A stretch of DNA of 54,445 nucleotides from Spirochaetae bacterium HGW-Spirochaetae-5. Its GTDB lineage: Bacteria > Spirochaetota > UBA4802 > UBA5550. Every line of letters starts with the position of its first letter. Positions within the stretch are counted from its first letter, which is position 1. This document shows, piece after piece, positions 1 to 54,445 of the stretch. The notes beneath the pieces are model-generated. The model was not told the origin of the DNA and did no database searches. It worked only from the letters and a program-made list of their open reading frames with translations. The position numbers and the translations under genes were made by a program. Location: the NCBI GenBank assembly GCA_002839285.1, contig PGXT01000014.1:1-54445 (forward strand), written 5' to 3'.

Positions 1-561
1 AAAGTATGGGAAATGATATTTGATATGATTGAAATTACTGAAAACGCAAAGCCGAATAATGCCCATCTGGCTCTGGCCGAACTTGAAAAAATGAAACTGC
101 TGAAAGCCGTCATTACGCAGAATATAGACAACCTCCATCAGGAGGCGGGGAGTAAAAACGTAATTGAATATCATGGTAATGCCAAACACCTTGTCTGCAT
201 CAACTGTTCCGCCTCATACAGCTCTTCGGAGTTTGAAATTTCCAGAAGGCGTGTACCCCATTGCGACAGCTGCGGCAAGGTACTTAAACCTTCGGTAATA
301 TTTTTCGGAGAGAATATCCCTGAACGTGCCCTCACTGAATCTCAGAGACATGCCGAAACAGCTGATGTTGTGCTTGTTGCCGGTACATCGGCGATTGTCT
401 ATCCGGCAGCGGGGATACCCCGCATAGCAAAAAATCTGGGGGCTGTGATAATTGAATTTAATCTGGAAGAGACCGAACTGACCGGAGATTATACCGACAT
501 TTTTATATATGGTTCAGCCGGAAAGACTCTCCCTGAACTTGTTAAACTGCTGAAAAATTAA
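1..561 (+). CDS. Sir2-family NAD-dependent protein deacylase, 5' truncated by window
   Basis: The reading frame is open at base 1, so the N-terminal Rossmann segment lies outside the window; the ATG at base 13 is internal. The visible part is the sirtuin core. Counting from that ATG, TQNIDNLHQEAGS is at about 35-47, the catalytic His of VIEYHGN at 54, four zinc-ligand Cys as CxxC at 62/65 and 84/87, FFGE at 97-100, and the NAD-binding GTSA..YPAA segment near 122-130. Sirtuins remove acyl groups from protein lysines using NAD+, giving nicotinamide and O-acyl-ADP-ribose in the cytoplasm. The sequence alone does not settle deacetylase versus desuccinylase preference. The stop is only 9 bases before the mutL start, so it is probably co-transcribed with the DNA-repair and CoA genes downstream. 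Confidence 0.93.
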   Translation, partial: KVWEMIFDMIEITENAKPNNAHLALAELEKMKLLKAVITQNIDNLHQEAGSKNVIEYHGNAKHLVCINCSASYSSSEFEISRRRVPHCDSCGKVLKPSVIFFGENIPERALTESQRHAETADVVLVAGTSAIVYPAAGIPRIAKNLGAVIIEFNLEETELTGDYTDIFIYGSAGKTLPELVKLLKN

Positions 562-570
562 GGAAATAAA

Positions 571-2316
571 TTGAAAAGAATAATACTTTTACCTGATCAT
601 ATAAAACATATGATTGCAGCGGGGGAGGTCGTTGAAGGGCCATTTTCCGTTGTAAAAGAACTTGTCGAAAACTCAATCGATGCCGGTGCCTCGGCAATTG
701 ATGTGCAGGTTCTCGACTCGGGACTTAAAAAAATTATGGTGCGCGATAACGGCAGCGGAATTCTGAAAGATGATATCGCTCTTTCAATTCAGGAGCACGC
801 CACAAGTAAGATAACCGATATCTCCGGGCTTCAGAATGTTTCAACATACGGATTCAGAGGGGAGGCTCTATCGAGTATATCCTCAATTTCCGATCTGGTA
901 ATTCTCTCAAATACCGATGGAGAAACAATGGGCTCAAGGCTTGAGTCGTCCGGTGGAGTTGTCACTATATCCGACTTTGCCGGATCACGGGGAACCACTA
1001 TAATTGTTGAAAATCTTTTCTACAATATGCCCGCCAGAAAGAAGTTTTTAAAATCGAAAAAAATTGAATTAAGAAATATCAGAGAGACAATACTTAAGAT
1101 GGCGCTCCCTGCTTACGATGTTGCATTTACTCTTGATGTTGACGGCAAAAGAGAGATATCTCTTCAGGCTGCAAAGACTCAGGATGAACGGATTCAGCAG
1201 GTTTTCGGTAAAACAATACTGCAGAGTCTCTACATCGAGGAGCTCAGTGATATAAAAGTAAGTCTTAAGGGATATCTCTCCAAGCCTGAATTTATAAAAG
1301 GTTCACGGAGCATGCAGTACCTATATGTAAACAACAGACCCATAGAGTATAAGTTTTTTTCATATCATCTTTCCCGTGCATATGAAGCTGTTATCCCCCG
1401 GGGGAAATATCCCGCTGCGATTATATTCATTGAAATCGATCCGGAACTTATCGACGTTAATATACATCCGGCAAAGCGTGAGATTAAACTCTTCGATCAG
1501 AAATATATTGATGATATGATATATAATCTTGCCTCAAAAAGTCTCTGTAAACCTCATACTGTTCCCGATTCATTTTTTAAAGCATCACCGGTTGAATTCA
1601 GCGTCAGAAAATATTCACCGCAGGAGAACTCCTATCCTCACCCTCCGCGGACCGCCTCACTCTCTGCTGAAAAGGATCAAAGCGAAACTCCATACACCGG
1701 GACACTCTTTGAGTCCGGTGAAGTGAGCATTCCTGTCAATCCCGATTTTAAAACCGACAGAGGATTGAAAATTCTCGGAACACTTTTCGATACATATATT
1801 CTCATAGAGGATGACGATAAACTTCTTCTAATCGATTTTCATGCCGCTCACGAAAGAATGGAATATGACAAGCTAATGGCAAACCGCGGTGAGATAGAGT
1901 ATCAGGAGCTTATATTCCCTGTCAGTATTGACCTCTCTATCGATGACTACAGACTTGTAACGGATAATCTTGAAATTTTCAGTGAGACAGGGTTCGAAAT
2001 TGAAGAGTTTTCAGACTATACTGTAATTGTAAGATCAGCACCTGTAATTGCCGGCAGTTATAAAATTGATGAATTAATTAAAAATATGATTGATAATATA
2101 AAAGAAGGATTAAAAAGTAATGATCTTGTTGAACGGTTTTACTCACTCGTTGCCTGTCACTCTGCCAAGAGAGCGGGTGATAAACTGAGCAGAACCGACA
2201 TGGAGACTCTCACCCGTAAAGTGCTTGATGGTGAGATAGAGTTAAGGTGTCCTCACGGGAGGCCTTTTTTCTTTACAATAAATCAGACTGATCTAGAGAG
2301 GATATTTAAAAGATAA
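571..2316 (+). CDS. mutL: DNA mismatch repair protein MutL
   Basis: GHKL ATPase that couples MutS mismatch recognition to strand removal. The TTG start sits behind a GGAAA ribosome site directly after the sirtuin stop. The N-terminal ATPase shows KELVENSIDAGA (Mg/ATP-binding Asn), DNGSG, and GFRGEALSSI. The C-terminal dimerisation domain carries the endonuclease-type motifs DFHAAHERMEYD, ACHSAKRAGDKLS and CPHGRPF. The first differs from the usual DQHA(x)2E(x)4E by Q to F and final E to D, so nicking activity is likely but not certain. At 581 residues it has the usual size, with a variable linker around residues 320-400. Its stop overlaps the start of coaC (TAATG), indicating translational coupling. 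Confidence 0.96.
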   Translation: MKRIILLPDHIKHMIAAGEVVEGPFSVVKELVENSIDAGASAIDVQVLDSGLKKIMVRDNGSGILKDDIALSIQEHATSKITDISGLQNVSTYGFRGEALSSISSISDLVILSNTDGETMGSRLESSGGVVTISDFAGSRGTTIIVENLFYNMPARKKFLKSKKIELRNIRETILKMALPAYDVAFTLDVDGKREISLQAAKTQDERIQQVFGKTILQSLYIEELSDIKVSLKGYLSKPEFIKGSRSMQYLYVNNRPIEYKFFSYHLSRAYEAVIPRGKYPAAIIFIEIDPELIDVNIHPAKREIKLFDQKYIDDMIYNLASKSLCKPHTVPDSFFKASPVEFSVRKYSPQENSYPHPPRTASLSAEKDQSETPYTGTLFESGEVSIPVNPDFKTDRGLKILGTLFDTYILIEDDDKLLLIDFHAAHERMEYDKLMANRGEIEYQELIFPVSIDLSIDDYRLVTDNLEIFSETGFEIEEFSDYTVIVRSAPVIAGSYKIDELIKNMIDNIKEGLKSNDLVERFYSLVACHSAKRAGDKLSRTDMETLTRKVLDGEIELRCPHGRPFFFTINQTDLERIFKR

Positions 2317-2852
2317 TGAAAAAGATAGTGCTTGCAGTGGGGTCTTCAATCTCGGCGTACAAATCATGCGATCTTGCCCGCCTGTTTGTTAAAAGCGGAT
2401 ACGATGTTTACACTGTTCTGACGGAAAACGCGACAAAACTTGTCTCCCCCATAGCTCTTGAAGCTCTCACCGGTCATCCTGTTTATACAGACGAAACCCT
2501 GTGGGAGAAGCATGAGATGGGTCATATCACCTTGAAGGATGACGCGGCTCTGTTTCTTGCGGCCCCTGCTACGGCTAATATGATCGGAAAATTTGCAAAC
2601 GGAATTGCCGATGACATGGTGAGCACAACATTTCTCGCGATGAAATGTCCCATACTTATCGCGCCGGCAATGAATCCGAATATGTACAGTCACCCCTCGG
2701 TTCAGTTTAACATCGGGAAGCTGAAAGGGTGGGGTTTCGGATTTGTCGAGCCCGATGAAGGTCTGGTTGCATGCGGTGACACCGGGAAGGGGCGGCTTGC
2801 CGATATCAATATAATTTATCAGGCGGCTGTAGATGTTATTGAAGGAAAGTAA
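2316..2852 (+). CDS. coaC: Phosphopantothenoylcysteine decarboxylase (stand-alone CoaC)
   Basis: FMN-dependent flavoprotein of the HFCD family that decarboxylates 4'-phosphopantothenoylcysteine in CoA synthesis. The N-terminus has the flavin-binding VGSSISAYKSCDL. The middle carries the ADDMVSTT segment, and the substrate-clamp motif PAMNPNMY lies near residue 112-119. It is 178 residues, the size of the CoaC half of the usual fused CoaBC. Its end overlaps the separate coaB gene by 20 bases in a different frame. The neighbouring sequences continue exactly where a fused protein would, so this is either a natural gene split or a frameshift at the junction. Confidence 0.93.
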   Translation: MKKIVLAVGSSISAYKSCDLARLFVKSGYDVYTVLTENATKLVSPIALEALTGHPVYTDETLWEKHEMGHITLKDDAALFLAAPATANMIGKFANGIADDMVSTTFLAMKCPILIAPAMNPNMYSHPSVQFNIGKLKGWGFGFVEPDEGLVACGDTGKGRLADINIIYQAAVDVIEGK

Positions 2853-3513
2853 AATTATTGTAACGGGCGGTCCAACCCGTGAGTGGTTCGATCCCGTCAG
2901 ATACATATCAAATGCATCGAGCGGAAAGATGGGGATAGCTCTTGCAGATGAAGCTTATAAAATTTCAGAAAATACAATCTTTATACATGGCCCGATAAAT
3001 GAAAATCTTGTAAAAGATAAGCCCTACGAGTGCCGGAAAATAGAAACTACTGCGGATCTTCTTGAAGCTGTTCTGAATGAGATAGAGGAGAATTCCGTCC
3101 TTATAATGTGCGCTGCTCCGGCTGATTATACTCCAATAGAGAAATCTGATGAAAAAATAAAAAAGCAGGATGGAGATGTTATATTGCATATGAAGCGTAC
3201 CCCGGACATTCTCAAAAATGTGGCGGATACTAAAAAATGCAGAAGACTTAATAATTTTTTTGTTACAGGGTTTGCAGCTGAAACGATGAATACCGAGAGC
3301 TATGCCATGTCAAAACTGGCAGCCAAGGATCTCGATATGATCTGCCTTAATGATGTTTCACAGCCGGGTGCGGGATTTAATGTGGATACAAATGTAATTA
3401 CTATTTTTACCAGGAGCGGACTGAAAATTGAACTCCCTATTCTTACAAAGGAGAGAGCAGCATCTGAGATTCTTAAACAGATAGATGCGGAACTTTTAAA
3501 GAGAGGTGATTAG
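2833..3513 (+). CDS. coaB: Phosphopantothenate--cysteine ligase (stand-alone CoaB)
   Basis: Catalyses the nucleotide-activated ligation of cysteine to 4'-phosphopantothenate. The sequence opens almost directly with the CoaB core: GGPTREWFDPVRYISN..SSGKMG, including the conserved Asn that closes over the intermediate, then CAAPADYTP, and K-I-K-K-Q around residue 115, corresponding to the mobile lysine loop. The length of 226 residues matches the CoaB half of CoaBC. Start candidates are ATG 2833 and TTG 2839, both inside the coaC reading frame; a GAAGGAAAG stretch within the overlap could serve later starts. Next comes the Memo gene, two bases after the stop. Confidence 0.93.
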   Translation: MLLKESKIIVTGGPTREWFDPVRYISNASSGKMGIALADEAYKISENTIFIHGPINENLVKDKPYECRKIETTADLLEAVLNEIEENSVLIMCAAPADYTPIEKSDEKIKKQDGDVILHMKRTPDILKNVADTKKCRRLNNFFVTGFAAETMNTESYAMSKLAAKDLDMICLNDVSQPGAGFNVDTNVITIFTRSGLKIELPILTKERAASEILKQIDAELLKRGD

Positions 3514-3515
3514 TT

Positions 3516-4346
3516 ATGTATATACGAAAACCGGCAGTTGCAGGCTCTTTTTATCCCGGTAATCCGGAACAACTGCAGAAACAGATCTCCGATTATCTGG
3601 AAGCGGCCGGACCGTTATCCGGTGAATTTAAAAATGATATAATAATGGGTATAATCTCCCCTCATGCGGGATACATTTATTCCGGTCCCGTAGCGGCATA
3701 TGGCTATAACTATTTTGCACAGAGCAGTTATGAAAGATTTATCGTTATCGCTCCCTCTCATCGAGGGAGGTTTAATGGAATTTCTGTTATTCCGGAAGGA
3801 CTTTATAGAACACCGCTTGGTGATGTGGAGATCGATTCAGATTTAGGACGACGGCTTGAAAAGAGAGACTTTTTCAGTTTTATAAAAGAGGCGCACGAAT
3901 CTGAACACTCACTTGAAGTGCAGATTCCATTTCTTCAGGTGGTTAAATCCGGGGCGTGCATTGTACCTCTTGTAATCGGCACCACGGATCCTGAACTCTG
4001 CAGAACTATAGGAAAGACAATTGCAGATGAGATTAAATCCTCCGGGAAAGAGTATGGAATAATTATATCAACGGATCTTTCTCATTATCATCCATACAAT
4101 GAAGCCGTTAAAAAAGACAGTGATTTTATTATAGCATTGGAGTCCTTTGATGAGAACAGAGTTGCAGATGTGGTTTGTTCCGGCAGGAGTGAAGCATGCG
4201 GTGAAGGCGCCGTGCTGACCGGAATGTCTCTTGCAGGGGAACTCGGTGCGAAGAGAATCAAAACAGTAAAATACGCCAACTCAGGTGATACAGCCGGATC
4301 GAAAGATCAGGTCGTGGGCTATCTCTCGGCGCTCATTTTAGGATAA
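3516..4346 (+). CDS. amrB: MEMO1-family protein (AmmeMemoRadiSam system protein B)
   Basis: Member of the Memo family, structurally related to class III extradiol dioxygenases, with an enzymatic role still unclear. Visible family marks are the N-terminal RKPAVAGSFYPGNPEQL, SPHAGYIYSGPVAAYGY, APSHRG, the EHSLEVQIPFLQ segment, and DLSHYHPY, which together supply the conserved His/Asp metal-site residues. It is 276 residues, near the family norm. The stop shares one base with the start of the AMMECR1 gene, the usual partner. The third member of the set, a radical SAM protein, is not in this window; HemW at 10541 is a different radical SAM family. Confidence 0.93.
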   Translation: MYIRKPAVAGSFYPGNPEQLQKQISDYLEAAGPLSGEFKNDIIMGIISPHAGYIYSGPVAAYGYNYFAQSSYERFIVIAPSHRGRFNGISVIPEGLYRTPLGDVEIDSDLGRRLEKRDFFSFIKEAHESEHSLEVQIPFLQVVKSGACIVPLVIGTTDPELCRTIGKTIADEIKSSGKEYGIIISTDLSHYHPYNEAVKKDSDFIIALESFDENRVADVVCSGRSEACGEGAVLTGMSLAGELGAKRIKTVKYANSGDTAGSKDQVVGYLSALILG

Positions 4347-4927
4347 TGCGGGTAATCCATATGATTGAATTAAATAAAGATCAGCAGATAAAACTATTAA
4401 AGCTTGCAAGGAAAACTATTGCGGATAAACTCGGTATTGCTGAAATTCCCGGGGAACTCTCCTTTGAAGATGATGTTTTCAAAGAAAAATGCGGAGCCTT
4501 TGTAACTATTCATATAAAGGGTGACCTCAGAGGGTGTATCGGATATATAGAGGGCGTGAAATCGATTCCGGAAACAGTAAAAGATATGGCGTCCGCGTCT
4601 GCGTTCAGTGATCCGAGATTCTCATCCTTAACTCCCGACGAGTATAAAAAAATTGACATAGAGATATCAATCCTTAGTCCTGTTGAGAAGGTAAATGATA
4701 TAAACGAAATTGTAGTGGGGCGTGACGGTTTAATTATAAGCCGTGGATTCAGCCGGGGATTGCTTCTTCCTCAGGTTCCCGTTGAACAGGGTTGGGACAG
4801 AGAGACCTTTCTTTCTCATCTCTGCTATAAGGCCGGATTACCCGCAGATTCATGGAGTAAGCCCGATATTGTTATAGAAAAATTTTCAGCTCAGGTCTTT
4901 TCTGAAAATGAATTATTTTTAAAATAA
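4346..4927 (+). CDS. amrA: AMMECR1-domain protein (AmmeMemoRadiSam system protein A)
   Basis: AMMECR1 domain protein, recognised by the invariant LRGCIGYI motif (about residue 59), the SASAFSDPRFSSL block and the RGLLLPQVPVEQGWDRETFL block near residues 131-152, followed by a Cys-containing helix. No biochemical function is established for the bacterial domain; gene fusions and neighbourhoods tie it to Memo and a radical SAM protein. ATG 4346 overlaps the Memo stop, and an alternative ATG at 4361 would remove five residues. It ends the operon that begins upstream of the window; the next gene is 125 bases on. Confidence 0.93.
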   Translation: MRVIHMIELNKDQQIKLLKLARKTIADKLGIAEIPGELSFEDDVFKEKCGAFVTIHIKGDLRGCIGYIEGVKSIPETVKDMASASAFSDPRFSSLTPDEYKKIDIEISILSPVEKVNDINEIVVGRDGLIISRGFSRGLLLPQVPVEQGWDRETFLSHLCYKAGLPADSWSKPDIVIEKFSAQVFSENELFLK

Positions 4928-5052
4928 AATTTTTGCTTGAACAGGCCGGTGTCGCATTTTATTCTGGAAGAGCACAGCGATCTGTAATGCACCCTCCAGG
5001 ATAATTCGCCTGAACAGGTCTGATAAATAAAAACTGGTTGATTATAAACAAA

Positions 5053-5517
5053 ATGAACAATAATAAAATTGCAGCAGTGATTCTCATATTCTCGTTCTTT
5101 TTAACTACCGCCTGTAAAGAGAAAAAAGCTTTTGTTGATCCCGCCTATGTGTTTATGAAGTGGTCAAGTGCGGTGAAAAATCTTAATTATAAAGAGTATG
5201 TTGAATGCGAAGCTTTTCCCAAGGATGAAATAGTATTCCGTGAGCTCTACACAGACTTTTATTTTGCCGATCTGCTCATCCGTGATCTCGGTAAATTTGA
5301 TGAAAATGAAACCGGAAGTGATGTTGATGGATTTAAGTATAACAAAAGAAAAGTTTATTTCGAATGTAAAAGAATTGAGCGGAAAACCGGAAGGGCTGTA
5401 CAGGAGATGAAGGGCGATATTGAGTTTATACTCTATATCAACGGACCTAAGCTTAACAAGGGCTGGCTCATGTATAACAGAACAATAATAAGCACGGGGA
5501 TAAATATTAAGAAATGA
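5053..5517 (+). CDS. Small predicted lipoprotein, function unknown
   Basis: 154 residues from ATG 5053; a TTG five codons upstream is less likely. The N-terminus is a classic lipoprotein signal: NNNK, a hydrophobic stretch, then LTTAC, with the Cys near residue 21. The mature part is acidic/basic mixed, with no family I recognise. It has the look of a DUF4878-like or SnoaL-like cystatin fold (VDPAYVFMKWSSAVKNLNYKEY...), a guess from pattern only. Its stop overlaps the lolC start by four bases (ATGA), so it is translated with the lipoprotein-export genes. Confidence 0.82.
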   Translation: MNNNKIAAVILIFSFFLTTACKEKKAFVDPAYVFMKWSSAVKNLNYKEYVECEAFPKDEIVFRELYTDFYFADLLIRDLGKFDENETGSDVDGFKYNKRKVYFECKRIERKTGRAVQEMKGDIEFILYINGPKLNKGWLMYNRTIISTGINIKK

Positions 5518-6818
5518 AATTTTTTGAATTGTTTGTCGGATTCCGGTATTTAAAATCGAAGAAGGCTCAGGGTTTTATCTCATTTAACACACTTCTTTCA
5601 GTTTTAATTGTCTTCATAGGTGTTTTTATTTTAATTGTGGTTTTGTCTGTTATGAACGGTTTTCAGGGGCAGATAAAGAATAAAATACTCGATGTGGATT
5701 CACATATTGTCGTTTCAACTCTTGCCGGTGAAATTGACGGTGCAGCTATTAAAAATTACAGAGATATAACTGATAAAATAAGAAAGATCGATAGCGTTGT
5801 CTCTGTCAATCCCTATGTTCAGGGGCAGGGGCTTTTCAGATTTAAAAGGAATATCGGCCCGATTATGATCCGTGGTATGGGTTCAAAAGATGATATACCC
5901 GAAGATATCACAAAATTTATCACTTCGAATAAAAAAGCATTCTGTCTCGAGAAGGGGATCTATATCGGTGAGGAGATGGCATCTAATTACGGCATAAAGC
6001 CCGGTCAGCAGATTGAGCTTATTGTCCCCAAGGGGAGGCTTACGGCACTTACGGGTATTACTCCCGGTATCGGCAGATATAAAGTACTCGGTTTTTTTAA
6101 AACAGGATACTACGATTTCGATACTAAGCTGATTATGATGTCACTTGCCGACAGCCAGAGTCTTTTTTCACTTGGTGATGTGGCCTATTCTATAGGTGTA
6201 AAGATAGATGATATTTATAAAATGAACAAAATGGCTTCCCTGATACAATCCGCCATCGGATTCGAGTATGTTACCATGACTGCTGAACAGAGGAACCATA
6301 ATCTTTTTTATGCACTTAAGCTGGAAAAACTGATAATGACTGTTATACTGTTCCTAGTAATTGTAGCTTCAGGTTTTACAATTATGGGTACAATTGTAAT
6401 GGTGGTAATGGAAAAAAGGCGTGCAATAGGTATTTTAAAATCAATGGGAGCAAAGCCTTCATCAATCATGATAATTTTTGTTCTTGAGGGTTTTCTTATC
6501 GGAGTTATCGGTACTTTTCTTGGTGTAGTTCTGGGACTTGCCGCTTCGTTGAATCTAGAGGCGATAATTATCTGGATTGAAGATGCGATAAATGGAGTAA
6601 TGGGGTATGCTTATAATCTTTTTGATCTTGGTGTTTTCTATAGAGTAAGCATTGTCCCTACTAATGTATATTACATAGATTCAATTCCTACGGAGATAAG
6701 TCCCGAGTTTGTTGTGTTTATAGCCGCATCAGCAATATTTCTCTCAACATTTGCCGCTATCTTTCCGGCATGGCAGGCGTCCAGGCAGAAACCTGTTGAA
6801 ACTATCAGGTATGAGTAG
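5514..6818 (+). CDS. lolC: Lipoprotein-releasing ABC transporter permease (LolC/LolE family)
   Basis: Inner-membrane permease of the MacB/FtsX superfamily that releases outer-membrane lipoproteins to the periplasmic carrier. The N-terminus FELFVGFRYLKSKKAQGFISF followed by the first membrane helix (about 24-50) is typical of LolC/E. The large periplasmic domain runs to about residue 265, then three more helices occur near 275-300, 320-345 and 400-420, ending FPAWQASRQKPVETIRYE. There is only one permease gene beside lolD here, so the transporter may be a LolF-type homodimer or use a second permease elsewhere. The preceding gene is itself a lipoprotein. Confidence 0.94.
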   Translation: MKFFELFVGFRYLKSKKAQGFISFNTLLSVLIVFIGVFILIVVLSVMNGFQGQIKNKILDVDSHIVVSTLAGEIDGAAIKNYRDITDKIRKIDSVVSVNPYVQGQGLFRFKRNIGPIMIRGMGSKDDIPEDITKFITSNKKAFCLEKGIYIGEEMASNYGIKPGQQIELIVPKGRLTALTGITPGIGRYKVLGFFKTGYYDFDTKLIMMSLADSQSLFSLGDVAYSIGVKIDDIYKMNKMASLIQSAIGFEYVTMTAEQRNHNLFYALKLEKLIMTVILFLVIVASGFTIMGTIVMVVMEKRRAIGILKSMGAKPSSIMIIFVLEGFLIGVIGTFLGVVLGLAASLNLEAIIIWIEDAINGVMGYAYNLFDLGVFYRVSIVPTNVYYIDSIPTEISPEFVVFIAASAIFLSTFAAIFPAWQASRQKPVETIRYE

Positions 6819-6827
6819 GTTAATTTA

Positions 6828-7523
6828 ATGAATTCTGATAATAAAATAATAGAGATAGAGGGCCTTGAAAAATCCTATGGTTCAGGAAGAAATGCCATAC
6901 AGGTTCTCCGGGGCATTGACCTTGATATAACTAAAGGTGAGGCGGTTTCAATTACCGGTCCCAGCGGAACAGGCAAGTCGACACTCCTTAATATGATGGG
7001 ATGTCTGGATAATTTTGATAAGGGGAGTCTGAAAATTTCAGGGAAGGATATCTCTTTCTTGTCAGTTGATGAACTTTCATCCTTCAGAAACCGGCATGTG
7101 GGATTTATTTTTCAGCTTCATAATTTACTGCCGGAGTTTACAGCAATAGAAAATGTAATGATACCTCTGCTTATAAGAAGAACCCCTTCAAAAACAGCCC
7201 GTGAAATGTCCATGGAACTTTTGAAGAAATTCAACATGGAGGACCGGGCAACGCACAAACCGGGGGAGATGTCGGGGGGAGAGTGTCAGCGGGTTGCAGT
7301 GGCAAGGGCAATCGTAGGTGAACCGGATTTAATTCTGGCCGATGAACCTACGGGGAGTCTCGATTCAAAAAATTCCATGATACTTCTTGAGATACTTCTC
7401 GATCTGTGCAGAGAAAAAGGGAGCACAATTGTTATTGTAACTCATGATATGAAAATAGCCGGGATGACACAACGAATGATTCCCATGCTCGATGGTCTTA
7501 TTGTAGGTTCAGACGATTTATAA
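6828..7523 (+). CDS. lolD: Lipoprotein-releasing ABC transporter ATP-binding protein LolD
   Basis: ATPase partner of the LolC/E permease immediately upstream (9-base gap). Shows Walker [10 protein letters not shown] near residue 44, Q-loop [17 protein letters not shown], signature [14 protein letters not shown] (the usual LSGGE.QR with Met and Cys substitutions), Walker [13 protein letters not shown] and the switch His in VTHD. At 231 residues it is a normal MacB/LolD-class ATPase with nothing missing. The LLPEFTA segment after the Q-loop is characteristic of LolD rather than other exporters. Confidence 0.95.
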
Positions 7524-7542
7524 TTTTTTATAACGGGGTTTT

Positions 7543-8013
7543 ATGCCTGATTTAATAAAAACAGTAACGGATAAAAGCCAATTTCAATTTCTGCTCGATA
7601 ATTTTTTTAAATCCGCTCCGGTATTTATCAAAACCAGCAGCGGAAGCATCAATCTTCAATACATAGGGTATTCCGACGGTAATGTTGCCTTCCGCATACC
7701 TCTGGTTAAGTCTTCACCTGAAAGTGTTGTGGTATTTACGCGGCACAAAACCAATACAATCTATCTGAGCATGAAATACATTGAACGGAGTGAAGATACT
7801 TTTATCTACATACCTTTAAAATTTCAGATAATATCCGAGTCGAGAAAAGAGGACCGGAAACTTGTAGGTATTGAGGGCGGTAAAAGCATAATGTACCTGA
7901 ACAATTTTATTACTGACTATATAATTGAACGGGGACTTGCAACTGCTGATAAAAAAATAGATAAAGTAAAGGAATTCGCCGAGTTTGAGAAAGCAAAAGT
8001 GACAACAGGCTAA
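7543..8013 (+). CDS. PilZ-like protein 1, N-terminal half of a possible c-di-GMP effector
   Basis: 156 residues. The first ~105 residues form alternating beta strands (FIKTSSGSINLQYIGYSDGNVAFRIP...) resembling the YcgR-type N-terminal beta domain that precedes PilZ. An R-x-x-x-R motif (SRKEDRK, about residues 102-108) is the hallmark of the c-di-GMP binding arginines, but the expected D/NxSxxG motif does not follow in this ORF. After the arginines the chain becomes helical and ends KVTTG. The next ORF, in another frame, contains a DISHKG motif. The two may be separate proteins or one gene broken by a frameshift. Spacing to lolD (19 bases) suggests co-transcription. Confidence 0.6.
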   Translation: MPDLIKTVTDKSQFQFLLDNFFKSAPVFIKTSSGSINLQYIGYSDGNVAFRIPLVKSSPESVVVFTRHKTNTIYLSMKYIERSEDTFIYIPLKFQIISESRKEDRKLVGIEGGKSIMYLNNFITDYIIERGLATADKKIDKVKEFAEFEKAKVTTG

Positions 8014-8045
8014 AACATATCATCAGTACCTCAAAGCCGATATAT

Positions 8046-8582
8046 ATGCCGAACCTGAATGTTGATCCCGATCCTTCAAAAGTCGAAGAGCATAATTTTT
8101 ATATCAATCATATATATAGATCTGACATTTCACTCTCATCAAGAAATAAATATGTCGCGGAAATTACAGTCCCCATTATGTATAACGATGTTATAATTTA
8201 CGGATATCTTCAGGTAAACAGCTCACAGCCTGTAACTGACGGAATGTATGCCGTAGTGAGAAGGATGAGTATTGCACTTAACCAGTTAATGGTGAAGCAT
8301 CAGCTTTTCTTCCCGCTGGAGGACAGATTTCTTGTGGCTGATATTTCACACAAAGGGATGAGCTTCGTTTTTAAAGAGAAAAAATTTCTAAGATTTTTTG
8401 AAGAGGGAACAAAAGTTAATTTTGATATACTTCTGCCCACTCAGAAAAAAGCACTGGTGGGTGCAATAATCAGGAATATAACATTCCTTGAAAACAGAAT
8501 TATAAAAACAGGCTGTGAAATCTTTAAAATGGACGATACAAGCAAAGCAAACTACGATGAATTTATAGAATTATCTCAGTGA
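8046..8582 (+). CDS. PilZ-like protein 2
   Basis: 178 residues. The C-terminal half reads as a PilZ-type beta barrel: FLVADISHKGMSFVF carries a D-x-S-x-x-G motif near residue 99-104, followed by strand-rich KVNFDILLP and an RNITFLENRIIKTGCEIFKMD tail. No RxxxR lies within the usual 20-30 residues upstream, so ligand binding is uncertain. I see no ribosome site before ATG 8046, and this frame is open back to 7989, overlapping the end of the preceding ORF. That raises the possibility of a single DUF1577-like protein interrupted by a frameshift. It converges with the LOG gene, leaving a single base between stops. Confidence 0.6.
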   Translation: MPNLNVDPDPSKVEEHNFYINHIYRSDISLSSRNKYVAEITVPIMYNDVIIYGYLQVNSSQPVTDGMYAVVRRMSIALNQLMVKHQLFFPLEDRFLVADISHKGMSFVFKEKKFLRFFEEGTKVNFDILLPTQKKALVGAIIRNITFLENRIIKTGCEIFKMDDTSKANYDEFIELSQ

Positions 8583-8583
8583 G

Positions 8584-9327
8584 CTATATGTGGTGATCAA
8601 CCGAAGCAGTTAATTCTTTCAATCTCGGCTTAACATACTCCAATCCTTCATTGATATCATCAAAGAAGTGAAATAGATTCAGATCCTCCGACGATATCAT
8701 CCCGTAGTCCACCAGTTTCGGGAAATTTATCAGATCTTTCCAGTATGCACTGTCATATAAAAGCACCGGAATCTGTTTAGCCATTTTTTTTGTCTGAATG
8801 AGTGTTAATGTTTCAAATAGTTCGTCAAATGTTCCAAAACCGCCGGGGAAAACGATTATAGCTTTTGCATGATAGATCAGCCATAACTTTCTCATGAAAA
8901 AATAGTGGAATTCCATATTAAGTTCTTCAGAAATATATTGATTCGGATGCTGCTCAAAGGGGAGTGATATATTTAAACCTAGTGTTTTTACACCCGCATC
9001 ATAAGCTCCCCGGTTTGCTGCCTCCATAATTCCGGGACCGCCGCCTGTGCATATGTAAAAGGTGTTTCCTGTTTCTTTCTTAAGTTCTTTGCTGTATTCA
9101 GCCAGTTCAAATGAGAATTTTCTTGCAATGTTGTAATATTCTGCAGTGCCGAATTCGTTGTTGTCAGGATTAGTTCTGGCCGAACCGAAAAATACCACGG
9201 TATGGTTTATGTCGTTTTTCTTTAATTTTGCTTCCGGCTGTATGTATTCACTGAGAATTCTTAATGTCCGCCCTTCTCTTGAATTCAGGAATTCAGGATC
9301 TTTATATGCTTTTTGAGGTTTGTGCAT
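8584..9327 (-). CDS. LOG/TIGR00730-family Rossmann-fold protein
   Basis: 247 residues. Marks of the lysine-decarboxylase-like LOG family are TVVFFGSART, CTGGGPGIMEAANRGA, and IVFPGGFGTFDELFETLTLIQ, containing the PGGxGTxxE catalytic motif. Family members such as plant LOG and bacterial homologues hydrolyse nucleoside 5'-monophosphate glycosidic bonds, releasing cytokinin-type bases or ribose 5-phosphate; the bacterial substrate is usually unknown. The N-terminal extension (KAYKDPEFLNSREGRTLRILSEYIQPEAKL) is typical of the longer bacterial subgroup, supporting the start at 9327 even though it overlaps the upstream gene by 26 bases. Confidence 0.9.
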   Translation of the reverse strand: MHKPQKAYKDPEFLNSREGRTLRILSEYIQPEAKLKKNDINHTVVFFGSARTNPDNNEFGTAEYYNIARKFSFELAEYSKELKKETGNTFYICTGGGPGIMEAANRGAYDAGVKTLGLNISLPFEQHPNQYISEELNMEFHYFFMRKLWLIYHAKAIIVFPGGFGTFDELFETLTLIQTKKMAKQIPVLLYDSAYWKDLINFPKLVDYGMISSEDLNLFHFFDDINEGLEYVKPRLKELTASVDHHI

Positions 9328-9904
9328 GTTTATAATACCGCCTTTTTCTTTTTATATTAAATATAGTACCATCTGTCGAATCGGTTACATTAGATGCAAT
9401 TATTGTCTTTTTATCTATATATTCGATAGAGACAGAATCCATAAAACTTAATATAATTTTAAGGCCGGCTCCGATCCCCCGGAGAGGGACTATTTCTCCA
9501 TTTACTTTTATTGATAACTTTGATTTTTCGGAATCTGTAGCGTAACTGATAATCTGATCATGGTAGTTTCTTGAGTGTATGTCGGGAGTGGTGCTTAATA
9601 TTTTTATAAAATCAAGACCTGTCCCGTGATCAATGATTGTTGCATCAAATTCCTCTTCAGATACAGTGTATCTGATTGTAATATTCCGTTTTTCAGGGAT
9701 ATTACAGGATTTATCATTACAATTCATTGTAACCTGAACCGCATTGGTAATAGATTCATCCATGGAGAGAATTATTTCATCTATCTCCTCCTGAGGATAC
9801 TCCATTTTAATGAGATCTATCATTAACCTGTCAATTACTTCAGGAACTATCGAAGTGTTTGCGGTAAAACTGTCCAGAAAACCTATTTCTTTATTTTTTA
9901 TCAT
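9302..9904 (-). CDS. GHKL ATPase-domain protein, anti-sigma-factor-like
   Basis: 200 residues with the Bergerat ATP-binding fold of RsbW/SpoIIAB-type kinases: N-box DESITNAVQV near residue 49-58, G1 box DHGTGLD near 111-117, and G2 box RGIGAGLKII near 160-169. Such proteins bind anti-anti-sigma partners and sigma factors, or act as switch-protein kinases. No STAS-domain partner or sigma factor is adjacent, so the target is unknown. A long insertion between G1 and G2 (residues about 118-158) is unlike minimal RsbW. It leads a two-gene minus-strand unit with the LOG gene. The ribosome site is weak. Confidence 0.82.
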   Translation of the reverse strand: MIKNKEIGFLDSFTANTSIVPEVIDRLMIDLIKMEYPQEEIDEIILSMDESITNAVQVTMNCNDKSCNIPEKRNITIRYTVSEEEFDATIIDHGTGLDFIKILSTTPDIHSRNYHDQIISYATDSEKSKLSIKVNGEIVPLRGIGAGLKIILSFMDSVSIEYIDKKTIIASNVTDSTDGTIFNIKRKRRYYKHAQTSKSI

Positions 9905-10059
9905 ACCATTTCTTTATTCTGAGTTATTTCATGAAGATGTAAAAATAGCCTGAAAAAATCAATTCATTAATTATTTTTCAGCACTGCAATAGCAGTTTTT
10001 ATAATAAAGGATATATTTATTATAAAATGTTAAATTTAAATAAGTATTTATTCTATAGC

Positions 10060-10190
10060 GGCAGTGAATTGTTTTCGGGATGCATATGTTTAGCATATGC
10101 AGAAATGATGAATTACAGGGATAATACCCCTGAAATTCATCATTTCTGGCACAGCGCATAGCACTGTGCCCGTGAAAATTAATTGCTGCT
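10060..10190. repeat. Palindromic miniature element, copy A
   Basis: Ends GGCAGTGAATTGTTTTCGGG and, inverted, AGCAGCAATTAATTTTC. Inside are three hairpins: TGCATATG..CATATGC, a central one with arms about 20 bases long (AGAAATGATGAATT / AATTCATCATTTCT), and GGCACAG..CTGTGCC. It is the most diverged full-length copy and is AT-rich in its arms. Any target duplication at the flanks has decayed beyond recognition. Confidence 0.75.
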
Positions 10191-10271
10191 CTCTTAACTT
10201 TTTTTAATTAAAAAATTTTGTAAAGCTCATTATCTAAACAGATAAAATTTTTATAAAACAGATGATTATTC

Positions 10272-10290
10272 AAGCCTCGTCGGGCTTTTT
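10272..10290 (+). terminator. Orphan terminator-like hairpin
   Basis: AAGCC-TCGTC-GGGCTT followed by a run of T. The stem is only five to six base pairs. No gene on the plus strand reads into it, so it may be a relic or the end of an unseen short transcript. Confidence 0.35.
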
Positions 10291-10340
10291 AACTTTTTCA
10301 AATATGTGCGTTCCCGGAAAAAATTCACTTCGTTCGAATC

Positions 10341-10430
10341 GGTAGTGAATTATTTCCGGGGGTGCGTATGCTCCGCATACGCCTGGAATGGTGGATTACG
10401 GGGTGCTGCCCCCTGAAATAAACTGCTGCC
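10341..10430. repeat. Palindromic miniature element, copy B, with 8-bp target duplication
   Basis: A 90-base copy with ends GGTAGTGAATTATTTCCGGG and, inverted, GGCAGCAGTTTATTTC. It keeps the GCGTATG-CTC-CGCATACGC hairpin but has lost the return arm of the central hairpin and the third hairpin, so it is an internally deleted derivative. It is bracketed by the exact direct repeat TTCGAATC (10333-10340 and 10431-10438), the footprint expected of transposition with an 8-bp staggered cut. Confidence 0.85.
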
Positions 10431-10540
10431 TTCGAATCTATTATTACAGATTGTAAAAAATAGTTCACAGAATAATCTGATGAATAATACTTGGATAATA
10501 AATTTTAAGTTAATATTAAAAGGAATATCCGGGCCGGATT

Positions 10541-11665
10541 ATGAAAAGCGGTATATACATACACATCCCATTCTGCAGAAATAAATGTGATTACTGCAGT
10601 TTTTATTCAATTCCGGTAAACAATAATAGTGATATCATAGAATCTTATGTGGAAAAACTGCTGAAAGAGATTGATCATATCTCCGGAATTTACGGCAGAG
10701 CGGATGCCGATACAATATATTTCGGAGGTGGTACCCCCTCCATTCTAAAGCCCGGACAGGTAGATAAAATAATCAGCAGGATTTCAAAAAACTTTGATTT
10801 GGGCTCTGACCCCGAAATCACAATCGAGATGAATCCCCATGATCTGCTTCGTGAAAAGCTTAAGGGATTTACACAGGCCGGCGTGAACAGAATAACCCTG
10901 GGTGTACAATCGCTGAATACTGAAATGAGAAAAAATATCGGCCGAAGAGGGGGAGTTTTAACTGAATCAGATTTTGAACTCTTTTTTTCTCACGGCGGAT
11001 TCATCAGATGTCTTGATATTATGGCCGGGCTCCCGGGTCAGAGCAGGTCTCTATTGCTGAATGATCTGGAAAGGGTAACTTCATACAAACCTGAACATAT
11101 ATCACTATATCTTCTTTCTGTAGATGAGGATACACCGCTCGGCAGACGTTTTAATCCTGACGATAATTTTGATAATCTCCAGGCTGATTTGTGGGGAGAT
11201 GCAATGGATTTTCTTTCAGAAAAAGGGTATATTCATTACGAAATTTCGAATTACGCTCTCCCCGGATTCGAATCAAGGCATAATTCCAAATACTGGGATT
11301 TCACTCCATTTTTCGGCTTCGGTTCAGGCGCTCATTCATTTGCAGATGGAAAAAGATATTCAAACAAGCTTCAGGTTAGTGATTATATAAACAACGATGA
11401 ATTTCTGTACGATTTTGAGGCTCTGACCCCGGAAAGTATAATAGTCGAATTCTTTATGACATTTCTCCGGAGAATGAAGGGATTCAGCAGCGAAGAGTTT
11501 ATTAGCGTCACTGGAGTTCCCATCCCCGACAGTGTTATTGCTATATTAAATGCATTTATAATAGAAGAGATGATTGAAATAACCGATGGAAGATACCATC
11601 TCTCAAAAAAAGGTCTTTTTTATACAGATTCTATAATTTACAGACTTACAGAACAGTTCCTTTAG
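10541..11665 (+). CDS. hemW: Radical SAM heme chaperone HemW (coproporphyrinogen oxidase-like)
   Basis: 374 residues. The N-terminus GIYIHIPFCRNKCDYCSFYS has the CxxxCxxC cluster motif (about residues 12-19) that ligates the radical SAM [4Fe-4S]. It is followed by YFGGGTPS, the EMNP..LL motif, GVNRITLGVQSLN and the EISNYALPGFESRHNSKYW block typical of HemN-like proteins. The HemW subgroup binds heme and delivers it to apoproteins rather than oxidising coproporphyrinogen; the compact length favours HemW over HemN. It stands alone, with flagellar genes 220 bases downstream. Confidence 0.92.
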   Translation: MKSGIYIHIPFCRNKCDYCSFYSIPVNNNSDIIESYVEKLLKEIDHISGIYGRADADTIYFGGGTPSILKPGQVDKIISRISKNFDLGSDPEITIEMNPHDLLREKLKGFTQAGVNRITLGVQSLNTEMRKNIGRRGGVLTESDFELFFSHGGFIRCLDIMAGLPGQSRSLLLNDLERVTSYKPEHISLYLLSVDEDTPLGRRFNPDDNFDNLQADLWGDAMDFLSEKGYIHYEISNYALPGFESRHNSKYWDFTPFFGFGSGAHSFADGKRYSNKLQVSDYINNDEFLYDFEALTPESIIVEFFMTFLRRMKGFSSEEFISVTGVPIPDSVIAILNAFIIEEMIEITDGRYHLSKKGLFYTDSIIYRLTEQFL

Positions 11666-11884
11666 GAACCATGATTTGCATGATAAAGGATTTTCATGAT
11701 CACAGAGCGGGTAAACTCTCTCTAAATCAGGGAAATCTTAAAATCAGGTGAATCAAGGTTCAGACAAAAAACTCCTCTTATCTAGCGTCTATAAACCTCA
11801 AAACTAATATAAAAACTTCTCATTGATTCGGGACATATTACCGATACTTAAATGAATATTCATACTTTGATCATGGAGGGTCAA

Positions 11885-12391
11885 ATGCATCAGGCCGTTT
11901 TTAAGCTGGAAAATATTATGAATCTTGAAAGAGAGATCTATCAGGAGATATATAGAATAGAAGAAGAAAAAAGTGAAGCAATAATAAAAAAGTCCGGGAA
12001 GATTATTGAAGAACTCTCCGTATCTCAGGAGAAACTTCTCGGTAAAATTGAATCGCTTGAACATGAAAGAATAAAGCTTATGGAGAGCTATAAAAAATCG
12101 CATAAGCTTCACCCTCCTCATGGAGATGTTACTCTTCAGGATGTAATAGATTCAACGGACAGTAAAACTGCATTTTCACTTAAAGAGGCAGGTATAGAGC
12201 TTAAAAGAATTCTGCTGAAAGTGAAGAGCATTCAGGATCTTAACTCCAGACTCATAAAAGATAATATGGAGTTTTACGACATACTTATCTCAGGTTTAAA
12301 AAACAGTTCCACTCTCCGTTCCGGTTACGGAAGGGACGGGAAAGAACAGGGTCGTGTATTTAATCCGGTATTGTTCAATATTAAGGCGTAA
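11885..12391 (+). CDS. flgN: Flagellar chaperone FlgN-like protein
   Basis: 168-residue, almost wholly helical protein with leucine/glutamate heptads over residues 1-70 and 95-130, fitting the FlgNj family of export chaperones that hold the hook-filament junction proteins FlgK and FlgL. I place the start at ATG 11885, which has GGAGGG seven bases upstream; the upstream in-frame ATG 11852 has none. Assignment rests on its helical make-up and its position 11 bases before flgK, rather than on a strong signature. Confidence 0.82.
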   Translation: MHQAVFKLENIMNLEREIYQEIYRIEEEKSEAIIKKSGKIIEELSVSQEKLLGKIESLEHERIKLMESYKKSHKLHPPHGDVTLQDVIDSTDSKTAFSLKEAGIELKRILLKVKSIQDLNSRLIKDNMEFYDILISGLKNSSTLRSGYGRDGKEQGRVFNPVLFNIKA

Positions 12392-12402
12392 AGGGGAAAA
12401 TT

Positions 12403-14313
12403 ATGAATTCAACATTCATGGGACTTGAAATCGGGAAAAGGGGCCTTCAGTCGCACCAGCAGGCGCTTCATGTGACAGGTCATAACATATCTAATGCTGA
12501 AAACAAGGATTATTCAAGGCAGAAGGTTGTAATTACATCTGCCGATCCCATATATGTCCCTTCATTAAACAGGGGTGAACAGGCCGGACAGCTCGGTCAG
12601 GGGAGTACTGTAGCTTCAGTGGAGAGAATCAGGGATTCCTTCATCGATGACCGAATGGTGGCTGAAAAGAATACCATGGGATACTGGAAATCTAAAAACG
12701 ATTTTATATATCAGATAGAAACTATATACAATGAACCTTCCGACCAGTCTATCCGGAGCAGAATGGATGCCATGTGGGCATCATGGCAGGAACTCTCCAA
12801 ATATCCCGAGGAGAGGTCAACACGGGAAGTTGTAAAAGAGAAGGGGGTTCACCTTGCCGGAGAAATCAACGGTGTGTTCAGGCAGCTCTATGATTTGAGG
12901 CAGAATGCCAATATGCAGGTGGAACACCGTGTTAACCAGATTAACATGTATGCATCGGATGTCCGTGATCTCAATGAGCGTATTCAGAAGTCGGAAGCTC
13001 TTGGTGATAACCCCAATGATCTTAGAGACAGAAGAGATGCACTTATCGAGAAATTATCAAACATCGTAAATGTTTCTGTAGGTAGAAGCGATAAAGATGA
13101 AGTGATAGTTTATATAGATGGCGAGAACCTTGTACAGGGATCGATCCTCAGACCTTTGAAAGTGGTAAAGAATCCCGATAATGACGGAATGTTTGATGTT
13201 GTATGGAAGACTTCCGAAACTCCGGTCTCCGTTAAAGGGGGCGAGCTTGCCGGTCTTATTGAAGTACGTGATGTTATACTAAGACAGAACATAAATGACG
13301 TGAATGCTCTGGCTGTAAACATAACAGACCTTACCAATGAAGTTCACCGTGACGGTTTCGGACGGAGAGGCGAGACTAATACCAATTTTTTCTCTCACCT
13401 GAATATTAGTGATGACAGCGAAGGGAATTTTGACTACAACAATGACGGTGTAAACGATACCACTGCAATATTTAAAGTTGCAGGAAATAATAAAGTGGAT
13501 TCATCGGCGGCAATCGGAATAAGCGGAACTCTTTCATTTGCAAGAAACGATTCACTTGACTCAATTGCAGAAATCGATTATGCCGAGTCCGATACCGTTA
13601 ACTCCGTTATAAAAAAGATAAATGACGCAAAACTCGGTGTTGTGGCATATATGGATCACAACGGAAGTTTTGCCCTGAAAGCTACAGTTGCCCGTGATAC
13701 CGATAAAAAGAATTTCATGCTCCGTCATCTTGAGGATTCGGGCCAGTTTCTTGTGGGTCTTACGGGAGTTCTTAAACAGAGCGGCCAGCAGGGATCTTTC
13801 GATTACAGGAGAGTTAATGATGTTGTTAAATTTCTCCCCCAGAAAGAGCATATAACTATTACACCCAGGTTTAATCCCGCTGCAAGTATGGCTGTTTCGC
13901 GCGAGATAATTGAAGATGTTGATAAAATTGCCGCGGCCAAAGGGAACGATATCGGCGGCACCGGCGACTTTAATACAACAAACGGTATTGGAGATGGAAC
14001 GAATGCTCTCTCCATTGCGTCACTGAGACACAAGGCTGCAATGGTGGACAGTAAAACTACATTCTCTGAATTTTATACAGCGCTTATTGCAAGAATCGGA
14101 TCTCAGGGGGAAGAGACCAAAGACAGAATTGAAAATCAGACAACTCTGCTTAAAAATCTTGAAAATATGCGTCAGTCAGTGTCAGGAATAAATCTCGATG
14201 AAGAGATGGCAAACATGGTTGCGTTTCAGCATGGTTATAACGCCTCGGCCAGGGTAATTTCTACCATGGATAAAATGCTCGAAACAGTAATCAGACTCGG
14301 AGCAGGAGCGTAA
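12403..14313 (+). CDS. flgK: Flagellar hook-associated protein 1, FlgK
   Basis: 636 residues. The N-terminus (GLEIGKRGLQSHQQALHVTGHNISNAENKDYSRQKV) and C-terminus (GINLDEEMANMVAFQHGYNASARVISTMDKMLETVIRL) form the coiled-coil D0/D1 domains shared by axial flagellar proteins. The central part, about residues 230-540, is the variable surface domain. FlgK is the first hook-filament junction protein. A GGGGAA ribosome site precedes the ATG. In the run flgN-flgK-flgL-fliW-csrA it sits as in other spirochaetes. Confidence 0.96.
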   Translation: MNSTFMGLEIGKRGLQSHQQALHVTGHNISNAENKDYSRQKVVITSADPIYVPSLNRGEQAGQLGQGSTVASVERIRDSFIDDRMVAEKNTMGYWKSKNDFIYQIETIYNEPSDQSIRSRMDAMWASWQELSKYPEERSTREVVKEKGVHLAGEINGVFRQLYDLRQNANMQVEHRVNQINMYASDVRDLNERIQKSEALGDNPNDLRDRRDALIEKLSNIVNVSVGRSDKDEVIVYIDGENLVQGSILRPLKVVKNPDNDGMFDVVWKTSETPVSVKGGELAGLIEVRDVILRQNINDVNALAVNITDLTNEVHRDGFGRRGETNTNFFSHLNISDDSEGNFDYNNDGVNDTTAIFKVAGNNKVDSSAAIGISGTLSFARNDSLDSIAEIDYAESDTVNSVIKKINDAKLGVVAYMDHNGSFALKATVARDTDKKNFMLRHLEDSGQFLVGLTGVLKQSGQQGSFDYRRVNDVVKFLPQKEHITITPRFNPAASMAVSREIIEDVDKIAAAKGNDIGGTGDFNTTNGIGDGTNALSIASLRHKAAMVDSKTTFSEFYTALIARIGSQGEETKDRIENQTTLLKNLENMRQSVSGINLDEEMANMVAFQHGYNASARVISTMDKMLETVIRLGAGA

Positions 14314-14316
14314 TAT

Positions 14317-15579
14317 ATGAACAGAATAACAAATTCCATGATCAATAATACGATGACCTTCAATCTCCAGAGGCATCAGACAGAAATGGATACAATACAG
14401 AATCAGCTTTCCACGGGTAAAAAAGTTCAGACTCCCCGCGACAATCCTATCGCGGCAACAAACCAGATGATGTATCGAACAAGGTTATCCGAGATAGATC
14501 AGTATATATCAAACATTAATGAAACACAGTCGAGACTCAACGAAGTCGATACAGCTCTTCAGTCAACTCTCCGCATATTTCAGAGAATCAGAGAGCTTTC
14601 AGTTCAGGGTGCAAACGGAATATACTCGAACTTCGAAAGAAAAGAGGCCGCGGCAACGGAGATTAATCAGCTTCTTGAAGAGATAGTGAGTATAGCCAAC
14701 ACCAGAGGAGCCACCGGGAAAGCGATTTTCGGAGGATTTAAAACCGGAACTGAAGATCAGCCCAATCCTTTCGTACCTATTTATATGACTCTTACTGCCG
14801 GCAGACAGGGCGATGCCATGATCGGAGTTGAATATCGCGGGAATACAGGGGCACAGATCAGAGAGGTCGGTAAAGGCGATACAATGGAAGTAAATATTCC
14901 GGGTAATAAAGTATTCTGGGCAACTGATCAGATGCTTACTTCCGGACAGGATGCTACAAACTACAATGCTGCATCAAATCAGGTGATAAAAATTGACGGG
15001 ACGGAGATACAGGTTACCGCAGGGGATAATATCGATATTATCATCGATAAGATTAATAATGCAGGGCTGAGCGTCTCGGCAGCAAAGGGCGGGGTTAATA
15101 ATCTTATACTGTCAACAACAACTCCGCATCAGATATGGGTTGAAGATAAAGGGAGCGGGACAGTACTTCAGGATCTTGGAATAATAAACAGAAATTATCC
15201 TCAGCCTCCGAACAATATAGACTCAACTGTTACAATAGGGGGGATGTCGATATTTGAAATGATAATTCAGGTCAGAGATGATCTTGTGCGTGGCGATCAG
15301 GAGCTTGTAGGGGGCCGGGATCTTGGCCTTATCGACATGGCGCTTGATAATGTTCTTCGGCACCTTGCTTCAACCGGAGCCAAGCAGAATAGAGTTGAAG
15401 AGCTTGCGAAGAAAGCTGAATATGAGAAAGGGAATGTAACCGAGATACTTGCTAAAAATGAAGGTATAGATTATCCCGAAACGATAATGAACTTTAAATG
15501 GCTTGAAAGTATTCATCAATACGCATTATCCGTAGGGGCTAAAACAATCAAAACCACATTGATGGATTTTTTACGATAG
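14317..15579 (+). CDS. flgL: Flagellar hook-associated protein 3, FlgL
   Basis: 420 residues. The N-terminal flagellin-like domain reads RITNSMINNTMTFNLQRHQTEMDTIQNQLSTGKKVQTPRDNP, and the helical arm continues through TRLSEIDQYISNINETQSRLNEVDTAL. The C-terminal end is the matching D0 helix. The 420-residue length, with an insertion near residues 135-330, is at the longer end for FlgL. It forms the second junction ring between hook and filament. The ribosome site AGGAGCG lies inside the flgK end, four bases separating the genes. Confidence 0.95.
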   Translation: MNRITNSMINNTMTFNLQRHQTEMDTIQNQLSTGKKVQTPRDNPIAATNQMMYRTRLSEIDQYISNINETQSRLNEVDTALQSTLRIFQRIRELSVQGANGIYSNFERKEAAATEINQLLEEIVSIANTRGATGKAIFGGFKTGTEDQPNPFVPIYMTLTAGRQGDAMIGVEYRGNTGAQIREVGKGDTMEVNIPGNKVFWATDQMLTSGQDATNYNAASNQVIKIDGTEIQVTAGDNIDIIIDKINNAGLSVSAAKGGVNNLILSTTTPHQIWVEDKGSGTVLQDLGIINRNYPQPPNNIDSTVTIGGMSIFEMIIQVRDDLVRGDQELVGGRDLGLIDMALDNVLRHLASTGAKQNRVEELAKKAEYEKGNVTEILAKNEGIDYPETIMNFKWLESIHQYALSVGAKTIKTTLMDFLR

Positions 15580-15612
15580 TATTGAAGGGTATTTATTTAT
15601 AAAATTCTTAAA

Positions 15613-15638
15613 TTTCCGCGGGGCACTTTCCGCGGAAA
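15613..15638. promoter_or_regulatory. Hairpin between flgL and fliW
   Basis: Perfect nine-base arms TTTCCGCGG / CCGCGGAAA around an eight-base loop, with no T-run after it. It could be a weak terminator, an mRNA stabiliser or a processing site that separates filament-junction from fliW-csrA expression. Confidence 0.5.
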
Positions 15639-15697
15639 CTATGTTTAAACATGCGTCAATGTTTCAAAGTAATTTAAAAAATGAGTGAGGTTCCTGC

Positions 15698-16159
15698 TTG
15701 AGTATAAAAGTTAACACTAAACCGTTCGGCGAAATAGAGATCAATGAGCTTCAGATTATAGATTTTCCTGAAGGTATTCTCGGTTTTGATTTTATAAAAA
15801 AATTTATAATTCTGGATGCCGAAGATGAAGGTTCGCCTTTCAAGTGGATGCAGGCTTTCGATGAAAAAAATCTCGCTTTTGTAATAATACGACCTCTTGA
15901 TTTTATGGATGAGTATGAACTTGTCATCTCTCAAAATGATCTTGAAACACTTAAGTCCGACAACATCGAGGAATTACTTACATTTGCTATTGTAACCATT
16001 CCTGATAATCCGAGGAATATGACAGCGAATCTTCAGGGGCCGGTTATTATTAATCCAGTAAAACGGCTGGGTAAGCAGGCGATTTCCCTCAGTGACCGCT
16101 ATACAGTTCGTCATAATATTCTGGACGAAATGAAAAAACAAACTAAGGCGGGGGGATGA
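15698..16159 (+). CDS. fliW: Flagellar assembly factor FliW
   Basis: 153 residues beginning at TTG 15698 with GAGG about ten bases before it. Recognisable FliW features are the opening [37 protein letters not shown] and the [24 protein letters not shown] block. FliW binds CsrA allosterically and also flagellin, so that free flagellin releases FliW to repress through CsrA. The csrA gene follows after four bases, the standard pairing. The position after flgL matches spirochaetes and Bacillus. Confidence 0.95.
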
Positions 16160-16163
16160 GATT

Positions 16164-16406
16164 ATGCTTGTTCTTGCCAGACGATTGAATGAAAGTATAA
16201 TGATCGGCGATGACATTGAGATTGTCGTCATTGATATAAAGGGTGACCAGGTAAAGCTCGGGATTAAAGCTCCGAGGAAAGTAACTGTTCACAGAAAAGA
16301 GATTTATCAGGAGATCAAACAGGAGAATATCGCCGCTATCAGTTCCGATTTTGATCCTAATACTCTGCGCGATCTTTCTGATCTATTTAAAAAAGATAAA
16401 AAGTGA
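16164..16406 (+). CDS. csrA: Carbon storage/translational regulator CsrA
   Basis: 80 residues, opening [37 protein letters not shown] with the conserved [10 protein letters not shown]; the RNA-binding LxLxRR and VHRxEIY faces are intact. A dimer of this beta-strand protein binds GGA in mRNA hairpin loops and blocks ribosome access, classically on flagellin mRNA. The C-terminal tail (about residues 58-80, ending LFKKDKK) is longer than in E. coli, as in other FliW-antagonised CsrAs, where the tail helix contributes to FliW contact. Strong GGGGGG ribosome site. Confidence 0.97.
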
Positions 16407-17065
16407 TGTTCAATATAGATTTATTTACTGCATCTCTTATATTTTTCGGGTTTTTTCTTGTCAGAGAATTTGTTGCCTATAAAAAAATACTGGTTCTTAA
16501 ATATTTTTTCACACCTCTTCTGACATTTATGCTTGTGCTGATGATGATTTATTCAATCAGCATAAACGGATTCGATAAATACAGAGTTTTAATACTGCTG
16601 TCACTGCTGTCGGCACTTGTTGCTGATACACTGCTTATGATAGAGGAAGTTGACCTTCTTAAAAACGGAATGGTATATTTTATCATAGGTCATGTTTTCT
16701 ACGTATTTGCTTTTTCCGGAGATATAACATTTAAAACATGGAATATTTTTCTTATAGCGGTATTGGCTGTTTTAAGTTTTATTTATATAAGGATTTTAAT
16801 GAAAACAGCCGGTAAAATGATAATACCTGTTGTATCATATGTTTTAATCCTTGATTTAATGGTGTATTTTGCCCTGACGGGGTTGAATAATGGATTGTCT
16901 GCATCGGGTATAATTGTAGCTTCAGGCGCTCTTCTCTTTATGATTTCAGATTTTATCCTGTCGATAAACGCATTTGTTAAACCTGTCCCCAACAGTACGG
17001 TCTACACATGGCTGCTGTACGCGCCGGCACAATTTCTCTTCGTGCTGTCCACTTTTATTCATTAA
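16406..17065 (+). CDS. YhhN-family membrane protein (lysoplasmalogenase-like)
   Basis: About 219 residues with seven to eight predicted membrane segments. YhhN-family marks are LLSALVADTLLMIE, GHVFYVFAF, the SGALLFMISDFILSINAF motif with its acidic residue in a membrane helix, and the closing LLYAPAQFLFVLS. Family members hydrolyse the vinyl-ether bond of lysoplasmalogens; plasmalogens occur in anaerobic bacteria, including spirochaetes, which makes the role plausible. ATG 16406 shares one base with the csrA stop; GTG 16403 is an alternative start. Confidence 0.82.
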   Translation: MFNIDLFTASLIFFGFFLVREFVAYKKILVLKYFFTPLLTFMLVLMMIYSISINGFDKYRVLILLSLLSALVADTLLMIEEVDLLKNGMVYFIIGHVFYVFAFSGDITFKTWNIFLIAVLAVLSFIYIRILMKTAGKMIIPVVSYVLILDLMVYFALTGLNNGLSASGIIVASGALLFMISDFILSINAFVKPVPNSTVYTWLLYAPAQFLFVLSTFIH

Positions 17066-17090
17066 ATCCTTTAATTATACACTTCAGCAT

Positions 17091-17149
17091 GGCAGCAGTT
17101 TGTTTCCAGGCGCGAGTATGCTTCGGATTTGCGGAAATAAATTACTGCA
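17091..17149. repeat. Palindromic miniature element, copy E, minimal
   Basis: Begins GGCAGCAGTTTGTTTCC and ends, inverted, TGCAGTAATTTATTTCC. Only a remnant of the GTATGC hairpin remains between the two ends. Flanks TTCAGCAT and CTCAGGCT match at 5 of 8 positions, at best a decayed target duplication. Confidence 0.6.
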
Positions 17150-17317
17150 CTCAGGCTCAGATATATGCTCAGTAATTAAGGCTGACTTTAATTTATATTT
17201 TAATAACATTAATTGTTAGAATAAAAATATTTAAAATCATATAAATATTTGAAATATTCTGGCCTTTTTATTACAATGACTAAATGTTATGAAATTTTAT
17301 TTTAAATCTGTTCATAA

Positions 17318-17472
17318 GCCGGCGGTAAAATTTTTCCCCAGCTGCGTCCGGTCTGCAGCGGAAAAGGAACTGCTCCGGTTTTCGGGCAGTTGATTTTAGT
17401 TCATTAACGTCAGGTAATAAAAACTTGACACCGATTTTCGGGGTCTTAATGTGTCAAAACTTTTCCGCCGGC
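17318..17472. repeat. Inverted-repeat element with GCCGGCGG ends
   Basis: GCCGGCGG at the left end is mirrored by CCGCCGGC at the right, each continued by an A/T run facing inwards. Between them lie smaller stem-loops: GCTGC..GCAGC, AACTGC..GCAGTT, and TTGACAC..GTGTCAA. This could be a second miniature element or a folded RNA; only this copy is clearly visible, though the hairpin at 26141-26215 has related ends (TGGCGGTAAAAT). Confidence 0.5.
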
Positions 17473-17689
17473 AGTTACTGATCGTCTAAACAGGACGTTT
17501 TGTATCAGGTTTAGATTTACAAATTTTTAATCTGATTAACTGGGGTAAATCGGGAAGAAATCATCCGGATTATAACAATTGGATGATTCAGATGCAGGTA
17601 TTTTTCATAATGTATAATGGTTGAAAGATCGTTATGCCTGGAAGTGTGCAGAATTTAACAACTTTAAAGGGTCTTTTTTAATAAAAAAA

Positions 17690-17763
17690 TTGACAAATTT
17701 AAGTAACTGTTCAATGGTCAGACCACTAGACAGGTTGACCTGTTTTTCTTAAAATGGAATAAT
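17690..17763 (+). promoter_or_regulatory. nifJ promoter region with GntR-type operator
   Basis: TGGTCAGACCA (17715-17725) is a perfect 11-base palindrome matching the TGGTnnnACCA core recognised by FadR-subfamily GntR regulators such as PdhR and LldR. Five bases on is ACAGGT-TG-ACCTGT (17730-17743). The most likely promoter is TTGACC (17735-17740), a 17-base spacer, then AATAAT (17758-17763); a perfect TTGACA at 17690 has no good -10. Both palindromes would sit at or just upstream of the -35, where binding could block or assist RNA polymerase. Confidence 0.55.
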
Positions 17764-17834
17764 TCAGCACACAAAGCTCAAAAGATACACAAATACTTGG
17801 TTATTCAAATATTTATATCAAAAGGAGAATAAAG

Positions 17835-20800
17835 ATGAATAAAAAGCAAATGAAGTCAATGGACGGTAATGTTGCTGCAGCCCATGTGGCTTATGCTTTT
17901 ACTGAAGTTGCGGCAATTTATCCTATCACGCCATCAACAACTATGGCTGAACAGGTTGATGAATGGTCGGCTCATGAGAAGAGAAATATTTTCGGTAATA
18001 TAGTAAGGGTCGCGGAGATGCAGTCTGAGGCGGGAGCAGCCGGAGCGCTTCATGGCTCACTTCAGAGTGGTGCGTTAAGCACAACATTTACAGCATCACA
18101 GGGTCTGCTCCTGATGATACCGAATATGTACAAAATGTCAGGGGAACTTCTTCCTGCGGTATTTCATGTAAGTGCGCGTACACTTGCTTCACAGGCGCTC
18201 TCTATCTTCGGAGATCATTCAGACGTTTATTCAGTCAGGCAGACCGGTTTTGCAATGCTTGCAACCGGAAGTGTTCAGCAGGTAATGGACCTTGCCGGAA
18301 TTGCGCACCTCGCTGCAATTAAAAGCAGAGTACCTTTTCTTCATTTTTTCGACGGATTCAGAACTTCCCATGAAATTCAGAAAATTGAAGTTATGGAATA
18401 TGCGGATCTTGCAAAACTCGTCGATTATGATGCAATAGACAGGTTCAGAAAGAACGGTCTTAATCCTGAGAATCCATGCACCAGGGGAACAGCTCAGAAT
18501 CCTGATATCTTCTTCCAGGCGCGTGAAGCATCTAATAAGTATTATGAATCACTTGATGATGTTGTTGAAGGATATATGCAGGAGATAACTAAGATCACCG
18601 GTAGAGAGTATCATCCATTCACATATTACGGTGCACCTGATGCGGAAAACATAATCGTAGCTATGGGATCGGTAACTGAAACGATTATGGAAGTAATAGA
18701 TTATCTTTCAGCTAAAGGGGAAAAAGTCGGTCTTATAACATGTCACCTTTACAGACCTTTCTCTGAAAAATATTTTATGAAAGTGCTCCCTAAGAGTGTA
18801 AAAAGAATTTCGGTTCTTGATAGGACTAAAGAACCCGGTGCTAACGGTGAACCGTTGTACCTCGACGTGAGAGACCTTTTCTACGGAAAAGCTAACGCTC
18901 CGGTTATCGTCGGCGGGAGATATGGACTCAGTTCAAAGGATACAACTCCGGCTCAGGTGATTGCAGTATATGAAAACCTTAAACTACCGGAACCGAAAAA
19001 TCGTTTTACAGTCGGTATAGTTGATGACGTTACTTTCAAATCTCTGCCGGTTGGTGAAGATGTAAGTGTTGTTCCTGCCGGTACTATTGAAGCTAAATTT
19101 TACGGTCTAGGTTCAGATGGAACTGTTGGTGCAAATAAGAACTCAATAAAGATTATCGGTGATACGACTGAGCTTTATTCTCAGGCTTATTTCGCTTACG
19201 ATTCAAAGAAATCGGGCGGTATAACTGTATCTCACCTGAGATTCGGTTCAAAAGAGATTAAGTCGACTTATCTGATATCACAGCCTGACTTTGTTGCCTG
19301 TCATGTACCTTCATATATTTTTAAATATAATGTACTTAGAGGCCTGAAGAAGGGGGGAACATTCCTGCTCAACAGTGCGTGGAGTCCAGAGGAAACACTG
19401 GAAAAACTCCCGGAGAAGTATAAGTACTATCTCGCTAAAAATGATATCAAGTTTTATATAATGAACGCAACACAGATTGCCGATGAGCTTGGTCTTGGAA
19501 CAAGAACAAACACGATTATGCAGTCGGCATTTTTTAAATTATCAAATGTAATCCCCTATGAAAAAGCTATCGGTGAAATGAAAGCTGCCATAAAGAAATC
19601 ATACGGCAAAAAGGGAGACGACGTTGTTAATATGAATAACGCTGCTATCGATAAAGGTGCAGAGGCAATTGTAAAGGTTGAGATACCTGAAGACTGGAAA
19701 AAAATTACACTTTCTGCCGATGTACACGCGGGTAATGTTCCTGAGTTTATATCAAAAGTTGCAGAACCGGTAAACAGACTTGAAGGAGATCTTCTTCCGG
19801 TCAGCGCATTTGTAGACAGAGCTGACGGTACAATGCCTGCGGCAACATCCCAGTATGAAAAAAGAGGAATTGCCGTACATGTTCCAAAGTGGGTGCATGA
19901 TAACTGTATTCAGTGTAACCAGTGTGCTTATGTCTGTCCTCACGCGGTAATCAGGCCATTCCTTCTGAATGAAAAAGAGGCGGCAGCAGCTCCTGCTGGA
20001 ACTGCTCTGGTAGATGCAAAAGGTAAGGGACTTGAGGGGCTAAAATTCAGAATTCAGATCAGCCCTCTCGATTGTACCGGATGCGGAAACTGTGCTCAGG
20101 TCTGTCCTGCAAAAGAGAAAGCTCTTGTAATGGAATCTCTGGAATCTCAGCTTTCAGAATCTGTGCCGTGGGAATACATGACAGAGAAAGTCGGGTACAA
20201 AGATACATTGATGCCTAAAAACACAGTGAAAGGGAGCCAGTTCGCAAGACCGCTCTTCGAATTCTCAGGTGCTTGTGCCGGCTGCGGAGAGACTCCCTAC
20301 ATCAAACTTATTACACAGCTTTACGGTGATAGAATGATGGTCGCAAATGCTACAGGATGTTCTTCTATCTACGGAGGATCATTCCCTGCGTCACCATATT
20401 GTAAAAATTCTAAAGGTGAGGGTCCGTCATGGGCAAATTCACTTTTTGAAGATAATGCCGAGTATGGATACGGAATGAATCTTGGTGTTGAACATCAGAG
20501 AACAAGAATAGTCGAACTGGCAGAAGCATATATTAAAGAAGGTTCATCAGCTGAGCTTAAAACTCTTCTTAAAGAGTGGATTGACAACAAGGCTGATTCA
20601 GAAAAAACAAAAGAACTCAGAGATAAAATGGTACCTCTTCTTGAAAAAGATAAAGCTGCTGCTGCAGTTGAAATTCTGAAGCTGAAGCAGTATCTGATTA
20701 AGAAGTCAATCTGGATTTTCGGCGGAGACGGCTGGGCATATGACATCGGATACGGCGGACTTGATCATGTAGCCGCTTCCGGTGAGGATGTTAACATGCT

Positions 20801-21356
20801 TGTAATGGATACAGAAGTATATTCCAATACTGGCGGCCAGTCATCAAAATCAACACCTACTGCTGCAGTTGCAAAATTCGCAGCATCAGGCAAAAAAATC
20901 AGAAAGAAAGATCTTGGTATGATGCTCATGTCTTACGGTTATGTCTATGTTGCACAGGTATCTATGGGGGCAAATCATGCTCAGTTCCTTAAAGCAGTAC
21001 AGGAAGCGGAAGCTTATCCGGGACCATCTGTTATAATAGCATATTCACCATGTATTAACCATGGATTGCGCGCCGGTATGGGTAAGTCACAGCTTGAAGC
21101 TAAATTAGCTGTTGAATGCGGTTACTGGAGTCTTTTCAGGTACAATCCAATGCTTGAAGCTGAGGGTAAAAATCCGTTTATTCTTGAATCAAAAGAACCG
21201 GATTTCGGCAAATTCCAGGATTTTCTTGCGGGTGAAGTAAGATATACCTCTCTCAAGAAAGAATTCCCTGATACTGCCGAAGAACTCTTTGCGGCAGCTG
21301 AAGAGAATGCAAAATGGAGATTCGGCAGATACGTAAAGCTTGCAGGTAGCAACTAG
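17835..21356 (+). CDS. nifJ: Pyruvate:ferredoxin (flavodoxin) oxidoreductase
   Basis: 1173-residue single-chain enzyme that converts pyruvate and CoA to acetyl-CoA and CO2 while reducing ferredoxin or flavodoxin; central to anaerobic pyruvate use. The N-terminal pyrimidine-binding domain opens DGNVAAAHVAYAFTEVAAIYPITPST. Two [4Fe-4S] motifs of bacterial ferredoxin type occur from about residues 691 (CIQCNQCAYVCP) and 747 (CTGCGNCAQVCP). The proximal-cluster Cys lie in CAGCGETPY, ANATGCS and SPCINHG. The thiamine-diphosphate domain shows GGDGWAYDIGYGG and DTEVYSNTGGQSSKSTPTAA near residues 963-1003. No domain is missing. AAAAGGAG precedes the ATG; a strong terminator follows. Confidence 0.98.
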   Translation: MNKKQMKSMDGNVAAAHVAYAFTEVAAIYPITPSTTMAEQVDEWSAHEKRNIFGNIVRVAEMQSEAGAAGALHGSLQSGALSTTFTASQGLLLMIPNMYKMSGELLPAVFHVSARTLASQALSIFGDHSDVYSVRQTGFAMLATGSVQQVMDLAGIAHLAAIKSRVPFLHFFDGFRTSHEIQKIEVMEYADLAKLVDYDAIDRFRKNGLNPENPCTRGTAQNPDIFFQAREASNKYYESLDDVVEGYMQEITKITGREYHPFTYYGAPDAENIIVAMGSVTETIMEVIDYLSAKGEKVGLITCHLYRPFSEKYFMKVLPKSVKRISVLDRTKEPGANGEPLYLDVRDLFYGKANAPVIVGGRYGLSSKDTTPAQVIAVYENLKLPEPKNRFTVGIVDDVTFKSLPVGEDVSVVPAGTIEAKFYGLGSDGTVGANKNSIKIIGDTTELYSQAYFAYDSKKSGGITVSHLRFGSKEIKSTYLISQPDFVACHVPSYIFKYNVLRGLKKGGTFLLNSAWSPEETLEKLPEKYKYYLAKNDIKFYIMNATQIADELGLGTRTNTIMQSAFFKLSNVIPYEKAIGEMKAAIKKSYGKKGDDVVNMNNAAIDKGAEAIVKVEIPEDWKKITLSADVHAGNVPEFISKVAEPVNRLEGDLLPVSAFVDRADGTMPAATSQYEKRGIAVHVPKWVHDNCIQCNQCAYVCPHAVIRPFLLNEKEAAAAPAGTALVDAKGKGLEGLKFRIQISPLDCTGCGNCAQVCPAKEKALVMESLESQLSESVPWEYMTEKVGYKDTLMPKNTVKGSQFARPLFEFSGACAGCGETPYIKLITQLYGDRMMVANATGCSSIYGGSFPASPYCKNSKGEGPSWANSLFEDNAEYGYGMNLGVEHQRTRIVELAEAYIKEGSSAELKTLLKEWIDNKADSEKTKELRDKMVPLLEKDKAAAAVEILKLKQYLIKKSIWIFGGDGWAYDIGYGGLDHVAASGEDVNMLVMDTEVYSNTGGQSSKSTPTAAVAKFAASGKKIRKKDLGMMLMSYGYVYVAQVSMGANHAQFLKAVQEAEAYPGPSVIIAYSPCINHGLRAGMGKSQLEAKLAVECGYWSLFRYNPMLEAEGKNPFILESKEPDFGKFQDFLAGEVRYTSLKKEFPDTAEELFAAAEENAKWRFGRYVKLAGSN

Positions 21357-21370
21357 CTGAAATAAACAGG

Positions 21371-21397
21371 AAAGGGCTATCATTCTGATAGCCCTTT
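21371..21397 (+). terminator. nifJ intrinsic terminator
   Basis: Perfect 12-base arms AAAGGGCTATCA / TGATAGCCCTTT with a TTC loop, 15 bases after the nifJ stop. The T-run is the stem end (CCCTTT) followed by an AT-rich stretch. Confidence 0.9.
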
Positions 21398-21439
21398 CAT
21401 TTATCTGCAGATTTTTTTTCACGGTTTATAAATACCCGT

Positions 21440-21594
21440 AGATGCCGTGTAGCCAAAGTTTTAGAACCTGGAACCAGGTGGGTTCCCGCATATGATATCA
21501 GATCTTCTCCTCGAGGGAGCTTGATCCTTAATCACAAATATTGAGATCCCGAAATTTTAGTAGGTTCAAAACATTGTATGACTAATCACGGGCA
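21440..21594 (+). ncRNA. Candidate structured RNA downstream of nifJ
   Basis: No ORF fits here, yet the sequence folds well. Ends can pair (GCCGTG 21443-21448 with CACGGGC near 21588). GTTTTAGAACCT (21458-21469) pairs with AGGTTCAAAAC (about 21562-21572). Inside, GGAACC-AGGTG-GGTTCC is a six-base-pair hairpin (21470-21486), and GATC-T-TCTCC-tcga-GGGAG-CTT-GATC is a second one near 21501-21526. A TATAAA box at 21428-21433 would start transcription near 21440. The long closed rod resembles 6S RNA in layout, but I do not see enough conserved sequence to name it; no clear terminator follows. Confidence 0.4.
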
Positions 21595-21727
21595 CCACAG
21601 GCATACTGAATAAAAAATACAGGGCATATTAAGGCAACAATTTTTTAATTATTGACAATATTTAAAACGATAAGAGAATTTAATGCTTAAAAACTGTATA
21701 TAATGATACAAATAAAAGGAAATAACA

Positions 21728-22441
21728 ATGTTAAAAAACTATTTTATTGATTTTAATAAAAAAATAATAAAAAAGGCTGCTGCAAAAACTGCATCTTCAA
21801 AAGGTGCCGCAAAAAAAGGAGCGGTAACGCTTGATGTTCCTGCTTTTATGGAGAGACTGGATGGTGTAATTCCGGGACAGCTCCGTATTAAACCTTTAAA
21901 ACCGGTTGATAGTTCCGGTTTTTCTCCCGATGGGGCGGATATGATCGCCTATCGTGAATACTGCAGAGATATTGATAAAATAATGAATGGATATATCCCT
22001 TACGAGCTGATACATGGAGCATTTTTTGTAGTAAATGACCTTACGAAAAGTTCACTTGCCGATGTTTTCGGAAGGGTTTCAACCGTAAAAAAAATAAATC
22101 ATTTTACCGAAGAGGCGGGGAGTTTTTCCATACCCTCTTTTGTTCTGGCTAACGCCAATCCTGATTATACACTCCCTGAAATAAAAAATGACGTTATGAA
22201 CTATTATATGTCCAAAAATGTTTCTTCCGATTCTGAATTTGAAATAATGATGATACATAATGCCGGGCTCCTTATAAAGGACTGGCATAAGGGGGATCAC
22301 AGATTCATAGGACTTGAAACAGGAGAGGAGACAATGATGTGGTTTGTCATTTTAATGAATGAATACCTTGATGTTGAAAGAGAGGATGTTTTTGACATAA
22401 GGAAGTATGTCCGTGCTGAAAAAACATATAACGAGTTTTAG
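21728..22441 (+). CDS. Uncharacterised cytoplasmic protein
   Basis: 237 residues, no signal peptide or membrane helix. The first 35 residues are basic and alanine/lysine-rich (KKAAAKTASSKGAAKKGA), likely a flexible tail. A globular alpha/beta part follows, with aromatic and acidic patches (MIHNAGLLIKDWHKGDHRFIG, ETMMWFVILMNEYLDVER). I do not recognise the family. AAAAGGAAA precedes ATG 21728. A perfect TTGACA at 21652 and a TATAAT at 21699-21704 lie upstream but are not spaced as one promoter. It stands alone between nifJ and the VWA/cfpA block. Confidence 0.8.
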   Translation: MLKNYFIDFNKKIIKKAAAKTASSKGAAKKGAVTLDVPAFMERLDGVIPGQLRIKPLKPVDSSGFSPDGADMIAYREYCRDIDKIMNGYIPYELIHGAFFVVNDLTKSSLADVFGRVSTVKKINHFTEEAGSFSIPSFVLANANPDYTLPEIKNDVMNYYMSKNVSSDSEFEIMMIHNAGLLIKDWHKGDHRFIGLETGEETMMWFVILMNEYLDVEREDVFDIRKYVRAEKTYNEF

Positions 22442-22678
22442 CGTCAGGCCGGTCTAAGTGTTGTAAGAACTGCACTTCCGTCTGTTCTAAAACGGGAGTG
22501 TACAGTCTTCTGAATTTTTTATCATATGAGGTGCTTAAAAACTCAGTATTAAAGGGGGAGAGGGGCACCGCTCCTTTCAAAGCCCCGCAGTGGTGTGCTG
22601 AGATTTGTCAGGCCCCCCGAGGTTTTTTTTAAAACTGCCCGTATATCAATTTTAATTTGTATGTTATTTTAATTATTC

Positions 22679-22707
22679 TTGACATTCTTTATTAAATATA
22701 CTAAATT
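22679..22707 (+). promoter_or_regulatory. Promoter of the VWA-domain gene
   Basis: TTGACA (22679-22684), 17-base spacer, TAAATT (22702-22707). The first triplet could be read as a TTG start codon in frame with the gene, but its role as a -35 box and the GAGGGG site before GTG 22733 argue for the later start. The preceding gap (22442-22678) holds C-rich/G-rich inverted stretches, with ACTCAG and CTGAG near its two sides, but no gene. Confidence 0.6.
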
Positions 22708-22732
22708 AAAAAAAAATGTTGAGGGGATAATA

Positions 22733-23857
22733 GTGTTACATATAAAAAAAAGTACTTATAAATTATTATTACTGTTAATCGCCGGATTCATATTAATGCT
22801 TAAACCTGAATCCTTCAGTGCTGCAGCTAATAAGGATGTGATTCTGGTTCTTGATACATCCTTAAGTATGGTGGGGTATCAGGGGAAAAACATTTTTGAA
22901 TCAGTCAAGGGGAGTGTTGATACATATCTGTCTACACTTCAGGATGGCGACAGGGTGACCTTTGTTACATTTGATGAAGATGTTAAAGTATATCCCAGGG
23001 TTCTGATAGATGATCAGAATGATAGAGATATTGTTAAAAAATATATTTCTATAACAGAGGCGACAGGGCAGTGGACACATACTCTGAAAATGCTTAAAAC
23101 TGTATTCGCACTGGCTGATCAGATAACTAAAGAATCTGAGCAGAATAAAACTGAATTAAAGAGAAATGTTGTTATAGTTATTATGAGTGACGGTCTTGAT
23201 GACCCTCCACCTTCAAGAGCTAAAGAGAAATTTAATCTGAAGAAAGTTGCTGAACAATATAGCGGAAATGACTGGTGGATTTATCTTGTGAATCTTGATG
23301 AGCTTCAGAAGTCTAAAGAAATATCAGCTGCTCAGCAGAATCTTCTTAATGAACTGGGGAAGGTAAGCGGAAATACAAGTATACTTGACGGCAGCGATCC
23401 TGATAAAGCAATAAATGAAGAACTTCGGAAAGATGTTGATAGTAAAGAGCGGGATCAGTTTTACAGACTGCTTGCTGTGGTCTCCGGATTTCTTATACTT
23501 ATTTTACTGATTGTATTTATTTTCATTAAAATGAGATCAGTGAAAATCAAGGGACATCTTGAATACTGGAATCATGAGCTGCTTAAGCCTGAAGTGCATA
23601 ACCTTTCTCTGACTAATTTCGCAAAAAAAGAGATTATTCTTGGAAGAGGTGCTTCCTGTACCGCTAAAATCAGGGAATATGAATCCCGTTACACTTTTTC
23701 TTTAAAAGCAGTAAGAAAAAGCGGTCAGATTCTTGTTGCTGTCAGTCATGAAGAGGGACTCGATTTCGGATTTAAAAATAAAGAGTCAGACGGATACCTG
23801 CAGGATGGTGATATTTTCAGTGCTTCAAATATAAGTTTCAGATATATCGCAGAATAA
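22733..23857 (+). CDS. Membrane-anchored von Willebrand factor A-domain protein
   Basis: 374 residues from GTG 22733 (GAGGGG seven bases upstream). A signal/anchor segment covers about residues 9-30, ending SFSAAA. The VWA domain follows, with the metal-ion-dependent adhesion site DTSLS at 41-45, a downstream Thr in the TGQWTHT loop, and MSDGLDDPP for the third motif. A transmembrane helix lies near 243-268. The C-terminal ~90 residues (EIILGRGASCTAKI...GDIFSASNISFRYIAE) read like an FHA-type beta sandwich, probably cytoplasmic. Extracytoplasmic VWA plus cytoplasmic FHA-like suggests a scaffold or sensor. It lies just before cfpA, as the VWA-fold protein TP0750 does in T. pallidum (remembered order). 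Confidence 0.85.
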   Translation: MLHIKKSTYKLLLLLIAGFILMLKPESFSAAANKDVILVLDTSLSMVGYQGKNIFESVKGSVDTYLSTLQDGDRVTFVTFDEDVKVYPRVLIDDQNDRDIVKKYISITEATGQWTHTLKMLKTVFALADQITKESEQNKTELKRNVVIVIMSDGLDDPPPSRAKEKFNLKKVAEQYSGNDWWIYLVNLDELQKSKEISAAQQNLLNELGKVSGNTSILDGSDPDKAINEELRKDVDSKERDQFYRLLAVVSGFLILILLIVFIFIKMRSVKIKGHLEYWNHELLKPEVHNLSLTNFAKKEIILGRGASCTAKIREYESRYTFSLKAVRKSGQILVAVSHEEGLDFGFKNKESDGYLQDGDIFSASNISFRYIAE

Positions 23858-23949
23858 TTGATTTTTTTTTTACTTATGACGATATTGTTTATATAGTATA
23901 TTTATGGTGATAATGATAAACTTTTATTCATTATTATTAGAAATAAATC

Positions 23950-23977
23950 TTGACACAAGACATATTACTGATATCTT
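23950..23977 (+). promoter_or_regulatory. cfpA promoter
   Basis: TTGACA (23950-23955), 16-base spacer, TATCTT (23972-23977), leaving a leader of about 105 bases before the cfpA ATG. The ribosome site AAGGAGGG at 24079-24086 is the strongest in the window, fitting an abundant structural protein. Confidence 0.55.
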
Positions 23978-24092
23978 TATCTTTAATTATAAAAAGTTAA
24001 ATAACTTAACTGTGTGTTATGATAATTTTTTAGCAGATGCAGGAAGTATGATAGTAAATACCGTTTTGTTATATATTTAAGGAGGGTTAATA

Positions 24093-26063
24093 ATGCCATT
24101 AAATCAATTTCCAAAGAGTCCAAACAAGGTGCACCCAACTACCCCGAGTGCTGTTGGTTCTAGAGAATCAATTGCTCAGGAAGGAAGGGATAAAGTTGAA
24201 GAAGGAAAAATCATACTTGATGAGACCTTTGACAAAGTTTTAAATCATATACAGACAAAACTTCCCGAAGAAGTTCTTAAAGAACTGGATGTTATGGGCG
24301 GCCTGAAGGAAAAACTTTATAACTATATCAATCAGACATATGTGAATATGTTTAACAGATATACCGTTACAATGGAAGATGAGTTCATGAAAAAAGTTCG
24401 TGAATTCGTTGATAAGGAAGAGTCTAAGGGTCTTGCCCGATATACTCCGAAAGAGATTGTCGAGATTCTTGATAAGATCGGAGGAGCTGACAAGTTTCAT
24501 ACAGGTGAAATAGAGAAATCTATTGTAAATATGTATGGACACCTTCAGGGACATATTCAGAGAGGAGTTAACGATCTTGAAACAGAGACTAACTCAATAC
24601 TTCGTCAGAAAACTGATGTTGGTGCTTTCGTAAGGGGTGAAAATGCTTATGCAATTCTTAAGTGCGTTTTCAAAGATAACGAACTGAGACCTAAGTTTGT
24701 TGATGATGTAAAACTTTCTATCAATATTCTCGAAAGTGAATTGATCAGCCCGATGTATCACTATCAGGTTACTGTTGAGTCTATCATGAAGGATACTATT
24801 CAGAAGCATATTCAGGATCTGATTGAGAAGCAGGTACAGCAGTTTAATGATGATCTTGTTGATAAAGGCAAGAATGAACTATCTTCAAGCGAGAAAATGT
24901 TTGAAAAAGTTAAGCGTATAGAAAACTTTACAGATGATGATAAAGAAGATGAGAAATCAAAAAGATACACAATTCTTGCTAAAAAATTCCTTGATAAGAT
25001 TGAAGGATTAAGAGCTGAGATTGATGTAGAAGAGATGGATCCTCTTAACATGAGAGAGAACATCAAGTTTATAATAGATGAAGAGAACATCAGAAATAGG
25101 GGATATAACACATGTGTTAACTCTATAACTTCTATTCTTGATACAAGTAAACTCGGATATCAGGTTTGTGATAACATGAAGAATGCACGTATATGCAGAA
25201 TTGCAGAATACGAAGAGACTGATCGTGTTGTTCTTCCTGATGAAAGATATACAATCAGAATGGCTTATTACGATCAGAACCAGCTGAAAGAAGCAAAGAA
25301 AGAGTATGACAAGCAGGTTGCCGCTTTCACTACTGAAGTTGGAATGCTTTGGGATGTTGTTCACGCTCATTATGAGTCAAAAAAGAGATTCAGATCACTA
25401 CAGGATTTTGATGATCTAAGTGCAAGATTGATGAACAAAGAGTGGAAGAAGCAGAAGAAAGCTTACGAAGACGATCCAGATGGTGTAATGTGGAACGAAG
25501 TTGGTGAAATGTACAACGAAAGTTCATTTGTTGAAAAGAACAATAGAACTTATGAAGATAGATTCAAAAATCTTAAAAACAAAATCACTTATTTGAGAAA
25601 TGTTCTCAAGAAAATGCATGGATACCAGAATCCGGTTGAAAGAGTTATTCTTGATGAAAGACTTTCATTTCTTGAAAAAAGATTTAATGAATTTGCACAT
25701 TTAGTAAATCCTCACCATATTCAGCCAGGTCTTGTTCTTGATATAGATATAACAACTATAAAGAGAAAGAGATATATTTTAAAGAGTATGGCTAACTGTC
25801 TGAATGAGTTCCTTTACAGTATTTCTAAAGGTTTTGCAGATGCGGCTTTTGCAACTTACTCAAGAAGAAGATCTACTGTTAGAGCGGACATTGATCAGTC
25901 TTTCGGTGATGAGGAGATTGGCGAGGATCTTTTTGAAACTGCATATAAGCAGGGACATGAAGCTGATATGAGTGGAATAGAATTACCTGAAATATCAGGT
26001 TCGGTGAATCTCACTCCGGGTCAAGCTCCAAAGAAGAGAAGTTCCGGTTTAAAAGAATTGTAA
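24093..26063 (+). CDS. cfpA: Cytoplasmic filament protein A (CfpA)
   Basis: 656-residue, highly charged, mostly helical protein without signal peptide or membrane segment. I recognise it as the spirochaete-specific CfpA, the subunit of the ribbon of cytoplasmic filaments running beneath the flagellar filaments in treponemes; loss in T. denticola impairs cell division. The stretch about residues 150-250 (LRQKTDVGAFVRGENAYAILKC...ELISPMYHYQVTVESIMKDTIQKHI) is the part I rely on most. Coiled-coil-prone segments span 260-330 and 400-540. The C-terminal 60 residues are acidic, then end KKRSSGLKEL. It has its own promoter and terminator. Codon use is less G+C-rich than in its neighbours, as for a highly expressed gene. 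Confidence 0.85.
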   Translation: MPLNQFPKSPNKVHPTTPSAVGSRESIAQEGRDKVEEGKIILDETFDKVLNHIQTKLPEEVLKELDVMGGLKEKLYNYINQTYVNMFNRYTVTMEDEFMKKVREFVDKEESKGLARYTPKEIVEILDKIGGADKFHTGEIEKSIVNMYGHLQGHIQRGVNDLETETNSILRQKTDVGAFVRGENAYAILKCVFKDNELRPKFVDDVKLSINILESELISPMYHYQVTVESIMKDTIQKHIQDLIEKQVQQFNDDLVDKGKNELSSSEKMFEKVKRIENFTDDDKEDEKSKRYTILAKKFLDKIEGLRAEIDVEEMDPLNMRENIKFIIDEENIRNRGYNTCVNSITSILDTSKLGYQVCDNMKNARICRIAEYEETDRVVLPDERYTIRMAYYDQNQLKEAKKEYDKQVAAFTTEVGMLWDVVHAHYESKKRFRSLQDFDDLSARLMNKEWKKQKKAYEDDPDGVMWNEVGEMYNESSFVEKNNRTYEDRFKNLKNKITYLRNVLKKMHGYQNPVERVILDERLSFLEKRFNEFAHLVNPHHIQPGLVLDIDITTIKRKRYILKSMANCLNEFLYSISKGFADAAFATYSRRRSTVRADIDQSFGDEEIGEDLFETAYKQGHEADMSGIELPEISGSVNLTPGQAPKKRSSGLKEL

Positions 26064-26082
26064 GATTTAAAACATATGAAAT

Positions 26083-26113
26083 AAAAAAAGGGATGATTAC
26101 ATCCCTTTTTTTA
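26083..26113 (+). terminator. cfpA intrinsic terminator
   Basis: AAAAAAAGGGATG-ATTA-CATCCCTTTTTTT, a perfect stem with an A-run before and a seven-T run after, 20 bases past the cfpA stop. Confidence 0.93.
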
Positions 26114-26140
26114 TTTACGTGAAGTGCTTTTGAATGACTT

Positions 26141-26215
26141 CTCAAAAACCGGTGGCATTCTCTCTCTTCCGCGCCCCGGATGCGATGGAGAGCAATTTTA
26201 CCGCCAGTTTTTGAG
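26141..26215. repeat. Inverted-repeat element with CTCAAAAAC ends
   Basis: CTCAAAAACCGG at the left and, inverted, CTCAAAAACTGG at the right (11 of 12), followed by inner pairing CTCTCT / AGAGAG. It has no T-run and sits after the cfpA terminator. Its GGCGGTAAAATT inner edge resembles the edge of the element at 17318, suggesting a shared family. Confidence 0.5.
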
Positions 26216-26253
26216 TAATTACCTATTTTATCATATTTTTTATCATTTTCTAC

Positions 26254-26283
26254 TTGAAATATATCAATTTATTAAATTATAAT
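26254..26283 (+). promoter_or_regulatory. Promoter of the cfpA-downstream operon
   Basis: TTGAAA (26254-26259), 18-base spacer, perfect TATAAT (26278-26283), about 35 bases before ATG 26318. This shows that the hypothetical plus PPDK-like pair is transcribed separately from cfpA. Confidence 0.65.
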
Positions 26284-26317
26284 TTTATTGTGCTTAATCA
26301 TAACAGGAGAGTCAATT

Positions 26318-27259
26318 ATGGAAACTACTTATTATTCATTGGCATCTAAATCTTCTTTCAATAAGGCATTAAGACATTTTTTCGCTGTAAATGATGCAGT
26401 CGGTGAAATTGAATCTAAATCTAATCTTGCAGACTATATTAATGACCTTCTTGATGATGAAGAAATTCACCCTGATCAGGTGCTGCCGATAATTGGAGCT
26501 GTAGTAAGAGATAAATTTGAATACACTTATTATTCGTACAGTGTAGCAAAAACTGTAACAGAATTTCAGAAAATTCAGGATGAATTGATTAAATGGAACG
26601 CTCTTGATATTATCATCATCTATTTCGCACCGGATGGTAAAAGATTCGTTATTAATCCAAAGAGTGCAGACAGTTGGGAAAGATGCAGGGAAATACATAA
26701 AGATCAGCTTCTTGTTGTATACACCCGATTTTTAAAAGAAAAAAATGTTAAACTGGAAGAGGAAGCAATTAAAACATTTATAGATATTTTTTCTGATAAA
26801 GATGTATTTATCAATAAAAGTTTTATAGACCAGTCAATTGTAAATAGACCTGCAGCTGCTCCTAAGCAGTCTGCTAAAACAGCATCTGGTGCACCTGCTG
26901 CTGCGTCAGCCCCTGCAAAACCGAAAAAAGTCAGTATAACACCGAAATATGGCGTTGTTGTTTCCAATGAGCTTTTTCATAATGGGAATGTTGAGGCGTG
27001 GAAAAAGATTCTTGAAAGTTTTGAAGCGAAATATCCTGATTTGAAAGTTCATATAATGTTCGGCGGTGAAGTTATAAATGATATAAATTCACTTTTTAAA
27101 TGGGGAAAAGTTAAACATAATGATTCAATTTATTTTCAGGTATCAGGTGAAAATATTCTTGGAGTTTCCAAACTTCAGAAATACCTATATGAAGGTGCAA
27201 GCCAGCGTTATGAACAATTTTTAAAACTTGGCGTAGGTCGTGTTCTTAATATATTCTAA
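26318..27259 (+). CDS. Two-domain hypothetical protein of the cfpA locus
   Basis: 313 residues from ATG 26318 (AGGAGAG six bases upstream; an in-frame GTG at 26288 lacks one). An N-terminal alpha/beta domain spans about 1-185 and a C-terminal domain about 215-313, joined by a linker rich in Ala, Pro and Lys (about 188-212). No signal peptide, membrane helix or catalytic motif stands out. The C-terminal half (KYGVVVSNELFHNGNVEAWKKILESFEAKYPDLKVHIMF...) looks like a small alpha/beta binding module. I do not recognise the family. It is six bases ahead of, and co-transcribed with, the PPDK-like gene. T. pallidum has an unnamed gene at the same relative position (from memory). Confidence 0.83.
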   Translation: METTYYSLASKSSFNKALRHFFAVNDAVGEIESKSNLADYINDLLDDEEIHPDQVLPIIGAVVRDKFEYTYYSYSVAKTVTEFQKIQDELIKWNALDIIIIYFAPDGKRFVINPKSADSWERCREIHKDQLLVVYTRFLKEKNVKLEEEAIKTFIDIFSDKDVFINKSFIDQSIVNRPAAAPKQSAKTASGAPAAASAPAKPKKVSITPKYGVVVSNELFHNGNVEAWKKILESFEAKYPDLKVHIMFGGEVINDINSLFKWGKVKHNDSIYFQVSGENILGVSKLQKYLYEGASQRYEQFLKLGVGRVLNIF

Positions 27260-27283
27260 ATTATAGTGATGAAGGAGGAAAAG

Positions 27284-29872
27284 ATGGATAATATTATATT
27301 TTTTAATAAAGATTTAAAATTAGATAATGAAAAAGTTTTATCTAAACTTGGAATCAGAGGAAGAAGAGCTGTAGAACTTGCCAGTATGGGATTACCGATT
27401 GTTCCAGGTTTTATTATAGATTCTGAAGTGACTTTAAAATTGCCTCAAATGAATATTAAGGAGCAGATTCTGAATTATATAGAACAGGTTGAGAAAGACA
27501 CTAAAAAGAAATTTGGTGACAACAAGAAACCATTATTTTTAAAACTTGTTCTAAGCTCTGATTTGAATATACCTTTCTTCCCATCTATACATAACATTGG
27601 TATGAATAGTGAAACTGTCGAAGCTTTCGGCAAATTCACAGGACTGGATTTTGCATACGGTGAATATCTTTTTTTAATGAGAAGTCTTGCATCAAAAATA
27701 TTTGAAATTCCTGAAGAGAACAGAAAAAAAATAGAAGGTGCTTTATCAAAGAAACCGACCCTTGATCAGGTTAAAACAGCTATAAATGCTTATAAAAAAG
27801 AATTCGATGCAAGCTTCAGTGAAGATGTTGTTGATCAGCTTATAATGATAATGAAAAAGGCATCTGAAAGATATTGTGATTCTGATATAGATGTTGATAG
27901 TTCTTTATCAATTATGATACAGGCAATGGTTTATGGAAATTTCAGTGAGAATTCATATGCAGGCAGTTATTTTACAAGAAATATTATCACAGGTGAATCT
28001 GAAATTCAGGGAGATTTCCTGAAAAATGAATTCGATTTTACAGGCGGTAAAGCCAGTGAAATCAAAAAAATTGACAAGAAATATTATGACAAATTTACTC
28101 AGATAGGTCATAAGATTGAAGAGAATTTTAAAGAGATCAGAAACATTAAGTTTACTATTGAAGATGGCGATTTCTGGCTTGTTGAACAGCGGGAAGTTGA
28201 TGAAAAATCTACTCAGTCACAGATAAAAACTCTTCTTGATTTAAATGCAAAAAAAATAATATCTGATGAATTTCTTATTAAAACAATCAAACCTGGTCAG
28301 CTGAATGAATTATTACACCCTGTCATTGATCCGAGAACAGTAAAAAATACAAAAACAATCAAAGGCGGGATTGCCGGTTCTACCGGTGCGGCTATAGGGC
28401 GGGTATTCTTTTCAACTCCTAAGCTTCTGGAAGAGTATAAAAAAGCAATTATGCATGGTGCTGATACAAATATGATTCTTATTTTAGTATCATCTTATGC
28501 TGAAGATGTTAAAGCCATTGAAGTTGCTCAGGCTGTTGTTACATGTGAAGGGGGATTCTCATCACATGCTCCGGTTGTTGCCAGAAGCCTCGGGAAAGTA
28601 GCTATGGTTCAGCCTGAAATGAAAATTAAAGGGAATACCTTTACCCTGGACGGCAAAACTATTAAAGAGGGTGATTATATCTCTATAAATGTACCTTATT
28701 ATGAAGAACCGACTCTCTATCTGGGGCAGATAGGACTTATTGAGCCGGATTTTAAAAACAATGGTCTGCTCGATTTCCTGAAGATTGTTGAAAAATATAT
28801 AGGCGCTTTTAACGTAAGAGCAAATGCCGATCAGGGGAGAGATGCTGTAGTATCTAAAGAGTTCAAAGCTGATGGAATTGGACTCTGCAGAACTGAACAT
28901 ATGTTTTTTAATGAAAAAAGAATTATGAAATTCAGAGAGATGATTATTGCGGACAGCTCTAAAGAACGTATTTCTGTGCTTGAGGCTTTAAGACCGATGC
29001 AGAGATCTGACTTTTATGATCTTTTTAAGACAATGGAGAGTAAACCGGTAACAATAAGACTTCTGGATGCTCCACTTCATGAGTTTCTTCCAAGGTCGGA
29101 CGATAGCATGAAAGAGTTTGTCAAATACATGCAGGTTAAGAAAAAAACTATCAAAGCAGCGGATATCGTAGCCAGATGTGAAGAGCTTGAGGAGATGAAT
29201 CCGATGCTTGGACATAGAGGATGTAGAGTTGCAGTTACTTATCCTGAAATTTATGAAATGCAGTGCCGTGCCATATTTGAAGCGGCTTGCATGCTTAAGA
29301 AAGAGGGGATTGATGTCTCTCCTGAAATTATGATTCCGATAGTTATGAGTGAGCAGGAGATTAAATTTATTAAAAATGGCAAGAAAATCGAAGGTATTGT
29401 AGTAAAAGGTATCCGTGATATAATGGATGAAGTTCTTCAGGAGTACGGTATTGATGATCTTCATTATACCGTTGGTACAATGATTGAGCTCCCGGCTGCT
29501 GCATTGTCAGCTGGATCTATCGCAGAGTATGCTGATTTCTTCAGTTTTGGTACAAATGATCTTACCCAGACAACCTATGGTTTATCCCGTGATGATTCAA
29601 ATTCATTCTTCCCGGATTATTCACTTTTCGACTTAATGAAGAACAATCCTTTTAAAGTTCTTGGTGATCCGGTTAAAGAACTTATAAGTATAGCAGCTGC
29701 ACGGGGGAGATTAACCAGGCCTGACATTAAGATGGGACTTTGCGGAGAACATGGGGCTAATCCTGATAACATAGCATTCTGTATTGAAGCCGGCTTGAAT
29801 TATGTATCATGTTCGCCTTTTGCAATTCCTCTTGCAAAACTTGGGATAGCACAGTACAATTTAAACAAATAA
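27284..29872 (+). CDS. ppdK: Pyruvate phosphate dikinase-like protein with eroded ATP-binding domain
   Basis: 862 residues from ATG 27284 (AGGAGG just upstream). It aligns along the whole length of pyruvate phosphate dikinase. The phosphohistidine domain has GGFSSHAPVVARSLG with His428. The PEP/pyruvate barrel keeps GIGLCRTEHMFF, LLDAPLHEFLP, EMNPMLGHRGCR, IELPAAAL, FFSFGTNDLTQTTYGLSRDD and GLCGEHGANP with catalytic Cys820. The nucleotide-grasp domain is odd: the usual GGKG reads GIRG (23-26), VRSGAR reads VLSSDL, MPGMMDT is lost, and AQGEDVVAG becomes a NEFDFTGG segment. The active PPDK reaction (pyruvate, ATP and Pi to PEP, AMP and PPi) may therefore not occur; phosphotransfer between PEP and the His could remain. 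Linked to cfpA. Confidence 0.88.
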   Translation: MDNIIFFNKDLKLDNEKVLSKLGIRGRRAVELASMGLPIVPGFIIDSEVTLKLPQMNIKEQILNYIEQVEKDTKKKFGDNKKPLFLKLVLSSDLNIPFFPSIHNIGMNSETVEAFGKFTGLDFAYGEYLFLMRSLASKIFEIPEENRKKIEGALSKKPTLDQVKTAINAYKKEFDASFSEDVVDQLIMIMKKASERYCDSDIDVDSSLSIMIQAMVYGNFSENSYAGSYFTRNIITGESEIQGDFLKNEFDFTGGKASEIKKIDKKYYDKFTQIGHKIEENFKEIRNIKFTIEDGDFWLVEQREVDEKSTQSQIKTLLDLNAKKIISDEFLIKTIKPGQLNELLHPVIDPRTVKNTKTIKGGIAGSTGAAIGRVFFSTPKLLEEYKKAIMHGADTNMILILVSSYAEDVKAIEVAQAVVTCEGGFSSHAPVVARSLGKVAMVQPEMKIKGNTFTLDGKTIKEGDYISINVPYYEEPTLYLGQIGLIEPDFKNNGLLDFLKIVEKYIGAFNVRANADQGRDAVVSKEFKADGIGLCRTEHMFFNEKRIMKFREMIIADSSKERISVLEALRPMQRSDFYDLFKTMESKPVTIRLLDAPLHEFLPRSDDSMKEFVKYMQVKKKTIKAADIVARCEELEEMNPMLGHRGCRVAVTYPEIYEMQCRAIFEAACMLKKEGIDVSPEIMIPIVMSEQEIKFIKNGKKIEGIVVKGIRDIMDEVLQEYGIDDLHYTVGTMIELPAAALSAGSIAEYADFFSFGTNDLTQTTYGLSRDDSNSFFPDYSLFDLMKNNPFKVLGDPVKELISIAAARGRLTRPDIKMGLCGEHGANPDNIAFCIEAGLNYVSCSPFAIPLAKLGIAQYNLNK

Positions 29873-29890
29873 AAAAAATTTATATAAACT

Positions 29891-29916
29891 AAAAAAGCGG
29901 CCCTGGCCGCTTTTTT
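29891..29916. terminator. Bidirectional terminator between ppdK-like gene and pgk
   Basis: AAAAAAGCGGCC-CT-GGCCGCTTTTTT is symmetrical, with A/T runs on both sides, so it can end the rightward ppdK-like transcript and the leftward pgk transcript. Confidence 0.92.
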
Positions 29917-29937
29917 AGTTTTATTTAAAGTTTAGAA

Positions 29938-31125
29938 TCAGTCTCTGTCAAGGGCAGCTATTCCCGGGAGAATTTTCCCTTCAAGCAGTTCCAGGAATGC
30001 ACCGCCCCCTGTGGAGATGTAGCTTATCCGGTCTGTTACTCCTGCTTTGTTAATTGCTGTAACACTGTCGCCACCGCCCACAATGCTTAAACAATCTGAA
30101 TCGGCAAGGGTTTTAGCAATTTCATTGGTCCCTGTTGCAAAGTTGGACATTTCAAAAGCTCCCATGGGGCCGTTCCAGATAATAGTCTTTGCCTCTCTTA
30201 TTCTGGCCGAGAATAATTTAATAGATTCAGGTCCGATATCCAGCCCTATAATATTATCAGGTATTTCTTCTATAGGATAAACTCCTCTGGGGGAGTCGTT
30301 GTCGAACTCTTCGGCCCCGACTATATCTACAGGGAGAAGAATATCAACATTGTTTTCTTTGGCTTTCCTGGTGATTTCTCGCGCGGTATCGAGCAGATCA
30401 TCCTCTAAAAGTGAATTTCCTATTGAATTCCCCTGTGACTTCAAAAAGGTGAATGCCATCCCTCCGCCGATTATGAGAAAATCAACTTTTGAAATTATAT
30501 TAATGAGAACATCAATTTTGGATGAAACTTTTGCTCCTCCGATTATAGCCCCGAAGGGACTTTCAGCTGACTGAATTGTTTTCTGGCTGTATTCAATTTC
30601 ACTTTTTAATAAAAAACCCGCCGCGGAAGTTTCTACGAATTCAGTTATGGCAAAGTTTGAAGCATGTCCCCTGTGAGCAGCTGCAAAAGCATCATTTATG
30701 TAAATGTCAGCATGTTTTGCAAGGAGTTCCCCCAGGGATTTGTCGTTTTTCTCCTCTCCGGGATAAAAACGGATGTTTTCAAATAAAGCTATCTCCCCGT
30801 TTTTTAATTCGTTGCTGATATTAACTGTTTCGTCACCCAGCGGTGTGTCTACGAATTTTACAGGCATATTAAGGAGAGAACTTAAAGCTTCGGCCACGGG
30901 CTTTAATGAAAGATTAGGTTTGATCTGTCCTTTCGGTCTTCCAAGATGGGATATCAGAATAATTTTACATTCATTTTTAAGGCAATAATTGATTGTCGGT
31001 AAAGTTGCCTTGATTCTTGTGTCATCAGTTATTTTCATTTCTTTATCATACGGGACATTATAATCAACGCGTATCATTACACGCTTATTTTTTAAATCTA
31101 ACTGATCTATATACTTTATTGTCAT
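29938..31125 (-). CDS. pgk: Phosphoglycerate kinase
   Basis: 395 residues. Transfers phosphate from 1,3-bisphosphoglycerate to ADP in glycolysis. Visible are RVMIRVDYNVPYD, the substrate-binding SHLGRPKG, ENIRFYPGEEKND, NDAFAAAHRGHAS, the hinge region FGAIIGGAKVSSKIDVL, the nucleotide-binding WNGPMGAFEMSNFATGT and the C-terminal STGGGAFLELLEGK. Complete and ordinary. It ends the minus-strand string MORN protein, tatC, pgk, an unusual setting because no other glycolytic gene is adjacent. Confidence 0.98.
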   Translation of the reverse strand: MTIKYIDQLDLKNKRVMIRVDYNVPYDKEMKITDDTRIKATLPTINYCLKNECKIILISHLGRPKGQIKPNLSLKPVAEALSSLLNMPVKFVDTPLGDETVNISNELKNGEIALFENIRFYPGEEKNDKSLGELLAKHADIYINDAFAAAHRGHASNFAITEFVETSAAGFLLKSEIEYSQKTIQSAESPFGAIIGGAKVSSKIDVLINIISKVDFLIIGGGMAFTFLKSQGNSIGNSLLEDDLLDTAREITRKAKENNVDILLPVDIVGAEEFDNDSPRGVYPIEEIPDNIIGLDIGPESIKLFSARIREAKTIIWNGPMGAFEMSNFATGTNEIAKTLADSDCLSIVGGGDSVTAINKAGVTDRISYISTGGGAFLELLEGKILPGIAALDRD

Positions 31126-31139
31126 TGAGATAAACCTCT

Positions 31140-32180
31140 TTAGTAGTTTCTAAGTTTTAATTCCCTTCTTTTTTTTCTTTTTAACACAATTTTTGAAATT
31201 AGAATTGATACCTCGTATAAAAACATAAGCGGTATACCCACAAGGCTTTGAGATAAAAGATCAGGCCCGGGAGTCACTATTGCTGCAGTAATCCAGATTA
31301 TTACAAGAGCATACTTTCTTTTACTTATCAGAAAATGGGGAGTAATTATTCCCATTTTTGTCATTATCAATATGGCAATGGGTAGTTCACAGAGAAATCC
31401 CATAATAAAAGACATAAAAAATATGAAGTGCAGATAGTCGTCAGCACCGATTGTGCTTAACATTGATTTATCGATAAAATTGAGCAGAACTTCTATTGTT
31501 AAGGGGAGTATTAAAAAAACAAATCCGACTCCGGCATAAAAAAGAAAAACTGCTGTCATAATAGTAATTCTTGAAAAAAAACGTTCCGGTTTTTCTATTG
31601 CAGGGGAAATAAATCTCCATATATGAAATATAATTAAAGGAACAATTAATAAAAAAGATATAGCGGCGGAAACTTTCATTTTAACCATAAATCCCCCCGC
31701 AAGGGTAAATATGTTTAACTGAAATCCGGTTTTAAGAAAAGGTTTGTTTATTAAATGAACCAGTAAATCTGAAAAGTAAAAGGCGATACATACTAAAACA
31801 AGGAAAGAAACAACAATAATAATCAATCTTGAGCGGAGTTCAGATAGATGCTCTACAATTGTCATAGGGTCGTCACCTCTTGCAACAGCTGACGGATCTA
31901 TTACCTCCTCTTCGATTTTTACCGGAAGATTACTGATTTTCCGGTTTTGTTTTGCAGGGAGATTTTTTTTATCGGACGCGGTTTTATTATTTGTTATTTT
32001 ACCGGCTGATTTTTTTTCAGTAATATTTTTTTTCTGTGATTTTATATTTTTTTTAACAGCTTTATTTGCTGATTTTCTACTTGAATCACTTTTAAGTCCG
32101 GTTTTCACGGAACTTTTTGATTCCACGGCTTTCTTTTCTAAAACTTTTTTTTTAACGATATCGGACAAGTTTTTCACCAA
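31140..32180 (-). CDS. tatC: Twin-arginine translocase TatC with lysine-rich N-terminal extension
   Basis: Six-helix receptor subunit of the Tat exporter of folded proteins. TatC motifs are MTIVEHLSELRSRL at the cytoplasmic N-terminus, FLPLT-type FLILPLTIEVLLNF, the conserved Glu in GFLCELPI, and the VTPGPDLLSQ loop. The reading frame starts at TTG 32180 and gives 346 residues, of which the first ~105 are Lys/Ser-rich and disordered. An internal ATG at 31865 (residue 106), with AGAGGTGA about eight bases upstream, would give a standard 241-residue TatC. I cannot tell whether both forms are made. No TatA/B gene is in the window. Confidence 0.92.
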   Translation of the reverse strand: MVKNLSDIVKKKVLEKKAVESKSSVKTGLKSDSSRKSANKAVKKNIKSQKKNITEKKSAGKITNNKTASDKKNLPAKQNRKISNLPVKIEEEVIDPSAVARGDDPMTIVEHLSELRSRLIIIVVSFLVLVCIAFYFSDLLVHLINKPFLKTGFQLNIFTLAGGFMVKMKVSAAISFLLIVPLIIFHIWRFISPAIEKPERFFSRITIMTAVFLFYAGVGFVFLILPLTIEVLLNFIDKSMLSTIGADDYLHFIFFMSFIMGFLCELPIAILIMTKMGIITPHFLISKRKYALVIIWITAAIVTPGPDLLSQSLVGIPLMFLYEVSILISKIVLKRKKRRELKLRNY

Positions 32181-32903
32181 TTAATAGCTTTCTGTATCTA
32201 CAATCTTTTCATTTTCGTCGTAAATTTTCCACTTACCGCTCTTTTCGTTATTTTTAAAGTTCCCTTCTGCTTTTCTTTTACCGGTTTCGTAATAATACTT
32301 CCATAAACCGTTTTTTATTCCGTTTTTATATGTGCCGATTGATATTCTTTTCCCATTGGGGTAATAAAGATTCTGAATTCCGTCTTTTTGATCTTTTTTA
32401 TACATGGAAATCTCTTTAGGATTACCATCGGGGAAATATTTCCTGTAGACACCATTTTTCATGTTATTGCTGTACATTATCTCTGAAACGGGAACTCCTT
32501 CCATTGAGTACTCATATAAAGGACCATTGAGCACACCTTTTCGGAAGGTCATCTTCATCCAGGTTTTACCATTTCGATGAAAGGTAACCCATTGTCCATT
32601 TTTTATATCTGAATTGTATGTCCCTTTTGATTTTAAAACTTTTTCATCGGAATCGGTGTAATAAATTTTCCACTCGCCATCTTTTTTTGAGTTTTTTACA
32701 TTACCCTCGGCTGAAATTCTGTCTTTTTCACCTGATATTGTAAAATGACCGTTTTTAATAGATATTTCATTATCAGCAAGTTCATCTTTAAGCAATATGG
32801 AAATGTCGAAAGAATCATCATAAGAAGCTTCTTCTGCGTATGAAAATAGAGCACAATGCAGCAATAGTATCATCATAATGATAATCTTTGTTTTATTCAT
32901 CAA
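32181..32903 (-). CDS. Exported MORN-repeat protein
   Basis: 240 residues with signal peptide (MMNKTKIIIMMILLLHCALFSYA). The mature part is a run of about seven MORN-like repeats of 21-24 residues with the pattern K-x-G-x-W-x-x-Y-Y/F...G-K/N-x-x-x-x-x-x-Y-K/N, from about residue 66 to the C-terminus. Such sheets are found in YwqK-type and other envelope or toxin-neutralising proteins; here no toxin is adjacent, and the signal peptide argues for an envelope role. Its stop abuts the tatC start, so the genes are coupled. Confidence 0.85.
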   Translation of the reverse strand: MMNKTKIIIMMILLLHCALFSYAEEASYDDSFDISILLKDELADNEISIKNGHFTISGEKDRISAEGNVKNSKKDGEWKIYYTDSDEKVLKSKGTYNSDIKNGQWVTFHRNGKTWMKMTFRKGVLNGPLYEYSMEGVPVSEIMYSNNMKNGVYRKYFPDGNPKEISMYKKDQKDGIQNLYYPNGKRISIGTYKNGIKNGLWKYYYETGKRKAEGNFKNNEKSGKWKIYDENEKIVDTESY

Positions 32904-32978
32904 TTATACCTTTTTTGTTTTTTTAGTTAGGAAAAGTGTTATGTCTTCTTAGAAATTGCTTTTTTTTATCTGATTTCT

Positions 32979-32986
32979 GCCGATAA
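32979..32986 (+). promoter_or_regulatory. Possible flagellar sigma-28 -10 box before flgG
   Basis: GCCGATAA matches the FliA -10 consensus exactly and lies 107 bases before flgG. The -35 element TAAA is not present at the expected 15-base distance, so this stays tentative. Confidence 0.3.
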
Positions 32987-33092
32987 TAAATTCAGAAGTA
33001 CATATTTCATGACAGTTAACAGTCTCAAAGTTATATAGTCAAATATTTTTTAAAGTAATATCAGTATAAAAAATTAACGAAGGTGCAATACT

Positions 33093-33887
33093 ATGATGAG
33101 ATCACTCTGGACTGCAGCATCAGGAATGGTTGGACAGCAGTTTAATATCGATACCATTTCAAATAATCTTTCAAATGTTAATACTACAGGTTTTAAAAAG
33201 CAGAGAGCTGAATTTGAGGATCTGCTTTATCAGACTGTACTGGCTGCGGGAACACCGGCAACTGAAGTTACAGAGATTCCCACGGGGATACAGGTAGGTC
33301 ATGGGGTTAAGGTTGCCGCAACTCAGAAGATGTTTGAACAGGGGAGTCTTCAATCAACTGAAAATAAACTGGATCTGGCTCTTGAGGGTGAAGGTTTTTT
33401 CAAAATTCAGCTTTATGACGGATCGAATGCATATAGCCGTGACGGTTCATTTAAAATAGATTCCAACAGGCAGATTGTGACATCAAGTGGTTATCTTCTC
33501 GAGCCTCCGGTTGTGCTCCCGGAAAGTTTTATAATGGAGACTCTGTCTATCAGTCAGGATGGGCGGATCACTGTTAAAGTTGTCGGAGAGGAGGATCCCA
33601 TTGAAGTGGGACAGATGGAGATTTACAGATTCGTAAATCCTGCGGGTTTAAGCAGCATGGGGGGTAATCTGTTTAAAACTACACCGGCATCGGGTGAGGA
33701 GATTCCGGGACAGCCGGCTATTGAAGGTATGGCGAAAGTCCATCAGGGGTTTCTTGAGATGTCCAATGTTAAGGTTGTTGAAGAAATGGTGAATATGATA
33801 GTCGCGCAGAGGGCGTATGAAGTTAACTCAAAGGCTATTCAGACTTCGGATTCCATGCTCAGTACTGCAATAGGACTTAAGAGATAA
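33093..33887 (+). CDS. flgG: Flagellar distal rod protein FlgG
   Basis: 264 residues. The N-terminus MRSLWTAASGMVGQQFNIDTISNNLSNVNTTGFKKQRAEFEDLLYQ and the C-terminus HQGFLEMSNVKVVEEMVNMIVAQRAYEVNSKAIQTSDSMLSTAIGLKR are diagnostic for FlgG; the DxALEGEGFFKI block is shared by rod and hook proteins. It heads a tight operon flgG-flgA-flgH-flgI-flgJ, two bases before flgA. flgF is not beside it. Confidence 0.97.
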   Translation: MMRSLWTAASGMVGQQFNIDTISNNLSNVNTTGFKKQRAEFEDLLYQTVLAAGTPATEVTEIPTGIQVGHGVKVAATQKMFEQGSLQSTENKLDLALEGEGFFKIQLYDGSNAYSRDGSFKIDSNRQIVTSSGYLLEPPVVLPESFIMETLSISQDGRITVKVVGEEDPIEVGQMEIYRFVNPAGLSSMGGNLFKTTPASGEEIPGQPAIEGMAKVHQGFLEMSNVKVVEEMVNMIVAQRAYEVNSKAIQTSDSMLSTAIGLKR

Positions 33888-33889
33888 TC

Positions 33890-34399
33890 ATGTTCCGTAA
33901 GCTGATTCCGGTTTTATTTTTTATATTATTTTTACAGCTGAATCTCCTGGGTTATAATCGAATATATCTGATCTCGGAGATTCAGACAGATAAAGAGAAT
34001 ATAATTCTGTCAGATATCTGTAAGATGGAGGGGGATGATATTAATCTGCTTTCAAATATTGTCATCTCTCCTGAACTTTATAAAGACAGTATTGTGGACA
34101 ATAAGGAGCTTCTGACTTTTCTAAATTCAAGTACAGATAAAAAAATGTCTATCTTCGGAAGCGGAGTTAAAGTAAAAAAAATTGAAGCTAAAAAAGAAAT
34201 GGAGATCGTAAAACCTCTTCTTGTCCGTAAAAATGATCTGGTTAATCTCTCTATAAAAAATAACAGTATAATAATTGAGATGAAAGGGAAAGCCCTGAAC
34301 AGCGGGTCGGAAATGGATGAGATCGATTTTAAGTTATCTACCGGTAAAGTTGTTAAGGGTCGAATCACTTCAGAGAAAAAAGCGGAGATAATATTATGA
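33890..34399 (+). CDS. flgA: Flagellar P-ring assembly chaperone FlgA
   Basis: 169 residues with an N-terminal signal sequence (about 1-21). The C-terminal SAF domain is recognisable: LLVRKNDLVNLSIKNNSIIIEMKGKALNSGSEMDEIDFKLSTGKVVKGRITSEKKAEI, matching the family pattern of V-x-x-G-x-x-V...G-x-A-L-x-x-G...V-x-G-x-V. FlgA escorts FlgI in the periplasm during P-ring formation. It overlaps flgH by four bases (ATGA). Confidence 0.88.
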   Translation: MFRKLIPVLFFILFLQLNLLGYNRIYLISEIQTDKENIILSDICKMEGDDINLLSNIVISPELYKDSIVDNKELLTFLNSSTDKKMSIFGSGVKVKKIEAKKEMEIVKPLLVRKNDLVNLSIKNNSIIIEMKGKALNSGSEMDEIDFKLSTGKVVKGRITSEKKAEIIL

Positions 34400-35025
34400 T
34401 CAGATTTTTTCAATTAATCATAATAGTAATTTTGCTGTCATTGCCTTTAATTCCGGCAACAATATGGCAGGATAAAGATATATATTCAACAGATAAAAAT
34501 CTTCAGGTTGGTGATATAATAATTATTAATGTGCGTGATTTTTCCAGACTGAAGTTCGAAGTAGCTCTTAAAAATAATACTTCGACAGACGTTATATCAA
34601 ATCCCGATATGACTATTACTGGTTTTCTCCCGAAAATATCCTCTAATAAAAATATTAAAAATAACGAATCTACAAATTTTAACGGCAACTCGAAAATTGA
34701 CATAGCTATAGCAGCAAGAGTAACTGAGAGACAGAATAACGGATTTTCTGTTATAAACGGCAGCAGAGTTTATACTTTTAATGGTGTAACCAACAGTATT
34801 CAGATTACCGGTATAATAGATCCGAAACTTCTTAACGCCGGTGAAATAGATTCAGGTCATATAGCTGATTTCAGAATTCAGATTACAGGAAGAAAAGAGG
34901 GACTTACCATAAGAAAGGGGCCTCTTGCTGAGGGTGATAAAGCTGCCGCTGAACTGACCGAGCAGGAGAAACAGCAGCTCGTAATTGATTATATCGAAAA
35001 GATAGTCCGGGAATTGACAAGATAA
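34396..35025 (+). CDS. flgH: Flagellar L-ring protein FlgH, without lipidation cysteine
   Basis: 209 residues. FlgH core features are NLQVGDIIIINVRDFSRLKFE, a charged/Asn-rich stretch, IAIAARVTERQNNGFSVINGSRVYTFNG, and SIQITGIIDPKLLNAGEIDSGHIADFRIQITG. The N-terminus is a signal peptide ending IPATIW. The family is normally a lipoprotein with a Cys at the cleavage site, but this protein contains no Cys at all, so it cannot be acylated that way. A C-terminal charged helix (about 175-209) extends beyond the usual end. In a spirochaete the flagellum stays in the periplasm, so a soluble FlgH would be consistent with a ring not embedded in the outer membrane. Confidence 0.88.
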   Translation: MIRFFQLIIIVILLSLPLIPATIWQDKDIYSTDKNLQVGDIIIINVRDFSRLKFEVALKNNTSTDVISNPDMTITGFLPKISSNKNIKNNESTNFNGNSKIDIAIAARVTERQNNGFSVINGSRVYTFNGVTNSIQITGIIDPKLLNAGEIDSGHIADFRIQITGRKEGLTIRKGPLAEGDKAAAELTEQEKQQLVIDYIEKIVRELTR

Positions 35026-35026
35026 T

Positions 35027-36037
35027 ATGAAACTGACAAGAATAGCATTTACTATTATTTTTACAATGGCTGCATTTCAGATGTATGCTGAAATTCCTGT
35101 AAAAGTCAGGAATCTCAGTTTCATTGACGGATATAAACCTAATCAGGCATACGGTTACGGTCTGGTCGTGGGGCTTCAGGGTACTGGTGATTCTAAGTCT
35201 GTTCTCACAAAAAATTCTCTTAAAAATCTTTTTGCTTCCATGGGACTTCAGGAATCAAATCCTGTGACAAAAAATACAGCAGCTGTTATTATATCGGCGA
35301 CTCTCCCCCCTAATTTGAGGATTGGAGAAAAGATTGATGTATCGGTATCATCAGTTGGTGATGCTAAATCGCTTTCCGGCGGAATTCTTGTGCAGTCTCC
35401 ATTAAAGGGTGGGGATGGTTTAATATATGTTGTCGCCCAGGGTAAGGTGTCATTTCCGTCGGGTGAGAATATGAGAAGTGCAGTTAAAACCGCGGGTATA
35501 ATTACCGGCGGCGGAGTTGTTGAAAAAGAGATTAAGCCTGACTTTGTTTTCAAGACTGCAGACAATAAGGATTTTATTTATCTTGTTTTAAATAAATGGG
35601 ATTATTCAACAGCGGATAAACTTATTAAAGCCCTTAAGCTGAAATTAAAGAACAGTGAGATTAATCTTGCCGAGAACGGAAGAATCAGTATTACTATTGA
35701 TACTGCTGTCCCCTTGTCTGAGTTTATTTCCAATATCGAAAATATAGAAGTTATCCCCGATACACGGGCTACAGTAGTTATAAATGAAAAAGATGGTACA
35801 ATTGTAACCGGCGGGAATGTGGCTATTTCAGAGGCTATGGTAAGCCGCCGGGGAATGATAGTGCAGATTGAAAAGTCTGATAAAAAACTGAGCGCCTCGA
35901 TCATTAAAGAATCTACTACCGTTAAAGATCTGGTGGAGAGTCTGAATGCAGTAGGCGCAAATACTGATGATATTATTTCGATACTAAAAGCTCTTAAAGA
36001 CTCGGGAGCTTTACACGCCGACCTGGTTATTAAGTGA
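35027..36037 (+). CDS. flgI: Flagellar P-ring protein FlgI
   Basis: 336 residues with a cleavable signal (MKLTRIAFTIIFTMAAFQMYA). The mature start EIPVKVRNLSFIDGYKPNQAYGYGLVVGLQGTGDSK and later VSSVGDAKSLSGGILVQSPLKGGDGLIYVVAQG, GGGVVE, and the C-terminal TTVKDLVESLNAVGANTDDIISILKALKDSGALHADLVI are clear FlgI signatures. It forms the ring around the distal rod in the peptidoglycan layer. One base separates it from flgH. Confidence 0.97.
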   Translation: MKLTRIAFTIIFTMAAFQMYAEIPVKVRNLSFIDGYKPNQAYGYGLVVGLQGTGDSKSVLTKNSLKNLFASMGLQESNPVTKNTAAVIISATLPPNLRIGEKIDVSVSSVGDAKSLSGGILVQSPLKGGDGLIYVVAQGKVSFPSGENMRSAVKTAGIITGGGVVEKEIKPDFVFKTADNKDFIYLVLNKWDYSTADKLIKALKLKLKNSEINLAENGRISITIDTAVPLSEFISNIENIEVIPDTRATVVINEKDGTIVTGGNVAISEAMVSRRGMIVQIEKSDKKLSASIIKESTTVKDLVESLNAVGANTDDIISILKALKDSGALHADLVIK

Positions 36038-36046
36038 GGATATGTT

Positions 36047-36436
36047 ATGAATGGAATTGAAAGTGTAGTAAGCAATGCGGTTTCAGGAAGAATAAAATCT
36101 GCTGAAAACAGTTTATCCAGAATGAACTCAAATGATAGATTTGAAGCGGAACTTCAATCGGCTGTTACAAAGAATAAAGTTCAGACCGATCCCTCAAAAA
36201 TGGATAAGACTCACAAAAAACTTTGGGACACCTGTGTTGAGGCTGAATCTCTTTTCGTAGGTAAAATGATTAAAGAGATGAAAAAGACTGTCCCGAAGAA
36301 TGAATGGCTCCACGGCGGACAGGCCGAGGATATTTTCGAAGATATGCTTTATGATGAATACTCAATGAACATGGCTAAAAATCATGATTTCGGAATGGCT
36401 AAGCTTCTTTATAATGAGATGAGCAGAAGACTGTAA
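36047..36436 (+). CDS. flgJ: Rod-binding/capping protein FlgJ, N-terminal domain only
   Basis: 129 residues matching the rod-binding domain: KKLWDTCVEAESLFVGKMIKEMKKTVPKNEWLHGGQAEDIFEDMLYDEYSMNMAKNHDFGMAKLLYNEM. The C-terminal muramidase domain of enterobacterial FlgJ is absent, as in most non-proteobacteria, so peptidoglycan must be opened by another enzyme. It is the last gene of the operon and is followed by a terminator. Confidence 0.94.
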   Translation: MNGIESVVSNAVSGRIKSAENSLSRMNSNDRFEAELQSAVTKNKVQTDPSKMDKTHKKLWDTCVEAESLFVGKMIKEMKKTVPKNEWLHGGQAEDIFEDMLYDEYSMNMAKNHDFGMAKLLYNEMSRRL

Positions 36437-36466
36437 TTTTTAATATTAAAATTTTGAAATAATTAA

Positions 36467-36493
36467 AAACCTGCTGTTTAAACAGCGGGTTTT
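36467..36493 (+). terminator. Terminator of the flgG-J operon
   Basis: AAAACC-x-GCTGTTTAAACAGC-x-GGTTTT type stem (CCTGCTGTTTAAACAGCGGG) followed by seven T, about 30 bases after flgJ. Confidence 0.92.
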
Positions 36494-36565
36494 TTTATTT
36501 ATTATTGAAATATCAGTGCAGATGTTCTCGTATCGCTCCAGATAATAAAATCCTGCCGTGCGGTT

Positions 36566-36697
36566 GGTAGCAGTTTATTTTCGGGGGCACAGCGCTTCGC
36601 GCTGCGCCTGAAGTGGGGGTTTACGGGGGCAGCGCCCCCGTAAACCCCCACTTCAGGCGTATGCGGAGCATACGCACCCCAATAATAATTTGCTGCC
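36566..36697. repeat. Palindromic miniature element, copy C, with target duplication
   Basis: Full-length 132-base copy. Ends are GGTAGCAGTTTATTTTCGGG and, inverted, GGCAGCAAATTATTATTGG. The centre is a hairpin with perfect 24-base arms (36607-36630 and 36634-36657, loop AGC). It is flanked on the left by CACAGCGC-TTC-GCGCTG and on the right by GCGTATGC-GGA-GCATACGC. Flanks GTGCGGTT (36558-36565) and GTGAGGTT (36698-36705) differ at one base, an almost intact 8-bp target duplication. Orientation is opposite to copy D. Confidence 0.88.
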
Positions 36698-36730
36698 GTG
36701 AGGTTTCTATTGATCCGACCGGCAAAAATA

Positions 36731-36756
36731 TTGACAATATAGTGCTTATTTATTAA
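36731..36756 (+). promoter_or_regulatory. Probable promoter of the small basic gene
   Basis: Perfect TTGACA at 36731-36736; candidate -10 hexamers TATTAA (36751) and TAACTT (36754) are imperfect in spacing or sequence. GGAGG at 36773-36777 is the ribosome site. Confidence 0.45.
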
Positions 36757-36784
36757 CTTGTAAATAGCATTATGGAGGCCTGTT

Positions 36785-36985
36785 ATGAACAGAAAAGTAA
36801 AAGATTTAAGGGTGGGGATAAGGCTTGATATTAAGAAACCGCCGAAAGTGGAAATTCCGAAAAATGTCTATAACCGTAAGGTTAAGCACAGGAAGGGGAC
36901 TGATAATGAAAATTCAGCCCCTTTTTTTATACCCTCATTACATTTCAATCATCTGCAGCATAATTTAAAAAAATCACTTCTTTAA
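36785..36985 (+). CDS. Small basic protein with terminator inside its ORF; candidate ribosome-rescue factor
   Basis: The ATG follows GGAGG at a good distance, so this is probably a real gene although the frame gives only 66 residues. Residues 1-38 are strongly basic (NRKVKDLRVGIRLDIKK...), with Y-N-R-K-V-K-H at 29-35. An intrinsic terminator (36893-36928) lies wholly inside the frame at codons 37-48, so most transcripts should end before the in-frame stop and code about 47 residues. Small basic proteins made from such stop-less mRNAs include ArfA and BrfA, which release stalled ribosomes when tmRNA fails; ArfA has a similar Y-M-R-K-G-K-H (from memory). Caveat: one extra G in the GGGG run would put TGA-TAA-TGA in frame, giving an ordinary ~39-residue protein. 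Confidence 0.6.
   Translation: MNRKVKDLRVGIRLDIKKPPKVEIPKNVYNRKVKHRKGTDNENSAPFFIPSLHFNHLQHNLKKSLL
36893..36928 (+). terminator. Intrinsic terminator within the small ORF
   Basis: AAGGGG-A-CTGA, loop of ten bases, TCAG-CCCCTT and then a total of seven T (36922-36928). One bulged A interrupts a ten-base-pair stem. The T-run is only on the plus strand; read from the minus strand the stem is followed by CCTGTG, so it is not the terminator of the leftward MBL gene. Confidence 0.85.
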
Positions 36986-37753
36986 AGGTTTGGGGAAAAG
37001 AGTTAAAGGATAAAAAATCTTAAGAATCCCTGTAAGTGGGGTGTCCAGTTCTTTTATTAAATATGATATCAGTTCCGAAAAGTTTTCGATTTTAGAGAAT
37101 CCTCCGTGAGCCATTGCTATGCTTTCAACCTTCAGATTCATTATCCGGCTGAGATTTTTTGACATCTTGATTTTATCGGTTACCGGGAACGGGGAGAGAT
37201 ATTTATCCCTTATTTTTACAACTGTGTCGGAGCAGTACAGGAATGATTCCCTTTTATTATATAAAACAATATCATGCTCAGTATGACCGGGAATAGAGTA
37301 GACCTGCCAGTCAGGGAATCCAGGGAGCAGAGACATATCTTTCAGGGGAAAATTGACTGCGATTTTTTTCGGATATGAAACCCGGAGCATCTTCATTTTT
37401 CTTCTTCTTGCTGCGATATGCGCCAGAAGTGAATCCACCATATGCTGCATGGTTCCTCTTATTCCGGCATACCATAGGTTTATCTCTTCAGGGGCAGCTA
37501 TTGGGATGCTGTATTTTTTTGATAGACTCATTGCAGAACCTGAATGATCGGGGTGGAGATGGGTCACTATTAGTAATTTCAGATGATCCATGGGTCTTTC
37601 GAGAATCTCTGTTATATAAGTTACGATGAGAGAGTGGTCACTTCTGCATCCGCAGTCTAGAAGCAGAAGTGAATTCTGGTATTCTGCAATGTAAAGATCT
37701 GCAATGTGGCCATCCAGCTGATGCAGCGTAAAGGAGTTGAACTTGTATTTCAT
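36974..37753 (-). CDS. MBL-fold metallo-hydrolase
   Basis: 259 residues from ATG 37753; an in-frame upstream ATG would overlap the preceding gene by 77 bases. The metal-binding motif HLHPDHSGS (HxHxDH) is at about residues 66-74, with further His in the SIPGHTEHDIVLY and MAHGG segments and the Asp in LYCSDTVV. This is the glyoxalase II/beta-lactamase fold, with thioesters or similar substrates possible. It lies four bases after DUF3343 in a selenium-associated set, so a role in handling a Se/S carrier or thiol adduct is a fair inference, not shown. Its stop converges with the end of the small ORF. Confidence 0.87.
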   Translation of the reverse strand: MKYKFNSFTLHQLDGHIADLYIAEYQNSLLLLDCGCRSDHSLIVTYITEILERPMDHLKLLIVTHLHPDHSGSAMSLSKKYSIPIAAPEEINLWYAGIRGTMQHMVDSLLAHIAARRRKMKMLRVSYPKKIAVNFPLKDMSLLPGFPDWQVYSIPGHTEHDIVLYNKRESFLYCSDTVVKIRDKYLSPFPVTDKIKMSKNLSRIMNLKVESIAMAHGGFSKIENFSELISYLIKELDTPLTGILKIFYPLTLFPKPLKK

Positions 37754-37757
37754 CTGT

Positions 37758-37991
37758 TTATAACTTCCGGAACTCCACTGTTTCAAAATTATTTTTGAGT
37801 ATTGTCTCAATTTTATCAAGAAGTTTTTCTTCAAATCGTATACACACGCCGCAATCTGAACTTATTGATTTAGGGACCGGTATTATTTTAATTGCCAGCC
37901 CCTCTCCAAGCAGCATTCTTTCCGCTTTCATTACATGACTTACTGAAGGGAATAACGCTGCATAATAAACGGGATTTGACTCTGTTGTCAT
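37758..37991 (-). CDS. DUF3343 putative Se/S carrier-like protein
   Basis: 77 residues. DUF3343 proteins are small and carry a conserved Cys pair; here SSDCGVCIRFEEK near residues 45-57 supplies C-x-x-C. The opening YYAALFPSVSHVMKAERMLLGEGLAIKIIPVPKSIS is the typical first half. The family co-occurs with YedF and an EF2568-like aminotransferase in genomes that have SelD but use selenium as a labile cofactor. ATG overlaps the yedF stop by four bases (ATGA). Confidence 0.88.
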   Translation of the reverse strand: MTTESNPVYYAALFPSVSHVMKAERMLLGEGLAIKIIPVPKSISSDCGVCIRFEEKLLDKIETILKNNFETVEFRKL

Positions 37992-38581
37992 GGGTTAATT
38001 AACCTTGCAGCACTGTTCATTCTGTTTAAAATGTCGTACATGTTGGAGATAGTTCCTGTTTTGATTTTATCACTAATGTTGTAGAAATTTACACAGGTTC
38101 CGCATATAAGTATCTCAACACCTTTTTCATGGAGAGCCTGAAGGTCATCAGCTGCACCCGAGTTTTCGGCAGCCAGCAGTACACCGGAATTGTATAAAAC
38201 AAGTGCAGAGGGAATGTTTTCCAGGGAGAGGATAGTGTGAATGAATGCTTTCATTAAGATGGCTCCAAGATCATCGTCCCCTTTACCCATTTTATCGGAG
38301 CTGAAAACAATAGTTGAACCGGAGATGCCGCAGGAGATTATAGCTTCTTTCTCAGAACCGGCAGTTTGAGGTTTATCTGATTTTATATTTATTATGAAGT
38401 CAGCACCGGAAACAGTCTGTTCAAAACTCCATTGGGAACTCTCTGCAAGACGTTTAATATTTTCAACTGCTGTTTCATTATCTACAATAATTTCTATATG
38501 ACTGAATTCTTTCATTCTGTTTTTCGTCAATACAACAGGCTGCGGACAGGCTAGTCCTTTGGCATCGATTTTGTGTATCAT
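37988..38581 (-). CDS. yedF: Sulfurtransferase-like selenium metabolism protein YedF
   Basis: 197 residues from ATG 38581, chosen because GAGGAAACC stands just before it and the TusA-like domain begins at once (MIHKIDAKGLACPQPVVLTKNRM, with its transfer Cys at about 11). The second half is a DsrE-like domain (IVFSSDKMGKGDDDLGAILMKAFIHTL...LVLYNSGVLLA) ending with the ICGTCVNFYNI Cys pair. This TusA-DsrE arrangement is the YedF family tied to selenium metabolism. A longer frame to 38653 would run into the repeat at 38661. Confidence 0.92.
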   Translation of the reverse strand: MIHKIDAKGLACPQPVVLTKNRMKEFSHIEIIVDNETAVENIKRLAESSQWSFEQTVSGADFIINIKSDKPQTAGSEKEAIISCGISGSTIVFSSDKMGKGDDDLGAILMKAFIHTILSLENIPSALVLYNSGVLLAAENSGAADDLQALHEKGVEILICGTCVNFYNISDKIKTGTISNMYDILNRMNSAARLINP

Positions 38582-38660
38582 ATGGTTTCCTCTTTTTGTG
38601 AATCTATTTTTAATGCTTTTGTAAATATCTACTGTTTCAGCTATGATTATCATTTAATGC

Positions 38661-38809
38661 TATAGCGGTTAACGATTGAATTAGGTCTTGTCATTTCGAA
38701 CCCTTCGACAGGCTATGGATAAACTCCTGTGAGAAATCTTAGATTTCTCAGTCGCTATCGCTTCTTCGAAATGACAGAGTATGTATTATTTCATTCGTTA
38801 AATGCTATA
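38661..38809. repeat. 149-bp inverted-repeat element, copy 1
   Basis: Terminal TATAGCGGTTAACGA and, inverted, TATAGCATTTAACGA. Inside are GTCATTTCGAA..TTCGAAATGAC and the self-complementary GAGAAATCTTAGATTTCTC core. Copy 2 (42589-42737) has the same length, opposite orientation and about 85% identity by eye. It separates the aminotransferase gene from yedF. Related TGTCATTTCGAA repeats occur in many bacterial genomes. Confidence 0.85.
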
Positions 38810-38859
38810 AATGAATATCTATAAAGAAATAAGCTATTGTTTTTACGTTACAATAAAAT

Positions 38860-40008
38860 TCATTGTTTTGTTAACTCATGAATTGCTCTGATTGCTGTAT
38901 CTACTTCATCGGGAGTATTGAAATACCCGAAGCTTATTCTGTTCGTTCCCGATGGGAATGTACCGATTGTCTTATGTGCCGATGGTGCGCAGTGAAGTCC
39001 GGGCCGTGTAAGTATACCGTATTGTTCATCGAGATAATATGATACATCGGAGGGGGTTAATCCTTCAATATTGAAAGCTGAGACCGCAGTGCGGTCATCC
39101 GGATTTTCTGCGCCGTATAAAATCGTCTTTTTAAATCCGGATACTCCTGTGATAAACCTTTTCAAAAGTGAATTCTCTTTTGCGTGGATAGCGCTTAACC
39201 CGGTATCGGTTATAAATTTGACTCCGGCATAAAGGCCTGCAATTCCTATGGTGTTAAGTGTACCGGATTCGTATTTGTCAGGCATAAAGTCGGGCTGTAT
39301 CTCAAGTTCTGATCTGCTGCCGGTGCCGCCATACATGAGAGGAGCGATGGCTTTTTCCAGATCTTTTTTAATATACAAACCTCCTGTCCCCATGGGGCCG
39401 AAAAGTCCCTTGTGGCCGGTAAAACATAGAATATCTATATGAGATTTCACAACATCGATATCGAGAACTCCGGCACTTTGAGCGGAATCAACACAGTAGG
39501 GAATTCCGTACTGCGAGGCTATCTTTCCAATTTCAGTTACGGGGAGTATTGTTCCTGTGACGTTGGAGGAGTGAGTTGTAATAATAAGCTTTGTATTGGA
39601 TTTTATATATTTATGAATATTATCCGGATCAAATAAACCGGCGCTGCTGCATGGGATTACTGTAAGTTCTAAACCACGGGATTCAAGCTCTCGAAGGGGC
39701 CGCATTACAGAGTTATGTTCAATAGAAGTTGTTATTACATGATCACCCGGTTTTAACATACCCATAATTATAATATTAAGAGAGTGAGTAATATTTGAGG
39801 TGAACGCAATTCGTAGGGGATCTGAAACTCCGAATAATTCAGCGAGAATTTCTCTTGTGTTGTAGAGGAGCCGCCCCGATTCAACAGACAGGTGGTGTCC
39901 CGATCTTCCGGGATTGCTCCCTATATCCAGATTAAACCTGTTCATAGCTTCAATGACAGAAACAGGTTTAGGCCATGAAGTTGCCGCGTTATCGAAATAT
40001 ATACTCAT
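38860..40008 (-). CDS. Class V aminotransferase, cysteine desulfurase/selenocysteine lyase family (EF2568-like)
   Basis: 382 residues. PLP enzyme with SIYFDNAATSWPKP at the N-terminus, SNITHSLN, TTSIEHNSVMRPL, the PLP-contacting VDSAQSAG, the PLP lysine in CFTGHKGLFGPMGTGG near residue 203, and the catalytic Cys in LTRPGLHCAPSAHKTIG near 342. The C-terminal Cys loop and the overall length match the TIGR01977 family rather than IscS or SufS. Such enzymes mobilise S or Se from (seleno)cysteine. With YedF and DUF3343 it completes the set described for labile-selenium users. The 150-bp element lies between it and yedF. Confidence 0.9.
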   Translation of the reverse strand: MSIYFDNAATSWPKPVSVIEAMNRFNLDIGSNPGRSGHHLSVESGRLLYNTREILAELFGVSDPLRIAFTSNITHSLNIIIMGMLKPGDHVITTSIEHNSVMRPLRELESRGLELTVIPCSSAGLFDPDNIHKYIKSNTKLIITTHSSNVTGTILPVTEIGKIASQYGIPYCVDSAQSAGVLDIDVVKSHIDILCFTGHKGLFGPMGTGGLYIKKDLEKAIAPLMYGGTGSRSELEIQPDFMPDKYESGTLNTIGIAGLYAGVKFITDTGLSAIHAKENSLLKRFITGVSGFKKTILYGAENPDDRTAVSAFNIEGLTPSDVSYYLDEQYGILTRPGLHCAPSAHKTIGTFPSGTNRISFGYFNTPDEVDTAIRAIHELTKQ

Positions 40009-40021
40009 ATTAAAACCTCAT

Positions 40022-40112
40022 CTGAATTACATCTGCTGGAATTACTGCTGATGTAATTCAGTGTCAAAATAGAATTATTACTCCCGCCGCCTCCGGCGGC
40101 GGGAGTAATAAT
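40022..40112. promoter_or_regulatory. Two adjacent palindromes upstream of the aminotransferase gene
   Basis: The first has perfect 12-base arms CTGAATTACATC / GATGTAATTCAG (40022-40061). The second has perfect 18-base arms ATTATTACTCCCGCCGCC and its complement (40074-40112, loop TCC). The first is close enough to the start at 40008 to lie in the leader or promoter. The second resembles the GC hairpin at 46331. Confidence 0.5.
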
Positions 40113-40261
40113 GATTTATTTACATTAAAAAATCATTCAATTCAGTCAAGAGATTTATCACAATTTTTAATGTTATGGATTCGGAATATTTATGGTGAGA
40201 AGACGATTTATTTATATTAATGCTTAGACCGGAAGATTTAGGGTTTAATCTTTCTGAATTT

Positions 40262-40318
40262 AATAACCCCCTTTATTAAAGGGGGATGTTGAGCGAAGCG
40301 AAACAGGGGGATTTTAAT
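40262..40318. repeat. CCCCC/GGGGG palindromic repeat unit
   Basis: CCCCCTTTATTAAAGGGGG hairpin (40267-40285), then GAGCGAAGCGAAAC and another GGGGGATTTTAA. This resembles the dispersed CCCCC-type repeats common in many genomes; only one copy is seen here. Together with copy F it fills the gap before 40470. Confidence 0.45.
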
Positions 40319-40323
40319 TTTAT

Positions 40324-40387
40324 GGCTGATGTATTATTTCCAGATATGCGTATGTGTAGCGCTGCGCCCGCAAAAATAAACAGTTAG
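40324..40387. repeat. Palindromic miniature element, copy F, decayed
   Basis: Left end GGCTGATGTATTATTTCCAG and, inverted right end, ACTGTTTATTTTTGCGGG. Remnants of the GCGTATG hairpin and the CAGCGCTA hairpin are joined directly, the central hairpin having been lost. Confidence 0.55.
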
Positions 40388-40469
40388 AGTTTTAATAAAA
40401 CAGATGTTGCCTGTATAATTCTTGCAAAAAAATATTATGGTGTAGTTGTTGTACTTCAGGAGAAAGATC

Positions 40470-40907
40470 ATGAACGAACCATTATATAAAAAAATTTCTG
40501 ATTCCGCCGGTGATTATCATAACAGGGGATTCAACTGTGCGGAATCTATATTTCTTGCTTTCAGAGAGGTTGCAGCTCCGGATTTAAGTGAAGATATGGT
40601 ACGGATTGCAACACCATTCGGAGGAGGTTTGGGACGGTCGGGATGCCTTTGCGGTGCCTTGAGCGGTGGAGTAATTATACTTGGTGCTGCCAGGGGTAGA
40701 ACAACTCCGGAAACTCCCAGAAAGGAGTCTTATGAACTATCAAGTGAATTTCATAATAGATTCAAGTCAAAATTCGGGGCTACATGCTGCAGAGTACTGG
40801 TTAAAAATGAATTCGGTTCAAAGGAACAGGGGGAGAGGTGTTATGAGATTATCACCGGAAGCGCGGAACTGCTGATGAAATTTCTTGTTGAGAAGGGGAT
40901 TGCTTAG
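40470..40907 (+). CDS. C_GCAxxG_C_C family protein
   Basis: 145 residues from ATG 40470 (AGGAGA seven bases upstream; a TTG eight codons earlier is less likely). The family's Cys pattern is clear: FNCAES, CLCGALSGGVIILG, ATCCRVL and ERCYEII. These proteins probably bind an iron-sulfur or other metal cofactor, or act as redox carriers; no reaction is known. It stands alone on the plus strand between selenium genes and a lipoprotein. Confidence 0.9.
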   Translation: MNEPLYKKISDSAGDYHNRGFNCAESIFLAFREVAAPDLSEDMVRIATPFGGGLGRSGCLCGALSGGVIILGAARGRTTPETPRKESYELSSEFHNRFKSKFGATCCRVLVKNEFGSKEQGERCYEIITGSAELLMKFLVEKGIA

Positions 40908-40929
40908 AGAGCTGTTTCGCAAAATAACT

Positions 40930-41667
40930 TCAGTAGTTATTTATTGAAGTTATATGGATTTTGCTGTCCACTTTATTTATCAATATTTCTCCTGCTCCAA
41001 TCATAAGCCCCTTAGAACTTGCCATGACATCTGCCAGGGGCTGGTTTATAATAGAATTTTTGACTTTTTTATTGAAAATAATATTGTAGTCCTTAATGAA
41101 AGATTCCGGGTTATTGATTTTAATTCTACTTTTCCTGTTTGTTATATTCAGAGGGTAGGATATCATATTTGAAATTTCCAGGGTTGAATCTGTTTTAACA
41201 TATTTTTTCAGATTGAGTATAAAATCCTCCACTGCGGTATCATCTTCAAATCCGGCGGCAGCAAATCTGTCGCTTGAGCATCTTTCAATACTGGAGAGTA
41301 CATTGATTATTCCGTTTTCGCCCGTAACAGGGTCTGGTGATGTTTCTTCTGTGTAGTTTACATTAAACCTGAGATTTACAAAATCATGGTTTGTAAAAGC
41401 GGAATTTCCATCGGAAAGGATTAACTTATCTCTGAATGAATTGATAGTGTTTATGTCTGTATGAAAAATAATGTACTGACAGTCATCTATTTTTCTGAAA
41501 ATAAGTTTCCAGTCATCTCCGTAGATATGTTCGGCACTTTTAAAGGCGGCAGCTGTCTGCAGTATGATTTCAGGTTGCTTATCAGTCAGATCTTCTTTTT
41601 TTACACTGCCGGAACATGATGTTAAGAGCAGAACCGGTAAAATTATATATAGTATTAAATGTTTCAT
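40930..41667 (-). CDS. Predicted lipoprotein, function unknown
   Basis: 245 residues. The lipoprotein signal peptide MKHLILYIILPVLLLTSCSGS has its lipobox LLTSC, with Cys at 18. The mature protein has a strand-rich body (DDWKLIFRKIDDCQYIIFHTDINTINSF..) with two extra Cys and a repeating hydrophobic pattern; the ILSDGNSAFTNHDF segment could be a loop. No family recognised. It has no operon partner on its strand. Confidence 0.85.
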   Translation of the reverse strand: MKHLILYIILPVLLLTSCSGSVKKEDLTDKQPEIILQTAAAFKSAEHIYGDDWKLIFRKIDDCQYIIFHTDINTINSFRDKLILSDGNSAFTNHDFVNLRFNVNYTEETSPDPVTGENGIINVLSSIERCSSDRFAAAGFEDDTAVEDFILNLKKYVKTDSTLEISNMISYPLNITNRKSRIKINNPESFIKDYNIIFNKKVKNSIINQPLADVMASSKGLMIGAGEILINKVDSKIHITSINNY

Positions 41668-41923
41668 AATAATCAGCCTTGCTTAATAAAAATAATTTTG
41701 AATATCTGTCCATGCAGCTGAACGCGGTAAACAGATTACTGAGTTGATTGAGAAAATAATAATTATTTTAGACTTTAATGTCAAGTAATATGTTTTGTTT
41801 TATTATTAATATATGGGGTGTATGTTTATTTTTTAAAGCGGGGATAACCGAAGTGTACTCGTCATAATCCCGCTAGTGCTTTGACCGTGTGAGTATTAAT
41901 TAAAAAATGATATATAAAGTCTC

Positions 41924-42093
41924 AAACTTTTCCGAACTCACCCCCGGCCCCTCTCTTTGGTAAGAAAGAGAGGGGAGTTTAAGATAAAGAATTTATTGTG
42001 TTTTTCATAAGAATGTTTTGTTTTACGAAGCCCCTCTTTTTTTCATCAAAGAGAGGGGCGCGGCAGTAGCCGGGGGTGAGTGTGAAAAGTTTT
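41924..42093. repeat. 170-bp inverted-repeat element with CTCACCCCCGGC ends
   Basis: Left arm CTCACCCCCGGCCCCTCTCT and, inverted right arm, CTCACCCCCGGC then CGCCCCTCTCTTTGATG, each outwardly continued by AAACTTTT. A short hairpin CCCCTCTCTTT..AAAGAGAGGGG lies at each side. It sits in the otherwise gene-free 41668-42228 stretch. A miniature element is likely; no target duplication is obvious. Confidence 0.7.
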
Positions 42094-42228
42094 AATAAAA
42101 AACATCCGGTCAAAACGCCAGTTAAGGTTCTCATTTTTAAAAATGTAATTAGAAAAATTCAGAATTTACTGCTTGAAAATAAAGTGCCTTAATTAAATTT
42201 ATAATCATAACTATGTCGGGAGTATTTT

Positions 42229-42573
42229 ATGATCCAGATTTTCGGTACAAAAAAGTGCAAAGAGAGTGCAAAGGCGCTAAGATTTTTTAAAGAGAGAAAT
42301 ATAAAAGTCCATTTTGTAGATCTTGCTGATAAGGGGATAAGTAAGGGTGAACTTCAGAATATATCCAGATCTGTTCCTCTGGCAGAACTTATCGATATTG
42401 AAAGCAGGGAGTATGAAAAATTGAATCTTAAATATATGAAATTTAACCCTGAAGATGAAATAATTGCCCATCCTCTTATAATAAAAACTCCCATTGTCCG
42501 TGCCGGAAAGAGGGCATCATGCGGTTTGAAACCTGAAGTATGGGGGGAGATGGCCCTTGCTGAGGATGTTTAA
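42229..42573 (+). CDS. ArsC/Spx-family thioredoxin-fold protein
   Basis: 114 residues. IFGTKKCKESAKALRFFKERNIKVHFVDLADKGISKGEL is the ArsC/Spx N-terminus, with a C-x-x-S in place of CxxC at about residues 10-13. It ends PLIIKTPIVRAGKRASCGLKPEVW, the family's TP-x-V/I-R motif with a basic RAGKRA tail. It is more like the Spx/MgsR or YffB groups than true arsenate reductase. The substrate or partner is not apparent. Copy 2 of the 149-bp element starts 16 bases after its stop. Confidence 0.86.
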   Translation: MIQIFGTKKCKESAKALRFFKERNIKVHFVDLADKGISKGELQNISRSVPLAELIDIESREYEKLNLKYMKFNPEDEIIAHPLIIKTPIVRAGKRASCGLKPEVWGEMALAEDV

Positions 42574-42588
42574 CCGCAGTTTTTTGTC

Positions 42589-42737
42589 TATAGCATTCAG
42601 CGAATGAAATAGTACATAAACTGTCATTACAAAGATACGATAGCGACTGAGAAATCTAAGATTTCTCACCGGAGTTTATCCTGCGCATGTCGAAGGGTTC
42701 GAAATGACAAGGCCTTATCTAATCGTTAACCGCTTTA
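42589..42737. repeat. 149-bp inverted-repeat element, copy 2
   Basis: Reverse-oriented partner of copy 1 (38661-38809). Ends TATAGCATTCAGCGAATG and, inverted, TAAAGCGGTTAACGA. The GAGAAATCTAAGATTTCTC core is intact; the left inner arm (GTCATTACAAAG) has diverged from the TTCGAAATGAC arm of copy 1. Confidence 0.85.
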
Positions 42738-42936
42738 GTTGAATAGTTGTATTGTTGCAGTCACTTCTTAAGTATTATCCCTCACTGAATACTCCGTAAA
42801 TAGAGTTATGTCATTTTAGGCATAAAACCTGAAAAATTTTTATATTTTGTACATATTTCCTTTGATTTTTTGAGAGTATTGTTTTATTTTATGTTAAAAG
42901 TAATATATTTTAAAACTCTATTTAAGGAAGGTTGTT

Positions 42937-44673
42937 ATGGACAAAATTCTCAGAATAAATATGAGTGCAAAGGGCGGACCCGCCCTGAAAGAAGAAAGCA
43001 ATGCCAAGTATCCCGGTATGGGGGGGAGAGCTTTAACTACTGCTATTATTGCAGGGGAGGTTCACCCTATGGCAAATCCTCTGGGTGAGGAGAATAAGCT
43101 TGTTATTGCTCCGGGACTGCTGAGCGGAAGTGCCGCGGCAATGTCGGGACGAATTTCAATCGGATGTAAAAGTCCATTAACCGGCGGAATCAAAGAGGCG
43201 AACTCCGGAGGACAGGCCGCGCAGGTAATGGCTCGACTGGGATATGCTGCAATTGTACTGGAAGGGAGAGCTCCTGAAGGGGAACTTTATAAAGTTGTAA
43301 TTAATAAAGACGGCGTTAAAATTGATAAGGCGCCTGAGTATAAAATGCTTCCTAATTATGATCTTATAGAAAAAGTAAAAGCAACTCATGGTGATAAAGT
43401 AGCATGCATCTCCATCGGGCCTGCAGGGGAGATGAAGCTTGGCGCTGCATCTATTGCCTGTACCGATATGGAGTTCAGGCCGACAAGACATGCGGGACGG
43501 GGAGGTGTCGGTGCTGTCATGGGTAGTAAAGGTGTTAAAATTATAATTCTTGATGATGCGGGACTTGAGAACAGAAAGCCGGCTGATCCTGAAAAATTCA
43601 GAGAAGCGAATAAAGTATTTGTGGAAGGTTTAAGGACTCATGCTGTTACGGGGAGCGCACTTCCGGCGTACGGTACAAATGTTCTGGTTAACCTTATCAA
43701 TGAGGCGGGCGGATTTCCTACTAACAATTTTAAAGAGGGACGATTTGCAGGAGCCTCTTCGATAAGCGGTGAAACAATAGCGGACATAGAAACCAAGAGG
43801 GGCGCTAATCCTACCCACGGCTGTCATAGAGGGTGTGTAATCAGATGTTCCGGAACCTACCATGATAAAAACGGTAAATTTTTATCAAAACAGCCCGAGT
43901 ATGAAACTGTATGGGCTCATGGTGCAAACTGCGGTATAGATGATCCCGATAAAATCGCTATGCTCGATTTCCTTGATGACAATTACGGTCTTGATACAAT
44001 CGATATGGGTGCGGCTATAGCTGTTGCAATGGATGCCGGTCTTGCTAAATTCGGCGATGGTGATGCGGCTATCAATCTTATAAAAGAGGTTGGTAAGGGC
44101 ACACCTCTCGGCAGAATTATCGGAAGCGGCGCAGCGACAACTGCTAAAGTTTTCGGAGTTGAAAGAGCTCCCGTTGTTAAAGGACAGGCTATGCCGGCTT
44201 ATGATCCGCGCGCCATACAGGGAATCGGCGTAACCTATGCAACAAGTACACAGGGTGCCGACCATACCGCAGGATACTGTATTACAGCCAATGTTCTGAA
44301 AGTGGGGGGATTTGTTGACCCTCTCAAATCTGAAGGTCAGGTGGAGCTTTCAAGAAATCTTCAGATTGCAACAGCTGCTATCGACTCAACCGGTATGTGT
44401 CTTTTTATTGCATTTGCCATACTCGATCAGCCGGAGACTTTTCAGGCTCTGATTGATATGCTTAATGCTTTTTATGGACTGAGCATGACTGCCGATGATG
44501 TGGCTGCATTGGGCAAGCAGATTCTGACAATGGAGAGAGATTTTAATAAAAAGGCCGGATTCACTGCTCTTGATGACAGGCTTCCGAGATATTTTTATAC
44601 AGAGAAACTCCCTCCGCATAATGCGCTGTTTACTGTAACTGATGAAGAGCTGGATTCTGTTTATAACTGGTAA
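42937..44673 (+). CDS. aor: Aldehyde:ferredoxin oxidoreductase (tungsten-type)
   Basis: 578 residues of the AOR family, which binds bis-pterin tungsten or molybdenum and one [4Fe-4S] and interconverts aldehydes and acids with ferredoxin. GRALTTAIIAGEVHPMANPL, LLSGSAAAMSGRISIGCKSPLTGGI, RHAGRGGVGAVMGSKGVK, and THGCHRGCVIRCSG are visible. The Cys motif is C-x3-C-x3-C, as in one AOR subgroup, instead of C-x2-C-x3-C, with the distal ligand likely in STGMCLF. Ordinary family members are about 600 residues, so it is slightly short but complete at both ends. AAGGAAGG precedes the ATG. It is followed by an unknown gene and moaD. Confidence 0.94.
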   Translation: MDKILRINMSAKGGPALKEESNAKYPGMGGRALTTAIIAGEVHPMANPLGEENKLVIAPGLLSGSAAAMSGRISIGCKSPLTGGIKEANSGGQAAQVMARLGYAAIVLEGRAPEGELYKVVINKDGVKIDKAPEYKMLPNYDLIEKVKATHGDKVACISIGPAGEMKLGAASIACTDMEFRPTRHAGRGGVGAVMGSKGVKIIILDDAGLENRKPADPEKFREANKVFVEGLRTHAVTGSALPAYGTNVLVNLINEAGGFPTNNFKEGRFAGASSISGETIADIETKRGANPTHGCHRGCVIRCSGTYHDKNGKFLSKQPEYETVWAHGANCGIDDPDKIAMLDFLDDNYGLDTIDMGAAIAVAMDAGLAKFGDGDAAINLIKEVGKGTPLGRIIGSGAATTAKVFGVERAPVVKGQAMPAYDPRAIQGIGVTYATSTQGADHTAGYCITANVLKVGGFVDPLKSEGQVELSRNLQIATAAIDSTGMCLFIAFAILDQPETFQALIDMLNAFYGLSMTADDVAALGKQILTMERDFNKKAGFTALDDRLPRYFYTEKLPPHNALFTVTDEELDSVYNW

Positions 44674-44694
44674 ATTTTAAATCCAAAGGATAAG

Positions 44695-44714
44695 CGGGGA
44701 GTGAAAACTCCCCG
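44695..44714. promoter_or_regulatory. Intercistronic hairpin after aor
   Basis: CGGGGAGT-GAAA-ACTCCCCG, a perfect eight-base-pair stem capped by a GNRA tetraloop, without T-run, 12 bases before the next start codon. It may stabilise the aor message or tune expression of the downstream pair. Confidence 0.55.
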
Positions 44715-44726
44715 TATCCGGGAATA

Positions 44727-45335
44727 ATGATGAAATATGATACCTTTCTTCTGAAATGTTCCGGTTCAGCAACCGGATATTTTATGCCGGAACTGCAGAC
44801 CGGATTTTCTATCTCTGCTAAAGAGGGTGTGACTATCTATTCATTCTTAACAGGGTACTGCGGTATCAGTGATGAATATATATCGGGAAAAGTTAAAACG
44901 ATAATGATCGATGGCGGGCCTGTAGATGATATTTTTAATACGAAAATTCATGATAAAGGTGTATGTGCTCTCTCCGGAGCGATGCCCGGAATTGTCGGGG
45001 CAATGATGCGTATAGGCAGTCCCTATGCGGCTATGCGTGAGAGTATTACGGTTAAGCCTGAAGGGGGCGATGAATCGGGCAGGGAGATACTTGTTGATGT
45101 AAAGCTTTTTAATGTTATTCTAGCCGACAAGGGTGCCGATTTTCTTAAAAGAGGGATACTGCTCCGGGAGAAAAGAATTTTTAATCTGTTTATAAAACAT
45201 GGAAATGATATCTTTTCATGCTGCAGGGAGGTTCTGTTTAACGGGAAACCTGTTGATTTTAAAAAACAGTTAACTGACGGCGTCAGTATGGATAGACTGG
45301 TAATGCTTAAATTAGAGATGGAAGATGAAAGATGA
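44727..45335 (+). CDS. AOR-associated protein of unknown function
   Basis: 202 residues, cytoplasmic, no recognised domain. Distinctive segments are SISAKEGVTIYSFLTGYCGISDEYI, VKTIMIDGGPVDDIFNTKIHDKGVCALSGAMPGIVGAMMRIGSPYAAMRESI, and a C-terminal ISCCREVLFNG-type Cys pair (FSCCREVL). The arrangement aor, this gene, moaD, with a four-base ATGA overlap to moaD, suggests a role in cofactor insertion or as an AOR partner subunit. I infer this from context only. Confidence 0.8.
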   Translation: MMKYDTFLLKCSGSATGYFMPELQTGFSISAKEGVTIYSFLTGYCGISDEYISGKVKTIMIDGGPVDDIFNTKIHDKGVCALSGAMPGIVGAMMRIGSPYAAMRESITVKPEGGDESGREILVDVKLFNVILADKGADFLKRGILLREKRIFNLFIKHGNDIFSCCREVLFNGKPVDFKKQLTDGVSMDRLVMLKLEMEDER

Positions 45336-45556
45336 AAGTAAAAGTTAAACTTTTTGCCACATTAAGAGACGGGAGGTTTTCTGAAAAAGAGTTTGAAATT
45401 GAGGCCGGTTCAGACGTTGAATTATTGCTGAAGATGTTTAATCTGAAGCATGAAGATGTTCCGATTATTTTTATTAATGGAAGGCACGCTGATTTTGATA
45501 CCCGGATAATGGATAATGATGATATAGCATTTTTCCCTCCGATCGGAGGGGGGTGA
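45332..45556 (+). CDS. moaD: MoaD/ThiS-family sulfur carrier protein
   Basis: 74 residues of ubiquitin-like fold: KVKVKLFATLRDGRFSEKEFEIEAGSDVELLL, VPIIFINGRHADFDTRIMDNDDIAFFPPIGGG. The C-terminal Gly-Gly needed for thiocarboxylate formation is present, extended by one Gly. AOR loci often carry their own MoaD-like protein, presumably to supply sulfur for the tungstopterin. Its stop is the end of the unit. Confidence 0.93.
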   Translation: MKVKVKLFATLRDGRFSEKEFEIEAGSDVELLLKMFNLKHEDVPIIFINGRHADFDTRIMDNDDIAFFPPIGGG

Positions 45557-45565
45557 TTTCTCAGT

Positions 45566-46201
45566 TTAAACTTCGTTAACGCTGATGATTTTTGATTTTA
45601 CTATTTTGTTTTTAATAACCTTCATTATTATATACACTGCGACAACCAGGACAAGCAGGATAACAAGTGCTATTTTTGTATCACGCATCCACTGAATGAG
45701 TAGTTCGCGGTTGCTTGCACTGTAGTAGCCTAGATAGTTCCAGATTGGTACACTGATAAGAGCTGCAAATCCGTCGATTAATATGAAGGTCGGGAGTCCG
45801 ACAAATTTAGTGATTCCCGCTGTGAGGAAAATCGGTGTGCGCAGGCCGGGGAGGAATCTTGCCACAAAAAGAACAATTTTCCCGTTTTCATTAAAACTTT
45901 TAACTATCCTGTCGTACCATCCGTTTTCAAGAATCTTTTTACCGAACTTCTTTTTGAAGATCTTCTCACCGAAAATTCGGCCGATATTATAAACGATTAT
46001 ATCACCTGCAAGCACTCCGCAAAAAGATACTGCCAGCATAATATGCACATTGCCGTAGCCGAGTCCGGTGATTATCCCCCCGGCAAGAATAGAAATATCC
46101 TCGGGTATTGGAAGACCGAATCCGCAGAGAAGCAGAACACCAAAGACAGAAAAATATCCGAACGATGAGTAAAAACCTATTATATAATCCAGTGAAACCA
46201 C
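45566..46201 (-). CDS. DedA-family membrane protein
   Basis: 211 residues with about five hydrophobic segments. DedA/SNARE-associated signature GFGLPIPEDISILAGGIITGLGYGN near residue 27-51, and FVARFLPGLRTPIFLTAGITKF near 113-134 with the conserved Arg. Family members are undecaprenyl-phosphate or phosphatidyl flippases needed for membrane homeostasis. It converges with moaD and has its own minus-strand promoter in the 46202-46608 gap. Confidence 0.9.
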   Translation of the reverse strand: MVSLDYIIGFYSSFGYFSVFGVLLLCGFGLPIPEDISILAGGIITGLGYGNVHIMLAVSFCGVLAGDIIVYNIGRIFGEKIFKKKFGKKILENGWYDRIVKSFNENGKIVLFVARFLPGLRTPIFLTAGITKFVGLPTFILIDGFAALISVPIWNYLGYYSASNRELLIQWMRDTKIALVILLVLVVAVYIIMKVIKNKIVKSKIISVNEV

Positions 46202-46330
46202 ATTAGTCTCCGTAAAATGTTTTTTCTATTCAGGTCATTCAATTATGAAGAATTTATAAGCTTAAAATGAAAAATTAAAACTTTTCCAGTATTTAATTCT
46301 TAACTCCCTAAAAGTAAAAAAATCTCTATT

Positions 46331-46357
46331 ATCCCCGCCGCCGAAGGCGGCGGGGAT
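46331..46357. repeat. GC-rich hairpin ATCCCCGCCGCC
   Basis: Perfect 12-base arms with GAA loop. The CCCGCCGCC..GGCGGCGGG core and flanking TATTAT are shared with the palindrome at 40074-40112, so these two may be copies of a small repeat. Confidence 0.6.
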
Positions 46358-46380
46358 ATATAATTTATGTTTCTACACTA

Positions 46381-46417
46381 AAAATATATTCAGGAATAGT
46401 TGCTGAATATATTTTTT
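46381..46417. terminator. Probable buk terminator
   Basis: AAAATATATTCAG..CTGAATATATTTTTT; 11-base-pair stem with A/T runs on both sides, functional in either direction. Read leftwards it would end the ptb-buk transcript. Confidence 0.65.
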
Positions 46418-46531
46418 AATACGATATTTTTTAAATAGCGGGAATAAACTGACTATACTCTATAAATATTCAGGTATAAATAATGCCAGCTAATTTTTTG
46501 TAAAAGAAAATTTTTTCTTTATGTCTGTAAA

Positions 46532-46590
46532 CCGGCTGAATTTATCTCTCCGGTGCATCCCTGGCAGGAAGGAGAGGTAAATTCAGCCGG
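46532..46590. repeat. Long palindrome just after buk
   Basis: CCGGCTGAATTTATCTCTCC and its near-perfect complement (19 of 20), separated by 19 bases. It starts 19 bases beyond the buk stop. No T-run follows at the distal side, so a 3' stabiliser or repeat is as likely as a terminator. Confidence 0.6.
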
Positions 46591-46608
46591 ATACGGTAAG
46601 AATTGCAG

Positions 46609-47682
46609 TTAGAAATTGTATTCTTTTATCTCCAACTCGCCTTTGACTGCGGCATAAACACCCTCTTCAAGTGCCTTCATTTCATCTTCACCGGGGTAAA
46701 CAAGGATTCTCCCCAGGAAGCCGGCTTTTTCTTCAATCCATTTGCAGAGCATTTCATCGTAAGCCACTCCGCCGGTAAGAATTATACCGTCAATTTTCCC
46801 TTCAAGAACAACAGCCATTGCTCCGATCTCCTTGGATATCTGGTATGCCATGGCGCGGTATATCTCTTCGGCTTTTTTATCACCCTCTTTGACTTTTTTG
46901 CTTACTTCGTAGGCGCTGTTTGTACCTAGGAAGGCAACCAGCCCCCCCTGACCGGTGATTTTCTTCTTTATCTCATCCTGTGTAAATTTTCCTGAAAAGC
47001 AGAGGTTCACAAGGTCACCCACGGGGACGCCTCCGCTTCTTTCGGGAGAGAAGGGTCCCTCTCCGTCGAGACCGTTATTGACGTCGATTACCCGCCCTTT
47101 TTTGTGGGCACCAACGGTAATTCCTCCACCCATGTGAACAATAACAAGATTAAGATCTTCATATTTTAAATTATGTTCCCGTGCAAAACGTCTTGCAACT
47201 GCCTTCTGGTTAAGCGCGTGGAAAATGCTTATTCTCGGAATCTCGGGCATTCCGGAATATCTTGCAAGAGGTTCAAGTTCGTCAACGATTACCGGATCAA
47301 CAATATATGAACCGGCATTGCTGCCGATCTCTGCAGAAATTTCATGGGCGAGAATGGCTCCAAGATTGCTCGGGTGCGCCCGGGATGTTTCATCCTTCAG
47401 GTCCCGTATCATGGCTTCATTAATTCTATATACTCCCCCCGGTATCGGTTTGAGCAGGCCTCCGCGGCCCACCACTAGTTCTATAGATGACAGTTTTATC
47501 CCTGCCTGCTCCAGTTCTTTCAGAATTACTTTTTTTCTGAAATCGTACTGGTCAATTACTTTAACGAAGGCGCAGATCTCCTCAGTGGAGTGTTTTATAT
47601 TTATAGTGAAAATATCTTCATGATTATCAAAAACTGAAATTTTTGTTGAAGTTGATCCTGGATTAATCGCAAGTATTCTCAT
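46609..47682 (-). CDS. buk: Butyrate kinase
   Basis: 357 residues of the ASKHA acetokinase family. Shows AINPGSTSTKISVF (phosphate-1 loop), VGRGGLLKPIPGGVYRI, VDPVIVDEL, GGGITVGAHKKGRVIDVNNGLDGEGPFSPERSG, and IILTGGVAYDEM (adenosine motif). Transfers phosphate from butyryl-phosphate or branched acyl-phosphates to ADP, yielding ATP. Follows ptb after 17 bases; the pair makes ATP from acyl-CoA. Branched-chain substrates are also possible. Confidence 0.95.
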   Translation of the reverse strand: MRILAINPGSTSTKISVFDNHEDIFTINIKHSTEEICAFVKVIDQYDFRKKVILKELEQAGIKLSSIELVVGRGGLLKPIPGGVYRINEAMIRDLKDETSRAHPSNLGAILAHEISAEIGSNAGSYIVDPVIVDELEPLARYSGMPEIPRISIFHALNQKAVARRFAREHNLKYEDLNLVIVHMGGGITVGAHKKGRVIDVNNGLDGEGPFSPERSGGVPVGDLVNLCFSGKFTQDEIKKKITGQGGLVAFLGTNSAYEVSKKVKEGDKKAEEIYRAMAYQISKEIGAMAVVLEGKIDGIILTGGVAYDEMLCKWIEEKAGFLGRILVYPGEDEMKALEEGVYAAVKGELEIKEYNF

Positions 47683-47699
47683 ATATATCTCCGTTTATA

Positions 47700-48599
47700 T
47701 TATTGCATTGCCGCTGCCAGGGCGATGGACATCAGTTTGCTTCTGTCTGAATCGGATCGTGAAGTGAGTACTATGGGAACAGAAGCGCCGAGAGCAACCG
47801 ATGCAACTGTGGCCCCGCCCAGATAGACAAGAGCTTTGTATAGAGTGTTTCCTGTTTCAATATTCGGAAGCAGGACTATATCTGCATCCCCTCCGATATC
47901 CGTTGCTATACCTTTGTGAGTGCACGCCTCTTTAGATATTATGTTGTCAAAAGCCAGGGGGCCATCGATAATACAGTCTTTGATCTGTCCTCTTTTATTC
48001 ATCATTACAAGCATTGCGGCATGAGTTGTTGCTTCCATCTTTTCGTTGATAAGTTCGACCGCTGCGAGTACGGCTACTTTCGGTTTTTCCAGTTTTAATT
48101 TTTTGTAAATATCGACAACGTTGTTGATAATGTCAGCCTTCTCTTTCAGGTCCGGAGCGATGTTCATTCCGCAGTCGGTAATGCATAGAACTTTGTGGTA
48201 ATACGGAGATTCCAGTATGGCTGCATGGCTCATTACGGTCCCCCGGCTGATTCCGTTTTCTTTATGAAGTACAGCGCGAAGCAGATCTGCAGTTCCCACC
48301 AGTCCTTTCATCAGGATTTGAGCTCTTCCTGTTTTTATAAGTGCCACCGCGGTTGAGCAGGCTTTGATCGGGTCTTTTTCATCTATAATTTCGATTCCAT
48401 CGAGGCTGAATCCTATTTTTGCGGCTATCTCTTCAATCGCTTTTCTGTCTCCTGTAAGAATCGGTGCAACTATCCCTGCCTTTGATGCCTCTTTCACTGC
48501 ATCCAGGGCGTGTTCATCAGCCGCTGCTGCTACTGCCATTATTGCGGCCGGTTTAGATCTGGCAATATCCAGTACTGATTCAAGCGATTTTAGAATCAT
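47700..48599 (-). CDS. ptb: Phosphate butyryltransferase
   Basis: 299 residues of the phosphate acetyl/butyryltransferase family: AVAAAADEHALDAVKEASKAGIVAPILTGD, ALIKTGRAQILMKGLVGTADLLRAVL, ITDCGMNIAPDLKEKADII, DIVLLPNIETGNTLYKALVYLGGATVASVALGASVPIVLTSRSD. Converts acyl-CoA and phosphate to acyl-phosphate and CoA. The start has GAGGAGGGGGAA just upstream, a very strong ribosome site, and a perfect palindrome at 48617-48642 stands ahead of it. Confidence 0.96.
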   Translation of the reverse strand: MILKSLESVLDIARSKPAAIMAVAAAADEHALDAVKEASKAGIVAPILTGDRKAIEEIAAKIGFSLDGIEIIDEKDPIKACSTAVALIKTGRAQILMKGLVGTADLLRAVLHKENGISRGTVMSHAAILESPYYHKVLCITDCGMNIAPDLKEKADIINNVVDIYKKLKLEKPKVAVLAAVELINEKMEATTHAAMLVMMNKRGQIKDCIIDGPLAFDNIISKEACTHKGIATDIGGDADIVLLPNIETGNTLYKALVYLGGATVASVALGASVPIVLTSRSDSDRSKLMSIALAAAMQ

Positions 48600-48616
48600 T
48601 TCCCCCTCCTCAATAT

Positions 48617-48642
48617 GAAAGCGATTATAAATAATCGCTTTC
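48617..48642 (-). promoter_or_regulatory. Palindrome in the ptb leader, possible operator
   Basis: GAAAGCGATTA-taaa-TAATCGCTTTC, perfect 11-base arms, 18 bases before the ptb start on the minus strand. It could be a repressor site overlapping the promoter or early leader, or an mRNA hairpin that leaves the ribosome site free. No regulator gene is next to it. Confidence 0.5.
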
Positions 48643-48683
48643 TGGAAATCTTAATTTATGTATTTTGTCATATTGAAAGTAAA

Positions 48684-48713
48684 GCTTGCTTACAGAAAAG
48701 CAAGCATTTTTTT
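48684..48713. terminator. Hairpin with T-run between ptb and the Tudor-like gene
   Basis: GCTTGCTT / AAGCAAGC arms with loop ACAGA, then ATTTTTTT on the plus strand. Read leftwards it would lie 118 bases after the Tudor-like gene, with a weaker TTTACTTT tail. It may terminate that gene. Confidence 0.55.
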
Positions 48714-48831
48714 AGATGTATTAAGGAAAATGAATTAAAATCTTACCTGAGGTAAAAATAATTGCAATAATTCTATTCTCTGATAAATTATAAAATTTAA
48801 AGATTCGTTTGAATGAGAATTCAGAATTAAA

Positions 48832-49236
48832 TCAATCTCTTAATCGTATCTGCTCAAGAGTGACCTTTCTTTTATCTCCGTCATCAAAATCTATGCTGTA
48901 TAAATCATTATTTATGACTGAAACTTTTCCCGGATAGTAATTACCGTCGGTCCACTCCGCCAGCACGGCTTTTCCCGGGAGTACACCTGTTTTAGGGGGG
49001 ATTACATCTTTGACAATGATACCTGTATTGCAGCATTTAGTGTCGCCATCGTCAAAGTAAACCATGTAACTCCCTGCGCCGCAAACATCGCCGACAGTTC
49101 CGTGATACCATCCGTTTACTGTCCATTGAGCATAAACAGTATCCCCCGGTCTTATATTAGAACCTGACCATGAAATTGAAGAGAGAGACAGGATAAGAAG
49201 TCCCGCGGCAGCTGCAGTGAGAATATACTTTTTCAT
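48832..49236 (-). CDS. Secreted protein with two Tudor/Agenet-like domains
   Basis: 134 residues from ATG 49236, chosen because GGAGG lies just before it. Signal peptide about 1-27 (MKKYILTAAAAGLLILSLSSISWS). Two similar beta-barrel units follow: GDTVYAQWTVNGWYHGTVGDVCGAGSYMVYFDDGDTKCC, and GKAVLAEWTDGNYYPGKVSVINNDLYSIDFDDGDKRKV; each has the Tudor/Agenet pattern G-x-x-V-x-A-x-W...G-x-V...Y-x-V/I-x-F-D-D-G-D. The first unit has three Cys (one in GDVCGAG, two in KCC), so disulfide or metal binding is possible. Bacterial secreted Tudor-like proteins have unknown ligands. Confidence 0.85.
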   Translation of the reverse strand: MKKYILTAAAAGLLILSLSSISWSGSNIRPGDTVYAQWTVNGWYHGTVGDVCGAGSYMVYFDDGDTKCCNTGIIVKDVIPPKTGVLPGKAVLAEWTDGNYYPGKVSVINNDLYSIDFDDGDKRKVTLEQIRLRD

Positions 49237-49248
49237 AAATTCCTCCAT

Positions 49249-49660
49249 CTGAAATAATTTATTGAATAATATATCTGAAAATCGAAGATAAAGCTATATA
49301 ATACTGAAAAAATAGTTACAGGACACTATGTGTCATATAGAGTGAGGTACACTGTTTTAATACGAAGAGAATCGGGTTAGCAGGATGCAGCAAATTATTT
49401 TCGGGGGTGCGTATGCTCCGCATACGCTGGGAGTGGGGGATTACGGGGGCGCTGCCCCCGTAATCCCCCACTCCCAGGCGCAGCGCGAAGCGCTGTGCCC
49501 CCAAAATAAACCGCTGACTTAACAAGAGAGCTGTTCTCAATATTTATATAGTTGACAACCGGTCAGCGGGCTTAGATTAGATAAGCTGAAAATTATTATT
49601 TTACTATAAAAATATCATGCTAGAAAATCCTGATTATAAAAAAATAAAACCGGAGGAAAG
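49249..49660. other. Gene-free stretch with repeat copy D and sbcD promoter
   Basis: 412 bases between divergent genes. Copy D fills 49385-49518. TTGACA at 49552-49557, with TTAGAT-like -10 candidates at imperfect spacing, and GGAGG seven bases before ATG 49661, serve sbcD. Nothing else identified. Confidence 0.6.
49385..49518. repeat. Palindromic miniature element, copy D
   Basis: Full-length copy with ends TGCAGCAAATTATTTTCGGG and, inverted, GTCAGCGGTTTATTTTGGG. The central hairpin has perfect 23-base arms (49428-49450 and 49454-49476, loop GCT). It is flanked by GCGTATGC-TCC-GCATACGC on the left and GCGCAGCGC-GAA-GCGCTGTGC on the right. It is the reverse complement layout of copy C. Flanks TTAGCAGG and TTAACAAG match at 6 of 8 positions, a plausible aged target duplication. 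Confidence 0.86.
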
Positions 49661-50848
49661 ATGAAAATACTGCACTGTTCAGACCTGCATCTCGGTAGAC
49701 GTCCGGTTGGGGGAGTGGGGGAGTATTCCGAAACCAGATTCAGTGACTACTTCAGTTCATTTCACCATATTGCAGATTACGCGGCCGAAAATTCAATCGA
49801 TACTGTAATTATATCCGGAGATATATTCGACCGTCGTGAGATTACCCCTGATATTCTTGAGCGGGCGGAACAGGTTTTTATTAAACTTAAAGATTCCGGT
49901 ATCGAAACTATTATAGCCGAAGGGAATCATGACCGCGGAGGGAGCAGCGACTCCACCTGGCTCAATTATCTTGTACACCGCGACCTTGTGAAGATGCCAT
50001 GCGTAAACATTGACGATGAAAATAACTTTGTCTTTCAACCGGTAGAATCCGATGGTGTACATTTTTACTCAATGGGCTATCCCGGAATTTACATAGAAGA
50101 GATGTCCCGTTCGCTCATCGAAGTTCTGGATAAGGATAAATTAAATATAGTTCTGGTGCATACAGCTATCAGTTCAAATGATCATTTCCCCGGGACTGTT
50201 ACCCCCGCTGTAATTGATCTTTTTAAAGAGAGGGTTTATTATATTGCAGGGGGGCACTTTCATTCATATCATCATTATCCTGCCGATGAGCCCTACTTTT
50301 TTGTACCCGGCGCACCGGAGTACTGGGATTTAGCAGAGGGGGAGGAGAAATACTTTATTGTATTTGATACATCTTCCGGTCTGCGCGAGAATATTTCCAC
50401 AAGCAGACGCAAAAAAACTTCATTAAAACATTCATTCATCTCGGGGAGTGACAGCGATTTCGAGGCTGAGTTTGATCAGTGGCTTTCGGCACTTCCAGTA
50501 GATAAAAACTCCGTCGTTACATGCCTCTTTAAAATTGAAGAGTCACTTTATCCCGACGGTGCCGCATGTGAAAAAAAGATAGAGAGTGCCGGGGCGCTTA
50601 AGGCGAAAGTCAGCTTTGTCTATAAGAGTACCGGGGTCAGTGCAGACCGGAGCGGTGAACAGATTGTAACAACTGAATCGATAGAATCTGAAAAACTAAT
50701 AACATCCGGTTACTCCGGAGACATGGCCTTGAAGATAGTAAACAGTTATCTCCCGGAACTGAAAAAAACCGAGACAGAGGGTGATAATGGCGGCAGCGGA
50801 TTTGATCTCTTTGACAGGATGATCGAAGAGATAATACAGGGTAAATGA
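49661..50848 (+). CDS. sbcD: Exonuclease SbcD (Mre11-like)
   Basis: 395 residues. Calcineurin-like phosphoesterase motifs occur in order: CSDLHLGRRP (residues 5-14), SGDIFDRRE, AEGNHDRGG, VLVHTAIS and AGGHFHSYHH, providing all metal ligands for Mn-dependent nuclease activity. A C-terminal capping and SbcC-binding region extends from about 250. Works with SbcC on hairpins, cruciforms and blocked DNA ends. That is notable here because the window is rich in long palindromes, which SbcCD cuts. One base separates it from sbcC. Confidence 0.95.
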   Translation: MKILHCSDLHLGRRPVGGVGEYSETRFSDYFSSFHHIADYAAENSIDTVIISGDIFDRREITPDILERAEQVFIKLKDSGIETIIAEGNHDRGGSSDSTWLNYLVHRDLVKMPCVNIDDENNFVFQPVESDGVHFYSMGYPGIYIEEMSRSLIEVLDKDKLNIVLVHTAISSNDHFPGTVTPAVIDLFKERVYYIAGGHFHSYHHYPADEPYFFVPGAPEYWDLAEGEEKYFIVFDTSSGLRENISTSRRKKTSLKHSFISGSDSDFEAEFDQWLSALPVDKNSVVTCLFKIEESLYPDGAACEKKIESAGALKAKVSFVYKSTGVSADRSGEQIVTTESIESEKLITSGYSGDMALKIVNSYLPELKKTETEGDNGGSGFDLFDRMIEEIIQGK

Positions 50849-50849
50849 G

Positions 50850-53693
50850 ATGATAATAAATAGACTTGAACTTAAAAATTTCAGAAATCACCGCGAGTCT
50901 GTTTTCGATTTTGAGAAGGGTATAAATCTTATCCTTGGTGAAAACGGATCGGGGAAGACCAGTATACTCGATGCAATTGGTTTTGCCCTTTTCAATATGA
51001 AGCTCCGTTCAGATGCAAACGATACCATCACAATTGATGAAACTTCAGGGAGTGTAAAGGTTACATTTACAGGGAATGACGGGAATCTCTATATCGTTGC
51101 ACGGAAAATTCCAACCGGGAGTGTTTCACTATCGGCCGATGGTGTGATGAAAAATATCACAGGTGTAACGGAGGTCTACCGCGCGGTTAATTCTTTAATC
51201 GGGAACAGTTCGGAGAATCCGGCATTGTTTGAAAATGTTATAGTTGCCTCTCAGAACAGGTTTACAGCTGTTTTTGACGCGCGCCCTTCGGAGCGTGAGA
51301 CGGTATTCAATTCTGTTTTCGGTACGGAGATATACCGGAAGATGTATAATGGAATTCTTAAAACAGGGTGCGATGAGTATGATAAAAGAATAACTTTTGC
51401 CGAGGGTGATCTGGGTTCAAAAAATGCCCAGCTTAAGGATTCGGCTGAACTTAGTGGCGTGAAAGAAGCGGCAGAGAAGGAGTTTCTGGACTGTCAGAAA
51501 GTATATAATGAAAATGAAAAGATAATAGAAGAGAACGAGAAAAAGCTCATTGAATTTTCGGAGATTAAGAGCCGGAAGGATAAACTTATTCTGACCATAG
51601 ATGGAGTTAAATCACAGATTGCAGAGAAGAACAGGATAATCACCCGGACAGGGGATGAACTCAAAACTGCAGTGAATGCCGCATCTGATGAAAAACGTCT
51701 TAAGCCTGAACACGATAAATATGAAAGTGTAAAGAAAGATCAGGAGAAGATACTGAAGGAGATTCATCTTCTTGAAGATTCACAGAGGGAGTTTAATGCG
51801 AACAAAGATGAAATAGCCAGGATGGAGAGATCAAGGACCGCGTCAGATGGTGACAGGAAGAGATTTGTTCAGATGATCGAAAGCGATACCATATCCCTGC
51901 AGAATATTCAGAAGGAGATAGCCTCGTATAAAGAAGCATCGGATCTTCTTGAGAAAGAGAGAGCTGCACAGGAGAGCGGGTTCAGATCTCTCACTAAAAG
52001 AAAAACGGAATTTGACGGGCTTTACAGAAAATATACAGGGGCAAAGGAGCAGTCGGCAGCGAAAGCAATGCTTGCTGTTAAAGCTGAAGAATCGGGTTCT
52101 GATGAAACGGTTTTGATTTCAGAGATTACCGGTCTGGAGAAAGAGTCTGCTGCTCTCGGGATTCTTAAGACTAAAGGTGATTTCATAAATTCTGAAATTA
52201 CCCGATACGGAACTCTTCTGAAAGAGCTGGAGGATGCCGAGAGGGAATTGTCAAAACAGAGCTGCCCCTATCTGAAAGAGAAGTGCAGAAATATTGAGAA
52301 TGCAGGTAGTATTTCCGGTTATTTTAATCCGCGAAAAGAAGAGATCAGCGGAAAGATTGCCGGTCTGAAAAAAGAGCTTGAGGAGTACTCCGGTATTGAT
52401 GACCGGATTAAAAATTGTAATCATAATAAAAGTGTAAAGAGTGAACAGCTTGCCGCTCTGAAAAAAAATATTCAGGACGCACTTAAATACAGAAAGGATG
52501 AGGCTGAACTTAAACAGCTCGCGGCGGAACATGCTCTTGCAATTTCAAAGATATTTTCAGGTGTATCTTCTAAAGACGCTGAGTATGTTTTAAATGAAAG
52601 ATATGAAGAAGCAGCTGCCGAGATGGAGAGAGCTTCCGCTGTTGTGCAGACAAAGCTTAACAGCGCAGCAGAATCATTTAAAGAGAAACAGAACGAACTG
52701 AAAAAGAGAGAGTTCGACCTTGGTGAAATTCAGAAAAGAATAGAGCAGAGCGGTAAAAAGATTTTAACAATAGATGCCCAGATCAACAAATTTGACAGTG
52801 AAATCGGTAAAAGAACAGAAACGGGGAGAACCCTTGAACAGAGAATACTCCCTCTGACTGAATTAAAGAAAAGATCTTCGGATTATATTTTAAAACTTAA
52901 AGAGCTGGAACCCCTTGATCAGGAGTACAGGCTTGCAGTTCAGCGTGCATCATCTAAAGATGGGCTGGAGAGCCGGCTTAAAACAGAAAGAGCTGAGTTG
53001 GAAGTTTTAGCGGTAAAACTTAAAGATATCGAAATTGAAAATAACGGAATTGAATATAATGCCGTTGAACATGAAAAACTGCTGACCCGTTGCGGAGCAT
53101 TGAAATCGGAGCTGAAAAATCTGAATGAGAAACTGCGGGGCCTTCAGTCAGCATACACAGTGGCTGTGAAGGCCGAAGAGAACAACAACGCTTTAATCCG
53201 TGAGGTTCAAGAGAAGACTGTTCTTATCGGAGCATTGAAGAGGAAGCGAGAGATTGCCGGAACATTCCGCGAGGATATAAAGATGCTGGGGCCCTACATC
53301 TCCGAAAGAAGAACGAAGATGATTGCCGCTGCAGCTACGGAGAATTTTCAGCGGATGACAGGACGGGCTGAGAGGATTCTCTGGGAGAACAGTACCGAAC
53401 AGTACCTGGTTTCCATTGCATCATCGTCGGGCCGGCGCCGGTACAACATGCTCTCAGGTGGCGAACAGGTTGCCGTGGCCCTGTCGATCCGTTCCGCCCT
53501 TGCGTCGGAGATGACTGACTGCAGGTTTGCCATCTTTGATGAGCCGACAATTAATCTCGACGCGGAGAAACGTGAGGCCCTCAGTGTTTCTCTTCACGCT
53601 ATTTTGAAAAATCTTGAACAGGCGCTTGTTGTAACTCATGATTCGGCATTCAGAGAGATGGCCTCGAAGGTTATTGAACTGGGGCAGAGCTGA
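50850..53693 (+). CDS. sbcC: Exonuclease SbcC (Rad50-like ATPase)
   Basis: 947 residues. N-terminal Walker A GENGSGKTSILDAIGFALF (about 30-48); C-terminal signature LSGGEQVAVALSIRSAL and Walker B FAIFDEPTINLD. Between them about 650 residues of coiled coil with charged heptads. The hook at the apex has Cys472 and Cys479 in SCPYLKEKC, that is C-P-x5-C rather than the usual C-x-x-C. The protein bridges DNA ends and drives SbcD. The last coiled-coil part ends near 800. Confidence 0.94.
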   Translation: MIINRLELKNFRNHRESVFDFEKGINLILGENGSGKTSILDAIGFALFNMKLRSDANDTITIDETSGSVKVTFTGNDGNLYIVARKIPTGSVSLSADGVMKNITGVTEVYRAVNSLIGNSSENPALFENVIVASQNRFTAVFDARPSERETVFNSVFGTEIYRKMYNGILKTGCDEYDKRITFAEGDLGSKNAQLKDSAELSGVKEAAEKEFLDCQKVYNENEKIIEENEKKLIEFSEIKSRKDKLILTIDGVKSQIAEKNRIITRTGDELKTAVNAASDEKRLKPEHDKYESVKKDQEKILKEIHLLEDSQREFNANKDEIARMERSRTASDGDRKRFVQMIESDTISLQNIQKEIASYKEASDLLEKERAAQESGFRSLTKRKTEFDGLYRKYTGAKEQSAAKAMLAVKAEESGSDETVLISEITGLEKESAALGILKTKGDFINSEITRYGTLLKELEDAERELSKQSCPYLKEKCRNIENAGSISGYFNPRKEEISGKIAGLKKELEEYSGIDDRIKNCNHNKSVKSEQLAALKKNIQDALKYRKDEAELKQLAAEHALAISKIFSGVSSKDAEYVLNERYEEAAAEMERASAVVQTKLNSAAESFKEKQNELKKREFDLGEIQKRIEQSGKKILTIDAQINKFDSEIGKRTETGRTLEQRILPLTELKKRSSDYILKLKELEPLDQEYRLAVQRASSKDGLESRLKTERAELEVLAVKLKDIEIENNGIEYNAVEHEKLLTRCGALKSELKNLNEKLRGLQSAYTVAVKAEENNNALIREVQEKTVLIGALKRKREIAGTFREDIKMLGPYISERRTKMIAAAATENFQRMTGRAERILWENSTEQYLVSIASSSGRRRYNMLSGGEQVAVALSIRSALASEMTDCRFAIFDEPTINLDAEKREALSVSLHAILKNLEQALVVTHDSAFREMASKVIELGQS

Positions 53694-53716
53694 ATTGTAA
53701 TCAATGCATAGATTGA

Positions 53717-54445
53717 CGACTGATACTATCTGTTTCCGGATTTTCAGCAGAGCTGACAGTACCGGAAGAAGGGTTAAAACAAAAAGAGTTACCTGTACTC
53801 CGGATTGCCTCTTTTAATATTCAGATTTTCGGTAAAACAAAGGCGGCAAGGCCCAACACTTTATCGGTTCTTGCCGAGATAGGTTCAAACTTCGATATAA
53901 TTGCACTGCAGGAGGTCGGTTCGAACCGCTCCTCCGCTTCGGATGAGACATGCGCTGAAATAATGGATATCTATGTGTCCCGAATAAATGAAATTGCCGG
54001 TGAGGAGATCTATTCATATATAAACGGCAACCAGTACGCAATTGTCTACAGAACCGACCGTGTGCGTGTTAAAGATTATGTATTATATGACGGTGTGGAG
54101 TCTTTTACATATACTCCATTAATTGCTGATTTTGAAACGGTAGAAGAAGGGAGCAATTTCGATTTTTCAATAATAAATGTTCATACCTCACCCGGCAGGG
54201 CAGAGGATGAGATCCCTGCCTTAAAAACAGTTATGTCTGAAGTGGAGAGGCTCTATGAGGAGCCGGATGTTTTGTGTCTTGGGGATTTTAATGCCGATGG
54301 TTCGTTCTACGATGAAGGGACCGGAGACTGGTTAAGCGGATTTGACCCTGAATTTTATATTACCGGTATACCGAATCATTATGACACAACTGTTGCACCA
54401 TCGGACAACACATATGACCGGATGCAGATGACCCGGAGTTTTGAT
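53717..54445 (+). CDS. DNase I-like endonuclease/exonuclease/phosphatase domain protein, 3' truncated
   Basis: Open to the window end. The frame starting at 53717 (after a TGA at 53714) reads LRIASFNIQIFGKTKA, DIIALQEVGS, FSIINVHTSPGRAEDE, VLCLGDFNADGSFYDE and YDTTVAPSDNTYDR, that is the Asn, Glu, Asp-x-Asn and downstream metal-site residues of the DNase I/EEP fold. The first ~20 residues (LILSVSGFSAEL) look like the end of a signal peptide. No ATG, GTG or TTG precedes the domain in frame; CTG 53720 or ATA 53723 would be needed, or a frameshift has removed the start. It lies just after sbcC. Function could be secreted nuclease or phosphodiesterase. Confidence 0.72.

Follow-up and report, generated by a model that had tools for sequence, protein, structure and literature searches.

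Does a very small basic gene with an intrinsic terminator inside its own reading frame encode a factor for the rescue of stalled ribosomes? The question is raised by a locus in a 54,445-nt contig of Spirochaetae bacterium HGW-Spirochaetae-5 (hereafter the window, meaning the whole stretch of DNA that was analysed). An ATG at 36785, 6 nt downstream of a GGAGG ribosome-binding site (36774-36778), opens a basic frame of 66 codons that nominally runs to a TAA at 36983-36985 (36785-36985; + strand, as are the other features of the locus unless stated). Codons 29-35 (36869-36889) read Y-N-R-K-V-K-H and are followed by a hairpin (36892-36924; 5' arm 36892-36903, loop 36904-36913, 3' arm 36914-36924) and by a tract of seven T (36922-36928, codons 46-48) at which the mRNA is predicted to end; in AAGGGGACTGATAATGAAAATTCAGCCCCTTTTTTT (36893-36928) the final T is the third base of codon 48. 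The original prediction had named the start codon with its GGAGG, the basic 66-codon frame, the motif at residues 29-35 and a complete terminator well before the stop, and all were found in the sequence, with the motif extending from Y29 to H35 and the last base of the terminator coinciding with the end of codon 48, 18 codons ahead of the TAA. The candidate gene proper, delimited by its homologues, by DNA and protein conservation ending at the T-tract and by the core dN/dS, comprises 48 codons (36785-36928) expected to be translated from a terminated, stop-less mRNA; codons 49-66, unconserved in homologues, are probably not normally transcribed. The hairpin has a predicted folding energy of -15.8 kcal/mol, which none of 200 dinucleotide shuffles equalled (z = -3.96). 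A simple consensus terminator scan of the window did not list this hairpin, presumably since the scan permits loops of 3-8 nt and this one has 10.

The gene is separated by a terminator (36465-36494) from an upstream flagellar operon (33093-36436) that, from its translations, we take to encode flgG, flgA, flgH, flgI and a flgJ-like gene. A TTGACA at 36731-36736 is a possible, weak -35 box, seen in the sequence only and lacking a good -10 at standard spacing, and the downstream gene (36974-37834, opposite strand) overlaps the nominal stop of the 66-codon frame. Between the operon terminator and the small gene lies a palindromic element of about 120 nt (36581-36700), found again at 49387-49502 (- strand); the genome contains about 40 copies of nearly full length, most of them 87-96% identical, in the manner of REP or MITE elements. 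The window also carries a 6S RNA (21429-21606, - strand; Rfam RF00013, 84 bits).

A protein search of 59 genomes recovered relatives in 17 besides the window's own, the weakest of which (E 0.097 in G046) was discounted, and an alignment search placed the family in 19 of the 46 genomes of the order, the window's own and 18 others. Alignment searches also found more distant relatives in further families of Spirochaetota, and one relative belongs to a named record, the MAG RA.bin95 (Spirochaetes bacterium). The relatives in f34 were recovered only weakly by a core-only profile (E 0.001 to 4.5), their detection leaning partly on the tail; the order-level set of homologues is independent of them. 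The alignments define a core, (L)LK-x-IR-x-GIRL-x-T-PPK-x-E-x-PK-x-V-Y-x-R-K-x-K-H, in which Y29 and R31 are invariant throughout, distant families included, and the final K-H is replaced in some members by K-Y, K-K, N-R, V-K, G-K or K-D. Predicted products have 46-53 aa and 14-18 K+R. Substitutions in the core fall mostly on the third base of the codon, and wherever dS could be estimated dN/dS came to about 0.04-0.19, so the gene encodes a real protein. The small protein has no significant family match in Pfam and NCBIfam, and its NCBIfam and PHROG matches are weak and scattered; plasmid and phage searches gave no match to the family, and a profile search of the PDB found no relative. DUF7230 gave weak matches to the family (best E 0.0065), and a scan of 12 genomes with the DUF7230 model gave none, the control likewise remaining without a match. 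AlphaFold models were of low confidence (pLDDT 67-72, pTM 0.20-0.25), with a helix at residues 3-10 predicted when the alignment was used.

Mapping of hairpin, T-tract and stops relative to the motif bears out the in-frame terminator as a property of the family. The 3' end is readable in 24 clear homologues, and 22 of them carry a hairpin at the same place, its 5' arm beginning -6 to +3 nt from the end of the Y-x-R-K-x-K-H-like motif, then a T-rich tail and an in-frame stop, and a stop never precedes the hairpin in those 22; in one (G042) the frame leaves its contig before any stop. As background, 180 ordinary ORFs of at least 100 aa were taken from the window and the fetched loci; 6 of these have any hairpin of this kind within their final 100 nt (Fisher p about 5e-22, uncorrected for relatedness), so that the arrangement is not due to chance. 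The same script, applied to E. coli arfA as a control, found the in-frame terminator ahead of its stop; in two homologues (G021 and G003) the script chose a downstream or merged hairpin, whereas the one that counts is the first (dG about -12). In frame 0 none of the 22 homologues has a stop up to the T-tract, whereas a stop is present in 13 of 44 cases in the other two frames (p=0.003). The stems of relatives have unrelated arm sequences at about the same codons, with pairing always kept, as in the four closest members (GGGG-A-CTGA/TCAGCCCC, AGGTCTG/CAGACCT, GGGGATTAC/GTAATCCCC and GGGCTACGA/TCGTGGCCC). Strong hairpins with a poor T-tract (TTAT) occur in G045 and G032, and a stop lies within a few nt after the hairpin in G209 and G032. 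The two exceptions, L013 (G005) and L037 (G036), have ordinary stops 36 nt past the motif and no terminator, possibly a natural escape from control by tmRNA. Weak homologues with ordinary stops (G191, G173, G112, G132, G069) were excluded from the counts. Some weak relatives (L061, L063, L064, L065 and L044, in f34, f38, f11 and f20) show ordinary stops 4-9 residues past the motif; they may represent chance matches or constitutive forms resembling ArfT. Taken over this family, it is very probable that the candidate gene is expressed from a stop-less mRNA.

Conservation itself points to the 3' boundary of the gene. Pairwise comparison of the closest members shows DNA that is 87-92% identical from the core as far as the T-tract and 49-60% identical over the following 90 nt, where shuffled sequence gives 51-54%, and the nominal tails past the T-tract are unrelated in sequence and length; in more distant pairs the drop is less clean (0.68-0.82 before the T-tract, 0.47-0.66 after). 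This collapse of identity indicates that selection acts on a product ending at the T-tract, and that the gene effectively ends there.

The genomic distribution of known rescue systems offers a further line of evidence. The window's own genome has a normal tmRNA (tag ANNNFALAA) and two long release-factor frames, and a tmRNA scored over the cut-off in 14 of the 18 genomes tested, the window's own included; the four below it (G001, G006, G008, G032) are draft assemblies split into about 70-300 contigs, and in two of them completeness is only 72-73%. ArfB (NF006718 over cut-off) was found in 10 and the family in 19 of the 46 genomes of the order, with an overlap of 0 where 4.1 would be expected. 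The exclusion holds by genome (P=0.002), by genus (0.02) and among near-complete genomes (0.012), although phylogeny is not fully corrected for in these values. In a second class, ArfB is present in one genome, from which the family is absent. The simplest reading is that the family is a backup replacing ArfB. Neither ArfB nor the family was detected in 11 of the 30 near-complete genomes of the order (G002, G007, G010, G017, G020, G025, G027, G029, G034, G037, G041), which either have no backup or contain further unrecognised factors.

In light of these results, the small protein is probably a backup ribosome-rescue factor, encoded on a stop-less message, recruiting a release factor, held down by tmRNA and belonging to a new family. 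According to this model, transcription would end at the in-frame terminator at about codon 48 and ribosomes translating the message would stall at its 3' end. As long as trans-translation works, tmRNA-SmpB would tag the product of roughly 48 residues for degradation; once tmRNA is overwhelmed, untagged product would accumulate. It may then dock in the A site of ribosomes stalled on non-stop messages, its basic Y-x-R-K-x-K-H tail entering the vacant mRNA channel; having no GGQ of its own, it would recruit a release factor that frees the nascent peptide, including more of the protein itself.

Other explanations need to be weighed against this one. The locus could encode an ordinary small basic protein, for instance an RNA-binding one, whose stop was lost because the GGGG run was wrongly sequenced or assembled. 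The original prediction had noted that one added G would bring TGA TAA TGA in frame at the hairpin, and for this single sequence the arithmetic is right. The error itself is excluded by the homologues, 22 of which, from different genomes, keep the frame open through hairpins of differing sequence, and conservation stops at the T-tract and not at a stop; a frameshift in the sequencing was rejected as exceedingly improbable. Equally remote is a programmed -1 frameshift, in which the hairpin would stimulate a shift into a stop within its own loop. A frame -1 stop does lie 11-17 nt from the motif in 12 of the 22 homologues, owing to acidic codons that come after codons ending in T, but the remaining 10 have none there, no conserved slippery heptamer was seen, the hairpin follows the motif directly so that the usual spacer is missing, and frameshifting has no need of a T-tract. 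This candidate was rejected since it is not consistent across homologues. A terminator over a short ORF also resembles the general layout of attenuation, with the hairpin controlling a downstream gene and the ORF acting as a leader peptide. Flanking genes, however, are shared no further than the genus or closely related genera and otherwise differ. The downstream genes of different genera are unrelated to one another, in the window and several relatives they are convergent, and no conserved co-directional downstream gene was seen. In addition, the peptide is under purifying selection, with its Y and R invariant across distant families. Because the neighbours are unconserved, an attenuator or leader was rejected as very unlikely.

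A different job for the same kind of gene is harder to set aside, and we regard it as improbable rather than negligible: the product could be a non-stop-encoded, tmRNA-controlled small protein that binds the ribosome or RNA as a hibernation factor, a sensor of tmRNA activity or an inhibitor of translation, without recruiting a release factor. The non-stop layout indicates only control by ribosome rescue, release activity is invisible in sequence, and no profile of a known rescue factor matches the family. To our knowledge, however, the characterised proteins with this layout are ArfA and BrfA, both of them rescue factors; moreover, the Y-x-R-K-x-K-H segment coincides in hhalign with the mRNA-channel segment of ArfA, and the family and ArfB avoid each other. 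The sequences show a conserved layout whose conservation is lost past the T-tract, purifying selection, the presence of tmRNA and the exclusion of ArfB in the order; a rescue function of the family is likely.

Release factor-dependent rescue factors have been thought narrow in range, a survey having found ArfA confined to beta/gammaproteobacteria and BrfA to the B. subtilis group (PMC11633108); further ones are expected to exist, though similarity searches would hardly reveal them (PMC8012679; PMC6881298). The present family is a concrete candidate in Spirochaetota, and the gene layout itself, a terminator in a small basic frame with conservation ending at the T-tract, constitutes a searchable signature. 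It seems somewhat more plausible than the contrary that this is a third, independently evolved, release factor-dependent rescue family made from stop-less mRNA, that it replaces ArfB across genera, and that in some lineages (G005, G036) a normal stop lets it escape tmRNA control. This suggests that tmRNA-dependent control via a stop-less message evolved repeatedly. Searches of the open-access literature brought up no description of a spirochaete factor of this kind.

The messages for both ArfA and BrfA lack a stop codon, and tmRNA keeps the two proteins in check; the proteins have in common a Lys-His motif (K49-H50 in BrfA) which makes contact with 16S rRNA in the mRNA channel; in BrfA the terminator lies within the ORF and the active product, with an N-terminal helix, has about 62 residues (PMC6881298; PMC8012679). 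With ArfA (YhdL, of E. coli and other beta/gammaproteobacteria, PF03889) the family shares a basic product of about 50 residues, an in-frame terminator predicted, here from the sequence, to leave the mRNA without a stop, a host with tmRNA, and a Y-x-R-K-x-K-H segment ahead of the hairpin (Y-M-R-K-G-K-H in ArfA). Beyond this segment there is no likeness: the N-terminal core (L)LK-x-IR-x-GIRL...PPK stands in place of the RF2-binding region of ArfA, and the hairpin starts 2 nt past the motif at the window locus versus 20 nt past it in arfA. In hhalign essentially just the Y-x-R-K-x-K-H stretch was aligned, and weakly (P 0.02, probability 2%). The ArfA Pfam model found nothing over cut-off in 21 genomes, the E. 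coli control being positive, a Pfam scan of family members gave no ArfA match, and the family profile matched none of the ArfA chains present in the PDB database. Since the PF03889 model was not passed, membership in ArfA was rejected. Both ArfA and BrfA are known to be poorly compatible between species.

The likeness to BrfA (YqkK, Bacillus subtilis) lies in an intrinsic terminator within the ORF and a product shorter than the nominal ORF, in a Lys-His about 12 residues before the end of the product (here K34-H35, with the T-tract ending at codon 48) and in a possible N-terminal helix. BrfA belongs to a different phylum, and the comparison follows its published description; the family profile retrieved no BrfA chain at E<=10 from a copy of the PDB in which the presence of BrfA is unverified. 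ArfT is likewise a short basic protein, comparable to the homologues with ordinary stops in G005 and G036, but arfT of Francisella has a normal stop without an in-frame terminator (PMC6299226), unlike the candidate gene. ArfB (YaeJ) is also a backup for rescue, found in complementary genomes of the same order, but it has 140 aa, contains a catalytic GGQ domain of its own and is not homologous to the family: GGQ is absent from the 48-residue product, and the ArfB model (NF006718) has no match at this locus. The proposal of a spirochaete analogue of ArfA and BrfA is thus supported by the non-stop architecture, the Y-x-R-K-x-K-H motif, the tmRNA and the exclusion of ArfB, as a family separate from ArfA: on the evidence of its layout, it appears to work like ArfA and BrfA and is filed as a member of neither.
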